Shown: piece by piece, positions 1-50,798 of the stretch
How the letters are laid out: every line of letters begins with the position of its first letter
How positions within the stretch are numbered: the stretch's first letter is position 1
DNA from: Gammaproteobacteria bacterium
GTDB lineage: Bacteria > Pseudomonadota > Gammaproteobacteria > Poriferisulfidales > Poriferisulfidaceae
Assembly: GCA_028819565.1 (NCBI GenBank)
Contig: JAPPLD010000024.1
Coordinates: 1-50,798 of the forward strand
DNA: 50,798 bases
Direction of reading: 5' to 3'
Made by a program: the position numbers and the translations under genes
Notes under the pieces: model-generated
The model's input: only the letters and a program-made list of their open reading frames with translations
Told to the model about the DNA's origin: nothing
The model's database searches: none

Positions 1-31
1 GCGGATTGGATCTTTACCCGAGGCCGCCTTT

Positions 32-48
32 CCACACAAAACCGTGAA
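32..48 (-). repeat. 17-nt motif matching the tnpB element left end
   Basis: The 17 nt here match 31514-31530, just upstream of the tnpB gene at 30087-31487, with a single A/T difference at position 7. Both copies have the same orientation. In the second copy the motif lies about 27 nt upstream of a minus-strand tnpB start codon. By analogy this copy may be the left end of a related element whose tnpB lies beyond the left edge of the window. That is inference, since the coding part is not visible. Confidence 0.4.
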
Positions 49-126
49 GAGCCTTAGTAGTTCCCACAAAGAAAATACAACCCAGCCGTGCTATATTCAT
101 AGGTCCGGCTCTCCGAGGTGCCGAAC

Positions 127-417
127 ATGAACAAACTGGGTGTACTCCTCGTCTTTCTGCTGGTGATGGCCTTCGGCCTGATGCTGGTGATGGCCAATCC
201 TGAGGTGGTCGGCATCAACCTGTATTTCGCCGAGTACACGCTACAGTTGGGATTCGCGCTGCTGGCCACGCTGGGGCTGGGACTGATCCTCGCCATGGGA
301 CTCGGCGGCTGGATGGTGTTGCGCTACCGGTTCAAACTGACCCGCCTGCAGCGTCAATACGACCTGGTGTACCAGGAAGTCCGCAATCTGCGGCGCATGC
401 CGATTCACGAGGCCTGA
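127..417 (+). CDS. lapA: LapA-domain inner-membrane protein (DUF1049)
   Basis: A 96-residue inner-membrane protein of the LapA family, which works with LapB to control LpxC turnover and so the LPS/phospholipid balance. Two hydrophobic segments are visible (about residues 4-23 and 42-64), separated by a short periplasmic loop with the family-typical NPEVVGINLYF stretch. A basic, coiled-coil-like cytoplasmic tail with RYRFKLTRLQ follows. I chose the ATG at 127 because a GAGGTG Shine-Dalgarno lies about 9 nt upstream; the in-frame GTG at 118 is part of that Shine-Dalgarno. lapB follows after 1 nt, so the two are cotranscribed, as in other gammaproteobacteria. The length matches the family. Confidence 0.9.
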   Translation: MNKLGVLLVFLLVMAFGLMLVMANPEVVGINLYFAEYTLQLGFALLATLGLGLILAMGLGGWMVLRYRFKLTRLQRQYDLVYQEVRNLRRMPIHEA

Positions 418-418
418 C

Positions 419-1615
419 ATGATGAACGCTTTGCTTTGGCTCCTGCTGCCGGTCGCGGCGCTCACCGGCTGGTGGGCGGCACGGCGCGACATGCAGCGCC
501 ACCAGGCCAAGCCGATCCCAGGTCACTACCTCAAGGGCATCAACTACCTGCTCAACGAACAGCCGGACAAGGCCATCGACCTGTTCGTCAACGTCGTCGA
601 CCTGGATGCCGACACCGTCGAAACCTACATCGTGCTCGGCAACCTGTTGCGCCGGCGCGGCGAGGTGGAGCGAGCCATCCGCCTGCACCAGAACCTGATC
701 GCACGACCGGACCTGGACGACCGGACCAAGGCCGACGCCCTGCTGGAACTGGCTCGGGACTACCTGAAGTCCGGCCTGTTCGACCGGGCCGAACATCTGC
801 TCGGCGGCGTGCTCGACACCGGAAGCCACCAACTGGAAGCCCTCCACCACCTGCGTGAAATCTACGAGCAGGAGAAAGAATGGAAGAAGGCGATTCACGT
901 CGCCCGCAACATCGAACGCGAAGGCGGAGGACCGCAGCAGGAAATCATTGCCCAGTACTACTGCGAACTGGGGGAAAACGCCCTGGAGACGGTTGCCAAC
1001 GGCAATGGCGAAGAGCAGGCGATCCAGCATGCACACAAGGCCTTGGGCCATTTCCGAGACTGCGCGCGGGCGCACATCATGCTCGGCGACATTGCAACCC
1101 GGCGGCGTGACTTCCATGCCGCCATCCGCCATTACCGGGACGCCTATGAAAAGCGCCCGGCATTCGCGCCGCGAATCATCCGGCTCATCCACAAGGCATA
1201 CCAGGCCCAGGGAGACCTGGATGGATTCCGCCAGTTTTTGCACCAGGCACGGACCCAGCCGCATGCCCTGTTCCCGGTGCTGTCCCTGGTCGAGGATCTT
1301 CGACAGAACGGCGACAGAGGATTGGATGAGATCTTCGACGGCACTTTCCAGTCCAACCCCTCTTCGCTGGTCCTGCTGCGCGAATACGTGGAAGCGATCA
1401 CCGAGAACCGGGTCGCGGCCGACCAGCAGAGCATGCGCCAGATCCTGACCACGCTGGACCGTTACCTCGCCGACCGTCCGACCCACGAATGCTCGGAGTG
1501 CCAGTTTCAAGTGCACAAGCTGTTCTGGCAGTGCCCGAGCTGCCAACAGTGGGACACCCTGCGGCCAATTGAGCCCTACGCCGAGAAGACACCTCACCGT
1601 CCCTACCTGGTCTAA
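419..1615 (+). CDS. lapB: LapB (YciM) lipopolysaccharide assembly protein B
   Basis: A 398-residue protein, the usual length for LapB, the membrane-anchored TPR adaptor that presents LpxC to FtsH. An N-terminal hydrophobic anchor (about residues 3-20) is followed by a run of tetratricopeptide-type helices through most of the protein. The C-terminal rubredoxin-like metal knuckle is intact, with cysteine pairs at about C358/C361 and C372/C375. A GAGG Shine-Dalgarno lies 7 nt before the ATG at 419; a second ATG directly follows. pyrF begins 8 nt after the stop, so lapA-lapB-pyrF forms a conserved unit. Confidence 0.95.
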   Translation: MMNALLWLLLPVAALTGWWAARRDMQRHQAKPIPGHYLKGINYLLNEQPDKAIDLFVNVVDLDADTVETYIVLGNLLRRRGEVERAIRLHQNLIARPDLDDRTKADALLELARDYLKSGLFDRAEHLLGGVLDTGSHQLEALHHLREIYEQEKEWKKAIHVARNIEREGGGPQQEIIAQYYCELGENALETVANGNGEEQAIQHAHKALGHFRDCARAHIMLGDIATRRRDFHAAIRHYRDAYEKRPAFAPRIIRLIHKAYQAQGDLDGFRQFLHQARTQPHALFPVLSLVEDLRQNGDRGLDEIFDGTFQSNPSSLVLLREYVEAITENRVAADQQSMRQILTTLDRYLADRPTHECSECQFQVHKLFWQCPSCQQWDTLRPIEPYAEKTPHRPYLV

Positions 1616-1623
1616 GTATTTCA

Positions 1624-2328
1624 ATGCCTGCGGATCCGGCACCCGGCCTGATCATCGCCTTGGATGGCCTGAGCAGCCGGGAGGCCGTGGATTTTGCACG
1701 CCGCCTCTCACCCGGCGACTGCCGCCTCAAGGTTGGATCCGAATTGTTCGTCAAGGGCGGACCGGAGTTGATCCGCGACCTGCAGCAGCAGGGCTTCGAA
1801 ATCTTTTTGGATCTCAAGTTCAACGACATCCCGAACACGGTAGCGGCCGCTTGCCGCGCTGCACGGGACATGGGCGTATGGATGTGCACCGTACACGCCT
1901 CTGGCGGACCGGCCATGCTGGAAGCAGCTCGCGAAGCCGCACAAGACGAGCTGCATGTCGTGGCCATCACGGTGCTGACCTCGCTGGACGACAAGGATCT
2001 GGACGCCGTTGGGCAACGCTCCGCCGAAGAACAGGTTGTCCGGTTGGCTCAACTAGCACAACAGGCCAACCTTTCGGGCATCGTCTGCTCGGCCCGGGAG
2101 GCACGGCAGATTCGCAAAGCGTGCGGGCCGGATTTCTGGATCGTCACGCCCGGCATCCGGCCGGCTGCAACCGCGGACGACCAGAAGCGAACAGTCACGC
2201 CTGGAGAGGCCGCCGAAGCCGGTGCCAACCACCTGGTAATCGGACGTCCGGTAGTCCAGGCCGACGATCCCCCCGCTGCCGTCCAATCTATCCTGCAAGA
2301 GTTGTCGCTGGCTGCCAACGCGGCCTGA
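1624..2328 (+). CDS. pyrF: Orotidine 5'-phosphate decarboxylase
   Basis: A 234-residue enzyme that converts OMP to UMP, the last step of de novo pyrimidine synthesis in the cytosol. The signature DLKFNDIPNT begins at about residue 63 and gives the catalytic Lys/Asp network (D63, K65, D68). The N-terminal LIIALDGL and the C-terminal TPGIRP and VIGRP phosphate-binding motifs are also present. There is no obvious Shine-Dalgarno at the ATG, so translation is probably coupled to lapB 8 nt upstream. It is full length and looks intact. Confidence 0.96.
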   Translation: MPADPAPGLIIALDGLSSREAVDFARRLSPGDCRLKVGSELFVKGGPELIRDLQQQGFEIFLDLKFNDIPNTVAAACRAARDMGVWMCTVHASGGPAMLEAAREAAQDELHVVAITVLTSLDDKDLDAVGQRSAEEQVVRLAQLAQQANLSGIVCSAREARQIRKACGPDFWIVTPGIRPAATADDQKRTVTPGEAAEAGANHLVIGRPVVQADDPPAAVQSILQELSLAANAA

Positions 2329-2365
2329 CGCTCCCCTCCTTTCCCCGTGCTACACTGGCCTCACC

Positions 2366-2531
2366 CTGCGGGATGGGGTGTCTGCTCGACAGATGAAACA
2401 GGGAAGCCGGTGCGCAAACGCAAAGCCGGCGCTGCCCCCGCAACGGTAGGCGAGAGGGACACACAAGCCACTGGGCCTTGGCCTGGGAAGGAAGTGTCCT
2501 GGAAATCCTCGCGAGCCCGGAGACCGGCCCC
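2366..2531 (+). promoter_or_regulatory. Cobalamin (B12) riboswitch
   Basis: The leader carries the conserved cobalamin riboswitch landmarks in order: an AACAGGGAAGCCGGTG block, the pairing AAGCCGGCGCTGCCCCCGC segment with CAACGGTA, the GCCACTG / TGGGAAGG element, and the closing GCGAGCCCGGAGACCGGCC. It lies about 100 nt upstream of a TonB-dependent receptor. Cobalamin excess would therefore be expected to turn off the B12 transporter gene. The ends are approximate. Confidence 0.93.
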
Positions 2532-2631
2532 ATTCTGAATTGTCACGGTTGCGGTGGGCGATCGGGATGACGCGCGATCGCCCGACCGTGCCGTTGCCCT
2601 GTGTCTGCTTCAACCTTGGATTGGAGCCGAC

Positions 2632-4497
2632 ATGTCCAAAAAGAACTGGTTGCCGCTTGCGCTCATCACGCTTTGGTGTTCGTCCCTGCCCGCCGCACAG
2701 GACATCGAAACCATCATCATCACCGCCTCGCGCATTCCCCAGCCTTTGCACACCGTCGGCAGCAGCGTCACCGTCATCGACCTAGACGACTGGCGTGGGG
2801 CGGGCACCACCATCTCGGATGTGCTGCGCGAAATTCCCGGGATCTCGATCAGCCAAAGCGGCGGCAGCGGCACAGTGACGGCTCTGAGAATGCGCGGCAG
2901 CGAATCCAACCACACGCGTATCCTCCTAGACGGCATCGAGTTGAGCGACCCGACCAGCGGCGGCGTGGATTTCGCTCATCTAAGCATTGCCGGGATCGAG
3001 CGTATTGAGGTTCTGCGGGGCGCGCCAAGCGCCCTATGGGGGAGCGACGCCATCTCTGGCATCGTCAACCTGATCAGCCGAAAGGGAGGTAGTTCCAGCC
3101 TGACCCAGAAATCCGGATCGAATCAGCGTCATGAAACCACGCTCCAAGTCGCCACCGAGTCCGAAAACTTCAGCATGCAAGCCAGCGCGCATCATTTCCA
3201 GACGCGGGGCGAGAACATCTCGCTGACCGGTTCGGAACGGGACGGCTACCGGAACAACACCCTGCAATGGGGCGGGCAGTGGCGTCCTTCGGCGGAGACC
3301 GACTTCCGCTTTTCCGTCCGCCGCACGCATGCGAATTCGGAATATGACGGATCCGGGCCCACGGACGCCCCGTACACGTCGAGAAACCGCCGGACCTATC
3401 TGAATGCCAGTCTGCATACGGAGACCGGCCCCTTCAAGCACCAAGCAAACCTCAGTTTCCTACAGACGACGAATCAGCCGCAGGATGCCTTTCCCACCGA
3501 AAGCAAGGGACGTCGCATCCAGATCGACGAACTGGTCTGGCGCGACTTCGAAGATTGTCTACTCGGGCGTCCCTGCACCCTCGGCGCCGGTCTGGAATGG
3601 AGCCGGGAACGCTATCACCGGAAAGGCATCGAGCCCTTGCACTTCATCTCCTCCAGCATGTTCATGACGCTGAACTGGCAGCCCGATCCCCAGACCACCG
3701 TCGACCTGTCGCTCCGGCGCGACAAGAACCATGATTTCGAAGATGCCGACACCTGGCGCGTCTCCTTTGCCTACCAGTTTCCCGGGCTGTCGACCCGGCT
3801 CTACCTGGCCAGCGGCATCGGGATTGCCAACCCGACCCTGACCGAACGCTACGGCTATTTCCCGGGCACCTTCCAAGGCAATCCCAGCCTGCAACCGGAA
3901 CGATCCCGGAATACCGAGATCGGTATCGAACACAACCCCGGCGGAGTCTGCTGCAGGATCAGCCTTAGCCTTTTCGACCAGCGCCTGAGCGATGAAATCC
4001 GAGGGTACTATGACCCGGACGGTTTCGCAGGCCCCGAACTGCCCACCGCCATCAACGAATCCGGGCGTTCCGAACGCTGGGGAGGAGAACTGGAACTGGA
4101 ATTCGAGTCTCACCCGGATTGGACCGTCTCCGCCCACTACGCCTACCTGTACGCGACCGAACCGGATTCGGGAGGTGCAACCGACAGGCGAGAAATCCGC
4201 CGACCGCGGCACCAGTACCGGCTGGCATTGGCGCACCACTCGAATTCGTGGAACTCGCAGCTGGATTTCACGACGGTGCGGGGGCTGCTGGACGACGATT
4301 TCTCGAGCTTCCCCGCAGAAAGGAAAACGCTTGAGAATTATTACCTAGCTAACCTGTCCGCACGATACAACCTAGTCCCGAAGTTCGACCTCCTTTTCGA
4401 GGCGCGAAACCTTCTCGACGAATCCTACCAAGAGGTTCTTGGATACGCGGCCCCGCGCCGGAATTTCAGCGCGGGAGTAACGTGGCATTTCGACTGA
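2632..4497 (+). CDS. btuB: TonB-dependent vitamin B12 outer-membrane receptor
   Basis: A 621-residue TonB-dependent receptor. It has a signal peptide (about residues 1-22), a Ton box near ETIIITASR, a plug domain with RMRGSESNHTRILLDGIEL-like and IERIEVLRGAPSALWGSDA-type motifs, and a long beta-barrel ending in an aromatic-rich strand. The length is close to E. coli BtuB. The upstream cobalamin riboswitch supports cobalamin as substrate, taken up by the outer-membrane receptor with TonB energy. I chose the ATG at 2632 (GGAG about 6 nt upstream, followed by a clean signal peptide) over a GTG 78 nt further upstream. No btuCDF genes occur in the window. Confidence 0.92.
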   Translation: MSKKNWLPLALITLWCSSLPAAQDIETIIITASRIPQPLHTVGSSVTVIDLDDWRGAGTTISDVLREIPGISISQSGGSGTVTALRMRGSESNHTRILLDGIELSDPTSGGVDFAHLSIAGIERIEVLRGAPSALWGSDAISGIVNLISRKGGSSSLTQKSGSNQRHETTLQVATESENFSMQASAHHFQTRGENISLTGSERDGYRNNTLQWGGQWRPSAETDFRFSVRRTHANSEYDGSGPTDAPYTSRNRRTYLNASLHTETGPFKHQANLSFLQTTNQPQDAFPTESKGRRIQIDELVWRDFEDCLLGRPCTLGAGLEWSRERYHRKGIEPLHFISSSMFMTLNWQPDPQTTVDLSLRRDKNHDFEDADTWRVSFAYQFPGLSTRLYLASGIGIANPTLTERYGYFPGTFQGNPSLQPERSRNTEIGIEHNPGGVCCRISLSLFDQRLSDEIRGYYDPDGFAGPELPTAINESGRSERWGGELELEFESHPDWTVSAHYAYLYATEPDSGGATDRREIRRPRHQYRLALAHHSNSWNSQLDFTTVRGLLDDDFSSFPAERKTLENYYLANLSARYNLVPKFDLLFEARNLLDESYQEVLGYAAPRRNFSAGVTWHFD

Positions 4498-4504
4498 CAA
4501 AAAC

Positions 4505-4535
4505 GCCCTGATAAACTGGGCGCTTCATTTTTTGG
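4505..4535 (+). terminator. Possible rho-independent terminator after btuB
   Basis: A short inverted repeat, CGCCC / GGGCG with a 9-nt loop, is followed by a T-rich run immediately after the btuB stop. The stem is only 5 bp, so termination may be partial. It separates the riboswitch-controlled gene from the SCO1-psd pair. Confidence 0.5.
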
Positions 4536-4544
4536 GAAGATTCC

Positions 4545-5141
4545 TTGAAGCGTATCCTTGTTCTCCTGTCGATCCTCGTTCTCGCCGGGATTGCAGGCAT
4601 CTACTGGTGGAAAGCAGGCGAGGTGACAGAATTTCAGGCGGCAACCGTGTTCGGGGAACAGGCCCGGCCATTGCCCGCCTTTTCTCTCACGCGCCATGAT
4701 GGCGAAGCACTGAAACCGGAGGATTTCCACGGCCACTGGAGCTTACTGTTCTTCGGTTATTCCAACTGCCCGGACATCTGCTCGCCCTCCATGCAGCAAC
4801 TGACCACCGCCCTGCAAACCCTGGGCAAGGAACAAGCCCGCATTGTTTTTGTCTCGGTCGACTCCGAACGCGACAGCCCGGAAGCCCTGAGCCGGTATGT
4901 CAGTTATTTCCACCCCGGCACCCTGGGAGCCACCGGTGAAGCCGAAGCGATCGCAGACTTCGCGAAACAACTTGGTGCCTTTTATTCCAAACGACCACTC
5001 GCCACTGGCTATCTCGTCGACCACAGCGGTAGCGCCTGGCTGATCGACCCCGAAGCGCGGCTTGTCGGCGTGTTCACCCCGCCCCTGGCCCCGAAGGCTA
5101 TCGCCGCGGACCTTCGAACACTGATTGACCTCGGCCAATGA
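4545..5141 (+). CDS. SCO1/SenC-family copper chaperone
   Basis: A 198-residue thioredoxin-fold protein of the SCO1/SenC family, which delivers copper to the CuA site of cytochrome oxidase or acts as a periplasmic thiol reductase. An N-terminal membrane anchor (about residues 3-21) is followed by the copper-binding pair C75 and C79 in CPDIC. The distal ligand is H160 in the VDHSG motif. The VDSERDSPEAL segment is the family DxxRDTPE-type loop. Translation appears to start at TTG 4545 with GGGAAG upstream; no better start exists before the anchor. The stop overlaps the psd start by 4 nt (ATGA). No oxidase genes are nearby. Confidence 0.88.
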   Translation: MKRILVLLSILVLAGIAGIYWWKAGEVTEFQAATVFGEQARPLPAFSLTRHDGEALKPEDFHGHWSLLFFGYSNCPDICSPSMQQLTTALQTLGKEQARIVFVSVDSERDSPEALSRYVSYFHPGTLGATGEAEAIADFAKQLGAFYSKRPLATGYLVDHSGSAWLIDPEARLVGVFTPPLAPKAIAADLRTLIDLGQ

Positions 5142-6064
5142 CTCCAGCTCCCGAATCACCCTGGCGCACGCATCTGCTCAACCTCAAGGCTTGGGGCTTC
5201 CACTGCTTTCCCCACCGCTGGGTCTCTGCCCTTACTTACTGGCTCTCCCGGATCGAAACCCCGACGGTCAAAAACTTCTTGATTCGCTTATTCGTCTCTT
5301 TTTTCGGGCTCCGGATGGAGGATGCGGAAATCGAGAACCCGGAAGAATATCCAACCCTGAATGCCCTGTTTGTTCGAACCCTTAAAAAAGACATCCGGCC
5401 CTGGCCGGAAAACCCGGATGCATTGGCGGCGCCCTGCGACAGCCGAATCAGTCAGTTCGGCCAGATCGAGGAAGGTCGGATCATCCAGGCGAAAGACCAG
5501 ACCTTCACCGTAGACGAATTGCTCGGAAGCCCCCATCCTGAATTCGCGCAGGGCCGGTTCGCCACCCTGTACCTCTCCCCGGACGACTGCCACCGGGTGT
5601 ACATGCCGGCCGACGGCCGCCTCATCGAGATGTGTCACATTCCGGGGCGTCAGTTCACCGTCGCTTCCTACGCGGTGGAACGCATCCCGCGGCTTTACGC
5701 ACGCAACGAGCGCGTGGCGAGCCTGTTCGAGGGTCCAGACGGCACTCCCTTTGCCGTCGTCATGGTCGGGGCCGTCAACGTGGCCTGCATCGAGATGAGC
5801 TGGTGCGGCATCGTCGCGCCGCGGCGGCGAGCGATCTCACGTTGGCAACACAACGGAAACTCTCCGAATATCGAACTTCGCCGGGGTGATGAACTTGGCT
5901 GTTTTCATCTGGGATCAACTGTAGTGATGCTCAGCGGCCATCAGGACCGGACATGGGACCCAGGCGTCGAGGCCGGACAGGCCGTGGCCTATGGCCAGCC
6001 CTTGCTCCTTCCGAAGAGTGAAAGCGACGGCGCTTCCGAAGCGTCGACGGAGGACGGCGAATAG
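5138..6064 (+). CDS. psd: Phosphatidylserine decarboxylase proenzyme
   Basis: A 308-residue proenzyme that makes phosphatidylethanolamine from phosphatidylserine at the inner membrane. The self-cleavage motif LGST is present, with Gly259-Ser260 predicted as the cleavage site that makes the pyruvoyl group. Upstream are the conserved YLSPDDCHRVYMPADG and PGRQFTV blocks. The length fits the proteobacterial type I enzyme. It overlaps the SCO1-type gene by ATGA, so translation is probably coupled. The C-terminal tail after the alpha chain is acidic (SESDGASEASTEDGE). Confidence 0.96.
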   Translation: MTPAPESPWRTHLLNLKAWGFHCFPHRWVSALTYWLSRIETPTVKNFLIRLFVSFFGLRMEDAEIENPEEYPTLNALFVRTLKKDIRPWPENPDALAAPCDSRISQFGQIEEGRIIQAKDQTFTVDELLGSPHPEFAQGRFATLYLSPDDCHRVYMPADGRLIEMCHIPGRQFTVASYAVERIPRLYARNERVASLFEGPDGTPFAVVMVGAVNVACIEMSWCGIVAPRRRAISRWQHNGNSPNIELRRGDELGCFHLGSTVVMLSGHQDRTWDPGVEAGQAVAYGQPLLLPKSESDGASEASTEDGE

Positions 6065-6065
6065 C

Positions 6066-6635
6066 CTAGTCGCGAACGCGGGATACGTACTCGCCGCTGC
6101 GGGTATCCACCCGGATCACCTCACCGGTTTCCACGAACAGGGGCACGCGCACGACCGCACCCGTCTCCAGCGTGGCCGGCTTGGTTCCGCCGGACGCGGT
6201 GTCGCCCCGAACGCCGGGGTCCGTCTCGGTAATCTTCAACTCAACGAACTGCGGCGGGGTCAGGCTGACCGGCTGCTCGTTGTACAGCAGTACGGAGCAG
6301 ATGTCCTGCGCACGGATCCAGGAGACGGCATCGTCCAGCACGGAGGCGGGAATCGAATACTGTTCGTAGGATTCCGGGGACATGAACACCGCCGAATCCC
6401 TGTCCGCGTAAAGGTACTGGAGGCTGATCTCCCGCACGTCCGCCGCCTCCACGGTGTCCCCGGCCTTGACTGTCTTGTCGTTGGTCCGACCGGTCAGGAG
6501 GTTGCGCACCTTCATCCGGGTAAACGCCTGACCCTTGCCCGGCTTGCAGAATTCGCTATCCACCACGACGTGCGGCGCCCCGTCGAGCATGACCTTCAGG
6601 CCAGGTTTGATGTCGTTGAGGCCGTAACCCGCCAT
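6066..6635 (-). CDS. efp: Translation elongation factor P
   Basis: A 189-residue EF-P, which relieves ribosome stalling at polyproline. The KOW-like domain carries the CKPGKGQAF loop, with the modifiable residue Lys34. A Lys here implies the EpmA/EpmB lysylation route or an unmodified form, not EarP rhamnosylation, which needs Arg. Both OB-type domains and the C-terminal GDTASGGTKPATLETGA and TRSGEYVSRV motifs are intact. I chose the ATG at 6635 (CGGAG about 9 nt upstream) over an ATG 33 nt further upstream, because the family begins at this residue. It converges with psd, with 1 nt between the stop codons. Confidence 0.97.
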   Translation of the reverse strand: MAGYGLNDIKPGLKVMLDGAPHVVVDSEFCKPGKGQAFTRMKVRNLLTGRTNDKTVKAGDTVEAADVREISLQYLYADRDSAVFMSPESYEQYSIPASVLDDAVSWIRAQDICSVLLYNEQPVSLTPPQFVELKITETDPGVRGDTASGGTKPATLETGAVVRVPLFVETGEVIRVDTRSGEYVSRVRD

Positions 6636-6785
6636 GTGGAAGTACTCCGTGGAAAATTGAAAGGGCAATTTTAACCGGGAGTGAGTTCCGGGATTTGGTT
6701 GCCATTCCGAATACGGGAATTAGCTTGGGAGATAGGGACAAAACGCGAAATGAATACCGTCGGATCGGTGTCAAAAGGGCCGACA

Positions 6786-7016
6786 TTAACAGTCTTTGAG
6801 TAAATCGAAGAACCGCTTCTGAGGCATTCCCGCTGTGCGCATGTTGCTTTTAATAATGTCCACGCCAACATCCGAATATTTTGGGATGACAACCGGCCGG
6901 TCGGCGCCCGGCTTGTCCATGATGATGTGCGAGCCTTTTTCGCGCCTCTTGGTAAAGCCGTCCGCCTCGAAGAGGCGGACAAGCTTACGCCAATCAAGCG
7001 GCGTGAGCCTGGCCAC
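6786..7016 (-). CDS. hicA: HicA-family mRNA interferase toxin
   Basis: A 76-residue protein of the HicA/YcfA double-stranded-RNA-binding-fold toxin family. The active-site region is visible as GSHIIM, with its catalytic His, preceded by EADGFTKRREK and followed by a short basic C-terminus. It starts at a GTG that overlaps the 3' end of hicB by 23 nt, which fits translational coupling of antitoxin then toxin. Known HicA toxins cleave mRNA when HicB is lost. The order hicB-hicA is the reverse of E. coli but common elsewhere. Confidence 0.85.
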   Translation of the reverse strand: MARLTPLDWRKLVRLFEADGFTKRREKGSHIIMDKPGADRPVVIPKYSDVGVDIIKSNMRTAGMPQKRFFDLLKDC

Positions 7017-7302
7017 GTGCGACTAAAGAAAGAGGAACGGCGATCATTTTCTCATCTTCAGTCGGGATGAACTCTTTATTCGGTTCGAACCCACAATCTC
7101 TCAAAACCTTGTCCAAAGTCCCTCGCTCGTAGCAAGATTCGAAGAATAATTGAATGGCTTCGACAAGATTTTCAAGGGCTGTTTCTTTGGTCGGACCTTG
7201 GCTGTAGATGTCAAGCGGCGGGCAGCAGGAGACATAGCCAACCTGATCCGAACGTACTTCAGCCGGCACACTAATTTGAAATTGAATCCAGTTCTGTGTC
7301 AT
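6994..7302 (-). CDS. hicB: HicB-family antitoxin
   Basis: A 102-residue antitoxin with the HicB partial RNase H-like fold: a VGYVSCCPPLDIYSQGPTKE-type strand region, then TALENLVEAIQLFFESCYERG. I see no clear C-terminal ribbon-helix-helix or HTH segment, so DNA binding is uncertain. I chose the ATG at 7302 because AGGGA lies about 8 nt upstream; a longer in-frame start at 7332 lacks support. It precedes and overlaps hicA. Confidence 0.82.
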   Translation of the reverse strand: MTQNWIQFQISVPAEVRSDQVGYVSCCPPLDIYSQGPTKETALENLVEAIQLFFESCYERGTLDKVLRDCGFEPNKEFIPTEDEKMIAVPLSLVARGQAHAA

Positions 7303-7426
7303 GTTGTCCCTGCAAGCGTGCCGACAACCCAAAGGGGTGGGAGGCGGTCGTCAGAGCCAAGATTCATCGTACCACGGATACCGTCCATCGAATGCCGACA
7401 GTCACTCGACCAAGGCAACCGAGAAG

Positions 7427-7720
7427 TCAGACTCGGATCGCTTCCTGCTCCACATAGGGACGAAATTCCGCCCGCAACGCCTTGTCGGTAACCAAATCGA
7501 CCGGCCGATCCAATAGATCTTCAATATAGAACTGCACGCCGAAATACCGTTTTGATGTCGCTGGGCCATCGAACTGAACGAGAATGTCGATATCGCTCGC
7601 TTCCGTAGCTTGATCGCGAGCGAAAGAACCAAAAAGGGAAAGGTCGACGACACCAAAACGCCGGGCCAGCATGGATTTATGCTCCCGGAGCAGATTCAGG
7701 ATGTCGTTTCTCGCCAGCAT
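7427..7720 (-). CDS. MNT-type minimal nucleotidyltransferase
   Basis: A 97-residue nucleotidyltransferase of the MNT/MntA class. The GSFARDQATEASDIDILVQF stretch contains the GSx10-11DxD metal-binding motif of the polymerase-beta superfamily. Such proteins usually act as antitoxins that adenylylate a HEPN-domain RNase partner. No HEPN gene lies on either side; the neighbours are higA (49 nt upstream) and hicB (124 nt downstream), all on the same strand. It is therefore an orphan MNT, or one paired elsewhere. The ATG at 7720 has a GGTTAGG-like Shine-Dalgarno. Confidence 0.85.
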   Translation of the reverse strand: MLARNDILNLLREHKSMLARRFGVVDLSLFGSFARDQATEASDIDILVQFDGPATSKRYFGVQFYIEDLLDRPVDLVTDKALRAEFRPYVEQEAIRV

Positions 7721-7769
7721 ACGCCTAACCCGCAACGATGTGTTACACCAACTGGCCGCAACTGCATCC

Positions 7770-8078
7770 TCATCCTGACGCGTGCAGATTCCGGTCGGCA
7801 TCCAAGACCGACAACCGGGCGATCTCGGCACCGTGCTTCTGTGCCGCGCGCCGCAACTCGTAGAGTTTCTGTAGATTAAGCCAAAACTCCCCCGTTGTGC
7901 CAAAGAAGTGCCCCAGACGTAGTGCCGTATCCCCGGTCACCGCACGGCGACCGTTAAGAATTTCCGTGATGCGGTTGACCGGCACCTCGATCTGGCGAGC
8001 CAACTCTGCCGCACTCATACCAAGCGCGTCGAGATCCTCGCGCAGCGTCTCACCCGGATGGATAGGTTCGCGCATCAT
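7770..8078 (-). CDS. higA: HigA-family antitoxin (XRE HTH)
   Basis: A 102-residue HigA/VapI-type antitoxin. It has the MREPIHPGETLREDLDALGM start, the helix-turn-helix MSAAELARQIEVPVNRITEI, and the family-specific ALRLGHFFGTTGEFWLNLQ segment. A very strong Shine-Dalgarno (AGGAGGAGG) precedes tandem ATGs at 8078/8075. It follows higB after 10 nt, so the toxin is first, as is usual for hig loci. HigA would be expected to repress the operon by binding the palindrome at 8423-8443. Confidence 0.92.
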   Translation of the reverse strand: MMREPIHPGETLREDLDALGMSAAELARQIEVPVNRITEILNGRRAVTGDTALRLGHFFGTTGEFWLNLQKLYELRRAAQKHGAEIARLSVLDADRNLHASG

Positions 8079-8088
8079 ATGCCTCCTC

Positions 8089-8370
8089 CTAATGGTAGTC
8101 CACAATCTCCACGCCAGTCGGTCCAGGGCTTCCCTCGGGCCATCTGAAACAGATCCGCCATTGGTCATTGATGCGGATACTCCATTGCCCTTTGCGCCGA
8201 CCCTTGAGCGCTTCCAAACGGTTGCCCGGTCTCGCCAAGTCGCCGAGGCCAACGGCCGCATCGAGATGGTCGAGTTTGCGTGAAGCGACTCGGGCGAAAC
8301 CCGAAAACGCCGCGACACGGCGACCCCTGTAGAAGGCCTCGGTCCGTCTATCCGAAAAATCGACGATCAC
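8089..8370 (-). CDS. higB: HigB/RelE-family ribosome-dependent toxin
   Basis: A 93-residue RelE-superfamily toxin of the HigB group. The GNRLEALKGRRKGQWSIRIN block followed by DQWRICFRW and the C-terminal EIVDYH are diagnostic. Members cleave mRNA on the ribosome. I chose the GTG at 8370 (GGAG 6 nt upstream) because it gives the normal family length. A longer frame beginning at 8406 would put its start codon inside the predicted -10 box of the operon promoter. Confidence 0.9.
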   Translation of the reverse strand: MIVDFSDRRTEAFYRGRRVAAFSGFARVASRKLDHLDAAVGLGDLARPGNRLEALKGRRKGQWSIRINDQWRICFRWPEGSPGPTGVEIVDYH

Positions 8371-8404
8371 AAGGTCTCCAGCCCGGCCCCAACCGTACCG
8401 CGTC

Positions 8405-8443
8405 ATCTTATCGAAGAAATCTGCTTTACGTCAAGCGTAAAGC
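8405..8443 (-). promoter_or_regulatory. higBA promoter with palindromic operator
   Basis: Reading the minus strand, a TTGACG -35 (8429-8434) and TAAGAT -10 (8405-8410) are 18 nt apart and point at higB. A perfect inverted repeat, GCTTTACG / CGTAAAGC with a 5-nt centre (8423-8443), covers the -35. This is the expected architecture for an autoregulated TA operon, with HigA as the likely ligand. The palindrome and boxes are seen directly; the regulator is inferred. Confidence 0.65.
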
Positions 8444-8490
8444 TTTTGGGCTCCACGCCAGGAAATTTGGCGAGGAATTATTAACATAAC

Positions 8491-8518
8491 TTGACAGACG
8501 CAAACCAAGCATCATAAT
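8491..8518 (+). promoter_or_regulatory. Sigma-70-type promoter for the exported cupin/peroxidase locus
   Basis: A consensus TTGACA at 8491-8496, a 16-nt spacer, and CATAAT at 8513-8518 lie 26 nt upstream of the cupin ATG. It is divergent from the higBA promoter about 50 nt away. It would give a short leader of about 20 nt containing the AGGAGG Shine-Dalgarno. Confidence 0.7.
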
Positions 8519-8543
8519 CCGAACAGATCCTAGGAGGAACATC

Positions 8544-8981
8544 ATGCAACCCAAAAACAGAACCCCTCTCGCCCTGCTCGTCTCGGCCATGCTGGCCTGC
8601 GCAGGCACTGCGATCGCCGATGAACATGGCGGAGCGAAAATGACCACCCACAAAGGCGCCGCGGACATGGAACTGGCTTCCATGGGCATCGAAGGCATTG
8701 AAGCCGCTTTGTCCGACATCATTACTTCGGACGAAAACGCGCCGCTGACCTGTGGCCTGTTCAGCCTGGCAAAAAGCAACCCTCTGGAGTACACCTACAC
8801 GTACAACGAAGCCAAGTTCATCGTGTCTGGAGAAATGACCCTGGCCGAAGAGGGCGGCGAGACGTTCCACGCGACTGCAGGCGACATTATCTATTTTGAT
8901 AAGGGCGCGAAGATCACGTTCACGTCGGATTCGTCGGGCCTCGCCTTCTTCTGCGGCCAAAGAGCCAAAGGAGAACTTTGA
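8544..8981 (+). CDS. Exported cupin-domain protein
   Basis: A 145-residue protein with a signal peptide (about residues 1-25, ending ...GTAIADEH). It also has a single cupin-like beta-barrel in which FIVSGEMTL, FHATAGDIIYFDKGAKITF and GLAFFCG resemble the EutQ/DUF861 group. The mature N-terminus is rich in His and Met (EHGGAKMTTHKG, MELASMGIEGIE), which could bind metal. A strong AGGAGG lies before the ATG. It is the first gene of a three-gene exported set followed by an unknown 483-aa protein and a di-heme peroxidase. Substrate and function are unknown. Confidence 0.72.
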   Translation: MQPKNRTPLALLVSAMLACAGTAIADEHGGAKMTTHKGAADMELASMGIEGIEAALSDIITSDENAPLTCGLFSLAKSNPLEYTYTYNEAKFIVSGEMTLAEEGGETFHATAGDIIYFDKGAKITFTSDSSGLAFFCGQRAKGEL

Positions 8982-9025
8982 ATTATCCCCCCTCGAACGA
9001 GTCAAAGTAGGCAGGAGGTAAAACC

Positions 9026-10477
9026 ATGAAACCAATAAACTCAACCCTACTCGGCCTCGCAGGTGCGTGGCTGCTGATCGCGTCCACTCCGCTGGGTGCA
9101 GACGAGGCCGGCCACATCAGGGACCTGACGATGGGCGATCCCTACTACTACACGAGCGATCAGGCTATCGGGGAGGATGACGGGCAAAAGTTGCTGGTCG
9201 GCGAAGGCCGTCCCAAGACGACGCATTCCAGCATTCCCCATCTGCCGGTTTTCTCCGGACATATGAACACGAACTACACCTACCGCTTCGTGAACGTGGT
9301 GGAACAGACCATGACGATGATCGGGGAAGGCAAGCATGGCCTGTGGCGGGTGCAGGACAACGGGACGATCCGGGAGTACCGCAAGAAGGACACCCAAGGG
9401 CTGCCGGATGGAGCTGACCTGTTTGACGAAGCCAATCTGGCCACGATCGAGAACGACTACGCCAGCTACATTCCGGAGGAGAGCTGGGGAGGGTACAAGC
9501 ATCCCCACCAGCGGCTGACGGAAGACGGGCACCTGAACTTCATCGATCTGCCCCTGCACCATCCCAAGTACAAGGGCAAGTACGACGACCACGTGGCCAT
9601 CGACCTGCCGCATTTCTACTGCACGATGTCTGCGAACCAGTATCCCTACGCCAGGAAGGCGGTGGACTACTCGTTCAGCCAGCCCGGCGCGAACCAGATC
9701 GGTCCGCTCGGCAAACGTGCTGGCCTCGATGTCAACGAGCTGTACACGAAAGTTCTGCGCATCAACCTGTTTCCGGATGCCCGGGCCTGGATCAATGTCG
9801 GCGGCGAGGATGAAAACTCGGTCGATTGGCAGGCCGTGGACGTCAGCAAGACGAATGCCGAGTTCTACCTGATCGAACGACCCTTCTTCAACGAGCCCTA
9901 CCTGTTCATCACGGCGGTCTTCGACAACCCGGACAATAAGGACTTCCGGTATGTCCGCCCGGACGGCGAATACTACAAGCACGTCAAGGAGAGCGGCCAG
10001 GAGGTCAAGACCGAAATCACGTACGAACCCCGGTTCCATCTGGAGAACGGGACCACGGCTGCGGCAAAGGGCCTGCCCGTGTATGGCGTCCACCACCCCA
10101 ACCGCGCGGCCTTCGGCGGCGGCGGGGCATGCCCCCTGAAAGGCGGTGACTGGAGCAACTACCCGAAAACCACAGGCGCAGCAGGCTGGCCGACGAATTA
10201 CGAGGAGGTCACGCCGCTGTGCGACGGGGTTCTGGTCGACATCAAGTTCTACGCAAACCTGGACGGACAAGGCTGGGACAATCCGACCAAGTACCTGGCG
10301 AATGCCGGGCACGGCCAGGAAGAAGTCACCTACACGCTGGAACCAGGCGAATACGGCGTCTACACGGATCCCTACCTGACGGAGAAGGGTGAAAAGAACC
10401 CGCACGCCATAGATCTGGGCGACGAACTCACCTTGAAGTATCCCGCCGTAGAGAAGCCGGTAACGCCGGCCGAGTAG
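9026..10477 (+). CDS. Exported protein of unknown function (483 aa)
   Basis: I do not recognise this family. The product has a signal peptide (about residues 1-26, ending STPLGADE). The mature body is rich in Tyr, Trp and His, with clusters such as HPHQRLTEDGH, LPLHHPKYKGKYDDH and VYGVHHPNRA. Only three cysteines are visible (in FYCTMS, GGACPLK and TPLCDG). There are no membrane segments and no CxxCH haem motif. It sits 44 nt after the exported cupin with a strong AGGAGG, and 85 nt before a di-heme peroxidase, so the three probably form one unit. By analogy with MbnP/MbnH and CorA/CorB, it could be a periplasmic or surface substrate of the peroxidase. That is inference from context only. Confidence 0.7.
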   Translation: MKPINSTLLGLAGAWLLIASTPLGADEAGHIRDLTMGDPYYYTSDQAIGEDDGQKLLVGEGRPKTTHSSIPHLPVFSGHMNTNYTYRFVNVVEQTMTMIGEGKHGLWRVQDNGTIREYRKKDTQGLPDGADLFDEANLATIENDYASYIPEESWGGYKHPHQRLTEDGHLNFIDLPLHHPKYKGKYDDHVAIDLPHFYCTMSANQYPYARKAVDYSFSQPGANQIGPLGKRAGLDVNELYTKVLRINLFPDARAWINVGGEDENSVDWQAVDVSKTNAEFYLIERPFFNEPYLFITAVFDNPDNKDFRYVRPDGEYYKHVKESGQEVKTEITYEPRFHLENGTTAAAKGLPVYGVHHPNRAAFGGGGACPLKGGDWSNYPKTTGAAGWPTNYEEVTPLCDGVLVDIKFYANLDGQGWDNPTKYLANAGHGQEEVTYTLEPGEYGVYTDPYLTEKGEKNPHAIDLGDELTLKYPAVEKPVTPAE

Positions 10478-10488
10478 GATTTCTGTTC

Positions 10489-10523
10489 CCGGGAGCCCCG
10501 AAAGCGAAAATCAGGACTCCCGG
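10489..10523 (+). other. Inverted repeat between the 483-aa gene and the peroxidase gene
   Basis: CCGGGAG (10489-10495) pairs with CTCCCGG (10517-10523) across a 21-nt loop, starting 12 nt after the stop codon. There is no T-tract, so it is not a classical terminator. It may be an mRNA 3'-end stabiliser or attenuator that lowers expression of the downstream peroxidase. Confidence 0.4.
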
Positions 10524-10562
10524 ACAAGCCGGCGACCTGTCGCCGCACCTTGACTGTCTCTG

Positions 10563-12245
10563 ATGAGCCTTCGCATGATTCTTCTCGCTGCAACGGCTGC
10601 CGCGAGCCTCGGCGGTTTGGCTCAAGCCGGCGAAGCACCGGCATCCGACCCTGCTGAAGTCCTCCATGGAGAACGATTGTTCCTTGAGACCCGGTTTGCC
10701 CAGCGTTTTCATGATTTCGTGACCCGAGGCGGCAACATCAACGGGCCGCTTGATCAAGGCGACCCGAAACTGGAGAAAACCTACCGGTTCTTCGGGCTTC
10801 CGCCCTACCAGATTCCGTTCGCACCAGGCCCATTCGAGGGATCGTCCTACAACTGCCGAACCTGCCACTTGGTGGACGAGCATGTCGGACAGCAGGAACT
10901 CGGCATGCGTGCCTACAACGATTTTGCCTCCCGGAGTCCCCTGCCTGAACGGGATGACGGACAATCCGTGACTGTGCGGAATTCGCCGGTGCTGGTGGGT
11001 TCCCTGGCGCCCAGAGACCCTTTCCTCCTGCATGTCGACGGGGAGTTTGCTTCGGCTCGGGAGGTAATCATTGCCACGCTCACGGGGCGCAACCTGGGCT
11101 GGCTGCCCGACGAGGGCGATCTGGCCGCACGCCATGCCTGCGAAGTCATCCGGAAAGACGACGGGACGGGCGCATTAGCGAAGGAATTCGGCGGATTCAG
11201 TTATTCTGAAGTGTTCTCCAGCGTTTCGGGATCCGGGGAGGCATTGCCCGAAGAGCATCGGATTGCAGCAGAACTGCGCATATACGTGCCGGAAAGTTCT
11301 TGTGATGAGATTCTGATCGGCGTGGCCAACCTGATCGAACACTATCTCGCGGACCTGAAATTCTCTAAAGAGGCAGACATCCTTTCACCCTACGATCAGT
11401 TTCTGTTGATCAACGACCTGCCCACCCGCCCGGACGCAGGCGAATCGGACGAGGATTACAGCGACCGGCTGCTGGCGCAGATCAATTCGCTCAATGAAAG
11501 CGGCAAACTGCAATTCGTGGAACGCAACCCTGCGACGGAGGATGGAGGATTCCGGTTTCACGACCAGCCCTACCGGTTCGGTGAAATCGAACTGCAGGGG
11601 CTGCGGATTTTCTTCAACCGGAAACCTGCCGTCGAACGCGGTGTCGGAAACTGCGGATCCTGCCACGCGGCCCCGCATTTCACGGATTTCGGTTTTCACA
11701 ACATCGGCGTGACCCAAGTGGAATATGAAGCCATACACGGACAAGGTTCGTTCTGGAAACTGCTGATCCCGACAGCCGGACAACGCAACGAGCAGGCGAA
11801 TATCTACCTGCCCGCAACTGCTGCGAATCCGGACCGGCAGGGCATGTTCCGCAGGCCCGCATCGGAATCCGAGCCGATGGCGACGGATCTGGGTGCCTGG
11901 AACATCTTCATGAACGAAGACTATCCGAACGCTCAGGAGCCCCTACACCGTTCGTTCTGCCAGAACGGAACGGGCTGCAAGACCGCGGACCAGGCCCTCG
12001 AACAGTCCATTGCGGCATTCAAGACCCCGACGCTGAGGGATCTGGGTCATTCGGCCCCCTACATGCACAATGGCCAGATCAGCGACCTGCATGCCTCGGT
12101 CGCGTTCTACATCGCCGCCTCCGCGAGCAGCCGGAACGGGACGATCCGAAATGCGGATCCTGAGCTGCGGGATATCCGGATCACGCCGAACGATATCCAG
12201 CCGCTGGTGAGTTTTCTGATTTCCTTGTACGAAGACTACGAATAA
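10563..12245 (+). CDS. Exported di-heme cytochrome c peroxidase/MauG-family protein
   Basis: A 560-residue exported protein with a signal peptide (about residues 1-22). It has two haem-binding CxxCH motifs, CRTCH at residues 98-102 and CGSCH at 364-368. The C-terminal LGHSAPYMHNG motif of the bacterial cytochrome c peroxidase/MauG superfamily is also present. At 560 residues it is much longer than the classical peroxidase (about 320-350). The extra length lies mainly between the two haem motifs and before APYMHNG. Family members either reduce peroxide or oxidise aromatic side chains of partner proteins. Linkage to the unknown 483-aa protein suggests the second possibility. The Shine-Dalgarno is weak; ATG 10563 and another ATG 12 nt later are both possible starts. 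Confidence 0.85.
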   Translation: MSLRMILLAATAAASLGGLAQAGEAPASDPAEVLHGERLFLETRFAQRFHDFVTRGGNINGPLDQGDPKLEKTYRFFGLPPYQIPFAPGPFEGSSYNCRTCHLVDEHVGQQELGMRAYNDFASRSPLPERDDGQSVTVRNSPVLVGSLAPRDPFLLHVDGEFASAREVIIATLTGRNLGWLPDEGDLAARHACEVIRKDDGTGALAKEFGGFSYSEVFSSVSGSGEALPEEHRIAAELRIYVPESSCDEILIGVANLIEHYLADLKFSKEADILSPYDQFLLINDLPTRPDAGESDEDYSDRLLAQINSLNESGKLQFVERNPATEDGGFRFHDQPYRFGEIELQGLRIFFNRKPAVERGVGNCGSCHAAPHFTDFGFHNIGVTQVEYEAIHGQGSFWKLLIPTAGQRNEQANIYLPATAANPDRQGMFRRPASESEPMATDLGAWNIFMNEDYPNAQEPLHRSFCQNGTGCKTADQALEQSIAAFKTPTLRDLGHSAPYMHNGQISDLHASVAFYIAASASSRNGTIRNADPELRDIRITPNDIQPLVSFLISLYEDYE

Positions 12246-12255
12246 AGCCCCAACA

Positions 12256-12286
12256 GGCCGGAAAAGACCGGCCATGTATGTATAAT
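12256..12286 (+). promoter_or_regulatory. Hairpin and -10-like TATAAT upstream of glnA
   Basis: The 158-nt gap before glnA contains a 6-bp inverted repeat GGCCGG / CCGGCC (12256-12273) followed by a perfect TATAAT (12281-12286) without a convincing -35. No T-tract follows the hairpin. I saw no forward sigma-54 (-24/-12) motif. This may be a sigma-70-type glnA promoter that needs an activator. Confidence 0.35.
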
Positions 12287-12403
12287 GCCGCCCACAGGGG
12301 ATTGCGCCAGACGCGCCAGTGTGCCTGATCGAACCGGACAGGCGCAGGTGGGCGTTTCACTGCGTCTCCCCGTGCTTGAATTTGCTACTCTGGAGCCTGA
12401 GTT

Positions 12404-13816
12404 ATGAGCCCTGAAGAAATTCTCAAGACAATTGAAGAGTCGGATGTTCGTTTTATCGACTTCCGCTTCACCGACACCCGCGGCAAGGAACAGCATGTCT
12501 CCGTACCGGCCAGCGTCGTCGACGAAGATACCTTCGAACATGGAAAGATGTTCGACGGATCTTCGATTGCCGGCTGGAAAGGCATCAACGAATCCGACAT
12601 GATCCTCATGCCGGATCCGAGCACTGCGGTCATGGATCCGTTCTACACCGAAGCGACGCTGCTGTTGCGTTGCGACGTGATCGAGCCGACCACCATGCGT
12701 CCCTACGCACGCGATACCCGCGGCATCGCCAAAAAGGCCGAGGAATATCTCAAGTCCACGGGCCTCGCCGATACCGCGTATTTTGGCCCGGAACCTGAAT
12801 TTTTCATCTTCGACAGCGCTCGCTGGGCGGATGAAATGCACCGTTGCATGTACGAGGTGGATTCGGACGAAGGCTGCTGGAATTCGGATCGCGAAGATTT
12901 CGAGGATTCGAACATCGGCCACCGCCCGGGACCCAAGGGCGGGTACTTCCCGGTACCGCCGGTCGACAGCCTGCAGGACATCCGCTCCGTCATGTGCGAG
13001 ACGCTGGAAGACATGGGCGTTCCGGTCGAGGTTCACCACCATGAGGTCGCCACTGCCGGGCAGTGCGAGATCGGTACCCGCTTCGACTCTCTGGTGCGTC
13101 GTGCAGACATGAACCAGATCATGAAGTACGTGATCATGAATGTCGCGCACAACTTTGGCAAGACCGCAACCTTCATGCCAAAACCCCTGGTCGGCGACAA
13201 CGGCAACGGCATGCACGTGCACCAGTCGCTGAGCAAGGACGGCAAGAACCTGTTCGCCGGTGACGGCGTCGGGGGGCTGTCGGATATGGCCCTGTACTAC
13301 ATCGGGGGCATCCTGAAGCATGCACGGGTGCTGAATGCGTTCGCCAACTCCACCACCAACAGCTATAAGCGGTTGGTGCCGGGTTTTGAAGCGCCGGTGC
13401 TGCTGGCCTACTCCGCGCGCAACCGCTCGGCTGCAGTCCGTATCCCGTTCGTCTCGCATCCGCAGCAGCGTCGTCTTGAAGTCCGCTTCGGCGATTCCTG
13501 CGGGAATCCGTACCTGACCTATGCCTCCATGCTGATGGCCGGTCTTGACGGGATCCGGAACAAGATCGATCCGGGCGAGCCAATGGACAAGGATCTGTAC
13601 GATCTGCCGCCGGAAGAGGAAGCCGCCATCCCGCATGTGTGCCATTCGCTGGACCAGGCGCTGGATGAGCTGGATGCCAACCGCGACTTCCTCAAGGTTG
13701 GCGACGTCTTCAATGACGACGCCATTGATGGCTACATCGAACTCAAGCGCGAGGAAGTGACCCGTCTTCGGGCGGCCACGCATCCGGTCGAGTTCGATAT
13801 GTACTACAGCCTGTAA
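12404..13816 (+). CDS. glnA: Glutamine synthetase type I
   Basis: A 470-residue GSI-beta glutamine synthetase, which makes glutamine from glutamate and ammonia and is the core of nitrogen assimilation. The N-terminal Asp-rich [12 protein letters not shown], the EPEFF metal-site motif, the [13 protein letters not shown] region, the [19 protein letters not shown] block and the RLEVRFGD motif are all intact. The adenylylation Tyr lies at about residue 399 in DLYDLPPEE, so GlnE-type regulation is expected. The two PII-ammonium channel pairs at 41-44.5 kb are its natural regulatory partners. No ntrBC follows it; yicC comes next. Confidence 0.97.
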
Positions 13817-13851
13817 GCTGTTTTGCGCTGACGCAGCCGGTTTTCGGCACG

Positions 13852-14697
13852 ATGCGTAGCATGACCGCGTTTGCCCGCGCCGAGACGAAAGTCGGGCGCG
13901 GGCAGATGGTGGTCGAAATCCGATCCGTCAATCACCGCTACCTGCAACCGGGCTTCCATCTTGCCCGGGAATGTGCCGGGCTGGAGCCTCTCTGGCGCGA
14001 ACAGTTGCGCAAGGTTTGTTCTCGCGGCAAGGTTGACGTCACAGCAAGTTTCCGGCGAGCGGCAGGTGAACCCACCGACGGATACCTCGATCAAACACAA
14101 TTGCGCCGCTTGGTCAGCACCTGCCGACGCCTGTTCCCCCACTCCGATCCGGCCCACGTACTGAACTTGCCTGCGGTCTGGAACGCCGCTTCTGCTCCCG
14201 ACACTGCGCTGGCACCTGCAGTCCAGAAAGCGTTTGACGAGGCGCTGGACGCATTCATCCGACAGCGGGAAAGCGAAGGCGAACGCCTGACGGGCGTCCT
14301 TCACGAGCAGTTGCAGGAAATCGAACAGCAAGTCGTGGCGCTGAAGTCCAAGCGTCCTGCCATACAGCAGGCCCTGCGCGAACGCTGGCAGGCACGCCTG
14401 AAGGAATTGCAGGCTACGGTCGATGCCCAGCGCGTGGAAGAGGAAATCGCGGTTCAGGTGATGCGTGCCGATGTGGACGAGGAATTGGCCCGGCTCGACA
14501 GCCATCTTGAAGAAACCCGGACTGCCTTGAAAGCGGACGGGGCGCAAGGGCGAAAGTTGGACTTTCTGATGCAGGAATTCACGCGCGAAGCGAACACGCT
14601 GGCCTCCAAGGCGCCGGATGTCGAAACCACCAATGCGGCACTGGCCATCAAGGTGCTGGTGGAGCAGATGCGCGAACAGATCCAGAACATCGAGTAG
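13852..14697 (+). CDS. yicC: YicC-family endoribonuclease
   Basis: A 281-residue YicC protein. It has the N-terminal RSMTAFARAE and EIRSVNHRYL motifs and the C-terminal DUF1732 block ending FLMQEFTREANTLASKAPD and ALAIKVLVEQMREQI. YicC proteins are stress-linked endoribonucleases in E. coli. The length is typical. The start is ATG 13852, 35 nt after glnA, with a weak Shine-Dalgarno. Usually gmk follows; here an AT-rich gap and an ATPase follow instead, suggesting insertion or rearrangement. Confidence 0.93.
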   Translation: MRSMTAFARAETKVGRGQMVVEIRSVNHRYLQPGFHLARECAGLEPLWREQLRKVCSRGKVDVTASFRRAAGEPTDGYLDQTQLRRLVSTCRRLFPHSDPAHVLNLPAVWNAASAPDTALAPAVQKAFDEALDAFIRQRESEGERLTGVLHEQLQEIEQQVVALKSKRPAIQQALRERWQARLKELQATVDAQRVEEEIAVQVMRADVDEELARLDSHLEETRTALKADGAQGRKLDFLMQEFTREANTLASKAPDVETTNAALAIKVLVEQMREQIQNIE

Positions 14698-15038
14698 AAC
14701 CGGAGCGGTTTTCTCCCGCCCCGAATCCCGGCAGCAGACCGTCGGGAAAATCCGGGGGCCTTCGGGCATCTCCAACCCGAAATAATGGCGCGAATAGGAA
14801 CAAATGCGCCATTCTGCGCCATTCATCTACATAATCGCGCCATATAGACAAGGAGTTTTTGCCTGCTAATTTTATATGAACAAAGGGCGAGACGCGCCGG
14901 ACGCTTCACAAACTATAACTTTTACCAAGCATAAACTATACATTTACCCAAGATTCTATTAATACTTTCACCAGTTTTTTAGTATAATTTTCCCCATTCC
15001 AACCAGCCGGGCGTCCACGCGCCCAGACCTGGTCTCAA
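14698..15038. other. AT-rich gap with two imperfect 20-bp direct repeats
   Basis: This 341-nt stretch between yicC and the DUF4143 ATPase has no supported gene. Its right half is strikingly AT-rich relative to the flanks. It holds two related 20-nt direct repeats, 14910-14929 and 14933-14952, both of the form AAACTATA-N4-TTACC-like-AAG and 23 nt apart. These may be operator half-sites for the downstream gene, or part of an acquired segment. Confidence 0.5.
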
Positions 15039-16325
15039 GTGACTGACAAAAACCATCTCCTGCCCCGCCACATGAGCACCGAGCTTCGGTCGGCTCTGAC
15101 TTATTCTCCCGTAGTGAACGTCATCGGCCCGAGGCGGGTCGGGAAAACCACACTGGTTAGAGACATTTTGCAGACGGGCAGATTCATCACGCTGGATGAT
15201 CCGACCGTTCTCGATGCCATGGCAAAGGATCCGGTCGGTCAGATCGGCGCACTGACTGCCGGGTTGGCGGATTGGCCTTTGGTCATTGATGAGGCACAAC
15301 GATCGGGAGACATGGCGCTTGCAATCAAGATGGTTGTCGATGCACACCGGCAGACAGGCCAATTCATCCTGACCGGGTCTTCCAATGTGTTCGCCACCAT
15401 GAAAGTGGCGGACTCACTTGCAGGCCGCATGCGGATCCTGAAACTTTGGCCCCTGACGGTCGCTGAAGTCAAATCGCGTCCACCCTCCCGCATTCTCGAC
15501 TGGGCCTGCTCGAAGAACCCAAACCTGCCGGACCTGCCGGAACCGGAATCCACCTCACGCGCCGACTACATCGACCTCATACTCAGGGGCGGCTTCCCAG
15601 AGACCAGAAACATTCCCCTCAAGACAAGGCATGCGGCTTATCGGAACCATGTCGATACCATCGTCGACCGCGATGTCGCGGACCTGCTTCGCGTCCGGAA
15701 AACGGACGCATTGCGAAAACTGATCGTGCAACTGGCTGTCCGCACGGGTGAAATACTCAACGTCACACAACTCTGCAAATTGATTGGCGTGCAACGTCAG
15801 ACGGCCGAACAGTATCTGGATGTGCTGCTTCGGCTTTCCATTGTCGTGAAACTTGGAGCTTGGGCATCAGGCGAGCACTACCGGGAAATCAAAAACGCCA
15901 AAAACCATTTCGTAGATACCGGCATGGCGGCGGCTCTGCGCAACCTGAACCCGGACACCTTCGACGCCGATGCCAACCCGGCAGCGCTGGGCGGACTGCT
16001 GGAGAGCTTCGTGTTCGCCGAACTCCTCCGGTCCGAACCTTACCAGGAGCACGGTTTCAATTTTTATCACTGGCGCGACCAGCGAGGTCGCGAAATCGAC
16101 GTCCTTGCCGAGAGTGGACATCGCCTGATCACCTTCGAGGTCAAAGCGGCCTCTTCGGTGAGTTGGGAAGACTTCGGGCATATGGTCTGGTTTTCGACCG
16201 AGGGTCCCGGCAAGAACCGGTCCGTCACCTCGATCATCTTCTACCTTGGAGAACAAAAACTTGCCTTTGGGGAGAATCGATTTGCCTTGCCTGTCAGCAG
16301 CCTATGGTCGGAATCGAACAAATGA
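15039..16325 (+). CDS. AAA ATPase with DUF4143 domain
   Basis: A 428-residue ATPase of the AAA_14/DUF4143 family. Walker A is GPRRVGKTT (about residues 30-38), Walker B is WPLVIDEAQ, and the sensor is FILTGSSN. The C-terminal DUF4143 region ends with a restriction-endonuclease-like EIDVLAE...ITFEVKAA motif, reminiscent of PD-(D/E)xK folds. The biological role of the family is not settled; members are scattered, often horizontally acquired, and sometimes linked to TA or defence loci. The GTG at 15039 or the ATG at 15072 could be the start. The AT-rich upstream gap supports transfer. Confidence 0.88.
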   Translation: MTDKNHLLPRHMSTELRSALTYSPVVNVIGPRRVGKTTLVRDILQTGRFITLDDPTVLDAMAKDPVGQIGALTAGLADWPLVIDEAQRSGDMALAIKMVVDAHRQTGQFILTGSSNVFATMKVADSLAGRMRILKLWPLTVAEVKSRPPSRILDWACSKNPNLPDLPEPESTSRADYIDLILRGGFPETRNIPLKTRHAAYRNHVDTIVDRDVADLLRVRKTDALRKLIVQLAVRTGEILNVTQLCKLIGVQRQTAEQYLDVLLRLSIVVKLGAWASGEHYREIKNAKNHFVDTGMAAALRNLNPDTFDADANPAALGGLLESFVFAELLRSEPYQEHGFNFYHWRDQRGREIDVLAESGHRLITFEVKAASSVSWEDFGHMVWFSTEGPGKNRSVTSIIFYLGEQKLAFGENRFALPVSSLWSESNK

Positions 16326-16394
16326 AAGAAAGAGTTCTCCAAGCATTTCTCCGACGGCCATGATAGAGTAGCGCCGTTTCCGGTGCTGTACGAC

Positions 16395-16892
16395 ATGATT
16401 CCCCTGGCAATCCTGACCTGTGGAGGGACCTTTGACAAGGTCTACTACGACGCCCTGAGCGATTACTCCATCGGGGCACCCTGTGCACCAGACCTTCTGG
16501 CCGAAGCCGGCATGCAGGACGGCTGGGAACTGATCGAAGTGATGCGCAAGGATAGCCTGGACATGACCGACGACGATCGCCAGACCCTGCGCACGGCTGC
16601 GGCAAGTTGCAGAGCCTCGCGACTCGTGGTGATCCACGGCACTGACACCATGGCGGAATCCGCCGCAGTGCTGGCCGACATTCCAGAAAAAACCATCGTG
16701 CTGACCGGTGCCATGAGTCCCGCCCGGTTCCGCCAGACCGATGCCCCTTTCAACCTTGGTTTCGCCATTGGCGCTGCACTCACTGCTGGTCACGGCACCT
16801 ATATCGCCATGGGTGGACGGCTGTACCCGCATGACGAAGTCAGGAAAAATCGGAAGCAAGGACGGTTCGAGCCGACGACCCCTGCCTCTTGA
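16395..16892 (+). CDS. Half-length type I asparaginase-like protein
   Basis: A 165-residue protein matching only the N-terminal catalytic domain of L-asparaginase. It has LAILTCGGTFDK with the first Thr, then VIHGTDTM with the second catalytic Thr-Asp, and KTIVLTGAM. The usual C-terminal domain of a roughly 330-residue asparaginase is absent, and the reading frame closes cleanly. Short stand-alone versions occur in proteobacteria, so this need not be a pseudogene. ATG 16395 is chosen because the family begins MIPLAILTCGG. Its stop codon overlaps the -35 of the hsp20 promoter. Confidence 0.8.
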   Translation: MIPLAILTCGGTFDKVYYDALSDYSIGAPCAPDLLAEAGMQDGWELIEVMRKDSLDMTDDDRQTLRTAAASCRASRLVVIHGTDTMAESAAVLADIPEKTIVLTGAMSPARFRQTDAPFNLGFAIGAALTAGHGTYIAMGGRLYPHDEVRKNRKQGRFEPTTPAS

Positions 16893-16924
16893 AATTCTCT
16901 GCATCTCACCTCATTAAATGAGGT
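16888..16924 (+). promoter_or_regulatory. Sigma-32-type heat-shock promoter with overlapping palindrome
   Basis: CTTGAAA (16888-16894) is separated by 14 nt from CCTCATTA (16909-16916), close to the E. coli sigma-32 consensus CTTGAAA / CCCCATNT. A perfect inverted repeat ACCTCAT-TAA-ATGAGGT (16908-16924) covers the -10 and the likely start site. It lies about 30 nt upstream of the hsp20 ATG and overlaps the end of the asparaginase-like gene. Confidence 0.72.
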
Positions 16925-16954
16925 ACATGGGGATGTTTACACAGGAGGTAAATC

Positions 16955-17392
16955 ATGCATCCAAGCATTTATTTCGACCCGTTTGACACGTTGGGCCGTT
17001 TGAATCATGTGTTCGACGGTTTGACACACGATCTTGGAGGCCGGACTCAGTCGGGTTGGGTTCCTGCAGTCGATTTCGAGGACCGCGGCGAACACTACCT
17101 GGTGACCGCCGACCTGCCCGGCATCAAGCCGGAAGACGTGGAAATCAGCCTGGACGGCGACGTTCTCCATATCAAGGGCGAGCGTCTGGCCGAAACCGAC
17201 ACCGGCGAAAATGGCGACAAGCGTTATCGCCGGACCGAGCGCGTGTACGGCGCGTTCCGGCGCAGCTTCCAGCTGCCGGCCGACGTCGATCCGGATGCCA
17301 TCGAGGCTCACGGCAAGGACGGAGTGCTGCATGTCCGTATTGGCAAGCACACCGCCCCCCAGCCCCGGCGTATCACGGTTCAGGCCAACTGA
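16955..17392 (+). CDS. Hsp20/alpha-crystallin small heat-shock protein
   Basis: A 145-residue small heat-shock chaperone that holds unfolding proteins in large oligomers in the cytosol. The alpha-crystallin domain runs from about residue 35 to 135. It includes YLVTADLPGIKPEDVEISL, LHIKGER, the FRRSFQLPADVD motif and the DGVLHVRI strand. An AGGAGG Shine-Dalgarno precedes the ATG. Heat induction is supported by the sigma-32-like promoter, and a strong terminator follows, so the gene is monocistronic. Confidence 0.95.
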   Translation: MHPSIYFDPFDTLGRLNHVFDGLTHDLGGRTQSGWVPAVDFEDRGEHYLVTADLPGIKPEDVEISLDGDVLHIKGERLAETDTGENGDKRYRRTERVYGAFRRSFQLPADVDPDAIEAHGKDGVLHVRIGKHTAPQPRRITVQAN

Positions 17393-17412
17393 GCCAACAG
17401 GTTTTCAAACTG

Positions 17413-17445
17413 GCCCGCCGACAGGTTCTGCCGGCGGGCTTTTTT
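17413..17445 (+). terminator. Rho-independent terminator of hsp20
   Basis: An 8-bp GC stem, GCCCGCCG / CGGCGGGC, with an 11-nt loop is followed directly by six T residues. It lies 20 nt after the hsp20 stop. Confidence 0.92.
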
Positions 17446-17526
17446 ATTCCCGGAACAACTGAAAAACGAAGTACAGCGCAAGCCTGTGCCTGCAGGCGGG
17501 TGTAAAATGCGCCCGACCTGAGGTTT

Positions 17527-17603
17527 CGGAGTGTAGCTCAGCCTGGTAGAGCACTGCCTTCGGGAGGCAGGGGCCGGAGGTTCAAATCCTCTCACTCCGA
17601 CCA
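17527..17603 (+). tRNA. tRNA-Pro (anticodon CGG)
   Basis: A full cloverleaf of 77 nt including an encoded CCA. The acceptor arms CGGAGTG / CACTCCG pair and the anticodon stem CTGCC / GGCAG encloses TTCGGGA (anticodon CGG). A GGTTCAAATCC T-loop is present. It closely resembles E. coli proK and lies upstream of argB. Confidence 0.97.
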
Positions 17604-17656
17604 CTTTCGCAGTCAATCACGCTTCACCACTCAATCCGCCCGAACGGGAGCACCGC

Positions 17657-18547
17657 ATGGATCGACAATCCGCCCAACAGACTGTTCACGTCCTAGTCGA
17701 GGCCCTGCCCTACATCCAGGCCTTCGCCGGGCGGTCTGTCGTCATTAAGTACGGCGGCAATGCGATGGTCGACGAAACGCTGAAAAGCAGTTTCGCACGC
17801 GACCTGGTGCTGATGCAGCAAGTCGGCATCAAGCCCGTCGTCGTGCATGGTGGAGGCCCACAGATCGGGCAGCACTTGAAAGAACTCGGCATAGAGAGCC
17901 GGTTCGTCGATGGTGTGCGCGTCACCGACAAGCAAACCATGGACGTGGTGGAAAAAGTGCTCGGCGATGTCATCAACACGGAAATCGTCGAGTTGATTAA
18001 CCAGCACGGGGGACGTGCTGCCGGCATCACCGGCAAACGGGGCGGTTTTATTCATGCCAAGCGGCTCAAACTGAAGCATTTCTCTCCGGACATGAATGCG
18101 CCCGAAATCATCGATCTCGGTCATACCGGGACTGTGGCGAGCATTGATCCTGGGCCGATCCAGGAACTGGAGGACAACGGGAAGATCCCGGTGATCGCTC
18201 CGGTCGGAGTCGGGGCCGACGGCGAGAGCTACAACATCAATGCGGATACTGTCGCCAGCCATATGGCCGTCGCGCTGAAGGCCGAGAAACTGATGATCCT
18301 TACCAACCAGACCGGAGTGCTGGATGCCAAGGGCGAATTGCTGACTAACCTAGAACCGGAGGCTATTGAATCTCTGATCGAGGACAACACGATCAGCGGC
18401 GGCATGGTGCCCAAGACTCGTTGCGTGCTGGACGCATTGAAAGCCGGCGTCCACACCGCGCACATCATCGACGGCCGGACTCCTCACGCCGTGGTTCTGG
18501 AAGTATTCACGCGCGAAGGCATCGGCACGCTGATCGCGGCCGAGTAG
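17657..18547 (+). CDS. argB: Acetylglutamate kinase
   Basis: A 296-residue N-acetylglutamate kinase, the second step of arginine synthesis. The VVIKYGGNAM ATP site, the VVVHGGGPQI loop, the acetylglutamate-binding region RVTDKQTMDVVEKVL and the C-terminal SGGMVPKTRCVLDALKAG block are all present. An N-terminal helix of about 20 residues before the kinase core is typical of the arginine-inhibited hexameric form. Its start lies about 50 nt after the tRNA-Pro gene. Confidence 0.97.
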   Translation: MDRQSAQQTVHVLVEALPYIQAFAGRSVVIKYGGNAMVDETLKSSFARDLVLMQQVGIKPVVVHGGGPQIGQHLKELGIESRFVDGVRVTDKQTMDVVEKVLGDVINTEIVELINQHGGRAAGITGKRGGFIHAKRLKLKHFSPDMNAPEIIDLGHTGTVASIDPGPIQELEDNGKIPVIAPVGVGADGESYNINADTVASHMAVALKAEKLMILTNQTGVLDAKGELLTNLEPEAIESLIEDNTISGGMVPKTRCVLDALKAGVHTAHIIDGRTPHAVVLEVFTREGIGTLIAAE

Positions 18548-18598
18548 CTCTTAATCGTTTTCAAACAGGATGGTGGAACACGTTCCGCCTGTGGCACC

Positions 18599-18838
18599 CT
18601 ATTCTGTTTTTGAGAAGGTGTACTGTTCGCCCTCGCGGCGCACTGTAATTCCGACGTGCTCGGCAGTCTGTTCTTCGCCATCCTCAACGTTGAACTGTTG
18701 CCCGCCGATCGCCACCAGGCCTTCGCGGGTCACGCCGCAGTGGATCAGCCCGATCGTGTCGTATTCCCTGGCCTCCAGGCGCAGGGTGTTGGGATCGTCT
18801 TCTTCTTCGGTTTCTTGGTTTTCCGGCTCATCTGCCAT
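18599..18838 (-). CDS. Small acidic protein of unknown function
   Basis: A 79-residue protein I do not recognise. The N-terminal quarter is very acidic (ADEPENQETEEEDDP). The remainder looks like a small beta-rich domain (YDTIGLIHCGVTREGLVAIGG, GITVRREGEQYTFSKTE). There is no signal peptide or membrane segment. The ATG at 18838 has an AGGAGC Shine-Dalgarno; longer in-frame extensions would run antisense through the tRNA-Gln gene and are rejected. It converges with argB and is divergent from tRNA-Gln. Confidence 0.7.
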   Translation of the reverse strand: MADEPENQETEEEDDPNTLRLEAREYDTIGLIHCGVTREGLVAIGGQQFNVEDGEEQTAEHVGITVRREGEQYTFSKTE

Positions 18839-18882
18839 GGGAATTGCTCCTGCTTGTGGGCGTATAATTTTAACCGCACCGC

Positions 18883-18956
18883 TGGGGGATCGTCTAGTGG
18901 TAGGACTGCGGACTCTGACTCCGCCAGCGGGGGTTCGAATCCCTCTCCCCCAGCCA
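18883..18956 (+). tRNA. tRNA-Gln (anticodon CTG)
   Basis: A 74-nt cloverleaf with encoded CCA. The acceptor TGGGGGA pairs with TCCCCCA and the anticodon stem GCGGA / TCCGC encloses CTCTGAC (anticodon CTG). A GGGTTCGAATCCC T-arm is present. The sequence resembles E. coli tRNA-Gln. Confidence 0.96.
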
Positions 18957-19034
18957 ATCAATTCATTGCTAACAGAGCGCTTTTCGACCGGCAATCCAGC
19001 TCATTGCCACCAATCCTCTTTCTATCGCCAAAAA

Positions 19035-20201
19035 CTATTGATTCGACTCTGACATCGTCGATCCGAAGGCACCTACGATTGAGCATGTACGAGTGCTCTG
19101 ACAGGTAAATTCTTCGTAAAAGACCCCGCCCACTTCATAGTTGTCCCCCGTCCCGTAGAAAGAACCGCGCATTGCCCCAGCACCGTTATCATCGTTGAAT
19201 TCTGAATCACTGACGGAGACGCCACCCCAAGTGGTTCCCGTGTACCAGGCCGTGCCACTGCCCAGCCTCTTAACATTTTCGATCATGATGTCGATTTGGC
19301 CCGGGTCCGATGTGGCTGTAGGGGATCTGTAGGTGATTCTGACGTCACCCTGCACAAGGTGACGGTTCAAAGTGCCATTTTCGGTTTCCACGCCCGCCAT
19401 GACTCCAATGCCCCTCAAGTCGACAGTCGGGTTGTCTATGGCCGTGGTGTCGGTGTCAGCATCATAGATTAGACCCAATGAGGCATTTTCGAAGCGCAGG
19501 TGTTCCAACTTCCGATCGTCGCCCATCCCACCATCAAAGAACTTGTACACTCCGACAAAAAACATGCTGTACTGAAGAATACCGTCGTATCCCACGTACT
19601 CGTAGTCGCGCGTCTCCGGGTCGGCACCGGTTTTCGTATCAGTACCCGTAATCCTCACCTGCGACATGCTGACGCCCCGGTAATCCATAACCGGCTGACG
19701 GTCTGGGTTGAACCCTACGAACCCGACATTATTTTCGCGCGCATGCGTTCGACCTAAATGAAACGTCACCCCGTCCCGGAAAGCATCCGCAGGAAAGACG
19801 CAATTCGCTTTCGTCTGGTCCGCACCATCTTGACAAGTGGCGCTGACTATTGAATCGGTTGTGAAAGAGTCTGTGCCAGTCGTCCTTGTCACCAAGGCAC
19901 CCATGCTCAAATACCGGTCCGCAGTACTCACTCTGGAATTCCTGCGACTGCTGAGCGTTATCCCATTCACAGTTGGCGCCGTAGCGCCGGTCTCTGCTGG
20001 AGAGTCGGAAACGAATTTCTCCCTAGCCGCAGTAATAGCCGCACTGTCCTCCAACAGATATTCGACGGTGGCATACCGTGAGGTCGTGGCAGTGGTCGAT
20101 AGCTCGGGCGCTCTCAGCAGGGTTTGGCTCCCGGAACTGCCACAAGCAATCAAAGACAGCGCCAAACATCCGAGCAGCGGGTAGCGAATAAATGCGGACA
20201 T
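19035..20201 (-). CDS. Predicted lipoprotein with TbpB-like C-terminal barrel domain
   Basis: A 388-residue putative lipoprotein. The signal peptide ends with the lipobox LIAC followed by GSSGS, a typical surface-lipoprotein linker. The C-terminal part, with DIMIENVKRL, GSFYGTGDNYEVGGVFYEE and SIVGAFGS, resembles the transferrin-binding-protein/factor-H-binding-type barrels found in Slam-exported or iron-acquisition lipoproteins. The ATG at 20201 has an AAAGGA Shine-Dalgarno. It sits alone between two tRNA genes, a common place for acquired DNA. No TonB receptor partner is adjacent. The ligand is unknown, and the barrel assignment is from motif resemblance only. Confidence 0.7.
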   Translation of the reverse strand: MSAFIRYPLLGCLALSLIACGSSGSQTLLRAPELSTTATTSRYATVEYLLEDSAAITAAREKFVSDSPAETGATAPTVNGITLSSRRNSRVSTADRYLSMGALVTRTTGTDSFTTDSIVSATCQDGADQTKANCVFPADAFRDGVTFHLGRTHARENNVGFVGFNPDRQPVMDYRGVSMSQVRITGTDTKTGADPETRDYEYVGYDGILQYSMFFVGVYKFFDGGMGDDRKLEHLRFENASLGLIYDADTDTTAIDNPTVDLRGIGVMAGVETENGTLNRHLVQGDVRITYRSPTATSDPGQIDIMIENVKRLGSGTAWYTGTTWGGVSVSDSEFNDDNGAGAMRGSFYGTGDNYEVGGVFYEEFTCQSTRTCSIVGAFGSTMSESNQ

Positions 20202-20321
20202 GGATTCCTTTACGATCTTTCTTGTTATTTCCACGTGAACTGAAAACGGCGTGCATCTGAGCCACGCGGAGAATTGCATTCTACATGAAGACCCGCTTTG
20301 GCTGATGGTACGCTATGCAGC

Positions 20322-20411
20322 GGAGAGTTGCCGGAGTGGTCGAACGGGGCGGTCTCGAAAACCGTTGTGCGACTTGTCGTACCGAGGGTTCGAATCCCTC
20401 ACTCTCCGCCA
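20322..20411 (+). tRNA. tRNA-Ser (anticodon CGA)
   Basis: A 90-nt type II tRNA with a long variable arm and encoded CCA. The acceptor GGAGAGT pairs with ACTCTCC and the anticodon stem GCGGT / ACCGT encloses CTCGAAA (anticodon CGA). The T-arm is GGGTTCGAATCCC. Confidence 0.96.
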
Positions 20412-20478
20412 TCTCCATCCTGCGTGTTTGGCATATTTTCTTCAGAGGCACCCCAAAGCCGAAATTTTAAACAGGGAA

Positions 20479-20503
20479 GGCCTGCCCAAGTGATGGGCAA
20501 GCC
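20479..20503 (-). terminator. Possible terminator of the porin gene
   Basis: On the minus strand, a stem GGC-TGCCCA / TGGGCA-GCC with a 5-nt loop lies about 40 nt after the porin stop. It is followed by a weak T-rich stretch. It could serve transcripts from either side, as the tRNA-Ser gene converges on it. Confidence 0.5.
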
Positions 20504-20545
20504 CCCCCAATAGCCAGCTTCCTCGGGCGCGCGGTAACTAACCGT

Positions 20546-21463
20546 TTACAACCCGAATCCGTAACTCACACTCATCCCGAGGCGAGTCTCATCGTCGATG
20601 TCCTCGTCGGAATCGACCAAGTAAACCGCAAAGTCCAGATCATTGATCGTGGTGGCGTAGCCGATTTCAACGTAGTCGCCTTCCGGCTCTCCCTTGTCCT
20701 CGTCGTCCTCGTTGATGCCGTAGGTTCCGAACGTCACGTAGGCACCCTTGTAGTCCAAGGTCAGCATGGCGATATCGTAGTCGTTATCTTTACTGTCACA
20801 GGCATGGCCGTTTTCATGCTCGCCGATAGCATAGTCCAGACTGGCCGAAAAATCGCCCTGGGCGTAACCCACGCCGATGTTGATTTCATCGTAGTCCTGG
20901 TCGAATCCACCGCCGACGCATTCTGTGCTCATATCCGTGACTTTCGACAGGTCTGCGAAGTCTGGAACATTGGCCACGCCTTCTGGCGCAGTCACATCAG
21001 TAGTATTCATCTGATCCACATTGTCAGGGGTGAGGCGGTATTCGTTCCCGTCATCATCCGCATAGATGAAGAATCGTCTCACGGTGCCATCACCGCCCAC
21101 TGTTTCTACCGTCCTGTCCGTGGTGGTAACTTCCAGAACTCCGTCGTCGTCTTCCGTGTAACGATAGGCGGTATAGCCAACATAGGCCGAGAACCCGTTC
21201 TCGAACTCCCAAGCTAAACCTCCATAGACGTCAATCTCCACTCCGTTTCCGGAATCAAGGTCAGCTAACCAGGTGCCCAAGTAGAACGGGCCTGCCGCCA
21301 GGTCGATTCCACCGTTGGCCACGGCATCGCTCTGATGGAAGCCGCGATAGATGTAGTCGGACATGATGCCGAAATTAGCCGAAAGATCGAGTTCGGCGTG
21401 GGCCGGCATGGCTGTCCCGGTTAAAGCTGCCGCAAAAGCGGCGACTAGTTTCCAGTTTTTCAT
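20546..21463 (-). CDS. TorF-family outer-membrane porin (TIGR02001)
   Basis: A 305-residue putative porin. It has a signal peptide (about residues 1-23, ending AMPAHAE). It also has the family opening SANFGIMSDYIYRGFHQSD, then GGIDLAAGPFYLGTW, as in the TorF/Gcw_chp group. Alternating beta-strands end in a C-terminal SVSYGFGL with a penultimate aromatic. An acidic insert (about residues 100-190), containing a Cys pair near TECVGGGF and GHACDS, makes it longer than many members. The AGGGGAA Shine-Dalgarno supports ATG 21463. The transported solute is not known. Confidence 0.85.
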   Translation of the reverse strand: MKNWKLVAAFAAALTGTAMPAHAELDLSANFGIMSDYIYRGFHQSDAVANGGIDLAAGPFYLGTWLADLDSGNGVEIDVYGGLAWEFENGFSAYVGYTAYRYTEDDDGVLEVTTTDRTVETVGGDGTVRRFFIYADDDGNEYRLTPDNVDQMNTTDVTAPEGVANVPDFADLSKVTDMSTECVGGGFDQDYDEINIGVGYAQGDFSASLDYAIGEHENGHACDSKDNDYDIAMLTLDYKGAYVTFGTYGINEDDEDKGEPEGDYVEIGYATTINDLDFAVYLVDSDEDIDDETRLGMSVSYGFGL

Positions 21464-21574
21464 ATTTTCCCCTATTGGTTGAAATTCAAATTAGCGTCCC
21501 GCCAGAAGCAGCCAAGGCAGAAAGCCCTGACGGCAAGCTTTGGCCAGACGATCGGGTTTGGGGAAAAATCCTGA

Positions 21575-21602
21575 AAACCTTCCAGGATGACCCGGAAGGT
21601 TT
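21575..21602 (-). terminator. Terminator after rplM-rpsI
   Basis: On the minus strand, a 9-bp stem AAACCTTCC / GGAAGGTTT with a 10-nt loop begins 13 nt after the rpsI stop. A short T-rich tail follows after a few nucleotides. The position and stem support termination of the ribosomal-protein operon. Confidence 0.65.
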
Positions 21603-21614
21603 CAGCCGCTTAAA

Positions 21615-22007
21615 TCAGCGTTTGGAGTACTGAATATCCTTTCGGGCTTTCCGCAGCCCAACTTTCTTTCGTTCGACTATTCTTGCATCACGGGTCAGGA
21701 ACCCGCCTTGTCGCAGTTGTGCGCGGTTTTCTTCATTGTAGGAAAGCAGCGCCCGGGCGATGCCGAGCCTGATGGCTCCGGCCTGGCCGCTGATGCCGCC
21801 GCCGGAAACCTTGGCGTCCAGATCGAACTTGCCGAGCATGTCGCATACGGCCAGAGGCTGGCAGACCTGAATGCGGGCGGTCTCACGGACGAAATAGTCC
21901 TTGAGGTCGCGATTGTTGACCCGCATCTTGCCGGTCCCCTCGCGCAACCGCACCCGGGCAGTCGAGTCTTTGCGACGTCCGGTACCAAGAAAATCTGACG
22001 CGGCCAT
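21615..22007 (-). CDS. rpsI: 30S ribosomal protein S9
   Basis: A 130-residue S9, the normal length. The [14 protein letters not shown] opening, the [19 protein letters not shown] core and the basic C-terminal tail ending YSKR, which reaches the P-site tRNA, are intact. It follows rplM with only 2 nt between them, the universal rplM-rpsI pair. Confidence 0.98.
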
Positions 22008-22009
22008 AC

Positions 22010-22453
22010 CTAGATCTCCAGTGCAGCAGGCTGCTGGGCGGCATGCTGATGCTCGCCCCCCGCGTAGACATGCAGTCGGCGCAGCATGCGGCTGCCCAGC
22101 CGGCTCTTGGGAAGCATCCCGCGAACCGCCAGTTCGATAACCTTCTGGGGGGCACGCTCCTGCAGGTCTTCGAAGGACTCGCTGCGCAGGTTCCCGATGT
22201 AACCGGTGTGATGGTGGTACATCTTGCCAGCTCGCTTGTTGCCGGTCACCCGCACCGAAGAGGCGTTGAGCACGATGACATGGTCGCCCGCGTCTACATG
22301 CGGCGTCCAGTCGGGCCGATGCTTGCCGCGCAGGCAGTGCGCCACCCGGGTCGCCAGGCGTCCCAGGACCTGATCGGCGGCATCCACCACGTACCAGTTG
22401 CCAGCACCGGGTTTGGCGCTGACCGTGCTGCGGGTCAGTGTCTTGCTCTTCAT
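22010..22453 (-). CDS. rplM: 50S ribosomal protein L13
   Basis: A 147-residue L13. [16 protein letters not shown], the [16 protein letters not shown] block, the YHHHTGY motif and [21 protein letters not shown] are all diagnostic. I chose the ATG at 22453; a GTG 12 nt upstream is in frame. The C-terminus ([14 protein letters not shown]) is slightly longer than in E. coli. Confidence 0.97.
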
Positions 22454-22493
22454 CGTGAATCTCACGGGCGAAAGCTTATTTTATCACGATTGA

Positions 22494-22859
22494 CTATTTT
22501 TCCAGTGGAATCATGCCCGGCGCCGGCGCCACCCGGTCCTCTCGCTGCTCCAGGCCTTCCGCGCTAATCCGGACATAGTCGCGGCTATCGCCGAACACCA
22601 CGAATTGCGCCGGACCCCCTTCCTCCGTCACCTCCCAGCGACCGTACACCTTCTGGTCTTCGTCTTCCAGGATGAACTGGCTGGCGTAAACCTCCGACGC
22701 GTACACCCGAACCGGGCCCAGCAATCCGATTTCCCAGGTGCCCTGGTACAGGATTAGTGATCCGATCAAGATCAGGCCAATGCGCAAGCGGCCGGTCAAT
22801 TTCTCCAGTTCCGCGATGCGGACTTCCGGGGCCTTTCCAGGTTCTTCTATTCTTTCCAT
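22494..22859 (-). CDS. Single-pass membrane protein of unknown function
   Basis: A 121-residue protein with an N-terminal cytoplasmic helix of about 25 residues. One membrane segment follows (RIGLILIGSLILYQG, about residues 26-42), then a small beta-rich domain. The repeat-like FILEDEDQKVYGRWEV...PAQFVVFGDSRDYVRI resembles short strand modules seen in several uncharacterised bacterial proteins. A strong AAGGAGAGG Shine-Dalgarno precedes the ATG. It lies 12 nt after purC and 40 nt before rplM on the same strand. Function unknown. Confidence 0.75.
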   Translation of the reverse strand: MERIEEPGKAPEVRIAELEKLTGRLRIGLILIGSLILYQGTWEIGLLGPVRVYASEVYASQFILEDEDQKVYGRWEVTEEGGPAQFVVFGDSRDYVRISAEGLEQREDRVAPAPGMIPLEK

Positions 22860-22871
22860 AAGTCCTCTCCT

Positions 22872-23768
22872 TCAGTCGAGGATCGACTCGCCGCACAGGC
22901 GGCGGCCGATCTGTCGGTAACGTTCCGTGGTGCGTGCCACGATTTCAATCGGGATTTCCGGTCCGGGTGGCCGTTTATCCCATTCCAGGGTTTCCAGCCA
23001 ATCGCGCACGAACTGCTTGTCGAAACTGTACGGGTTCTCGCCTGCACGCCAATCCTCCGCATCCCAGAAACGAGAAGAATCCGGCGTCAGCACTTCGTCG
23101 ATCAGCACCAGCATCCCTGCCTCGTCCAAGCCAAATTCGAACTTGGTGTCCGCGATTATGACACCGCATTCGCGAGCATGGGCACTAGCCTCAGCATACA
23201 GCCGCAGGCTCACGTCCCGCACTTCTTCCGCGCGCTCCCTTCCGACCAGATCTATCACTCTTTCGAAACTGATGTTCTCGTCGTGCTCTCCCCGCTGGGC
23301 CTTGGTCGCAGGCGTAAACAACGGCTCCGGCAGGCGCTCGGCCAGAGCCAGACCGGGCGGCAGGTCGATTCCGCAGACCCGGCCTTCGCGTTGGTAGTCC
23401 TTCCAGCCCGATCCAATCAGATAGCCGCGGACCACAGCCTCGACTGGCAGCGGCTCAAGCTTCCGCACTCGTAGGCTTCGACCCGCCAGCATGGTTCGTT
23501 CTTCGGGCTCCAGCGGCAAATCCTCCAGTTTTAGCGGGCAACAGTGGTTTGGCACGACCGGCTCCAGGCGATCGAACCAGAATCCGGAGACGGCAGTCAG
23601 GATTTGCCCTTTTTCCGGAATCGGGGTCGGCAACACCACGTCAAAAGCCGACAACCGGTCGGTCGCCACCATCAGCATATGCTGCGAGTCGATTTCATAC
23701 AGATCGCGCACTTTGCCTTCGGCAATGCGCGGCAAATGGGCGAGATCAGTGCGAAATACGGGAAACAC
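22872..23768 (-). CDS. purC: SAICAR synthetase
   Basis: Phosphoribosylaminoimidazole-succinocarboxamide synthase, which joins aspartate to CAIR in purine synthesis. It is of the longer type of about 300 residues. The GKVRDLYEID opening, the ATDRLSAFDVVLPTPIPEKG block, EAVVRGYLIGSGWKDYQ, the IADTKFEFGL motif and LIDEVLTPDSSRFW are intact. The start is uncertain. GTG 23768 gives 298 residues and a family-like N-terminus; GTG 23795 is also possible. Longer frames would run into the divergent purE. The purC-purE divergence places consecutive pathway steps side by side. Confidence 0.93.
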   Translation of the reverse strand: MFPVFRTDLAHLPRIAEGKVRDLYEIDSQHMLMVATDRLSAFDVVLPTPIPEKGQILTAVSGFWFDRLEPVVPNHCCPLKLEDLPLEPEERTMLAGRSLRVRKLEPLPVEAVVRGYLIGSGWKDYQREGRVCGIDLPPGLALAERLPEPLFTPATKAQRGEHDENISFERVIDLVGRERAEEVRDVSLRLYAEASAHARECGVIIADTKFEFGLDEAGMLVLIDEVLTPDSSRFWDAEDWRAGENPYSFDKQFVRDWLETLEWDKRPPGPEIPIEIVARTTERYRQIGRRLCGESILD

Positions 23769-23814
23769 GGCCGTCGGGACCCTGGCAAAGCGCACATTAT
23801 GAACTACCGAGGAG

Positions 23815-23820
23815 TATAAT
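23815..23820 (+). promoter_or_regulatory. -10 element of the divergent purC/purE region
   Basis: A perfect TATAAT lies 33 nt upstream of the purE ATG. The reverse complement of the same spot reads TTATACT and could act as the -10 for purC. No strong -35 is visible on either strand, so activation or a relaxed promoter is likely. A partial CGTTTGC lies downstream, but I do not see a full PurR box. Confidence 0.45.
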
Positions 23821-23853
23821 TCGTCGTTTGCACAAGCCGCTACCGAGTCGCTC

Positions 23854-24351
23854 ATGACCAACCCGGACCCGGCCCCACCCGTCGCCATCGTGATGGGAAG
23901 CCGCAGCGATTGGGACACCATGAAGGCTGCGGCCGAACACCTGGACGCGCTGGAAGTTCCTTACTTCGCGCAGGTGGTCTCCGCGCATCGCACGCCCGAC
24001 CTGATGGCGGAGTTCGCCCGCACTGCCCGTGACCGCGGGATCCGCTGCCTGATCGCCGGCGCCGGCGGAGCCGCGCACCTGCCCGGCATGCTGGCGGCCA
24101 TGACCCCGTTACCCGTACTCGGCGTTCCCATCAACGCCACTGCGCTGCAAGGCTGGGATTCCCTGCTGTCGATCGCACAGATGCCGAAAGGCATTCCTGT
24201 CGCCACTTTCGCCGTCGGCGCACCCGGTGCCGCAAATGCCGCGTTGTTCGCGGCGGCGATGCTGGCCGGCGAAGACCCGGATCTGGCGGAACGCCTGGAT
24301 GCCTTTCGGGACGCCCAGACCCGCTCCGTCCTTGAGCAGAAACTCGACTGA
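23854..24351 (+). CDS. purE: N5-CAIR mutase
   Basis: A 165-residue class I PurE, which converts N5-CAIR to CAIR. The [15 protein letters not shown] opening, the VSAHRTP motif, the [13 protein letters not shown] loop and [18 protein letters not shown] are the family hallmarks. It overlaps purK by 20 nt, the usual purEK arrangement. Confidence 0.98.
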
Positions 24352-25480
24352 ACCTCTCGCGCCCGGCGCTCATCTCGGCATGCTCGGCGGCGGCCAGTTG
24401 GGCCGCATGTTCACCGAGGCCGCACAACGCCTAGGCTACCGGGTCGTCGTTCTGGAGCCAAACCGACCCTGTCCGGCCGGACACCTTGCCGATGAACATT
24501 TGGTAGCCGGATACGACCAAACGGATGCGCTGGACCGGCTCGGCGAGATGTGCGAAGCCGCCAGTTACGAATTCGAAGCCGTTCCCGCCCAAGCAGTGGA
24601 ATATCTGCGCAACCGGATCACGGTCCGACCCGATGCCCAACCTCTCTCCGTCGCACAAAGCCGACTGGCTGAAAAGCGTTTCGCTTCGGAGCACACACCC
24701 GCCACGCCTCCCGTTCCCTATCAGCCCATTTCGGACGCAACGCAGATCCCGGCCGCACTGGAACAGGTTGGAACCCCCTGCATCTTGAAAACCGACCGCC
24801 TGGGCTACGACGGCAAAGGCCAGGCAGTTGTTGAGACTTCCGAGGAAGCGGAAGCGGCATTCGCGCAGTTCGGCAGCGTTTCCTGCGTTCTGGAACGCCA
24901 ACTCGACCTACAACAGGAAGTTTCCGTCATCGCGGCCCGCGACTGCGAGCAATGCGTCGTCTACCCGGTTGCGGAAAACGAGCACCGCAACGGAATCCTG
25001 CATTGTTCCCGCGCGCCTGCAAATATCTCCGAGACGGTGAAGACGCAGGTTCAGGACAGCGCGCGCAAAATCGCCGACGCACTGGATTACCATGGGGTGC
25101 TTGCAGTCGAATACTTCATTACGCCCGAGGGCATCTTCTTCAATGAAATGGCGCCCCGCCCCCACAACAGCGGCCACTACACGCTGGATGCCTGTGTCGC
25201 ATCCCAATTCGAGCAGCAGGCGCGGATCCTTTGCGGGCTCCCACTCGGCGATCCCGCGCAACACACGCCCGCAGTAATGATCAACTTGCTGGGAGACCTC
25301 TGGAACGACCGCGAACCCGACTGGGCGCCGCTTGAAAGCGACTCAACTGTACGGTTGCACCTGTACGGCAAGGAGGAAGCACGCCCCGGGCGCAAGATGG
25401 GGCATCTCTGTGTCCTGGATTCCGACCCGGATGCCGCCTACGCACGTGCCTGCGAACTATATCGAGCCCTGAGCACATGA
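24332..25480 (+). CDS. purK: N5-carboxyaminoimidazole ribonucleotide synthase
   Basis: A 382-residue ATP-grasp enzyme that makes N5-CAIR from AIR, ATP and bicarbonate. The [13 protein letters not shown]-terminus, [13 protein letters not shown], the [24 protein letters not shown] active-site block and the terminal [15 protein letters not shown] motif are intact. No ATG precedes the conserved N-terminus in frame. The TTG at 24332, inside the end of purE, gives a normal length. The stop overlaps yhdH by ATGA. Confidence 0.95.
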
Positions 25481-26487
25481 GCGATTCCTACCGCGCGTTG
25501 CGCCTCTGGGCCGAGAAAGAGCCCCGCTGCGAACTCGTGCAGGTTTCAGTGGAGGAACTGAGCCCCGGTGACGTGGTGATCGCGCCGGAGTTCTCCGCGA
25601 TCAACTACAAGGACGCGATGGCCGCGACCGGCGCAGCACCGATCCTGCGCGTGCCGACCCTGATCGGCGGAATTGACGCAGCCGGCACCGTGGTATCCAG
25701 CAAAAACGAGAAATTCGTGGCCGGACAGCCGGTCCTGGTGACCGGCTGCGGGCTGTCCGAGACCCGGGACGGCGGATTTGCCGAGCGGTTGCGCATGCCC
25801 GGCGATTTTCTCATCGACATCCCGTCCCCCTTCACCCCGCGCACGGCGGCCATCCTTGGCACTGCCGGATTTACTGCGATGCTGGCCATCGAACGCCTGC
25901 AGGAAAACCACATCATGCCGGGCGCGGGGCCCGTCCTGGTAACCGGAGCAAGCGGCGGCGTCGGCAGCCTGGCCGTCTTGCTGCTCAGCCGTCTGGGCTA
26001 CTCGACGATCGCCATGACCGGCAAGCCGGAGGCGCATGACGCCTTGCGCGCGCTTGGCGCAAGCGAGATCCGGGAACCTTTCGATCTGTCCGCAGACCCG
26101 GAGGGCTTGGCGAAGGCCGAAATTGCCGGCGCCATCGACAACCTGGGCGGCAACGCGATACCCTTGCTGGTGCGCATGACTCAGCCCTGGGGCAGCGTGG
26201 TCAGCATCGGACGCGCCACCGGCAACGAGTTCCGGGGCTCCGTCATCCCGTTCATCATTCGCGGGGTCAGCATCCTGGGCGTGACCTCGGCCAACTGCCC
26301 GATGGAGCGGCGTCATCGCGCCTGGAGCCAGTTATTCGAGATCCTTCAACCGGAAGACCTGGAACCACTGGTAGAAGATACGATTGACTTGGAGGACTTG
26401 CCCGACCGATTCCCGCTCTATATCGAAGGCCGCGCCCGCGGCCGCACCCTAGTCCGACTGGTTCAGGATTACGGCCGCACGATCTGA
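25477..26487 (+). CDS. yhdH: YhdH/AcuI-family NADPH-dependent reductase
   Basis: A 336-residue zinc-free medium-chain dehydrogenase of the YhdH/YhfP family. Some members reduce acryloyl-CoA to propionyl-CoA. The INYKDAMA motif, LIGGIDAAGTV, the nucleotide-binding VLVTGASGGVGS loop and the C-terminal GVTSANCPMERRHRAW block are characteristic. It is translationally coupled to purK (ATGA). Its 3' end overlaps the convergent fic gene by 19 nt. Confidence 0.92.
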   Translation: MSDSYRALRLWAEKEPRCELVQVSVEELSPGDVVIAPEFSAINYKDAMAATGAAPILRVPTLIGGIDAAGTVVSSKNEKFVAGQPVLVTGCGLSETRDGGFAERLRMPGDFLIDIPSPFTPRTAAILGTAGFTAMLAIERLQENHIMPGAGPVLVTGASGGVGSLAVLLLSRLGYSTIAMTGKPEAHDALRALGASEIREPFDLSADPEGLAKAEIAGAIDNLGGNAIPLLVRMTQPWGSVVSIGRATGNEFRGSVIPFIIRGVSILGVTSANCPMERRHRAWSQLFEILQPEDLEPLVEDTIDLEDLPDRFPLYIEGRARGRTLVRLVQDYGRTI

Positions 26488-27596
26488 AGAAGCGGTTCGA
26501 ACGCATAGAGACCCGGCCGCCGGCCGGACGGCGGTCGAAGAGTGGTGAGCAGTTCGGCCTCAAGAAGCATCCGGGTGAACCGGCGGGCGGTCGATTTGGG
26601 AACCCCGCTATGATCGATGAAAGTGCTGTTGCGGAAAACAGGATTTGCGAAAATGAAGTCCAGGGCATTGATAGACCATTGAGATGAGAGGTGTATCCTG
26701 AATGTCTCTTGCATACTTTCGTACAAATCCTGCATCTCTTCCGACTTGATCAGATTCATTTCCGCCTGACCGCGAATCGCCTCAAGGAAGAAAATGCACC
26801 ATGACGTCCAGTCGCCATCGGCCGAGACGGCACGCATGGATTCAGCGTAATCGCTTTTCCTCTGTTCCAGATATCCGCTAATGTAGAAGTGGGGGCGCGA
26901 GATCAATCCCAATTTCCACATCATCAACGTGATCAGGATGCGGCCGATCCTGCCATTGCCGTCGTTGAAAGGATGCAGAGCCTCGAACTCGACATGGGCG
27001 ATGGCCGTTCTGATGAGTGGATGTTCTTCGCTCTCGTCCATGAACAAGAACAGTTTTTCAAGCCCGCCTTGCAAGTAATCCGGAGAGATGGGCGTAAACA
27101 ATATGTCCTTGGAAGCCATATCCACCAAATAGTTTTGTTTCGTCTTGAACTGTCCGGGGGATTTTCCCCGCCCACGCGTGAACCCGAGAAGGGACTGGTG
27201 ACAGGCGCACAATAGCTCTGGAGACAACGCGGCACCCTTATCCATTTCACGTTCTACGTGGTTCATGGTTGCCCGATAAGCATGCACTTCAAGGGTATCC
27301 TGCCGGGCAGAAGCGCCAGATTCATCCTGTTCTATATTGGCCTCGTACATAAGCAATTCATCAAGTGTAGAGACCGTACCCTCCATGCGCGACGAAGAGA
27401 TTACTTCCCGGTGTTCGAGAGGAGTCAGGAAAAGGCGCGTATTGTGTATGCCGGTGAGCATCTGCTCATATCGGGCGATCATCGCCGCGGCCTCGGCGAT
27501 CGGTCCGACGAGGCGGGCGTAATCCAGGCCGCTCGGCGGAAATTTTCCGTAGTGATAGGAAATTCCCAGCGACTTGATTTCCAGCGTAGATTTCAA
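26469..27596 (-). CDS. Fic-domain AMP-transferase (class II)
   Basis: A Fic-family protein of about 375 residues. The catalytic HPFNDGNGRIGR motif starts at about residue 208. The N-terminal inhibitory motif SSSRMEGT (Glu at about residue 72) marks a class II, self-inhibited enzyme. A C-terminal winged-helix-like segment (SGVPKSTARRFTRMLLEAELL) may bind DNA. Such proteins AMPylate host proteins or act as TA-like modules. The TTG at 27596 has an AGGGTGGG Shine-Dalgarno; a GTG at 27638 is an alternative. The upstream DNA is very AT-rich, consistent with transfer. Confidence 0.92.
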   Translation of the reverse strand: MKSTLEIKSLGISYHYGKFPPSGLDYARLVGPIAEAAAMIARYEQMLTGIHNTRLFLTPLEHREVISSSRMEGTVSTLDELLMYEANIEQDESGASARQDTLEVHAYRATMNHVEREMDKGAALSPELLCACHQSLLGFTRGRGKSPGQFKTKQNYLVDMASKDILFTPISPDYLQGGLEKLFLFMDESEEHPLIRTAIAHVEFEALHPFNDGNGRIGRILITLMMWKLGLISRPHFYISGYLEQRKSDYAESMRAVSADGDWTSWCIFFLEAIRGQAEMNLIKSEEMQDLYESMQETFRIHLSSQWSINALDFIFANPVFRNSTFIDHSGVPKSTARRFTRMLLEAELLTTLRPPSGRRPGLYAFEPLLQIVRP

Positions 27597-27788
27597 TGGC
27601 CCACCCTTGAGTGTAAAAATAGGCGATATGTGAGACACAACATGATTTGTCGTGAACCTATTATATTCAAATCTATTTGTTTGTGAAATTTACCGTTTTT
27701 TTATCATAAAAGTCATTTGTATTCAATATATTCATAATTCTAAACAATAAATTACGGTTCCGTTTTCCTAAAAACACCATGACCGACC

Positions 27789-27830
27789 CTATTGATGCCG
27801 ATTCATGCAGAACTTGTTGACGACAATCAC
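27789..27830 (-). pseudogene. Possible vapC stub
   Basis: A GTG overlaps the vapB stop as GTGA, the normal coupling of vapB to vapC. It opens a frame reading (M)IVV, as in PIN-domain VapC N-termini, but that frame stops after 13 codons. Beyond it lies AT-rich DNA with no PIN domain. I read this as the remnant of a deleted or disrupted toxin gene; only four residues support homology. Confidence 0.4.
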
Positions 27831-28021
27831 CGATTGCGCCGCATCTCGTCGAGCGAACCCTCCCAACGCAATTTTCCGCGCAATTCCCGGATTCGTCCTT
27901 GCGCCTGAGTTTGCACCAGTAGGCGCAATCCCTCCTCCACGGCCGCTTGCTTGGTCTTGAATCCACCCGCTTCCATGGCTTCCGCCATCAAGCCATCGTC
28001 AATTTCGATGCGGGTGCGCAT
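27827..28021 (-). CDS. vapB: VapB-family antitoxin (orphan)
   Basis: A 64-residue antitoxin of the VapB type carrying DUF2191. It has an N-terminal strand MRTRIEIDDGLMAEAM, the GFKTKQAAVEEGLRLLV helix pair and the toxin-neutralising tail LRGKLRWEGSLDEMR. The length and sequence are intact, but no functional vapC follows. The ATG at 28021 lies 47 nt after the uvrB stop on the same strand. Confidence 0.88.
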   Translation of the reverse strand: MRTRIEIDDGLMAEAMEAGGFKTKQAAVEEGLRLLVQTQAQGRIRELRGKLRWEGSLDEMRRNR

Positions 28022-28068
28022 AACAATCCCGAATGTGGATGGTTTTATACATTCTGAGAATCTCCTTT

Positions 28069-30090
28069 TCAACTCGCCGCCTTGAGTTCGGCCCCGAAAG
28101 TCCTCTCGTGAATGGCGCGGGCCTCGTCCCGCAACCGCGCCGCCTCTTCGAACTCCAGTTCCCGCGCATGGTGGTACATCTGCTGCTCCAGTTCCCGGAT
28201 CTTCCGCAGCGCCTCCTCTGGACTCAATAGCTCGACCGGTTCGGCCGATGCCAACCGAACCCGTTTTGTATGTTTCCCTGGCGAACGCCCGGCAGCGCCT
28301 TCCATGATATCGGCGACCCGCTTTTCAATGCCCTTCGGCGTAATGCCGTGTTCACGGTTGAATTCCTGTTGCTTGGCACGGCGGCGATCGGTTTCGTCGA
28401 TGGCACGGCGCATCGAGTCGGTTATCTCGTCGGCGTACAGCAGCGTGCGCCCCTTGACATGCCGTGCCGCCCGCCCGATGGTCTGGATCAGCGAACGTTC
28501 CGAGCGCAGGAATCCTTCCTTGTCCGCATCCAGAATCGCCACCAGCGAAACTTCCGGGATGTCCAGCCCTTCGCGCAAGAGGTTGATTCCGACCAGCACA
28601 TCGAATTCGCCCAGCCTCAGGTCGCGGATGATCTCAACCCGCTCCACGGTGTCGATATCGGAATGCAGGTAGCGAACCCGGACGTCGTGTTCGCGCAGGT
28701 ATTCGGTCAGGTCCTCGGCCATGCGCTTGGTCAGCGTGGTCACCAATACCCGGTCGCCGGCTTCGGCGGTCTTGCGGATCTCGGATAGCAAGTCATCCAC
28801 TTGGCTGGAGACGGGGCGAACTTCGACGTTGGGATCGACCAGCCCGGTCGGGCGCACCACCTGCTCGACGACCTGCCCCGACAGCTTGATCTCGTACGGT
28901 CCGGGCGTGGCCGACACATAGACGGTTTGCGGCGCCAGTGCCTCGAATTCCTCGAACTTGAGGGGCCGGTTGTCCAGTGCGGACGGCAACCGGAACCCAT
29001 AATCGACCAGATTCTTCTTACGCGAGTGATCGCCCCGGTACATGCCGCCGAACTGCGGGATCGTGGCGTGGCTCTCGTCGACGAACAGCAGAGCATTGTC
29101 CGGCAGGTAGTCCAGCAGGCAGGGCGGCGGTTCGCCAGCGGCTCGCCCGGACAGGTAGCGCGAGTAATTTTCAATGCCGGCGCAGTAGCCGAGCTCTTCG
29201 ATCATCTCAAGATCGTAACGAGTACGCTGCTCAAGGCGCTGCGCCTCCACCAACCGTTCCTCCGACACCAGCAGGGCAAGGTGCTCTTCGAGTTCCTCGC
29301 GAATCTGTTCCACCGCGCGCTCCAGCACCACCTTCGGGGTCACGTAATGGGTCTTCGGATAGATGGTCAAACGGGGCACGTCGCGCCGGACTTCCCCGGT
29401 CAATGGGTCGAACAGGCGCAGACGCTCGACTTCGTCGTCGAACAATTCGATGCGAACCGCCTCGCGGTCCGAATCCGCCGGATGCACGTCGATGACGTCG
29501 CCACGCACCCGGAACGTGCCGCGGCGCAGATCGACTTCATTGCGCTTGTACTGCAACTCCGCAAGACGCCGCAGGATCCCGCGCTGCCCGGTGCGGTCGC
29601 CACGGTTCAGGTGCAACACCATCCGGTGGTAGGACTTGGGGTCGCCGAGCCCGTAGATGGAGGAAACCGTACCGACAATGATCGTGTCGGGCCGCTCGAA
29701 CAGCGCCTTGGTCGCGGACAGGCGCATCTGTTCGATGTGGTCGTTGATCGACGCGTCCTTCTCGATATAGGTGTCCGAGGCCGGTACATATGCCTCCGGC
29801 TGGTAGTAGTCGTAGTACGACACGAAGTACTCGACCGCGTTGTCCGGGAAGAATTCCTTCATCTCCCCGTACAGTTGCGCGGCGAGGGTTTTGTTGTGCA
29901 CCAGCACGATGGTCGGCCGCTGCACCTTGTGGACGACGCAGGCCATGGTGTAGGTCTTGCCGGAACCGGTCACGCCGAGCAGGCTCTGGTGGCTGAGGCC
30001 GTCCTCCAGACCCGCCACCAACGACGCGATGGCCTCCGGCTGGTCGCCCGCCGGCGCGAAGGAGGCTTTAAGGTCGAATGGGCGCTTCAC
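28069..30090 (-). CDS. uvrB: UvrABC excision nuclease subunit B
   Basis: A 673-residue UvrB, the damage-verifying helicase-like subunit of nucleotide excision repair. The GDQPEAI opening, Walker A GVTGSGKT, the beta-hairpin region [24 protein letters not shown]-type Walker B, helicase motifs V/VI ([36 protein letters not shown]) and the C-terminal UVR coiled coil are complete. The best start is GTG 30090, giving [13 protein letters not shown] as in the family. No native Shine-Dalgarno is left, because the tnpB element ends here. The tnpB stop overlaps this GTG as GTGA. Confidence 0.97.
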
Positions 30091-31487
30091 AGTTTGTGAA
30101 ATTCGGGCCTGTCCCGATAATTCCACTGCATCGTTGACGGATCATTGACGGTCTCCACTAGGCACTCCATGAAGAATGCCCCCGCTTCGTTGTCCTCTCC
30201 CCGTCCCGTCACCGGAGCGCCTCCGGCCAGGAGCCTGTTCAATCCCAGGTCCAGGATGTTTCTCGCGGCATTGAGGTCCGCGTTGTCCGTGTGCCCGCAG
30301 GCCAGGCACTTGAAGCGCACCTGTTCCTTTCGGTTGTCCTCGTCCACGTGCCCGCACTCCGCGCAAGTGCGACTGGTGTTCCGCGCCGGCACTCGGATCA
30401 GATCCCAAGCCTTGTACTGAAGAAAACGATCCACCATCCCCATACAAGAGAACTGGGCCATCTTCCGGTTCAGCGCTGCTTTCGCACGCACGCCCCGCCC
30501 CGGCTTTCCCTTCGTGCCCCGCGCCGAGCGACGCATCGCCTGCACGTCCAGTTCTTCCAACACGATGTGCCCGAACAGCCGCGCCAGGTCCGCCGAGGAC
30601 TGGTGGCTGAAGTTCTTCCGAATCTCCGCCGCCTTGCGCTTCGCCTTCGCCGCACGTTGCTGCAGTCGCTGCCGGCGGTTCGAGGCTACCTTGACCGGTT
30701 TGCCCGACTTCGTGTACACCGGTTCCCCGTTGGCGCCCTTCAGTTCGATCTGTTCCCGGCAACTCGCCCGCCACTGGTAGTGCCGCGCCCGCGCCTCGTA
30801 CTTCTCGACCCGCTCATACGGGATCTCAATGAGCTTCCGTCCCCCGATCCAGTCTGCCGCGAGGTTCTCCGAGTTGCGGTCGACCCCGCAAACCCCGCCG
30901 TGCCAGTGCCAGTTCGGGTCCTCCACCTCCCACAGCACCGAGACATACCATTTGTCCAGTTCCCGGTACACCACCGCGACTTTCGCCTTACCGCCGTCCC
31001 AGGGGTCGGTCCCCCGCGTGCGTGACGCTGCCTTGCGGTTCATCCGAACCCAACCGATCTTTGGCACCCAAAGTCGCTTGTTCTGCACTTTCACATTCTC
31101 CGGGATCGTGAACGACTCCCGGCTGACGCCCTTGACCTTGAAGCGGGGAAACCCGGCCTCCTTCCCCCGCTTGCCCTCTTGGATACGCCGGAAGTAATGC
31201 GCGAAAGCGGTTCCTAAGGTGAATGCGCCTGAACTGCGCACGATAGAACAAGACAACTCGCGTAGCCACTCGTGGCCTTGCCGCTCTTTCAGCTTGACAA
31301 ACCGCCTTCCAAATTCGAACGGGGAAGTCCCCGGCCTGTCTCTCTCGCCTGCCTCGAAGTGCGCGTATTCCCGCTTCTGCTCGGCCAGCAATTCATTGTA
31401 GACGAACCGGCCGGCCCCGCACAGTTGGATGAACTGCCGCTCCTGCATCTGGTTCGGATACAGGCGGTAGCGGGAGGCCCGATGCAT
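30087..31487 (-). CDS. tnpB: TnpB RNA-guided endonuclease (IS200/IS605-type)
   Basis: A 466-residue TnpB of the IS1341/IS605 type. An N-terminal YRLYPNQMQ...[12 protein letters not shown] segment is followed by an intact RuvC triad: D203 (CGVDRN), E311 (IVLEEL) and D404 (NADLNAARN). The zinc ribbon has C375/C378 and C394/C397. All catalytic residues are kept, so it should be an active omega-RNA-guided nuclease, not a dead regulator. No tnpA lies nearby. The unusual C-terminal tail (about 25 residues after [10 protein letters not shown]) reads through the right end of the element and stops on the uvrB start codon. Confidence 0.9.
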
Positions 31488-31530
31488 GATAGACTTACTC
31501 TAACATGGGGATCCCACACTAAACCGTGAA
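30091..31530 (-). mobile_element. tnpB-only IS605-family element between uvrB and the aminotransferase gene
   Basis: The element lies in the divergent gap between uvrB and a class I aminotransferase. These two genes are direct neighbours in other gammaproteobacteria, which argues that the element was inserted. Its right end has a small hairpin TCGGG-ACAGG-CCCGA and then AATTTCACAAACT before the uvrB GTG. A further hairpin, CCGGAG-GCG-CTCCGG (30212-30226), lies in the 3' coding region where the omega-RNA scaffold is expected. The left end contains the 17-nt motif also present at position 32. Exact ends are not certain. Confidence 0.7.
31514..31530 (-). repeat. 17-nt left-end motif of the tnpB element
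   Basis: This motif differs from the one at 32-48 by a single base. It lies 27 nt upstream of the tnpB start, next to a possible small hairpin (CCCT / AGGG). Conservation at two places suggests a functional end sequence of one element family. Confidence 0.45.
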
Positions 31531-31606
31531 ACCCCTCACTTTTCAGGGAAATTTATCCAGTATAGCGAGTTGAGGTGCGGTAAACTACGCGCCACCGGAC
31601 TTTCCC

Positions 31607-32788
31607 ATGGAACGCGCCCTTTCGAAACGGGTCGGACGTTGCGAGCCTTCCGCAACGCTGGCCGTCTCCGCGACTGCGCGCCGCCTGCGCGCGGCGGGGC
31701 AGGAAATCATTGATTGGAGTGCCGGAGAACCAGATTTCGACACCCCGGAAAACATCTGCGACGCGGCGATCCAGGCCATCCGCGACGGCCAGACCCGCTA
31801 CACCTCGGTCGGCGGGACGCCAGCCCTGCGCGCCGCCATTGCGCACAAGTTCCACCGCGACAACAAGCTGCACTTCGAGACCGACCAGATCCTGGTGAGC
31901 ACCGGCGCAAAGCAGGCCCTGTACAACTGCCTGCAGGCAGTGGTCGATCCCGGTGACGAAGTCATCATTCCCGCCCCCTACTGGGCCTCTTACCCCGACA
32001 TGGTGCGGCTCGCAGGCGGCGAGCCGGTGTTCCTGCCGACCACCCTGAAGCAGAATTTCCGCCCCACCGCCGAACAACTGGACCAGGCGATCAGCCCGCG
32101 CACGAAACTGCTGATCCTCAACAGCCCGTCCAACCCCTGCGGTGCCATGCTGCACCGAGAAGATCTCGAGGGTTTTGCCCGAGTGCTGCGCGCACATCCT
32201 CACGTCCGAGTCGCGTCCGACGACATCTACGAACTGATCCGGTTCGACGGCGTGCCGTTCTGCAACCTGGTTCAGGTCGCGCCCGACCTGGGCGACCGCG
32301 TTCTTCTCATCAACGGCGTCTCCAAGGCCTATGCCATGACCGGCTGGCGGATCGGCTATGCGGCCGGACCCAAGGACATCATCGACGCCATGCTGACCGT
32401 CCAGTCGCAGAGCACCTCCAACCCCAGCTCGATCGCCCAAGCCGCCGCCTGTGCCGCTTTGCTGGAAGACCAGTCCTCGGTGCCCGACATGGTCGCCGCC
32501 TTCGAACAGCGCCGCAACTACATCGTGGCGGCACTTAACGAACTGCCTGGAATCACTTGCCTGAAGCCCGATGGCGCGTTCTACTGCCTGCCGGACGTCG
32601 GCGAAGCCATGCGCCGGTTGGAATGCCCTTCCGATATCGAGTTCGCCACCCTGCTGCTCGACCAGTTGCGCCTTGCCGTCGTGCCGGGGATCCCGTTCGG
32701 CTCGCCCGAGCACATCCGGGTCTCGTTCGCCACCGACATGCCGACCCTTGAAGAAGGCATCTCGCGCCTGCGCGATCTTCTTGACTGA
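31607..32788 (+). CDS. Class I (Ib) aspartate/aromatic aminotransferase
   Basis: A 393-residue PLP-dependent aminotransferase of subgroup Ib, most like bacterial aspartate aminotransferases. The WSAGEPDFDTPENI opening, STGAKQALYNCLQA, LILNSPSNPCGA and the PLP lysine K240 in NGVSKAYAMTGWRIGY are clear, as is the C-terminal HIRVSF arginine that binds the substrate carboxylate. Aspartate/oxaloacetate is the likely pair, but the substrate cannot be fixed from sequence. It is followed without a gap by the 2OG dioxygenase gene. Confidence 0.92.
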   Translation: MERALSKRVGRCEPSATLAVSATARRLRAAGQEIIDWSAGEPDFDTPENICDAAIQAIRDGQTRYTSVGGTPALRAAIAHKFHRDNKLHFETDQILVSTGAKQALYNCLQAVVDPGDEVIIPAPYWASYPDMVRLAGGEPVFLPTTLKQNFRPTAEQLDQAISPRTKLLILNSPSNPCGAMLHREDLEGFARVLRAHPHVRVASDDIYELIRFDGVPFCNLVQVAPDLGDRVLLINGVSKAYAMTGWRIGYAAGPKDIIDAMLTVQSQSTSNPSSIAQAAACAALLEDQSSVPDMVAAFEQRRNYIVAALNELPGITCLKPDGAFYCLPDVGEAMRRLECPSDIEFATLLLDQLRLAVVPGIPFGSPEHIRVSFATDMPTLEEGISRLRDLLD

Positions 32789-33659
32789 AATCCCCCTTTC
32801 CTCGCCTGCCGCGTGGTGGGATCTGTCACGCACGGATGCCTATCAGGCATGGCGGGAACAGGTGCTTGGCGAAAGCGAAGTGGATTTCGCGCCGGTTGAA
32901 ATCCGAAATCCCGCCAAGTTGGATGCGCCGGAAATCGGCGCCTTGACCTCGCGTCTGCATGCCGGCGGAACCGTCTGCTACGTCACGGACCAAACCCCCG
33001 AACCCCGCGACCTGCTGGCCTTCGGTGAGCAGCTGGGGCTCGAACACCTCGACCATCACCAGTGCGCCGAACCGGATGGGGTGGCACGCTTGACGGCACG
33101 GGAAGACACGGCCGGGCGATTCATCCCGTACACCCGCCACCGGCTGCGATGGCACACCGACGGGTACTACCAGCCGGAAGCGCAGAAAATCCGCAGTTTC
33201 ATTCTGCACTGCATCCAACCGGCGCTCGAAGGCGGTGTCAACCGGCTGCTTGACCCGCGCCTGCTGTACATCGCTTTGCGTGACGAAGACCCGGACCTGA
33301 TCCGGGCGCTGGCTCATCCCGAAGCCTTCACGGTCCCCGCCCACGCCGAAGACGGCCAAGAGCGCCGGGCCGAATTCAGCGGGCCGGTCTTCTCGGTCGA
33401 CGGCGAACACCTGTACATGCGCTATACCGAACGTGCCATTCATATCCGCTGGCACCCCGAAACCGAGGCCGCGCGAATTCGGATCCAGGAACTGCTGGAA
33501 ACCCTGCCGAAGGCGAAACGCCCCCTGCGTCTGGAGGCGGGATGCGGGTTGATCGCGCATAATGTATTGCACTGCCGGAGTGCCTACACCGACTCTGCCG
33601 ATTACCCCCGCCTGTTGTACCGGACCCGCTACACGGATCGCGCCCACCGCCCATGCTGA
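32781..33659 (+). CDS. TauD/TfdA-family Fe(II)/2-oxoglutarate dioxygenase
   Basis: A 292-residue protein with the TauD fold. The iron motif HxD is H125/D127 in RWHTDGYY. The distal region HNVLHCRSAY (H260 or H264) is followed by the 2OG-binding arginine in LLYRTRY. The TTG at 32781 overlaps the aminotransferase stop and is the only in-frame start that gives a family-length protein; a long upstream extension would lie inside the aminotransferase gene in another frame. The substrate is unknown. The last 7 nt overlap the next small gene. Confidence 0.85.
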   Translation: MTEIPLSSPAAWWDLSRTDAYQAWREQVLGESEVDFAPVEIRNPAKLDAPEIGALTSRLHAGGTVCYVTDQTPEPRDLLAFGEQLGLEHLDHHQCAEPDGVARLTAREDTAGRFIPYTRHRLRWHTDGYYQPEAQKIRSFILHCIQPALEGGVNRLLDPRLLYIALRDEDPDLIRALAHPEAFTVPAHAEDGQERRAEFSGPVFSVDGEHLYMRYTERAIHIRWHPETEAARIRIQELLETLPKAKRPLRLEAGCGLIAHNVLHCRSAYTDSADYPRLLYRTRYTDRAHRPC

Positions 33660-33844
33660 CCCTGAGCGAACTCCTGATCGCCCACCATGAGCTCGACTCT
33701 TTCGAGGGCCTCAAAGACCTGATTGCGGCACGCATCGATGCGGGAGAACGGTTCCTCAGCCTGGACGTCCGGCCTCCGTTTTCCGACACCCCGGAAGATT
33801 GGGAGGAGCAACTGGAAAGCTTCTTCACGGCTCGCCGTCCTTGA
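33653..33844 (+). CDS. Small conserved-looking protein of unknown function (63 aa)
   Basis: A 63-residue acidic, helical protein with no signal peptide or membrane segment. The sequence LSELLIAHHELDSFEGLKDL is followed by PPFSDTPEDWEEQLESFF. It overlaps the dioxygenase gene by 7 nt and ends 2 nt before the Cas6-like gene, so it belongs to the same unit. Its tight fit and clean ATG support a real gene. I do not recognise it. Confidence 0.65.
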   Translation: MLTLSELLIAHHELDSFEGLKDLIAARIDAGERFLSLDVRPPFSDTPEDWEEQLESFFTARRP

Positions 33845-33846
33845 CC

Positions 33847-34524
33847 GTGCACTGGCAAGAATCGGACACGCCTCCTCCCGCCGTCGCGCCGGACGTGGTG
33901 GATGTCCGTTACCGAATCCGCTGCAAGGCCTTGCCGGTCGACCATGCCCGCGACCTGCGCTCGGCGCTTCTCGCGGCCTGGCCCTGGCTTACGGACGAAC
34001 CGCTCGCCGGTGTCCACACGATTCACGGGGCCGAATCCGGAAACGGCTGGATTCGACCGGAAGACCCGACGACCTACCTGCCGCTGTCGAAGCGCACCCG
34101 GCTGGCTCTGAGGCTGCCCTACCACCGGCTTGAGGAAGCGCGAGAGCTGTCTGGAGTCACCTTGCAGATCGGCCCGGATTCGATGGTCATCGAAGACAAC
34201 CGCCTGCATCCGCTGCAGGCACAAGGCACGGTTTTTGCCCGTTACGTCGCGATCGAGGACGAGGACGAGGAAGAATTCCTGGGTCTGTGCGCCGAGCAAC
34301 TTAAGGGAATCGGCATTGAAGCCCCGCGCATGATGGCTGGCCGCACCCATCTCGTCGCCGGGGGCGAGAGAGCCCTGCACTGCCGCAGCCTGATGCTGGA
34401 CGGCCTTGATCCCGAGCAATCCGTGAACCTCCAACGCCAAGGTCTCGGCCCCGAGCGGTTATTGGGCTGCGGGCTATTCCTGCCCCACAAAAGCATCGCG
34501 CCCGTCGCAACACCGTCGAGATGA
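33847..34524 (+). CDS. Cas6/Cmx6-like CRISPR RNA endonuclease-family protein, no array nearby
   Basis: A 225-residue protein resembling the Cas6 subtype MYXAN (Cmx6) family. It has DVVDVRYRIRCKALPVDHARDL near the N-terminus (with the conserved His), TRLALRLP, TLQIG, and GTVFARYVAI. It ends with the RAMP-type glycine-rich loop QGLGPERLLGCGLFLPHKS. Cas6 proteins cut CRISPR precursor RNA. No CRISPR repeats or other cas genes are in the window. Instead it is coupled to a 63-aa gene and a 2OG dioxygenase, just upstream of rpsF. The GTG at 33847 gives the family-like start (M)HWQES; TTG 33841 is an alternative. The family call is from recalled motifs and should be confirmed by profile search. Confidence 0.72.
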   Translation: MHWQESDTPPPAVAPDVVDVRYRIRCKALPVDHARDLRSALLAAWPWLTDEPLAGVHTIHGAESGNGWIRPEDPTTYLPLSKRTRLALRLPYHRLEEARELSGVTLQIGPDSMVIEDNRLHPLQAQGTVFARYVAIEDEDEEEFLGLCAEQLKGIGIEAPRMMAGRTHLVAGGERALHCRSLMLDGLDPEQSVNLQRQGLGPERLLGCGLFLPHKSIAPVATPSR

Positions 34525-34570
34525 AAGGCGATTTCTGCTAGAATGCGCCCCCGGAAATAATTCCGACTCC

Positions 34571-34601
34571 TTGCCCCACCGCAGCGACGGGGGGCTGGCA
34601 A
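34571..34601 (+). promoter_or_regulatory. Candidate S6:S18 autoregulatory hairpin in the rpsF leader
   Basis: The rpsF leader contains TTGCC / GGCAA arms enclosing a CACCG-containing loop and a G-run, ending 16 nt before the ATG. Leaders of rpsF often bind the S6:S18 complex through a structured element with CCG/CACCG features. A -10-like TAGAAT lies upstream at about 34538. The match is by eye and modest. Confidence 0.4.
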
Positions 34602-34617
34602 TCCGAAGGGAGCGCAC

Positions 34618-35202
34618 ATGCGACATTATGAAATCGTGTTTCTGGTCTATCCGGACCAGAGCGACCAGGTACCGCAAATGATCGAGCGGTACTCGAAAAT
34701 GGTGACCGGCCGCGGCGGTGCAATACATCGCCTCGAAGACTGGGGGCGTCGTCAGTTGGCCTACTCCATCGACAAGCTGCACAAGGCCCACTACGTGCTG
34801 ATGAACGTGGAATGCGATTCACAAGCGCTGGGAGAAATCCAGCATGCATTCCGGTTCAACGATGCTGTGCTGCGCAACCTGATCGTCCGCCAGGACCAAG
34901 CCGTCACCGAGCCTTCGCCGCTGGCGAAGTCGGCCGAAGAGGAAGACGAGGAAGAGAGCGAGTGGGGTGACAGCCAGAAAGCTCCCGCAAAGGCTAGCGA
35001 AGACAAGCCTGAAGACAAAAACGGGACAGGAACGGAAGTCTCCCCGTCAGCCGCCGAGGCTGAAAAAGCCGCGTCAGAGGGCGACGAACGCCCGCAGGCC
35101 GAGGCTGAGGCCGAAGCAGATTCCGACGCTGGCACTGAGGCGGAAGAAACACCGGACACGGTTGAAGAACCCGCCGCCGAACCCTCCAAAACCGAGGAGT
35201 AG
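34618..35202 (+). CDS. rpsF: 30S ribosomal protein S6 with long acidic C-terminal tail
   Basis: The first roughly 100 residues are a normal S6 domain: [18 protein letters not shown] opening, then [23 protein letters not shown] and the [12 protein letters not shown] end. A further tail of about 95 residues follows, built almost entirely from Glu, Asp, Ala, Pro, Ser and Lys. It is far longer than the roughly 30-residue tail of E. coli S6. In E. coli the tail is extended post-translationally by RimK with glutamates; here acidity is encoded directly. rpsR follows after 2 nt. Confidence 0.97.
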
Positions 35203-35204
35203 CC

Positions 35205-35429
35205 ATGGCCAGCAACCCCAAACGCGAGAGTGCACGCCGTTTTTCGAACAGCAGTCCATCTGAAATCGACTACAAGGACCTGGATCTGCTGCGCGATTAC
35301 ATCACCGAGACCGGCAAGATCATGCCGTCCCGGGTCAGCGGCACCCCGGCGCGGTTTCAGCGCCGACTCGCCACCGCCATCAAACGCGCCCGTTACCTGA
35401 GTCTGCTGCCCTACTGCGACAACCACTGA
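35205..35429 (+). CDS. rpsR: 30S ribosomal protein S18
   Basis: A 74-residue S18 with the conserved [34 protein letters not shown] and [11 protein letters not shown] motifs. It is the binding partner of S6. Its stop overlaps the next start (TGATG). Confidence 0.98.
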
Positions 35430-36337
35430 TGCTCGTTGCGCTCGGGCGGATCCTGCAGGGCCCGCCGATCCCGATCATCGGCGGCCTGACCCTGTTGCAG
35501 CTGCTGGCCATGCATGTGCCACTGCTGCTGTTCGGCACCCTGTTCGCCGGCATCGTCGCCGCCTTCCTGATGCTGGTGCGGCCTCCACGGGAAGCCGCCC
35601 TGATCCTGATCCTGTCCGGCATCGCCTGCGCCGCGATTTCCTACCTGATCGCGGCTCACGCCATGGCATTTCTTTCCCCGTTGATCTTCCTCGGAACCCC
35701 GGCCCTGCTGGCCACAATCCTGCGCCTGAGCGATTCCCTGTCCTTGGCCATCCTGTGCGGCTTCGTCGGTGCCTGGATCGGCGCTCAACTTCTGGGATTG
35801 CTGTCGTTGGATCTTGACGCGGCCTGGATCGCGGCACTGGAAACCTTCCGCCAAGCGGCCCTTGAGGCGGAACGTGCCGAGCCTTTCGGGGGAGTGTCTT
35901 CGGAATGGCTGAGCCAGATCGGCGCCGAAGTGGTCATGGCCAGCCTGGCGCTCCTGTCCACCCTGCTGCTCCTGCTTGCCAGAAAGTGGCAGAGCACACT
36001 GGCGGAAACACCCTTTTTCGGGCTTGAATTCCGGGCGACACGCTATGGCCGCGTCGCGGACATCGTTTTCCTGGTGACGGTCATCACGGCCTGGTGGATC
36101 CCGAGCCCGTTCATGCTGGGCCTGTCGCTGACGCTGATCACGGCGTTCCTGTTCCCGGGCATCGCCACCATGCACCGCCTGAGCGGCCGGATACGTTATC
36201 CGCTGGCCGTACTGATTCCTTTTTACCTTCTGCTGCTCAGCCTGCCGGAAGTCCTACTGGTCACCGCCACGCTCGGGGCGGCCGAAGACCTGCTAGGATG
36301 GGGCCGGCGGTCAGCAGGAACCAATGATATTTCCTGA
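35429..36337 (+). CDS. DUF2232-family multi-pass membrane protein
   Basis: A 302-residue polytopic membrane protein with about eight hydrophobic segments. One soluble loop (about residues 135-170, WIAALETFRQAALEAERAEPFGG) carries charged residues. DUF2232 proteins occur between rpsR and rplI in many gammaproteobacteria, and in Firmicutes next to rplI. The function is not established. It is translationally coupled to rpsR, and rplI starts 14 nt downstream. Confidence 0.85.
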   Translation: MLVALGRILQGPPIPIIGGLTLLQLLAMHVPLLLFGTLFAGIVAAFLMLVRPPREAALILILSGIACAAISYLIAAHAMAFLSPLIFLGTPALLATILRLSDSLSLAILCGFVGAWIGAQLLGLLSLDLDAAWIAALETFRQAALEAERAEPFGGVSSEWLSQIGAEVVMASLALLSTLLLLLARKWQSTLAETPFFGLEFRATRYGRVADIVFLVTVITAWWIPSPFMLGLSLTLITAFLFPGIATMHRLSGRIRYPLAVLIPFYLLLLSLPEVLLVTATLGAAEDLLGWGRRSAGTNDIS

Positions 36338-36351
36338 ACCGGAGAGACAAC

Positions 36352-36912
36352 ATGGAAGTCATTCTTCTTGAAAAAATTGAACGGCTTGGAACGCTGGGCG
36401 ACGTCGTTCGCGTGCGGCCCGGCTATGCGCGCAACTACCTGATCCCGGCCGGCAGGGCCAAGTACGCGACCGAGGCCAATCTGGCGGAAGTCCAGGCGCA
36501 TCGCGAAGAGTTGGAACGCAAGGCGTTGGAAGCCCTGTCCGGGGCGGAGCAGCGCAAAGCGAAGCTGGACGGCTTCAAGGTCACCATCATGGCGGAAACC
36601 CATCAGGAGGGTAAGTTGTTCGGTTCAGTCGGTGCCGGGGAGATCGCACGGAGCGTCGCCGAGGCAGGGGGCGAACTGGAACGCCACGAGATACGGCTGC
36701 CCGACGGACCGCTGCGCAGCCTGGGCGAACACCCGGTCACGGTGCACCTGCATTCGGACGTCGAGGCCACTGTACTGGTCACCGTGGAATCCAGCGGCGA
36801 GATCGAAACTCCGGTCGAACTGGAAGAAGAAGAAACGGAAGCCGCCTCGGATGCGGAAGAAGTGCAGACCGCATCGGAAGAAGCCCCGGCGACAGAGGAA
36901 CCGGCTTCCTGA
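36352..36912 (+). CDS. rplI: 50S ribosomal protein L9 with acidic C-terminal tail
   Basis: A 186-residue L9, against about 149 in E. coli. The N-terminal domain (MEVILLEKIERLGTLGDVV, VRPGYARNYLIPAGRA), the connecting helix and the C-terminal domain (GKLFGSVGAGEIA, RLPDGPLRSLGEHPVTVHLH) are complete. About 35 extra residues follow, rich in Glu, Ala and Ser. It shares this acidic-tail property with S6 in the same gene cluster. A GGAGAG Shine-Dalgarno precedes the ATG. Confidence 0.97.
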   Translation: MEVILLEKIERLGTLGDVVRVRPGYARNYLIPAGRAKYATEANLAEVQAHREELERKALEALSGAEQRKAKLDGFKVTIMAETHQEGKLFGSVGAGEIARSVAEAGGELERHEIRLPDGPLRSLGEHPVTVHLHSDVEATVLVTVESSGEIETPVELEEEETEAASDAEEVQTASEEAPATEEPAS

Positions 36913-37104
36913 AACCGCCCCCGCCGGGATCTGCCCACAAGTTGTGAACGGAACGGCCTGAAGTTCTCCACAGGTTATAGGCAGGTTTCTATACCGGTTT
37001 TCCTATTGACAGGATGCCGGGCTTCCCCGACAGTATAGAGTGCCGAACCACAGCAGGCTCGCGCCTGCCCCCAGAACCGCTAGACCTTTGGAATCCGACA
37101 CAGG

Positions 37105-38535
37105 ATGGCTGACGAAACCCTGACTCTTTCCGCTGTCGAACCTCTCGATGCCGAGCGTGCGGTGCTTGGCGCATTGATTAATGACGAAGGTGCCTGGGAC
37201 AAGATCGGCGACCTCAAGGCCAGCGACTTCATCGAAGCCAGTCACCGCATGATTTTCGAGGCGATCCACGCCTTGGAGAATGATGGCAAGCCGGTCGACC
37301 TGGTCACCGCCTCAGATCAGTTGCGGCGCCATGCGGACTACCACGAACATCCGGACATCCTGGACTACGCCCGCTACATTACGGACGAGAACTTCACGTC
37401 CGAGCGCATCGAGCATTACGTCCGCATCGTCCTGAACTGCTCGGCACAACGCCAGTTGCGCCGTGCCTGCAGCGACATCATCGCGCTGATCAACGACCCC
37501 CAAGGGCTGGACTCCGATGCGATCGTGAGCGAGGCGGAACGCCTGATCCTGGAAGTCTCCGATACCGAGAAGCGCGGCCGCAACGATTTCGTGCGTATCG
37601 GGAAAGCATCGAGCGACTCTGTCGGAGAAATCGAGCAACGCCAGGAATGGGTGCGAAAAAACCCCGGCAAACAACTGCTGACCGGCACGCCGACCGGGTT
37701 CAGTGATTTCGATCGCGAAACATCCGGCCTGCAACCCGGCGAACTGGTCATCCTGGCCGCCAGTCCTGGAATGGGCAAGACCAGCCTGGCCATGAACATC
37801 GCGTTCAACGTCGCCGGTGGCGGCATCCCGGGCCATGAAAAGGACGTGGTCGCGGTCTTCAGCATGGAGATGTCGGCCCGGCAGCTCGCCGACCGCATGC
37901 TGGCCATGGTGGCCCAGGTCGACCAGACCAAGCTGCGCAGCGGACGGCTGGACGACGCCAACTGGAGAAACATCGAATCGGCGCTCGGCCTGCTGACCAA
38001 ACCGAATCTGTACGTATACGAGGTGTCCGCCCCGACCCCGGCGCTGATCCGCCGCATGGCGCGACGCCTGCGCGCGAGTCACGACAACAGGCTCGACCTG
38101 ATCGTCATCGACTACCTGCAACTGATCCCCGGCGACAGCCGCCATGAAAGCAACCGCAATGCCGAACTAGCCGTCATCACCCGGGAACTGAAGGCGCTCG
38201 CCAACGAATTGCAAACGCCGGTGCTGTGCCTGTCGCAGCTCAACCGCCAAGGTTCCAAGCGCGAGGCGGGCGACGCGCCCAAATTGCAGGAATTGCGCGA
38301 TTCCGGCGCCATTGAGCAGGATGCCGACATCGTGATGTTCCTGTACAACGCCACCGAAGAAGAGAACATGCCGAATTCTGCGATTGCCAACGCTGAGTTG
38401 AAGGTGGCGAAAAACCGAAACGGCCGCTGTTTCTCCATGAATCTGAACTTCACCAAGAAGCACTTCCAGTTCGAGCAACGCAGCCCGGACGACTATCAGG
38501 GCGAAACCCCGCAAGATTTCGGCTATTCCTCATGA
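37105..38535 (+). CDS. dnaB: Replicative DNA helicase
   Basis: A 476-residue DnaB helicase. The N-terminal DnaG-interaction domain (EPLDAERAVLGALINDEGAWDKI) and the RecA-like motor with Walker A SPGMGKTSLAMNIA and Walker B LIVIDYLQLI are present. So are the LSQLNR motif and the C-terminal arginine-finger region (KNRNGRC). It is full length with no intein. It overlaps alr by ATGA. The 192-nt gap before it holds a DnaA-box-like TTCTCCACA, one mismatch from consensus, but I attach little weight to it. Confidence 0.97.
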   Translation: MADETLTLSAVEPLDAERAVLGALINDEGAWDKIGDLKASDFIEASHRMIFEAIHALENDGKPVDLVTASDQLRRHADYHEHPDILDYARYITDENFTSERIEHYVRIVLNCSAQRQLRRACSDIIALINDPQGLDSDAIVSEAERLILEVSDTEKRGRNDFVRIGKASSDSVGEIEQRQEWVRKNPGKQLLTGTPTGFSDFDRETSGLQPGELVILAASPGMGKTSLAMNIAFNVAGGGIPGHEKDVVAVFSMEMSARQLADRMLAMVAQVDQTKLRSGRLDDANWRNIESALGLLTKPNLYVYEVSAPTPALIRRMARRLRASHDNRLDLIVIDYLQLIPGDSRHESNRNAELAVITRELKALANELQTPVLCLSQLNRQGSKREAGDAPKLQELRDSGAIEQDADIVMFLYNATEEENMPNSAIANAELKVAKNRNGRCFSMNLNFTKKHFQFEQRSPDDYQGETPQDFGYSS

Positions 38536-39596
38536 AACGGCCCGCCAGGGTCCGAATCTCCCTCTCCAATCTGGTTCACAACTGCAGGCAGGCGCGAGCG
38601 CAGGCCCCCCACAGTTCGCTGATGGCTGTCATCAAGGCCGACGCCTATGGACACGGGGCTCTCGCCTGTGCCCAAGCGCTTCGAGGGGAAGCGGACGCTT
38701 TCGCGGTCGCGACCCTGGACGAAGCCCTCGAACTGCGCGACGGCGGCACCCAGGATCCGGTTATCGTGATGCATGGAGCCCGCGAGCCAGTGGAACTGGA
38801 ATCGGCAATCGAGCAAAACCTGTGCCTGGTCGTCCACGACAGTGAACAGATCGCCCTGCTGGAGCAGGCCCAAGTCTCCGGCATGGGACCCCAGCTTTGG
38901 CTGAAGGTGAACACCGGCATGAGCCGGCTTGGCATCAATCCGGAACAGGCGGAATCCTGCCTGGCACGGCTGCAAGCGCTGCCATGGCATCCGGGCCCGG
39001 TCGGTCTGATGACGCACCTGGCCTGCGCCGGCGAGTCCGATGACGACACCACCCGCATACAACTCGAACGGTTCGCGAAAATCTCTAGCACTGGCGAGAG
39101 ATCGGCCGCCAATTCCGCCGCCGTGCTGCGTTACCCCGAAAGTCATCTGGACTGGACACGGCCGGGACTGATGCTGTACGGCATCACGCCGGATCACTGC
39201 CCATCGGTTGGCCTACGGCCGGTGATGACCCTGGAAGCCCCCTTGCTGACGGTCCGCGACTGCCAGGCCGGCAATCGACTCGGCTACGGGGCGACTTATA
39301 CCTGCGCCTCGGATATGCGGGTCGGGCTGGTCGAGGCTGGCTACGCCGACGGCTATCCGCACGCCTCGAACGGGCAAACGGAAGTCGCCATCGGAACCCG
39401 GCATTTCCCGACTCTGGGCCGGGTATCGATGGACCTGATCGCGATCGATCTCACGGACAGCGATGTCGCCACCGGGGACTGGGTGGAATTGTGGGGCTCG
39501 CAGATCTCAGTTAGCGAGGTTGCGGAGGAAAGCAATACGATAGCCTACGAATTGCTGACCCGGGTTGCTCATTTGCATCACGGGTACGGCAACTAG
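38532..39596 (+). CDS. alr: Alanine racemase
   Basis: A 354-residue PLP enzyme making D-alanine for peptidoglycan. The PLP lysine lies in MAVIKADAYGHG, the substrate-side motif is VNTGMSRLGI, the catalytic Tyr is in RLGYGATY, and the GRVSMDLIAIDLT block is intact. dnaB-alr coupling is typical of the class. A 15-nt near-perfect palindrome, CAGGGGA-C-TCCCCTG, starts right after the stop (39597-39611). Confidence 0.96.
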   Translation: MKRPARVRISLSNLVHNCRQARAQAPHSSLMAVIKADAYGHGALACAQALRGEADAFAVATLDEALELRDGGTQDPVIVMHGAREPVELESAIEQNLCLVVHDSEQIALLEQAQVSGMGPQLWLKVNTGMSRLGINPEQAESCLARLQALPWHPGPVGLMTHLACAGESDDDTTRIQLERFAKISSTGERSAANSAAVLRYPESHLDWTRPGLMLYGITPDHCPSVGLRPVMTLEAPLLTVRDCQAGNRLGYGATYTCASDMRVGLVEAGYADGYPHASNGQTEVAIGTRHFPTLGRVSMDLIAIDLTDSDVATGDWVELWGSQISVSEVAEESNTIAYELLTRVAHLHHGYGN

Positions 39597-39699
39597 CAGG
39601 GGACTCCCCTGGGATTATCAACCCCGACTGAGAATCTTCGGAGTGGGCAACACCGGCCATTGGTCGAATTGATCGAGACCGTACACAATAATCAATCCG

Positions 39700-42736
<3,037 letters not shown>

Positions 42737-42756
42737 CCCGAACCTGAGTTGCTTGG

Positions 42757-42784
42757 AAAGGGGCGCCCGTGGCGCCCCTTTTCG
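42757..42784 (+). terminator. Rho-independent terminator after amtB1
   Basis: An 11-bp GC-rich stem, AAAGGGGCGCC / GGCGCCCCTTT, with a 3-nt loop continues into a T-rich tail. It separates the two glnK-amtB pairs into different transcripts. Confidence 0.88.
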
Positions 42785-42806
42785 TTTCTCGCCGGAAGCC
42801 CAGTGA

Positions 42807-44512
<1,706 letters not shown>

Positions 44513-44533
44513 TTCTGGCTTTCGGCAACTATC

Positions 44534-44559
44534 GGACAGGCGCTTTCGGGCGCCTGTCC
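44534..44559. terminator. Terminator-like hairpin between amtB2 and a convergent small gene
   Basis: A perfect 10-bp stem GGACAGGCGC / GCGCCTGTCC with a 6-nt loop lies 21 nt after the amtB2 stop. The T-tract is poor on both sides. It may serve both convergent transcripts. Confidence 0.6.
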
Positions 44560-44590
44560 CTTATGTAGAGGGACCGAACCAGGTTTCTTG

Positions 44591-44812
44591 TTATCCCTCG
44601 GCCTGCTCCCAGGCTGAAAGATCCGCCGGAGCTTCGCTTTCATCGTTGTCCCAGACGGAATAGCCGGACTGCTTGTCGGCCACCGCTTGGGCCGCTTCCT
44701 CCGGAGAGGGGAACGTCAGGGTCGGGGTGTCGTCCACCCACAGGTCCCACATGCCAAGCGGCTCTTGGCGTAATTCGAACACGGCGACGGCCGTTTCCAA
44801 TCGGTATATCAT
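44591..44812 (-). CDS. Small protein of unknown function (73 aa)
   Basis: A 73-residue protein I do not recognise. It starts with a beta-like LETAVAVFELRQ and continues with MWDLWVDDTPTLTFPSPEEAAQAVADKQ, which looks like a small alpha/beta domain. The tail is acidic. There is no signal peptide. It converges with amtB2 and is divergent from the next gene. Residue use and the tidy gaps favour a real gene. Confidence 0.65.
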   Translation of the reverse strand: MIYRLETAVAVFELRQEPLGMWDLWVDDTPTLTFPSPEEAAQAVADKQSGYSVWDNDESEAPADLSAWEQAEG

Positions 44813-44840
44813 GCCCTTATATTACTGCTTTCCAACACCT

Positions 44841-45185
44841 ATGGCCTCCGCTCTGTTCACGTTTCACGGCCTGTTCCCCGACGAGGTCCGTCAAGAAGGC
44901 CAAACCCTGGTGTCGAAGGTACTGTTCGACGTCGAATACCAAGGCAAGCTGCACGCCCACCACATGGCGCACGTCATCCAGGTCGACGGCGAAGATCAGC
45001 CGCAGGTGACGTCCGACTTCACTCTACCCTGCGTGGGCCTGGCGGATGCGGTGTTCGCCTATCTGGACTACGTGTACGGCCCGCAAAGCCACAGCGTCTC
45101 GCATGGCGGTCCCAAGGGGCCGAACCTGAGAGAAAACGCGCTGCACGTGGAATGGCAGACCCGGTTGGAAATCCCGGAATCCTAG
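44841..45185 (+). CDS. Protein of unknown function (114 aa)
   Basis: A 114-residue protein I do not recognise. It contains His-rich LHAHHMAHVIQVDG and a VFAYLDYVYGPQ segment; a C-terminal GGPKGPNLRENALHVEWQTRLEIPES follows. No signal peptide or membrane segment. The ATG at 44841 is preferred; an in-frame ATG at 44811 would overlap the divergent gene's start. Weak Shine-Dalgarno. It ends 10 nt before the convergent HAD gene. Confidence 0.6.
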   Translation: MASALFTFHGLFPDEVRQEGQTLVSKVLFDVEYQGKLHAHHMAHVIQVDGEDQPQVTSDFTLPCVGLADAVFAYLDYVYGPQSHSVSHGGPKGPNLRENALHVEWQTRLEIPES

Positions 45186-45195
45186 GTGCGCCGCA

Positions 45196-46008
45196 CTATT
45201 CGGAGACTGCGTACTTCAGTATCCGCACCTGGTGCAGCAACTCGTGCAAGTTGGCCACCACCGCGTGCGGGCGGTGCGGATAACTCACGGTGCCGGGAAA
45301 AATCCGATCGATCCAGTCCTGCTTCCAGTTCGCCCCGTTGTAGAACACTGCCGCGATTTTTGCCTTGCAGGCGGCCGCCACGTCGGTCGTGCTGTCTCCA
45401 ACGTACCAGCAATGAAGACCGGCCTGTTCACCAAGACGACTGAGCGCGGCCTGGATCTGGTCCGGATGCGGCTTGCGCCTTGGCACGTCATCGCCGCAAA
45501 CCATCGTATCGAAACTCTCCCGCCAACCGTTTTCTCCAAGTGCTTCGATCTCCTGCTCCACGAACTCCCGGTTGCGGTTGCTCAGAAGGCCCAGGCGAAT
45601 CTCCATTTCCCGCAGGTGCTCCATCGTTTTCAAGACATCCGGCTCCAGCGGCGTCACCTCCCCGCAATGGGTCCGGTAGGCGGCATCAAAAGCGCGGTGC
45701 GCCATGTCCTTGGCTTCCTGGTCGTGTCCGAACAGGACTTCAAAGATGTCGGTCCTCGAGACTTTCCGGGCTTTTCGGACCTTGGGATGCAACTGCCCGT
45801 GCTTGCACACATACTGGACCAGCTTGGCATCTTCGAGGGTCCGGCTTTGCTTGATCGAAATCATTCGTTCATACAACCCCAAATCCCGCAACTTGGGCAG
45901 GATTTCATCGACCGCGTGGTACATCGCGTCGTGCGTGTCCACCAGCGTGGCGTGCCAGTCGAACAGGATGACTCGGGGAACCGCGTGCGGAAGGTTAAGT
46001 AGGCTCAT
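45196..46008 (-). CDS. HAD-superfamily hydrolase with DWHAT motif
   Basis: A 270-residue HAD hydrolase. Motif I is LFDWHATLVDT, with the nucleophile Asp but His at the position of the usual second Asp (general acid/base). Motif II is LLSNRN, motif III the Lys in RRKPHPDQI, and motif IV VGDSTTDV. The cap domain lies between motifs I and II and is long (about 100 residues), as in phosphoglycolate-phosphatase-like enzymes. Its start overlaps the end of the chorismatase gene by 14 nt, so the two are cotranscribed. The substrate is unknown. Confidence 0.85.
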   Translation of the reverse strand: MSLLNLPHAVPRVILFDWHATLVDTHDAMYHAVDEILPKLRDLGLYERMISIKQSRTLEDAKLVQYVCKHGQLHPKVRKARKVSRTDIFEVLFGHDQEAKDMAHRAFDAAYRTHCGEVTPLEPDVLKTMEHLREMEIRLGLLSNRNREFVEQEIEALGENGWRESFDTMVCGDDVPRRKPHPDQIQAALSRLGEQAGLHCWYVGDSTTDVAAACKAKIAAVFYNGANWKQDWIDRIFPGTVSYPHRPHAVVANLHELLHQVRILKYAVSE

Positions 46009-46981
46009 CGAAGATAGTGCTTTCCATCTCCAGCAGAAGATCGTTCCGGCACAAGCGGCTATGCAGGAAATAGCACGGCGTATCCGGACCGATAATGGCC
46101 CTCACTTCATCCTGTACTTGCGGTAGATTTTCCGGATTCGCCAGATAGATCTTCTCGAACGGGAGGTCGTGGAGCCGCTCGGGGCGCGACACACCCTCGA
46201 TGCGGGCCTGTTCAATCACGGCTGCATGATTGTGCAGAACTTCCCGGGCTTGCGCCGCCGCATCCCCGTGATGTTGCGTTTCGTGTCCCGTAATGCTGGC
46301 GGTCCCGGACAGGTACAGGGCGGCCTGCCCGTCAGCCGCATGCGAGACGCCGCGGCAAAATGAAGGGCCATGGGGCCCCAGATGCTCGGGGTAGTCCGAG
46401 GGAGCCGTCTGCCGGGGGTTTTCCAGCGACTGGCCGGGTTCCTTCCCCGATAGAAAATACACAGCGAATCCTGGTGCAAAGCTGCCCGAGGTGGTCACCG
46501 CGGGCAACGACTGGCCGGCTCCCTGTTCATCTTCCGTCAAAGCCCGGCGGCGGCCTTCGCAGAATGACTGGTAGCGGTTGAGGTTTCCGACTGACCCCCC
46601 GATATCCGGAAAATAGTTCCATACACGCAATATCCAAGGATACCCCTGTTCCCGCGCAAGCCGAAGCAGGTCACGATAAACCTGCTGCGTGAGAGCCTCA
46701 AGGTCCGGGGAATCCTCCTTGAACACCGCGTACGCGAACATTCGCGAGCCAAAACAAACGAACCGGAATCCCAGACTTTCTCCACGCCGTTCGATGCAGT
46801 TGCTGGTCCAGTGCTCGCACAGAGCGGGGACGCCCAGCGGCGGCAGCCCCAATTCCAGCCCGGATTCGCTCGCCTCCGTGCGCGCACCGTATAAGATACG
46901 CACAATGGTTTGTTCGGAGTGTTGAGGAAAAACCGGATCCGAAAAATACTCGATTTGGAAGCCTGATAACCTCGAAGACAT
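45995..46981 (-). CDS. Chorismatase (FkbO/Hyg5/XanB2 family)
   Basis: A 328-residue protein of the chorismatase family, which splits chorismate to a hydroxybenzoate or dihydroxy acid plus pyruvate. Family motifs are LRVWNYFPDIGG, LNRYQSFCEGRRRAL, FAVYFLSGKEPG, ENPRQTAPSDYPEHLGPHGPSF, LYLSGTASITGHE and a C-terminal SRLCRNDLLLEME. The Cys in the last motif points to the Hyg5/XanB2-like hydroxybenzoate-forming type. XanB2 supplies 3- and 4-hydroxybenzoate for aryl-polyene pigment and ubiquinone. ATG 46981 gives the XanB2-like length; an upstream ATG at 47023 is possible. Operon with the HAD gene. Confidence 0.88.
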   Translation of the reverse strand: MSSRLSGFQIEYFSDPVFPQHSEQTIVRILYGARTEASESGLELGLPPLGVPALCEHWTSNCIERRGESLGFRFVCFGSRMFAYAVFKEDSPDLEALTQQVYRDLLRLAREQGYPWILRVWNYFPDIGGSVGNLNRYQSFCEGRRRALTEDEQGAGQSLPAVTTSGSFAPGFAVYFLSGKEPGQSLENPRQTAPSDYPEHLGPHGPSFCRGVSHAADGQAALYLSGTASITGHETQHHGDAAAQAREVLHNHAAVIEQARIEGVSRPERLHDLPFEKIYLANPENLPQVQDEVRAIIGPDTPCYFLHSRLCRNDLLLEMESTIFDEPT

Positions 46982-47051
46982 GAACAAAAACGCCGGAACC
47001 AACGGCCTCCTAGAAGAATTCATATTTTAACATCGGGTCGGGTGCGAACAG

Positions 47052-49010
47052 ATGATGCGCATCGGCATTGACACCGGCGGTACATTCACGGATTTCACCG
47101 TGCTGGATGGCAAAACGTGGCGAGTCCACAAGGTGCCATCCGATCCTGATTCCCCGGCGCGGGCGATCCTGCACGGACTTCGGGATTTGGGCATCGACCT
47201 GCAGCAGGTTTTTCACCTGGTTCACGGAACGACCGTTGCCACCAACGCCGTGTTGGAGCGCAAGGGTGCCCGCTGCGCCTACGTCACCAACCGCGGATTC
47301 GCCGATATTTTGAGCTTGGGACGCCAAGCCCGCTCCGAACTCTATAACCTGACGCCCTCTCTCGAAGAGCCGCCCGTTCCGGCGGATCTCTGTCTCGAAA
47401 CCGGCGGGCGCCTGGCATTCGACGGAGAGGAGCTGGAGCCGCTGACCGAGACGGATCTGGATGAGTTGTGCCGCAAGATCGAAGCCCTGAAACCCGAGGC
47501 AGTGGCCATCAACCTCTTGTTCTCGTTCCTGGACGACCGCCACGAACGGCAGATCGAGGAGGCCCTGCCAGAAGGCCTGTTTGTTTCCCGGTCTTCCGAA
47601 GTCCTGCCGGAAATCCGTGAATACGAGCGCGGCATGGCGACTTGGCTGAACAGCTACGTCGGCCCGCGGGTCGGCCGATATATCGATGAACTGCATCAGT
47701 CCCTGCCGAAAGCCCGGCTGGACACCATGCAAAGCCATGGGGCCACCTTGCCGGGCCAGTTGGCCGCCCGCCATGCGGTGCGGCTTTTGTTGTCGGGTCC
47801 GGCAGGCGGACTGGCTGCAGCCCTCCAAATCGGCCGTCAGGCCGGATGCGAGCGAATCCTGAGCCTGGACATGGGCGGGACTTCCACGGATGTGGCGCTG
47901 ATCGACGGCGACATCAGGATGACCTCCAAGGGGGAGATCGGCGGCTGGCCGATCTCGGTACCGATGGCGGATATGCACACCATTGGCGCTGGTGGAGGAT
48001 CGTTGGCGTATCGCGACAGCGGTCATCTGCTCCGGGTGGGTCCGCGTTCTGCCGGGAGCCGACCCGGTCCCGCTTGTTACGCGCGAGGGGGCACAGAGCC
48101 GACCGTGACCGATGCGAATGTCGTGCTGGGGTGGCTACCGGTGCAAACCCACCTAGCGGGAGACCTTCCCCTGGATGATGAAGCCGCAAAGTCGGCGGTT
48201 AGCCAACTGGCACGGGAATTAGAACTGGATTCGTACGAGACCGCGCAAGGCATAGTGCACTTGGTGAATGAAAACATGGCGCAGGCGCTTCGCGTCGTCT
48301 CGGTACGCCAAGGACATAACCCGAAGGATTTCGTGCTGATGGCATTCGGAGGGGCCGGCGGCCTGCACTTGTGCGAACTGGCAGACGCGCTGTCGATGAC
48401 GCAGGCGATGATCCCGGTGCATGCCGGAATCTTCTCTGCCTTAGGCCTGCTGCTGGCGCCGCAAGGTCGGGAACTCTCCCAGACCGTGCCGGGTCGCTTG
48501 CGGGACATGGACGAAACCGAAATCGGACACCGCTTCGACATGCTCGCCGAGCGAATACACGAAGAGACCGGGAGTGAGGTTTCGCGGGCCTGGCAACAAA
48601 CGCGAGACCTAGATCTGCGTTACGAAGGGCAATCCGAAGTCTTGCGCTTGCCCTGGATCTCGATCGCCCGGACAGAAGAGGATTTTCATACACATCACCG
48701 AGAATGCTATGGCTACACACTCGACATGCCGATCGAACTGGTCAATCTCCGGCTCAATCTGAGGGATCCAGTCTCTCCGCCAACCCTGCCCTCTTGGACG
48801 GTGCAGGAGCCGGCAGACCCTTTCGATCACGTGGTGGTGTACGGCCTTGACGATCCGGTTCCCATCTATTCGCGCCCCAAACTGGCGGTCGGACAGACAA
48901 TGAAAGGACCAGCCATCATCCTAGAGGATACTGCCACGATCCGGGTCTCCCCCAACTGGCGCGCCGAAGTGGACGCGTATGGTAATATCCGGCTGCAACG
49001 CGAGCCTTGA
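47052..49010 (+). CDS. HyuA-type hydantoinase/oxoprolinase subunit A
   Basis: A 652-residue ATP-dependent ring-opening hydrolase subunit of the HyuA/oxoprolinase family. The N-terminal RIGIDTGGTFTDFTVLD phosphate-binding motif, HGTTVATNAVLERKGA, LSLDMGGTSTDVALI, the GAGGGSLAY and GPRSAGSRPGPACYARGG blocks and FGGAGGLHLCELA are intact. Family members act with a HyuB partner on hydantoins or 5-oxoproline. No hyuB is adjacent, so it may work alone or with an unlinked partner. It is divergent from the chorismatase gene. ATG 47052 or 47055. Confidence 0.9.
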   Translation: MMRIGIDTGGTFTDFTVLDGKTWRVHKVPSDPDSPARAILHGLRDLGIDLQQVFHLVHGTTVATNAVLERKGARCAYVTNRGFADILSLGRQARSELYNLTPSLEEPPVPADLCLETGGRLAFDGEELEPLTETDLDELCRKIEALKPEAVAINLLFSFLDDRHERQIEEALPEGLFVSRSSEVLPEIREYERGMATWLNSYVGPRVGRYIDELHQSLPKARLDTMQSHGATLPGQLAARHAVRLLLSGPAGGLAAALQIGRQAGCERILSLDMGGTSTDVALIDGDIRMTSKGEIGGWPISVPMADMHTIGAGGGSLAYRDSGHLLRVGPRSAGSRPGPACYARGGTEPTVTDANVVLGWLPVQTHLAGDLPLDDEAAKSAVSQLARELELDSYETAQGIVHLVNENMAQALRVVSVRQGHNPKDFVLMAFGGAGGLHLCELADALSMTQAMIPVHAGIFSALGLLLAPQGRELSQTVPGRLRDMDETEIGHRFDMLAERIHEETGSEVSRAWQQTRDLDLRYEGQSEVLRLPWISIARTEEDFHTHHRECYGYTLDMPIELVNLRLNLRDPVSPPTLPSWTVQEPADPFDHVVVYGLDDPVPIYSRPKLAVGQTMKGPAIILEDTATIRVSPNWRAEVDAYGNIRLQREP

Positions 49011-49031
49011 TTTCCTGACCCACACATTGCC

Positions 49032-50228
49032 TTGACAAGCGAACTGATTGCCTTCTGGCACGGCCTGTTCTTGCTGCCGGTGTGGGGCTATTTCCTCCTG
49101 GTTTTAGGGCTGACCCATATCACCATTGTGGCGGTGACGCTTTTCCTGCACCGCGAGCAGGCTCACCGCGGATTGCGCCTGAATCCGCTGGTCCAACACT
49201 TCTTCCGGTTCTGGCTATGGCTGACCACTGGCATGGCGACCCGGGAGTGGGTTGCGGTACACCGCAAGCACCATGCGACCTGCGAGACCTGTGACGATCC
49301 GCACAGCCCGGCCGTCTCCGGAATCCGCGCCGTACTGTGGGACGGCGTCAACCTGTACCAGAAGGAAGCCGGACAAGAAGACACCCTGCGCCGTTACGGC
49401 AGCGGCACACCGGACGATTTCCTAGAACGGCACCTGTATTTCCGTCGTCGAAACATCGGGATCATTCTGTTGCTGTTCGTGCAACTGATCCTGTTCGGGC
49501 TGCCAGGGGTTGCCATGTGGGCGATCCAGATGATGTGGATTCCGTTTTTCGCCGCAGGCGTGATCAACGGCATTGGCCACTGGTTCGGCTATCGATCCTT
49601 CGCCACGGACGACCTCTCTACCAACATCGTCAACATCGGCATCCTGATCGGCGGCGAGGAAATGCACAACAATCATCACGCTTATCCGTCCTCAGCCCGA
49701 TTCTCAATGCGCTGGTGGGAGTTCGACATCGGTTGGATGTACATCCGCCTGCTGCGCATGCTGCGGATGGCCAAGGTACTGCATCAGGCACCCCGCTTGA
49801 AACTGCGCCATGCGAAAACCCAGATCGACCAGGAAACGATGCAGGCCCTGATCAGCAGTCGGATCATAGTCATGGGCCAATACGCCCGGAAAGTGCTGCT
49901 TCCCACGTTGCGCGCCGAGATGCGCAACGCGACCGGGCACTACCGCCGCCGACTCAAACGGCTGATCAAGATGTTGCCGACCTTGGAACACCGGCTGACG
50001 CCGTTCGATCACGACCAGTTTCAGCAGATCTTGTCGCAATGCCCTCGGCTGCAAGAAGTCGTTCGCTACCAACAGCGGCTGCAGGAAATCATCCGCGCCC
50101 GAAACGAAGGCTACCGAATCATGCGGACCCGGCTGAACGAGTGGTGCTCGGAAGCTGAACAAACCGGTATCACCGGGCTTCAGCAGTTTGCACGGCGATT
50201 GTCCCGCTATTCGCTGCGCCCGGCCTGA
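49032..50228 (+). CDS. DesA-like acyl desaturase
   Basis: A 398-residue membrane fatty-acid desaturase. The three histidine boxes are clear: HREQAH, HRKHH and HNNHH, with a GHWFGYRSF motif before the last. There are four hydrophobic segments. The last roughly 150 residues form a basic helical tail (YRRRLKRLIKMLP, RYQQRLQEIIRARNEGYRI), as in the roughly 400-residue DesA-type enzymes of Pseudomonas. It probably introduces a Delta9 double bond into phospholipid acyl chains. TTG 49032 is the only plausible start. Confidence 0.9.
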   Translation: MTSELIAFWHGLFLLPVWGYFLLVLGLTHITIVAVTLFLHREQAHRGLRLNPLVQHFFRFWLWLTTGMATREWVAVHRKHHATCETCDDPHSPAVSGIRAVLWDGVNLYQKEAGQEDTLRRYGSGTPDDFLERHLYFRRRNIGIILLLFVQLILFGLPGVAMWAIQMMWIPFFAAGVINGIGHWFGYRSFATDDLSTNIVNIGILIGGEEMHNNHHAYPSSARFSMRWWEFDIGWMYIRLLRMLRMAKVLHQAPRLKLRHAKTQIDQETMQALISSRIIVMGQYARKVLLPTLRAEMRNATGHYRRRLKRLIKMLPTLEHRLTPFDHDQFQQILSQCPRLQEVVRYQQRLQEIIRARNEGYRIMRTRLNEWCSEAEQTGITGLQQFARRLSRYSLRPA

Positions 50229-50268
50229 TCCTATAATTCTCAATTAATATTTCAGCTTCCTATCACCC

Positions 50269-50577
50269 ATGAAAAGATACTTCTGGATCCTGGCCCTCTT
50301 TTTCCCCCTCGCCCTGACGGGCTGCGAAACCATGGACAAGGTCACCTCCTGGTTCGACGACGAGGATGCACAGGCCGAAACCGCGGTGGACGAGGAGCCC
50401 GATCTCAAGTACGTCACCGTTGTCGTGAAGGACCGGTACGGGTTCAAAATCAAGGATCCGATGGGTCAAAGGACCACCGGCGGGAGTTGCGGCGTCTGGA
50501 AGGATCAGGCCCAAGAAACCCAGGGTGCATGCTGCTGGAACAACCGCGGCGAATGCGCCTGCCCCTGTCCGGAGTAG
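50269..50577 (+). CDS. Small Cys-rich lipoprotein of unknown function
   Basis: A 102-residue putative lipoprotein with lipobox LTGC at about residues 16-19. An acidic linker (WFDDEDAQAETAVDEEP) is followed by a short beta-like stretch (YVTVVVKDRYGFKIKDP). The C-terminus is rich in Cys, with six in about 30 residues: SCGVW, ACCWN and ECACPCPE. The Cys cluster could bind a metal or form disulphides. A TATAAT box lies about 35 nt upstream of the ATG. I do not recognise the family. Confidence 0.72.
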   Translation: MKRYFWILALFFPLALTGCETMDKVTSWFDDEDAQAETAVDEEPDLKYVTVVVKDRYGFKIKDPMGQRTTGGSCGVWKDQAQETQGACCWNNRGECACPCPE

Positions 50578-50619
50578 TTCACGCTTTTGACGGGAAAGTC
50601 GGGCGGATCTGCCCGGCCC

Positions 50620-50787
50620 TTACTTGATCTTCGATTCCTTGTAGAGGACGTGCTTGCGTACGACCGGGTCGTACTTCTTGACTTCCAGTTTGCCGGTCCC
50701 GGTGCGTTTGTTCTTGGTCGTCGTGTAGTAGTGACCCGTGCCAGCGCTTGAAACCAGCTTGATCTTTTCGCGGACTGCCTTGGCCAT
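50620..50787 (-). CDS. rpmG: 50S ribosomal protein L33
   Basis: A 55-residue L33 translated from the minus strand. It has [41 protein letters not shown] and a C-terminal KESKIK. It has no zinc-binding cysteines, so it is the Zn-independent (C-) form, as in E. coli. rpmB is expected just beyond the right edge. A CGGGC / GCCCG hairpin (50599-50614 region) follows the stop and may be its terminator. Confidence 0.96.
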
Positions 50788-50798
50788 GATCGTCAGAC

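Follow-up and report, generated by a model that had tools for sequence, protein, structure and literature searches.

The window analysed here is a stretch of 50,798 nucleotides, in which a gene for a Cas6-family protein closes a compact cassette on the forward strand. The following features were located in the cassette.

31607-32788, + strand: aminotransferase, class I/II (aspartate aminotransferase-like; PF00155, E=1e-78)
32781-33659, + strand: TauD-family 2OG-Fe(II) oxygenase, DsrQ-like, with a TTG start (PF02668, E=4.9e-20)
33153-33161, + strand: HxD motif of the oxygenase, H125-T-D127 (100/100 homologues)
33570-33572, + strand: codon of the distal His264 of the oxygenase (100/100 homologues)
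33653-33844, + strand: 63-aa helical protein ('p63'), conserved partner of dsrQ (no Pfam or NCBIfam match)
33847-34524, + strand: Cas6-family protein (RAMP, double RRM), CRISPR-independent and dsr-linked (PF09559, TIGR02807, AF2 model)
33943-33945, + strand: codon of His33, which aligns with the N-terminal histidine of Cas6, a candidate catalytic residue (116/117 dsr-linked homologues)
34036-34050, + strand: S-G-N-G-W insertion at residues 64-68, which marks out the main dsr-linked branch
34441-34479, + strand: C-terminal glycine-rich loop, residues 199-211, GLGPERLLGCGLF, also found in CRISPR-linked Cas6

The coordinates given in the original prediction, and the tight packing that it described for the oxygenase, 63-aa and Cas6-like genes upstream of rpsF (which begins at 34618), were correct. 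The oxygenase and 63-aa reading frames overlap by 7 nt, a gap of 2 nt separates the latter from the Cas6-like gene, and the start of the oxygenase gene is overlapped by 8 nt by the aminotransferase gene. The GTG start of the Cas6-like gene at 33847 agrees with the conserved M-x-W N-terminus of its homologues (W3 in 116/116); the alternative start is a TTG at 33841.

The assignment of the protein to the Cas6/Cmx6 type was upheld by profile, sequence and structure searches. PF09559 was matched over its whole length (positions 1-191 of 191; E=1.8e-53, 181.8 bits against a cut-off of 26.7 bits), TIGR02807 just above its cut-off (107.8 against 98.85 bits), and the Cas6 of a type I-B CAST (PDB 8fcj_B) was recovered by sequence (E=1.4e-9). 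PF10040, another Cas6 model, had no match anywhere in the genome from which the window derives. An AF2 model calculated from an alignment of 45 homologues (pLDDT 89.0, pTM 0.85) contained two ferredoxin-like (RRM) domains, the architecture of Cas6 structures already solved, so that the predicted RAMP fold was obtained with high confidence. The top Foldseek matches of the model were Cas6 proteins; 8fcj_B was superposed over the whole length (Z 24.4, rmsd 2.0 over 192 aa), and 3pkm_X gave Z 15.0.

The gene at 33847-34524 is nevertheless not a CRISPR gene. Array-like direct repeats were absent from the window and Cas1 from its contig, in agreement with the absence of repeats noted earlier. A profile search of the genome, together with the reading of a few stretches, revealed three CRISPR-Cas loci with arrays, all away from the Cas6-like gene, of types I-C (Cas5c), II (Cas9) and I-G (Csb2, of a Cas5-Cas6 fusion family). 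Pre-crRNA is cut by Cas5c in type I-C, type II relies on RNase III together with tracrRNA, and in type I-G a Cas6 part is included in Csb2; since each of these types has another processing route, none of them needs the Cas6-like gene. The original prediction of a stand-alone role was open to the objection that arrays and Cascade genes elsewhere might use this protein; such arrays do exist, and nothing indicates such use. Among 274 genomes of the class, sampled evenly, PF09559 and Cas1 occurred together in 43, PF09559 without Cas1 in 48, Cas1 alone in 62 and neither in 121 (p=0.035, phylogeny ignored), and no PF09559 gene was seen inside a CRISPR locus in the class.

The closest CRISPR-linked proteins are the Cas6/Cmx6 of type I-MYXAN (I-B), with homology over the whole length and 25-29% identity to five plasmid copies; these CRISPR-linked plasmid relatives belong to full I-MYXAN cas operons of cyanobacteria. 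In contrast to them, the window gene has no cas genes or arrays nearby and is associated with dsr: it is not encoded with Cas3, Cas8, Cas7, Cas5 and Cas1 of one system, and PF09559 does not track the adaptation gene cas1. The glycine-rich loop is common to the cyanobacterial I-MYXAN Cas6 and the window protein, and the histidine at the position of His33 is invariant in the three aligned cyanobacterial copies, whereas the type I-B CAST Cas6, which has the same double-RRM fold (PDB 8fcj), carries Asn there. Unlike these relatives, the dsr-linked proteins possess their own S-G-N-G-W insertion and C-terminal K215, and in a tree all of them were separated from the CRISPR-linked sequences by a long branch with 100/100 support.

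The distribution of the family instead followed that of the reverse dissimilatory sulfite reductase pathway of sulfur oxidation (reverse-Dsr or rDsr), a link absent from the original prediction. PF09559 was found in 91 of the 274 genomes, in single copy in each except for one split gene (G264). It was present together with dsrB in 87 genomes and alone in 4, while dsrB occurred alone in 8 and both were lacking in 175; the agreement of 262/274 corresponds to a Fisher p of 2e-56, with genomes counted without correction for phylogeny. By family, both genes were present in 55, PF09559 only in 2 and dsrB only in 4. The exceptions are mostly contig breaks: at least six of the eight dsrB-only genomes had an assembly break at the expected site (G070, G110, G123, G211, G238 and G270), in G123 the dioxygenase and 63-aa genes and the beginning of the following gene are still present ahead of the break, and in the PF09559-only genome G127 the contig ends inside the dioxygenase gene. 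True absence of the Cas6-like gene from a dsr-bearing genome may apply to G207 and G079. The judgement that the protein stands alone and does not mature crRNA is thus well supported, since it tracks dsrB and not Cas1 and the CRISPR types of its genome are served by other processing routes.

In a phylum-wide sample of 299 genomes PF09559 was found in four, all with dsrB, and all four dsrB-bearing members of the class carried it; it was absent from 47 dsrB-bearing genomes outside the class, where the pathway therefore runs without the Cas6-like protein. When the two samples were pooled, dsrB was present in 90 of the 94 genomes with a PF09559 match. Scanning of a sequence collection with one conserved peptide retrieved 564 relatives, the best 80 of which were labelled Gammaproteobacteria or related proteobacterial bins; the nearest named organism among these 80 was Candidatus Porisulfidus, labelled as a sponge-associated sulfur oxidizer.

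Gene order was surveyed at 117 loci, with upstream counts taken from the 85 loci with enough sequence and downstream counts from 101. As in a dsr accessory gene, co-occurrence was accompanied by adjacency to dsrAB, and in nearly all relatives the Cas6-like gene belonged to the dsr locus. The usual order was dsrA (divergent), dioxygenase gene, 63-aa gene, Cas6-like gene and a gene of the DsrC/TusE family (PF04358) whose product has no C-terminal cysteines; a 235-aa gene sometimes lay between the 63-aa and Cas6-like genes, and a 68-aa gene often followed the DsrC-like gene. Upstream of the Cas6-like gene, dsrA was found in 74/85 loci, the dioxygenase gene in 72/85 and, within 7.5 kb, the 63-aa gene in 76/85. 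Three distant short-form members beside dsrA had the order Cas6-like, DsrC-like, dioxygenase. The cysteine-less DsrC-like gene lay downstream in 87/101 loci, and by genome it occurred with PF09559 in 81, with PF09559 lacking it in 10, the DsrC-like gene alone in 5 and neither in 178, when members within E<=1e-25 of the window genome's own copy (which ends PESRRKGGY) were counted. We take this protein to be the RspA of Venceslau et al. 2014, although a literature search for that name for a cysteine-less DsrC returned nothing.

The lineage of the window departs from this order. Here the dioxygenase, 63-aa and Cas6-like genes sit in the interval between the aminotransferase gene and rpsF, away from dsr, and, unlike in most genomes, the cysteine-less DsrC-like gene has stayed at the dsr locus, together with dsrAB on another contig (C7). 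The aminotransferase gene was seen upstream of the cassette in L037 and found in L077-L079 too, and dsrA occupies that place at the other loci. A local rearrangement in the Ca. Porisulfidus lineage (L037, L076-L079) accounts for the coupling to the aminotransferase gene and rpsF, and the aminotransferase is a chance neighbour brought in by relocation. The coupling noted earlier between aminotransferase and dioxygenase genes, with its overlap of 8 nt, stands as a feature of this lineage only.

Residue conservation was counted in 117 dsr-linked proteins, several of them drawn from one genome or from nearly identical ones. His33 and K215 were each present in 116/117; G67, W68, R83, R89, Q196, G207 and G209 were present in 117/117, N66 in 113/117, G199 in 115/117 and G201 in 114/117. 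The Cas6 glycine-rich loop recognised earlier is therefore present, with G207 and G209 kept in every member. Of the metal-independent cleavage of RNA hairpins that is typical of Cas6, what the sequences show is the retained His33 position. In the CRISPR-linked relatives the S-G-N-G-W insertion was missing, in the three distant short-form members it was shorter or had changed, and K215 was absent from the aligned CRISPR relatives. Across the Porisulfidus lineage dN/dS was about 0.10-0.11, indicating purifying selection.

These observations suggest that an RNA-cutting immune protein was recruited into energy metabolism. The reading that we favour, and hold to be somewhat better than an even bet, is that a Cas6 was domesticated for sulfur oxidation by the rDsr pathway and has kept its binding of RNA. 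A Cas6-family protein would have left CRISPR and become fixed, with vertical inheritance, as an accessory of the gammaproteobacterial pathway, and it would still bind RNA, probably as a hairpin, with cleavage by His33 a possibility. With His33 and the glycine-rich loop kept under strong purifying selection, retained RNA binding, possibly with cleavage, is the most economical explanation; this part of the reading is suggested by the Cas6 fold and one histidine, a likeness that is no proof of binding. Beyond the fold with its kept active-site features, we infer the mechanism. Speculatively, action on RNA could determine how a transcript of the sulfur-oxidation regulon is processed or translated, or how stable it is, and the protein could act together with the adjoining cysteine-less DsrC-like protein, while DsrQ and the 63-aa protein would serve the same pathway in a separate job. 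That the dsr transcripts themselves are the target is the leading, though tentative, proposal. Similarly tentative is the fullest version, in which the family has been exapted across Gammaproteobacteria as an RNA-cleaving regulator of rDsr that turns the Cas6 histidine on cellular RNA with a DsrC-like partner.

The main rival to the reading as an RNA-acting protein is a structural role, in which the RAMP fold would have given up its work on RNA and would serve the cytoplasmic machinery of sulfur trafficking or of DsrAB as a scaffold that binds the DsrC-like protein, DsrC or DsrEFH. Such a scaffold would account for the DsrC-family protein being the most regular neighbour, and for a motif of the branch's own, absent from the CRISPR relatives and a candidate for the surface (W3, H57, S-G-N-G-W, R70, R83 and K215). 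A pure scaffold would, however, need neither His33 nor the glycine-rich loop, both of which are kept nearly without exception, and we regard it as a minority prospect, about one chance in four by our reckoning.

Improbable, by comparison, is a part in the modification of tRNA or another stable RNA tied to a sulfur relay, in which the Cas6 fold would bind the RNA and a TusE/DsrC-like partner would link it to sulfur carriers. The DsrC family adjoining the Cas6-like gene does include TusE (PF04358), a protein of tRNA thiolation. The partner nevertheless lacks the C-terminal cysteine of sulfur transfer, as the sequence end of the window genome's copy illustrates, and the Cas6-like gene is confined to dsr genomes, whereas tRNA thiolation is general.

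The original prediction had further supposed that the RNA might be modified oxidatively by the neighbouring dioxygenase. The identification of that enzyme as a TauD-family 2OG dioxygenase was confirmed by the PF02668 match and by H125, D127, H264, R277 and R281, the positions of the iron triad and the 2OG arginine, which were invariant in 100/100 homologues. A tauD-like gene beside dsr clusters was named dsrQ by Lenk et al. (2012), according to the part of PMC7596348 that was available, where release of sulfite from sulfonates is given as a guess at its function and the text on dsrQ makes no mention of a Cas6-like partner. The window dioxygenase is this known dsrQ: it is of the same family, and the copy of its relatives lies divergent from dsrA in the position described there, whereas the copy of the window lineage has moved to the interval between the aminotransferase gene and rpsF. 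Oxidation by DsrQ of RNA bound by the Cas6-like protein would fit the tight packing in the window and the dioxygenase neighbour at most loci. However, in four genomes the dioxygenase and 63-aa genes lie divergent to dsrA and lack an adjoining Cas6-like gene; these are presumed to be Alphaproteobacteria, as genomes of the same phylum with that arrangement. Likewise, several genomes carry the Cas6-like gene with no dsrQ nearby (L052, L070, L071 and L073). The dioxygenase and the 63-aa protein can thus function apart from the Cas6-like protein, which speaks against a shared RNA-oxidising machine, and the oxygenase matches hydroxylases of small molecules (TmpA, TMLD and GBBH). Coupled RNA oxidation is very unlikely, and this extension of the original prediction was not sustained. 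Processing of crRNA in trans for the three arrays of the genome, which the TIGR02807 score might have suggested, was rejected as next to impossible on the types of the three systems and on the distribution of Cas1, absent from 48 of the 91 PF09559 genomes.

No paper that treats Cas6 and dsr genes as a pair was found in the open-access literature searched. The Cas6 branch tied to reverse-Dsr is real, widespread and independent of CRISPR; no description of it was found in that literature, and a family known by CRISPR-named models is, in the sampled Gammaproteobacteria, a gene of sulfur metabolism. TIGR02807 is an 'equivalog' model that does not separate the dsr-linked from the CRISPR-linked group; since all 45 aligned dsr-linked members match it, they are likely to be called CRISPR proteins in automatic annotation. 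Under such a label, censuses of CRISPR can be led astray, and a conserved accessory of a pathway of major biogeochemical importance goes unrecognised. Fixed outside CRISPR in 57 families, in single copy and, where dN/dS was estimated (the Porisulfidus lineage), under strong purifying selection, the branch is a clear case of domestication, which makes testable the question of which RNA, if any, the protein binds.

A search for an RNA target in the dsrA-dsrQ palindrome and the gap between the Cas6-like gene and rspA yielded none; in the latter no conserved fold was detected (mean z -0.27). The palindrome has the form TAYCCC-N4-GGGRTA and occurs in the dsrA-dsrQ interval at 41/90 loci against 0.7 expected from mononucleotide shuffles, a count made with a looser pattern chosen after recurrent k-mers had been seen. 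It was also present upstream of the window genome's own dsrA on C7, was rare elsewhere in the genomes checked, and did not occur at those short-form and alphaproteobacterial loci that were searched. It was rejected as a Cas6 hairpin for want of compensatory changes at the third pair (T-A 23, C-A 6, T-G 5, C-G 0), a variation that makes a DNA operator the likelier role.

The 63-aa protein, conserved beside dsrQ, has M1, S5, P41, P47, W50, E55 and F58 as invariant residues, and its AF2 model (pLDDT 86.6) is a small protein of three helices.

A palindrome, TAYCCC-N4-GGGRTA, was conserved in the gaps between dsrA and the divergent dsrQ (TauD-family 2OG oxygenase gene) at about 40 loci and was seldom found outside these gaps in the genomes checked, and a second element, CAYCCY...RGGRTG, was often located about 35 bp from it. 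The copy in the genome from which the window derives was located as follows:

L158:9074-9089 (locus on contig C7, which carries dsrAB), palindrome TAYCCC-N4-GGGRTA, upstream of dsrA at L158:9191

The palindrome is a candidate operator for the dsr (reverse-Dsr sulfur-oxidation) genes.

The NCBIfam equivalog model TIGR02807, named 'type I-MYXAN Cas6/Cmx6', matched all 45 of the dsr-linked proteins in the alignment, and the dsr-linked Cas6-like proteins are therefore likely to carry CRISPR protein names in public annotation.

In 36 of the 85 loci with enough upstream sequence (e.g., L058 and L046), the cassette had an inserted gene, which separated the 63-aa gene from the Cas6-like gene and encoded a protein of about 235 aa without a match in the Pfam profile search. 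Downstream of the Cas6-like gene, at a distance of about 1.1-3 kb, further neighbors recurred in locus L038 and its relatives, namely genes for proteins of 68 and 106 aa, both without a Pfam match, and two additional 2OG oxygenase-like genes, one matching PF13640 and the other judged by eye to be PKHD-type. In four dsr loci from outside Gammaproteobacteria (L169-L172), probably from Alphaproteobacteria, dsrQ and the 63-aa gene preceded a gene for another small protein, with the clearest examples encoding about 71-82 aa, and in three of these loci a CysG-like siroheme synthase gene came after it; both are further unstudied dsr-linked genes.

In the window, a TnpB-family RNA-guided nuclease gene (30087-31487, minus strand; NF040570, 192.6 bits) was flanked by uvrB and the aminotransferase gene.
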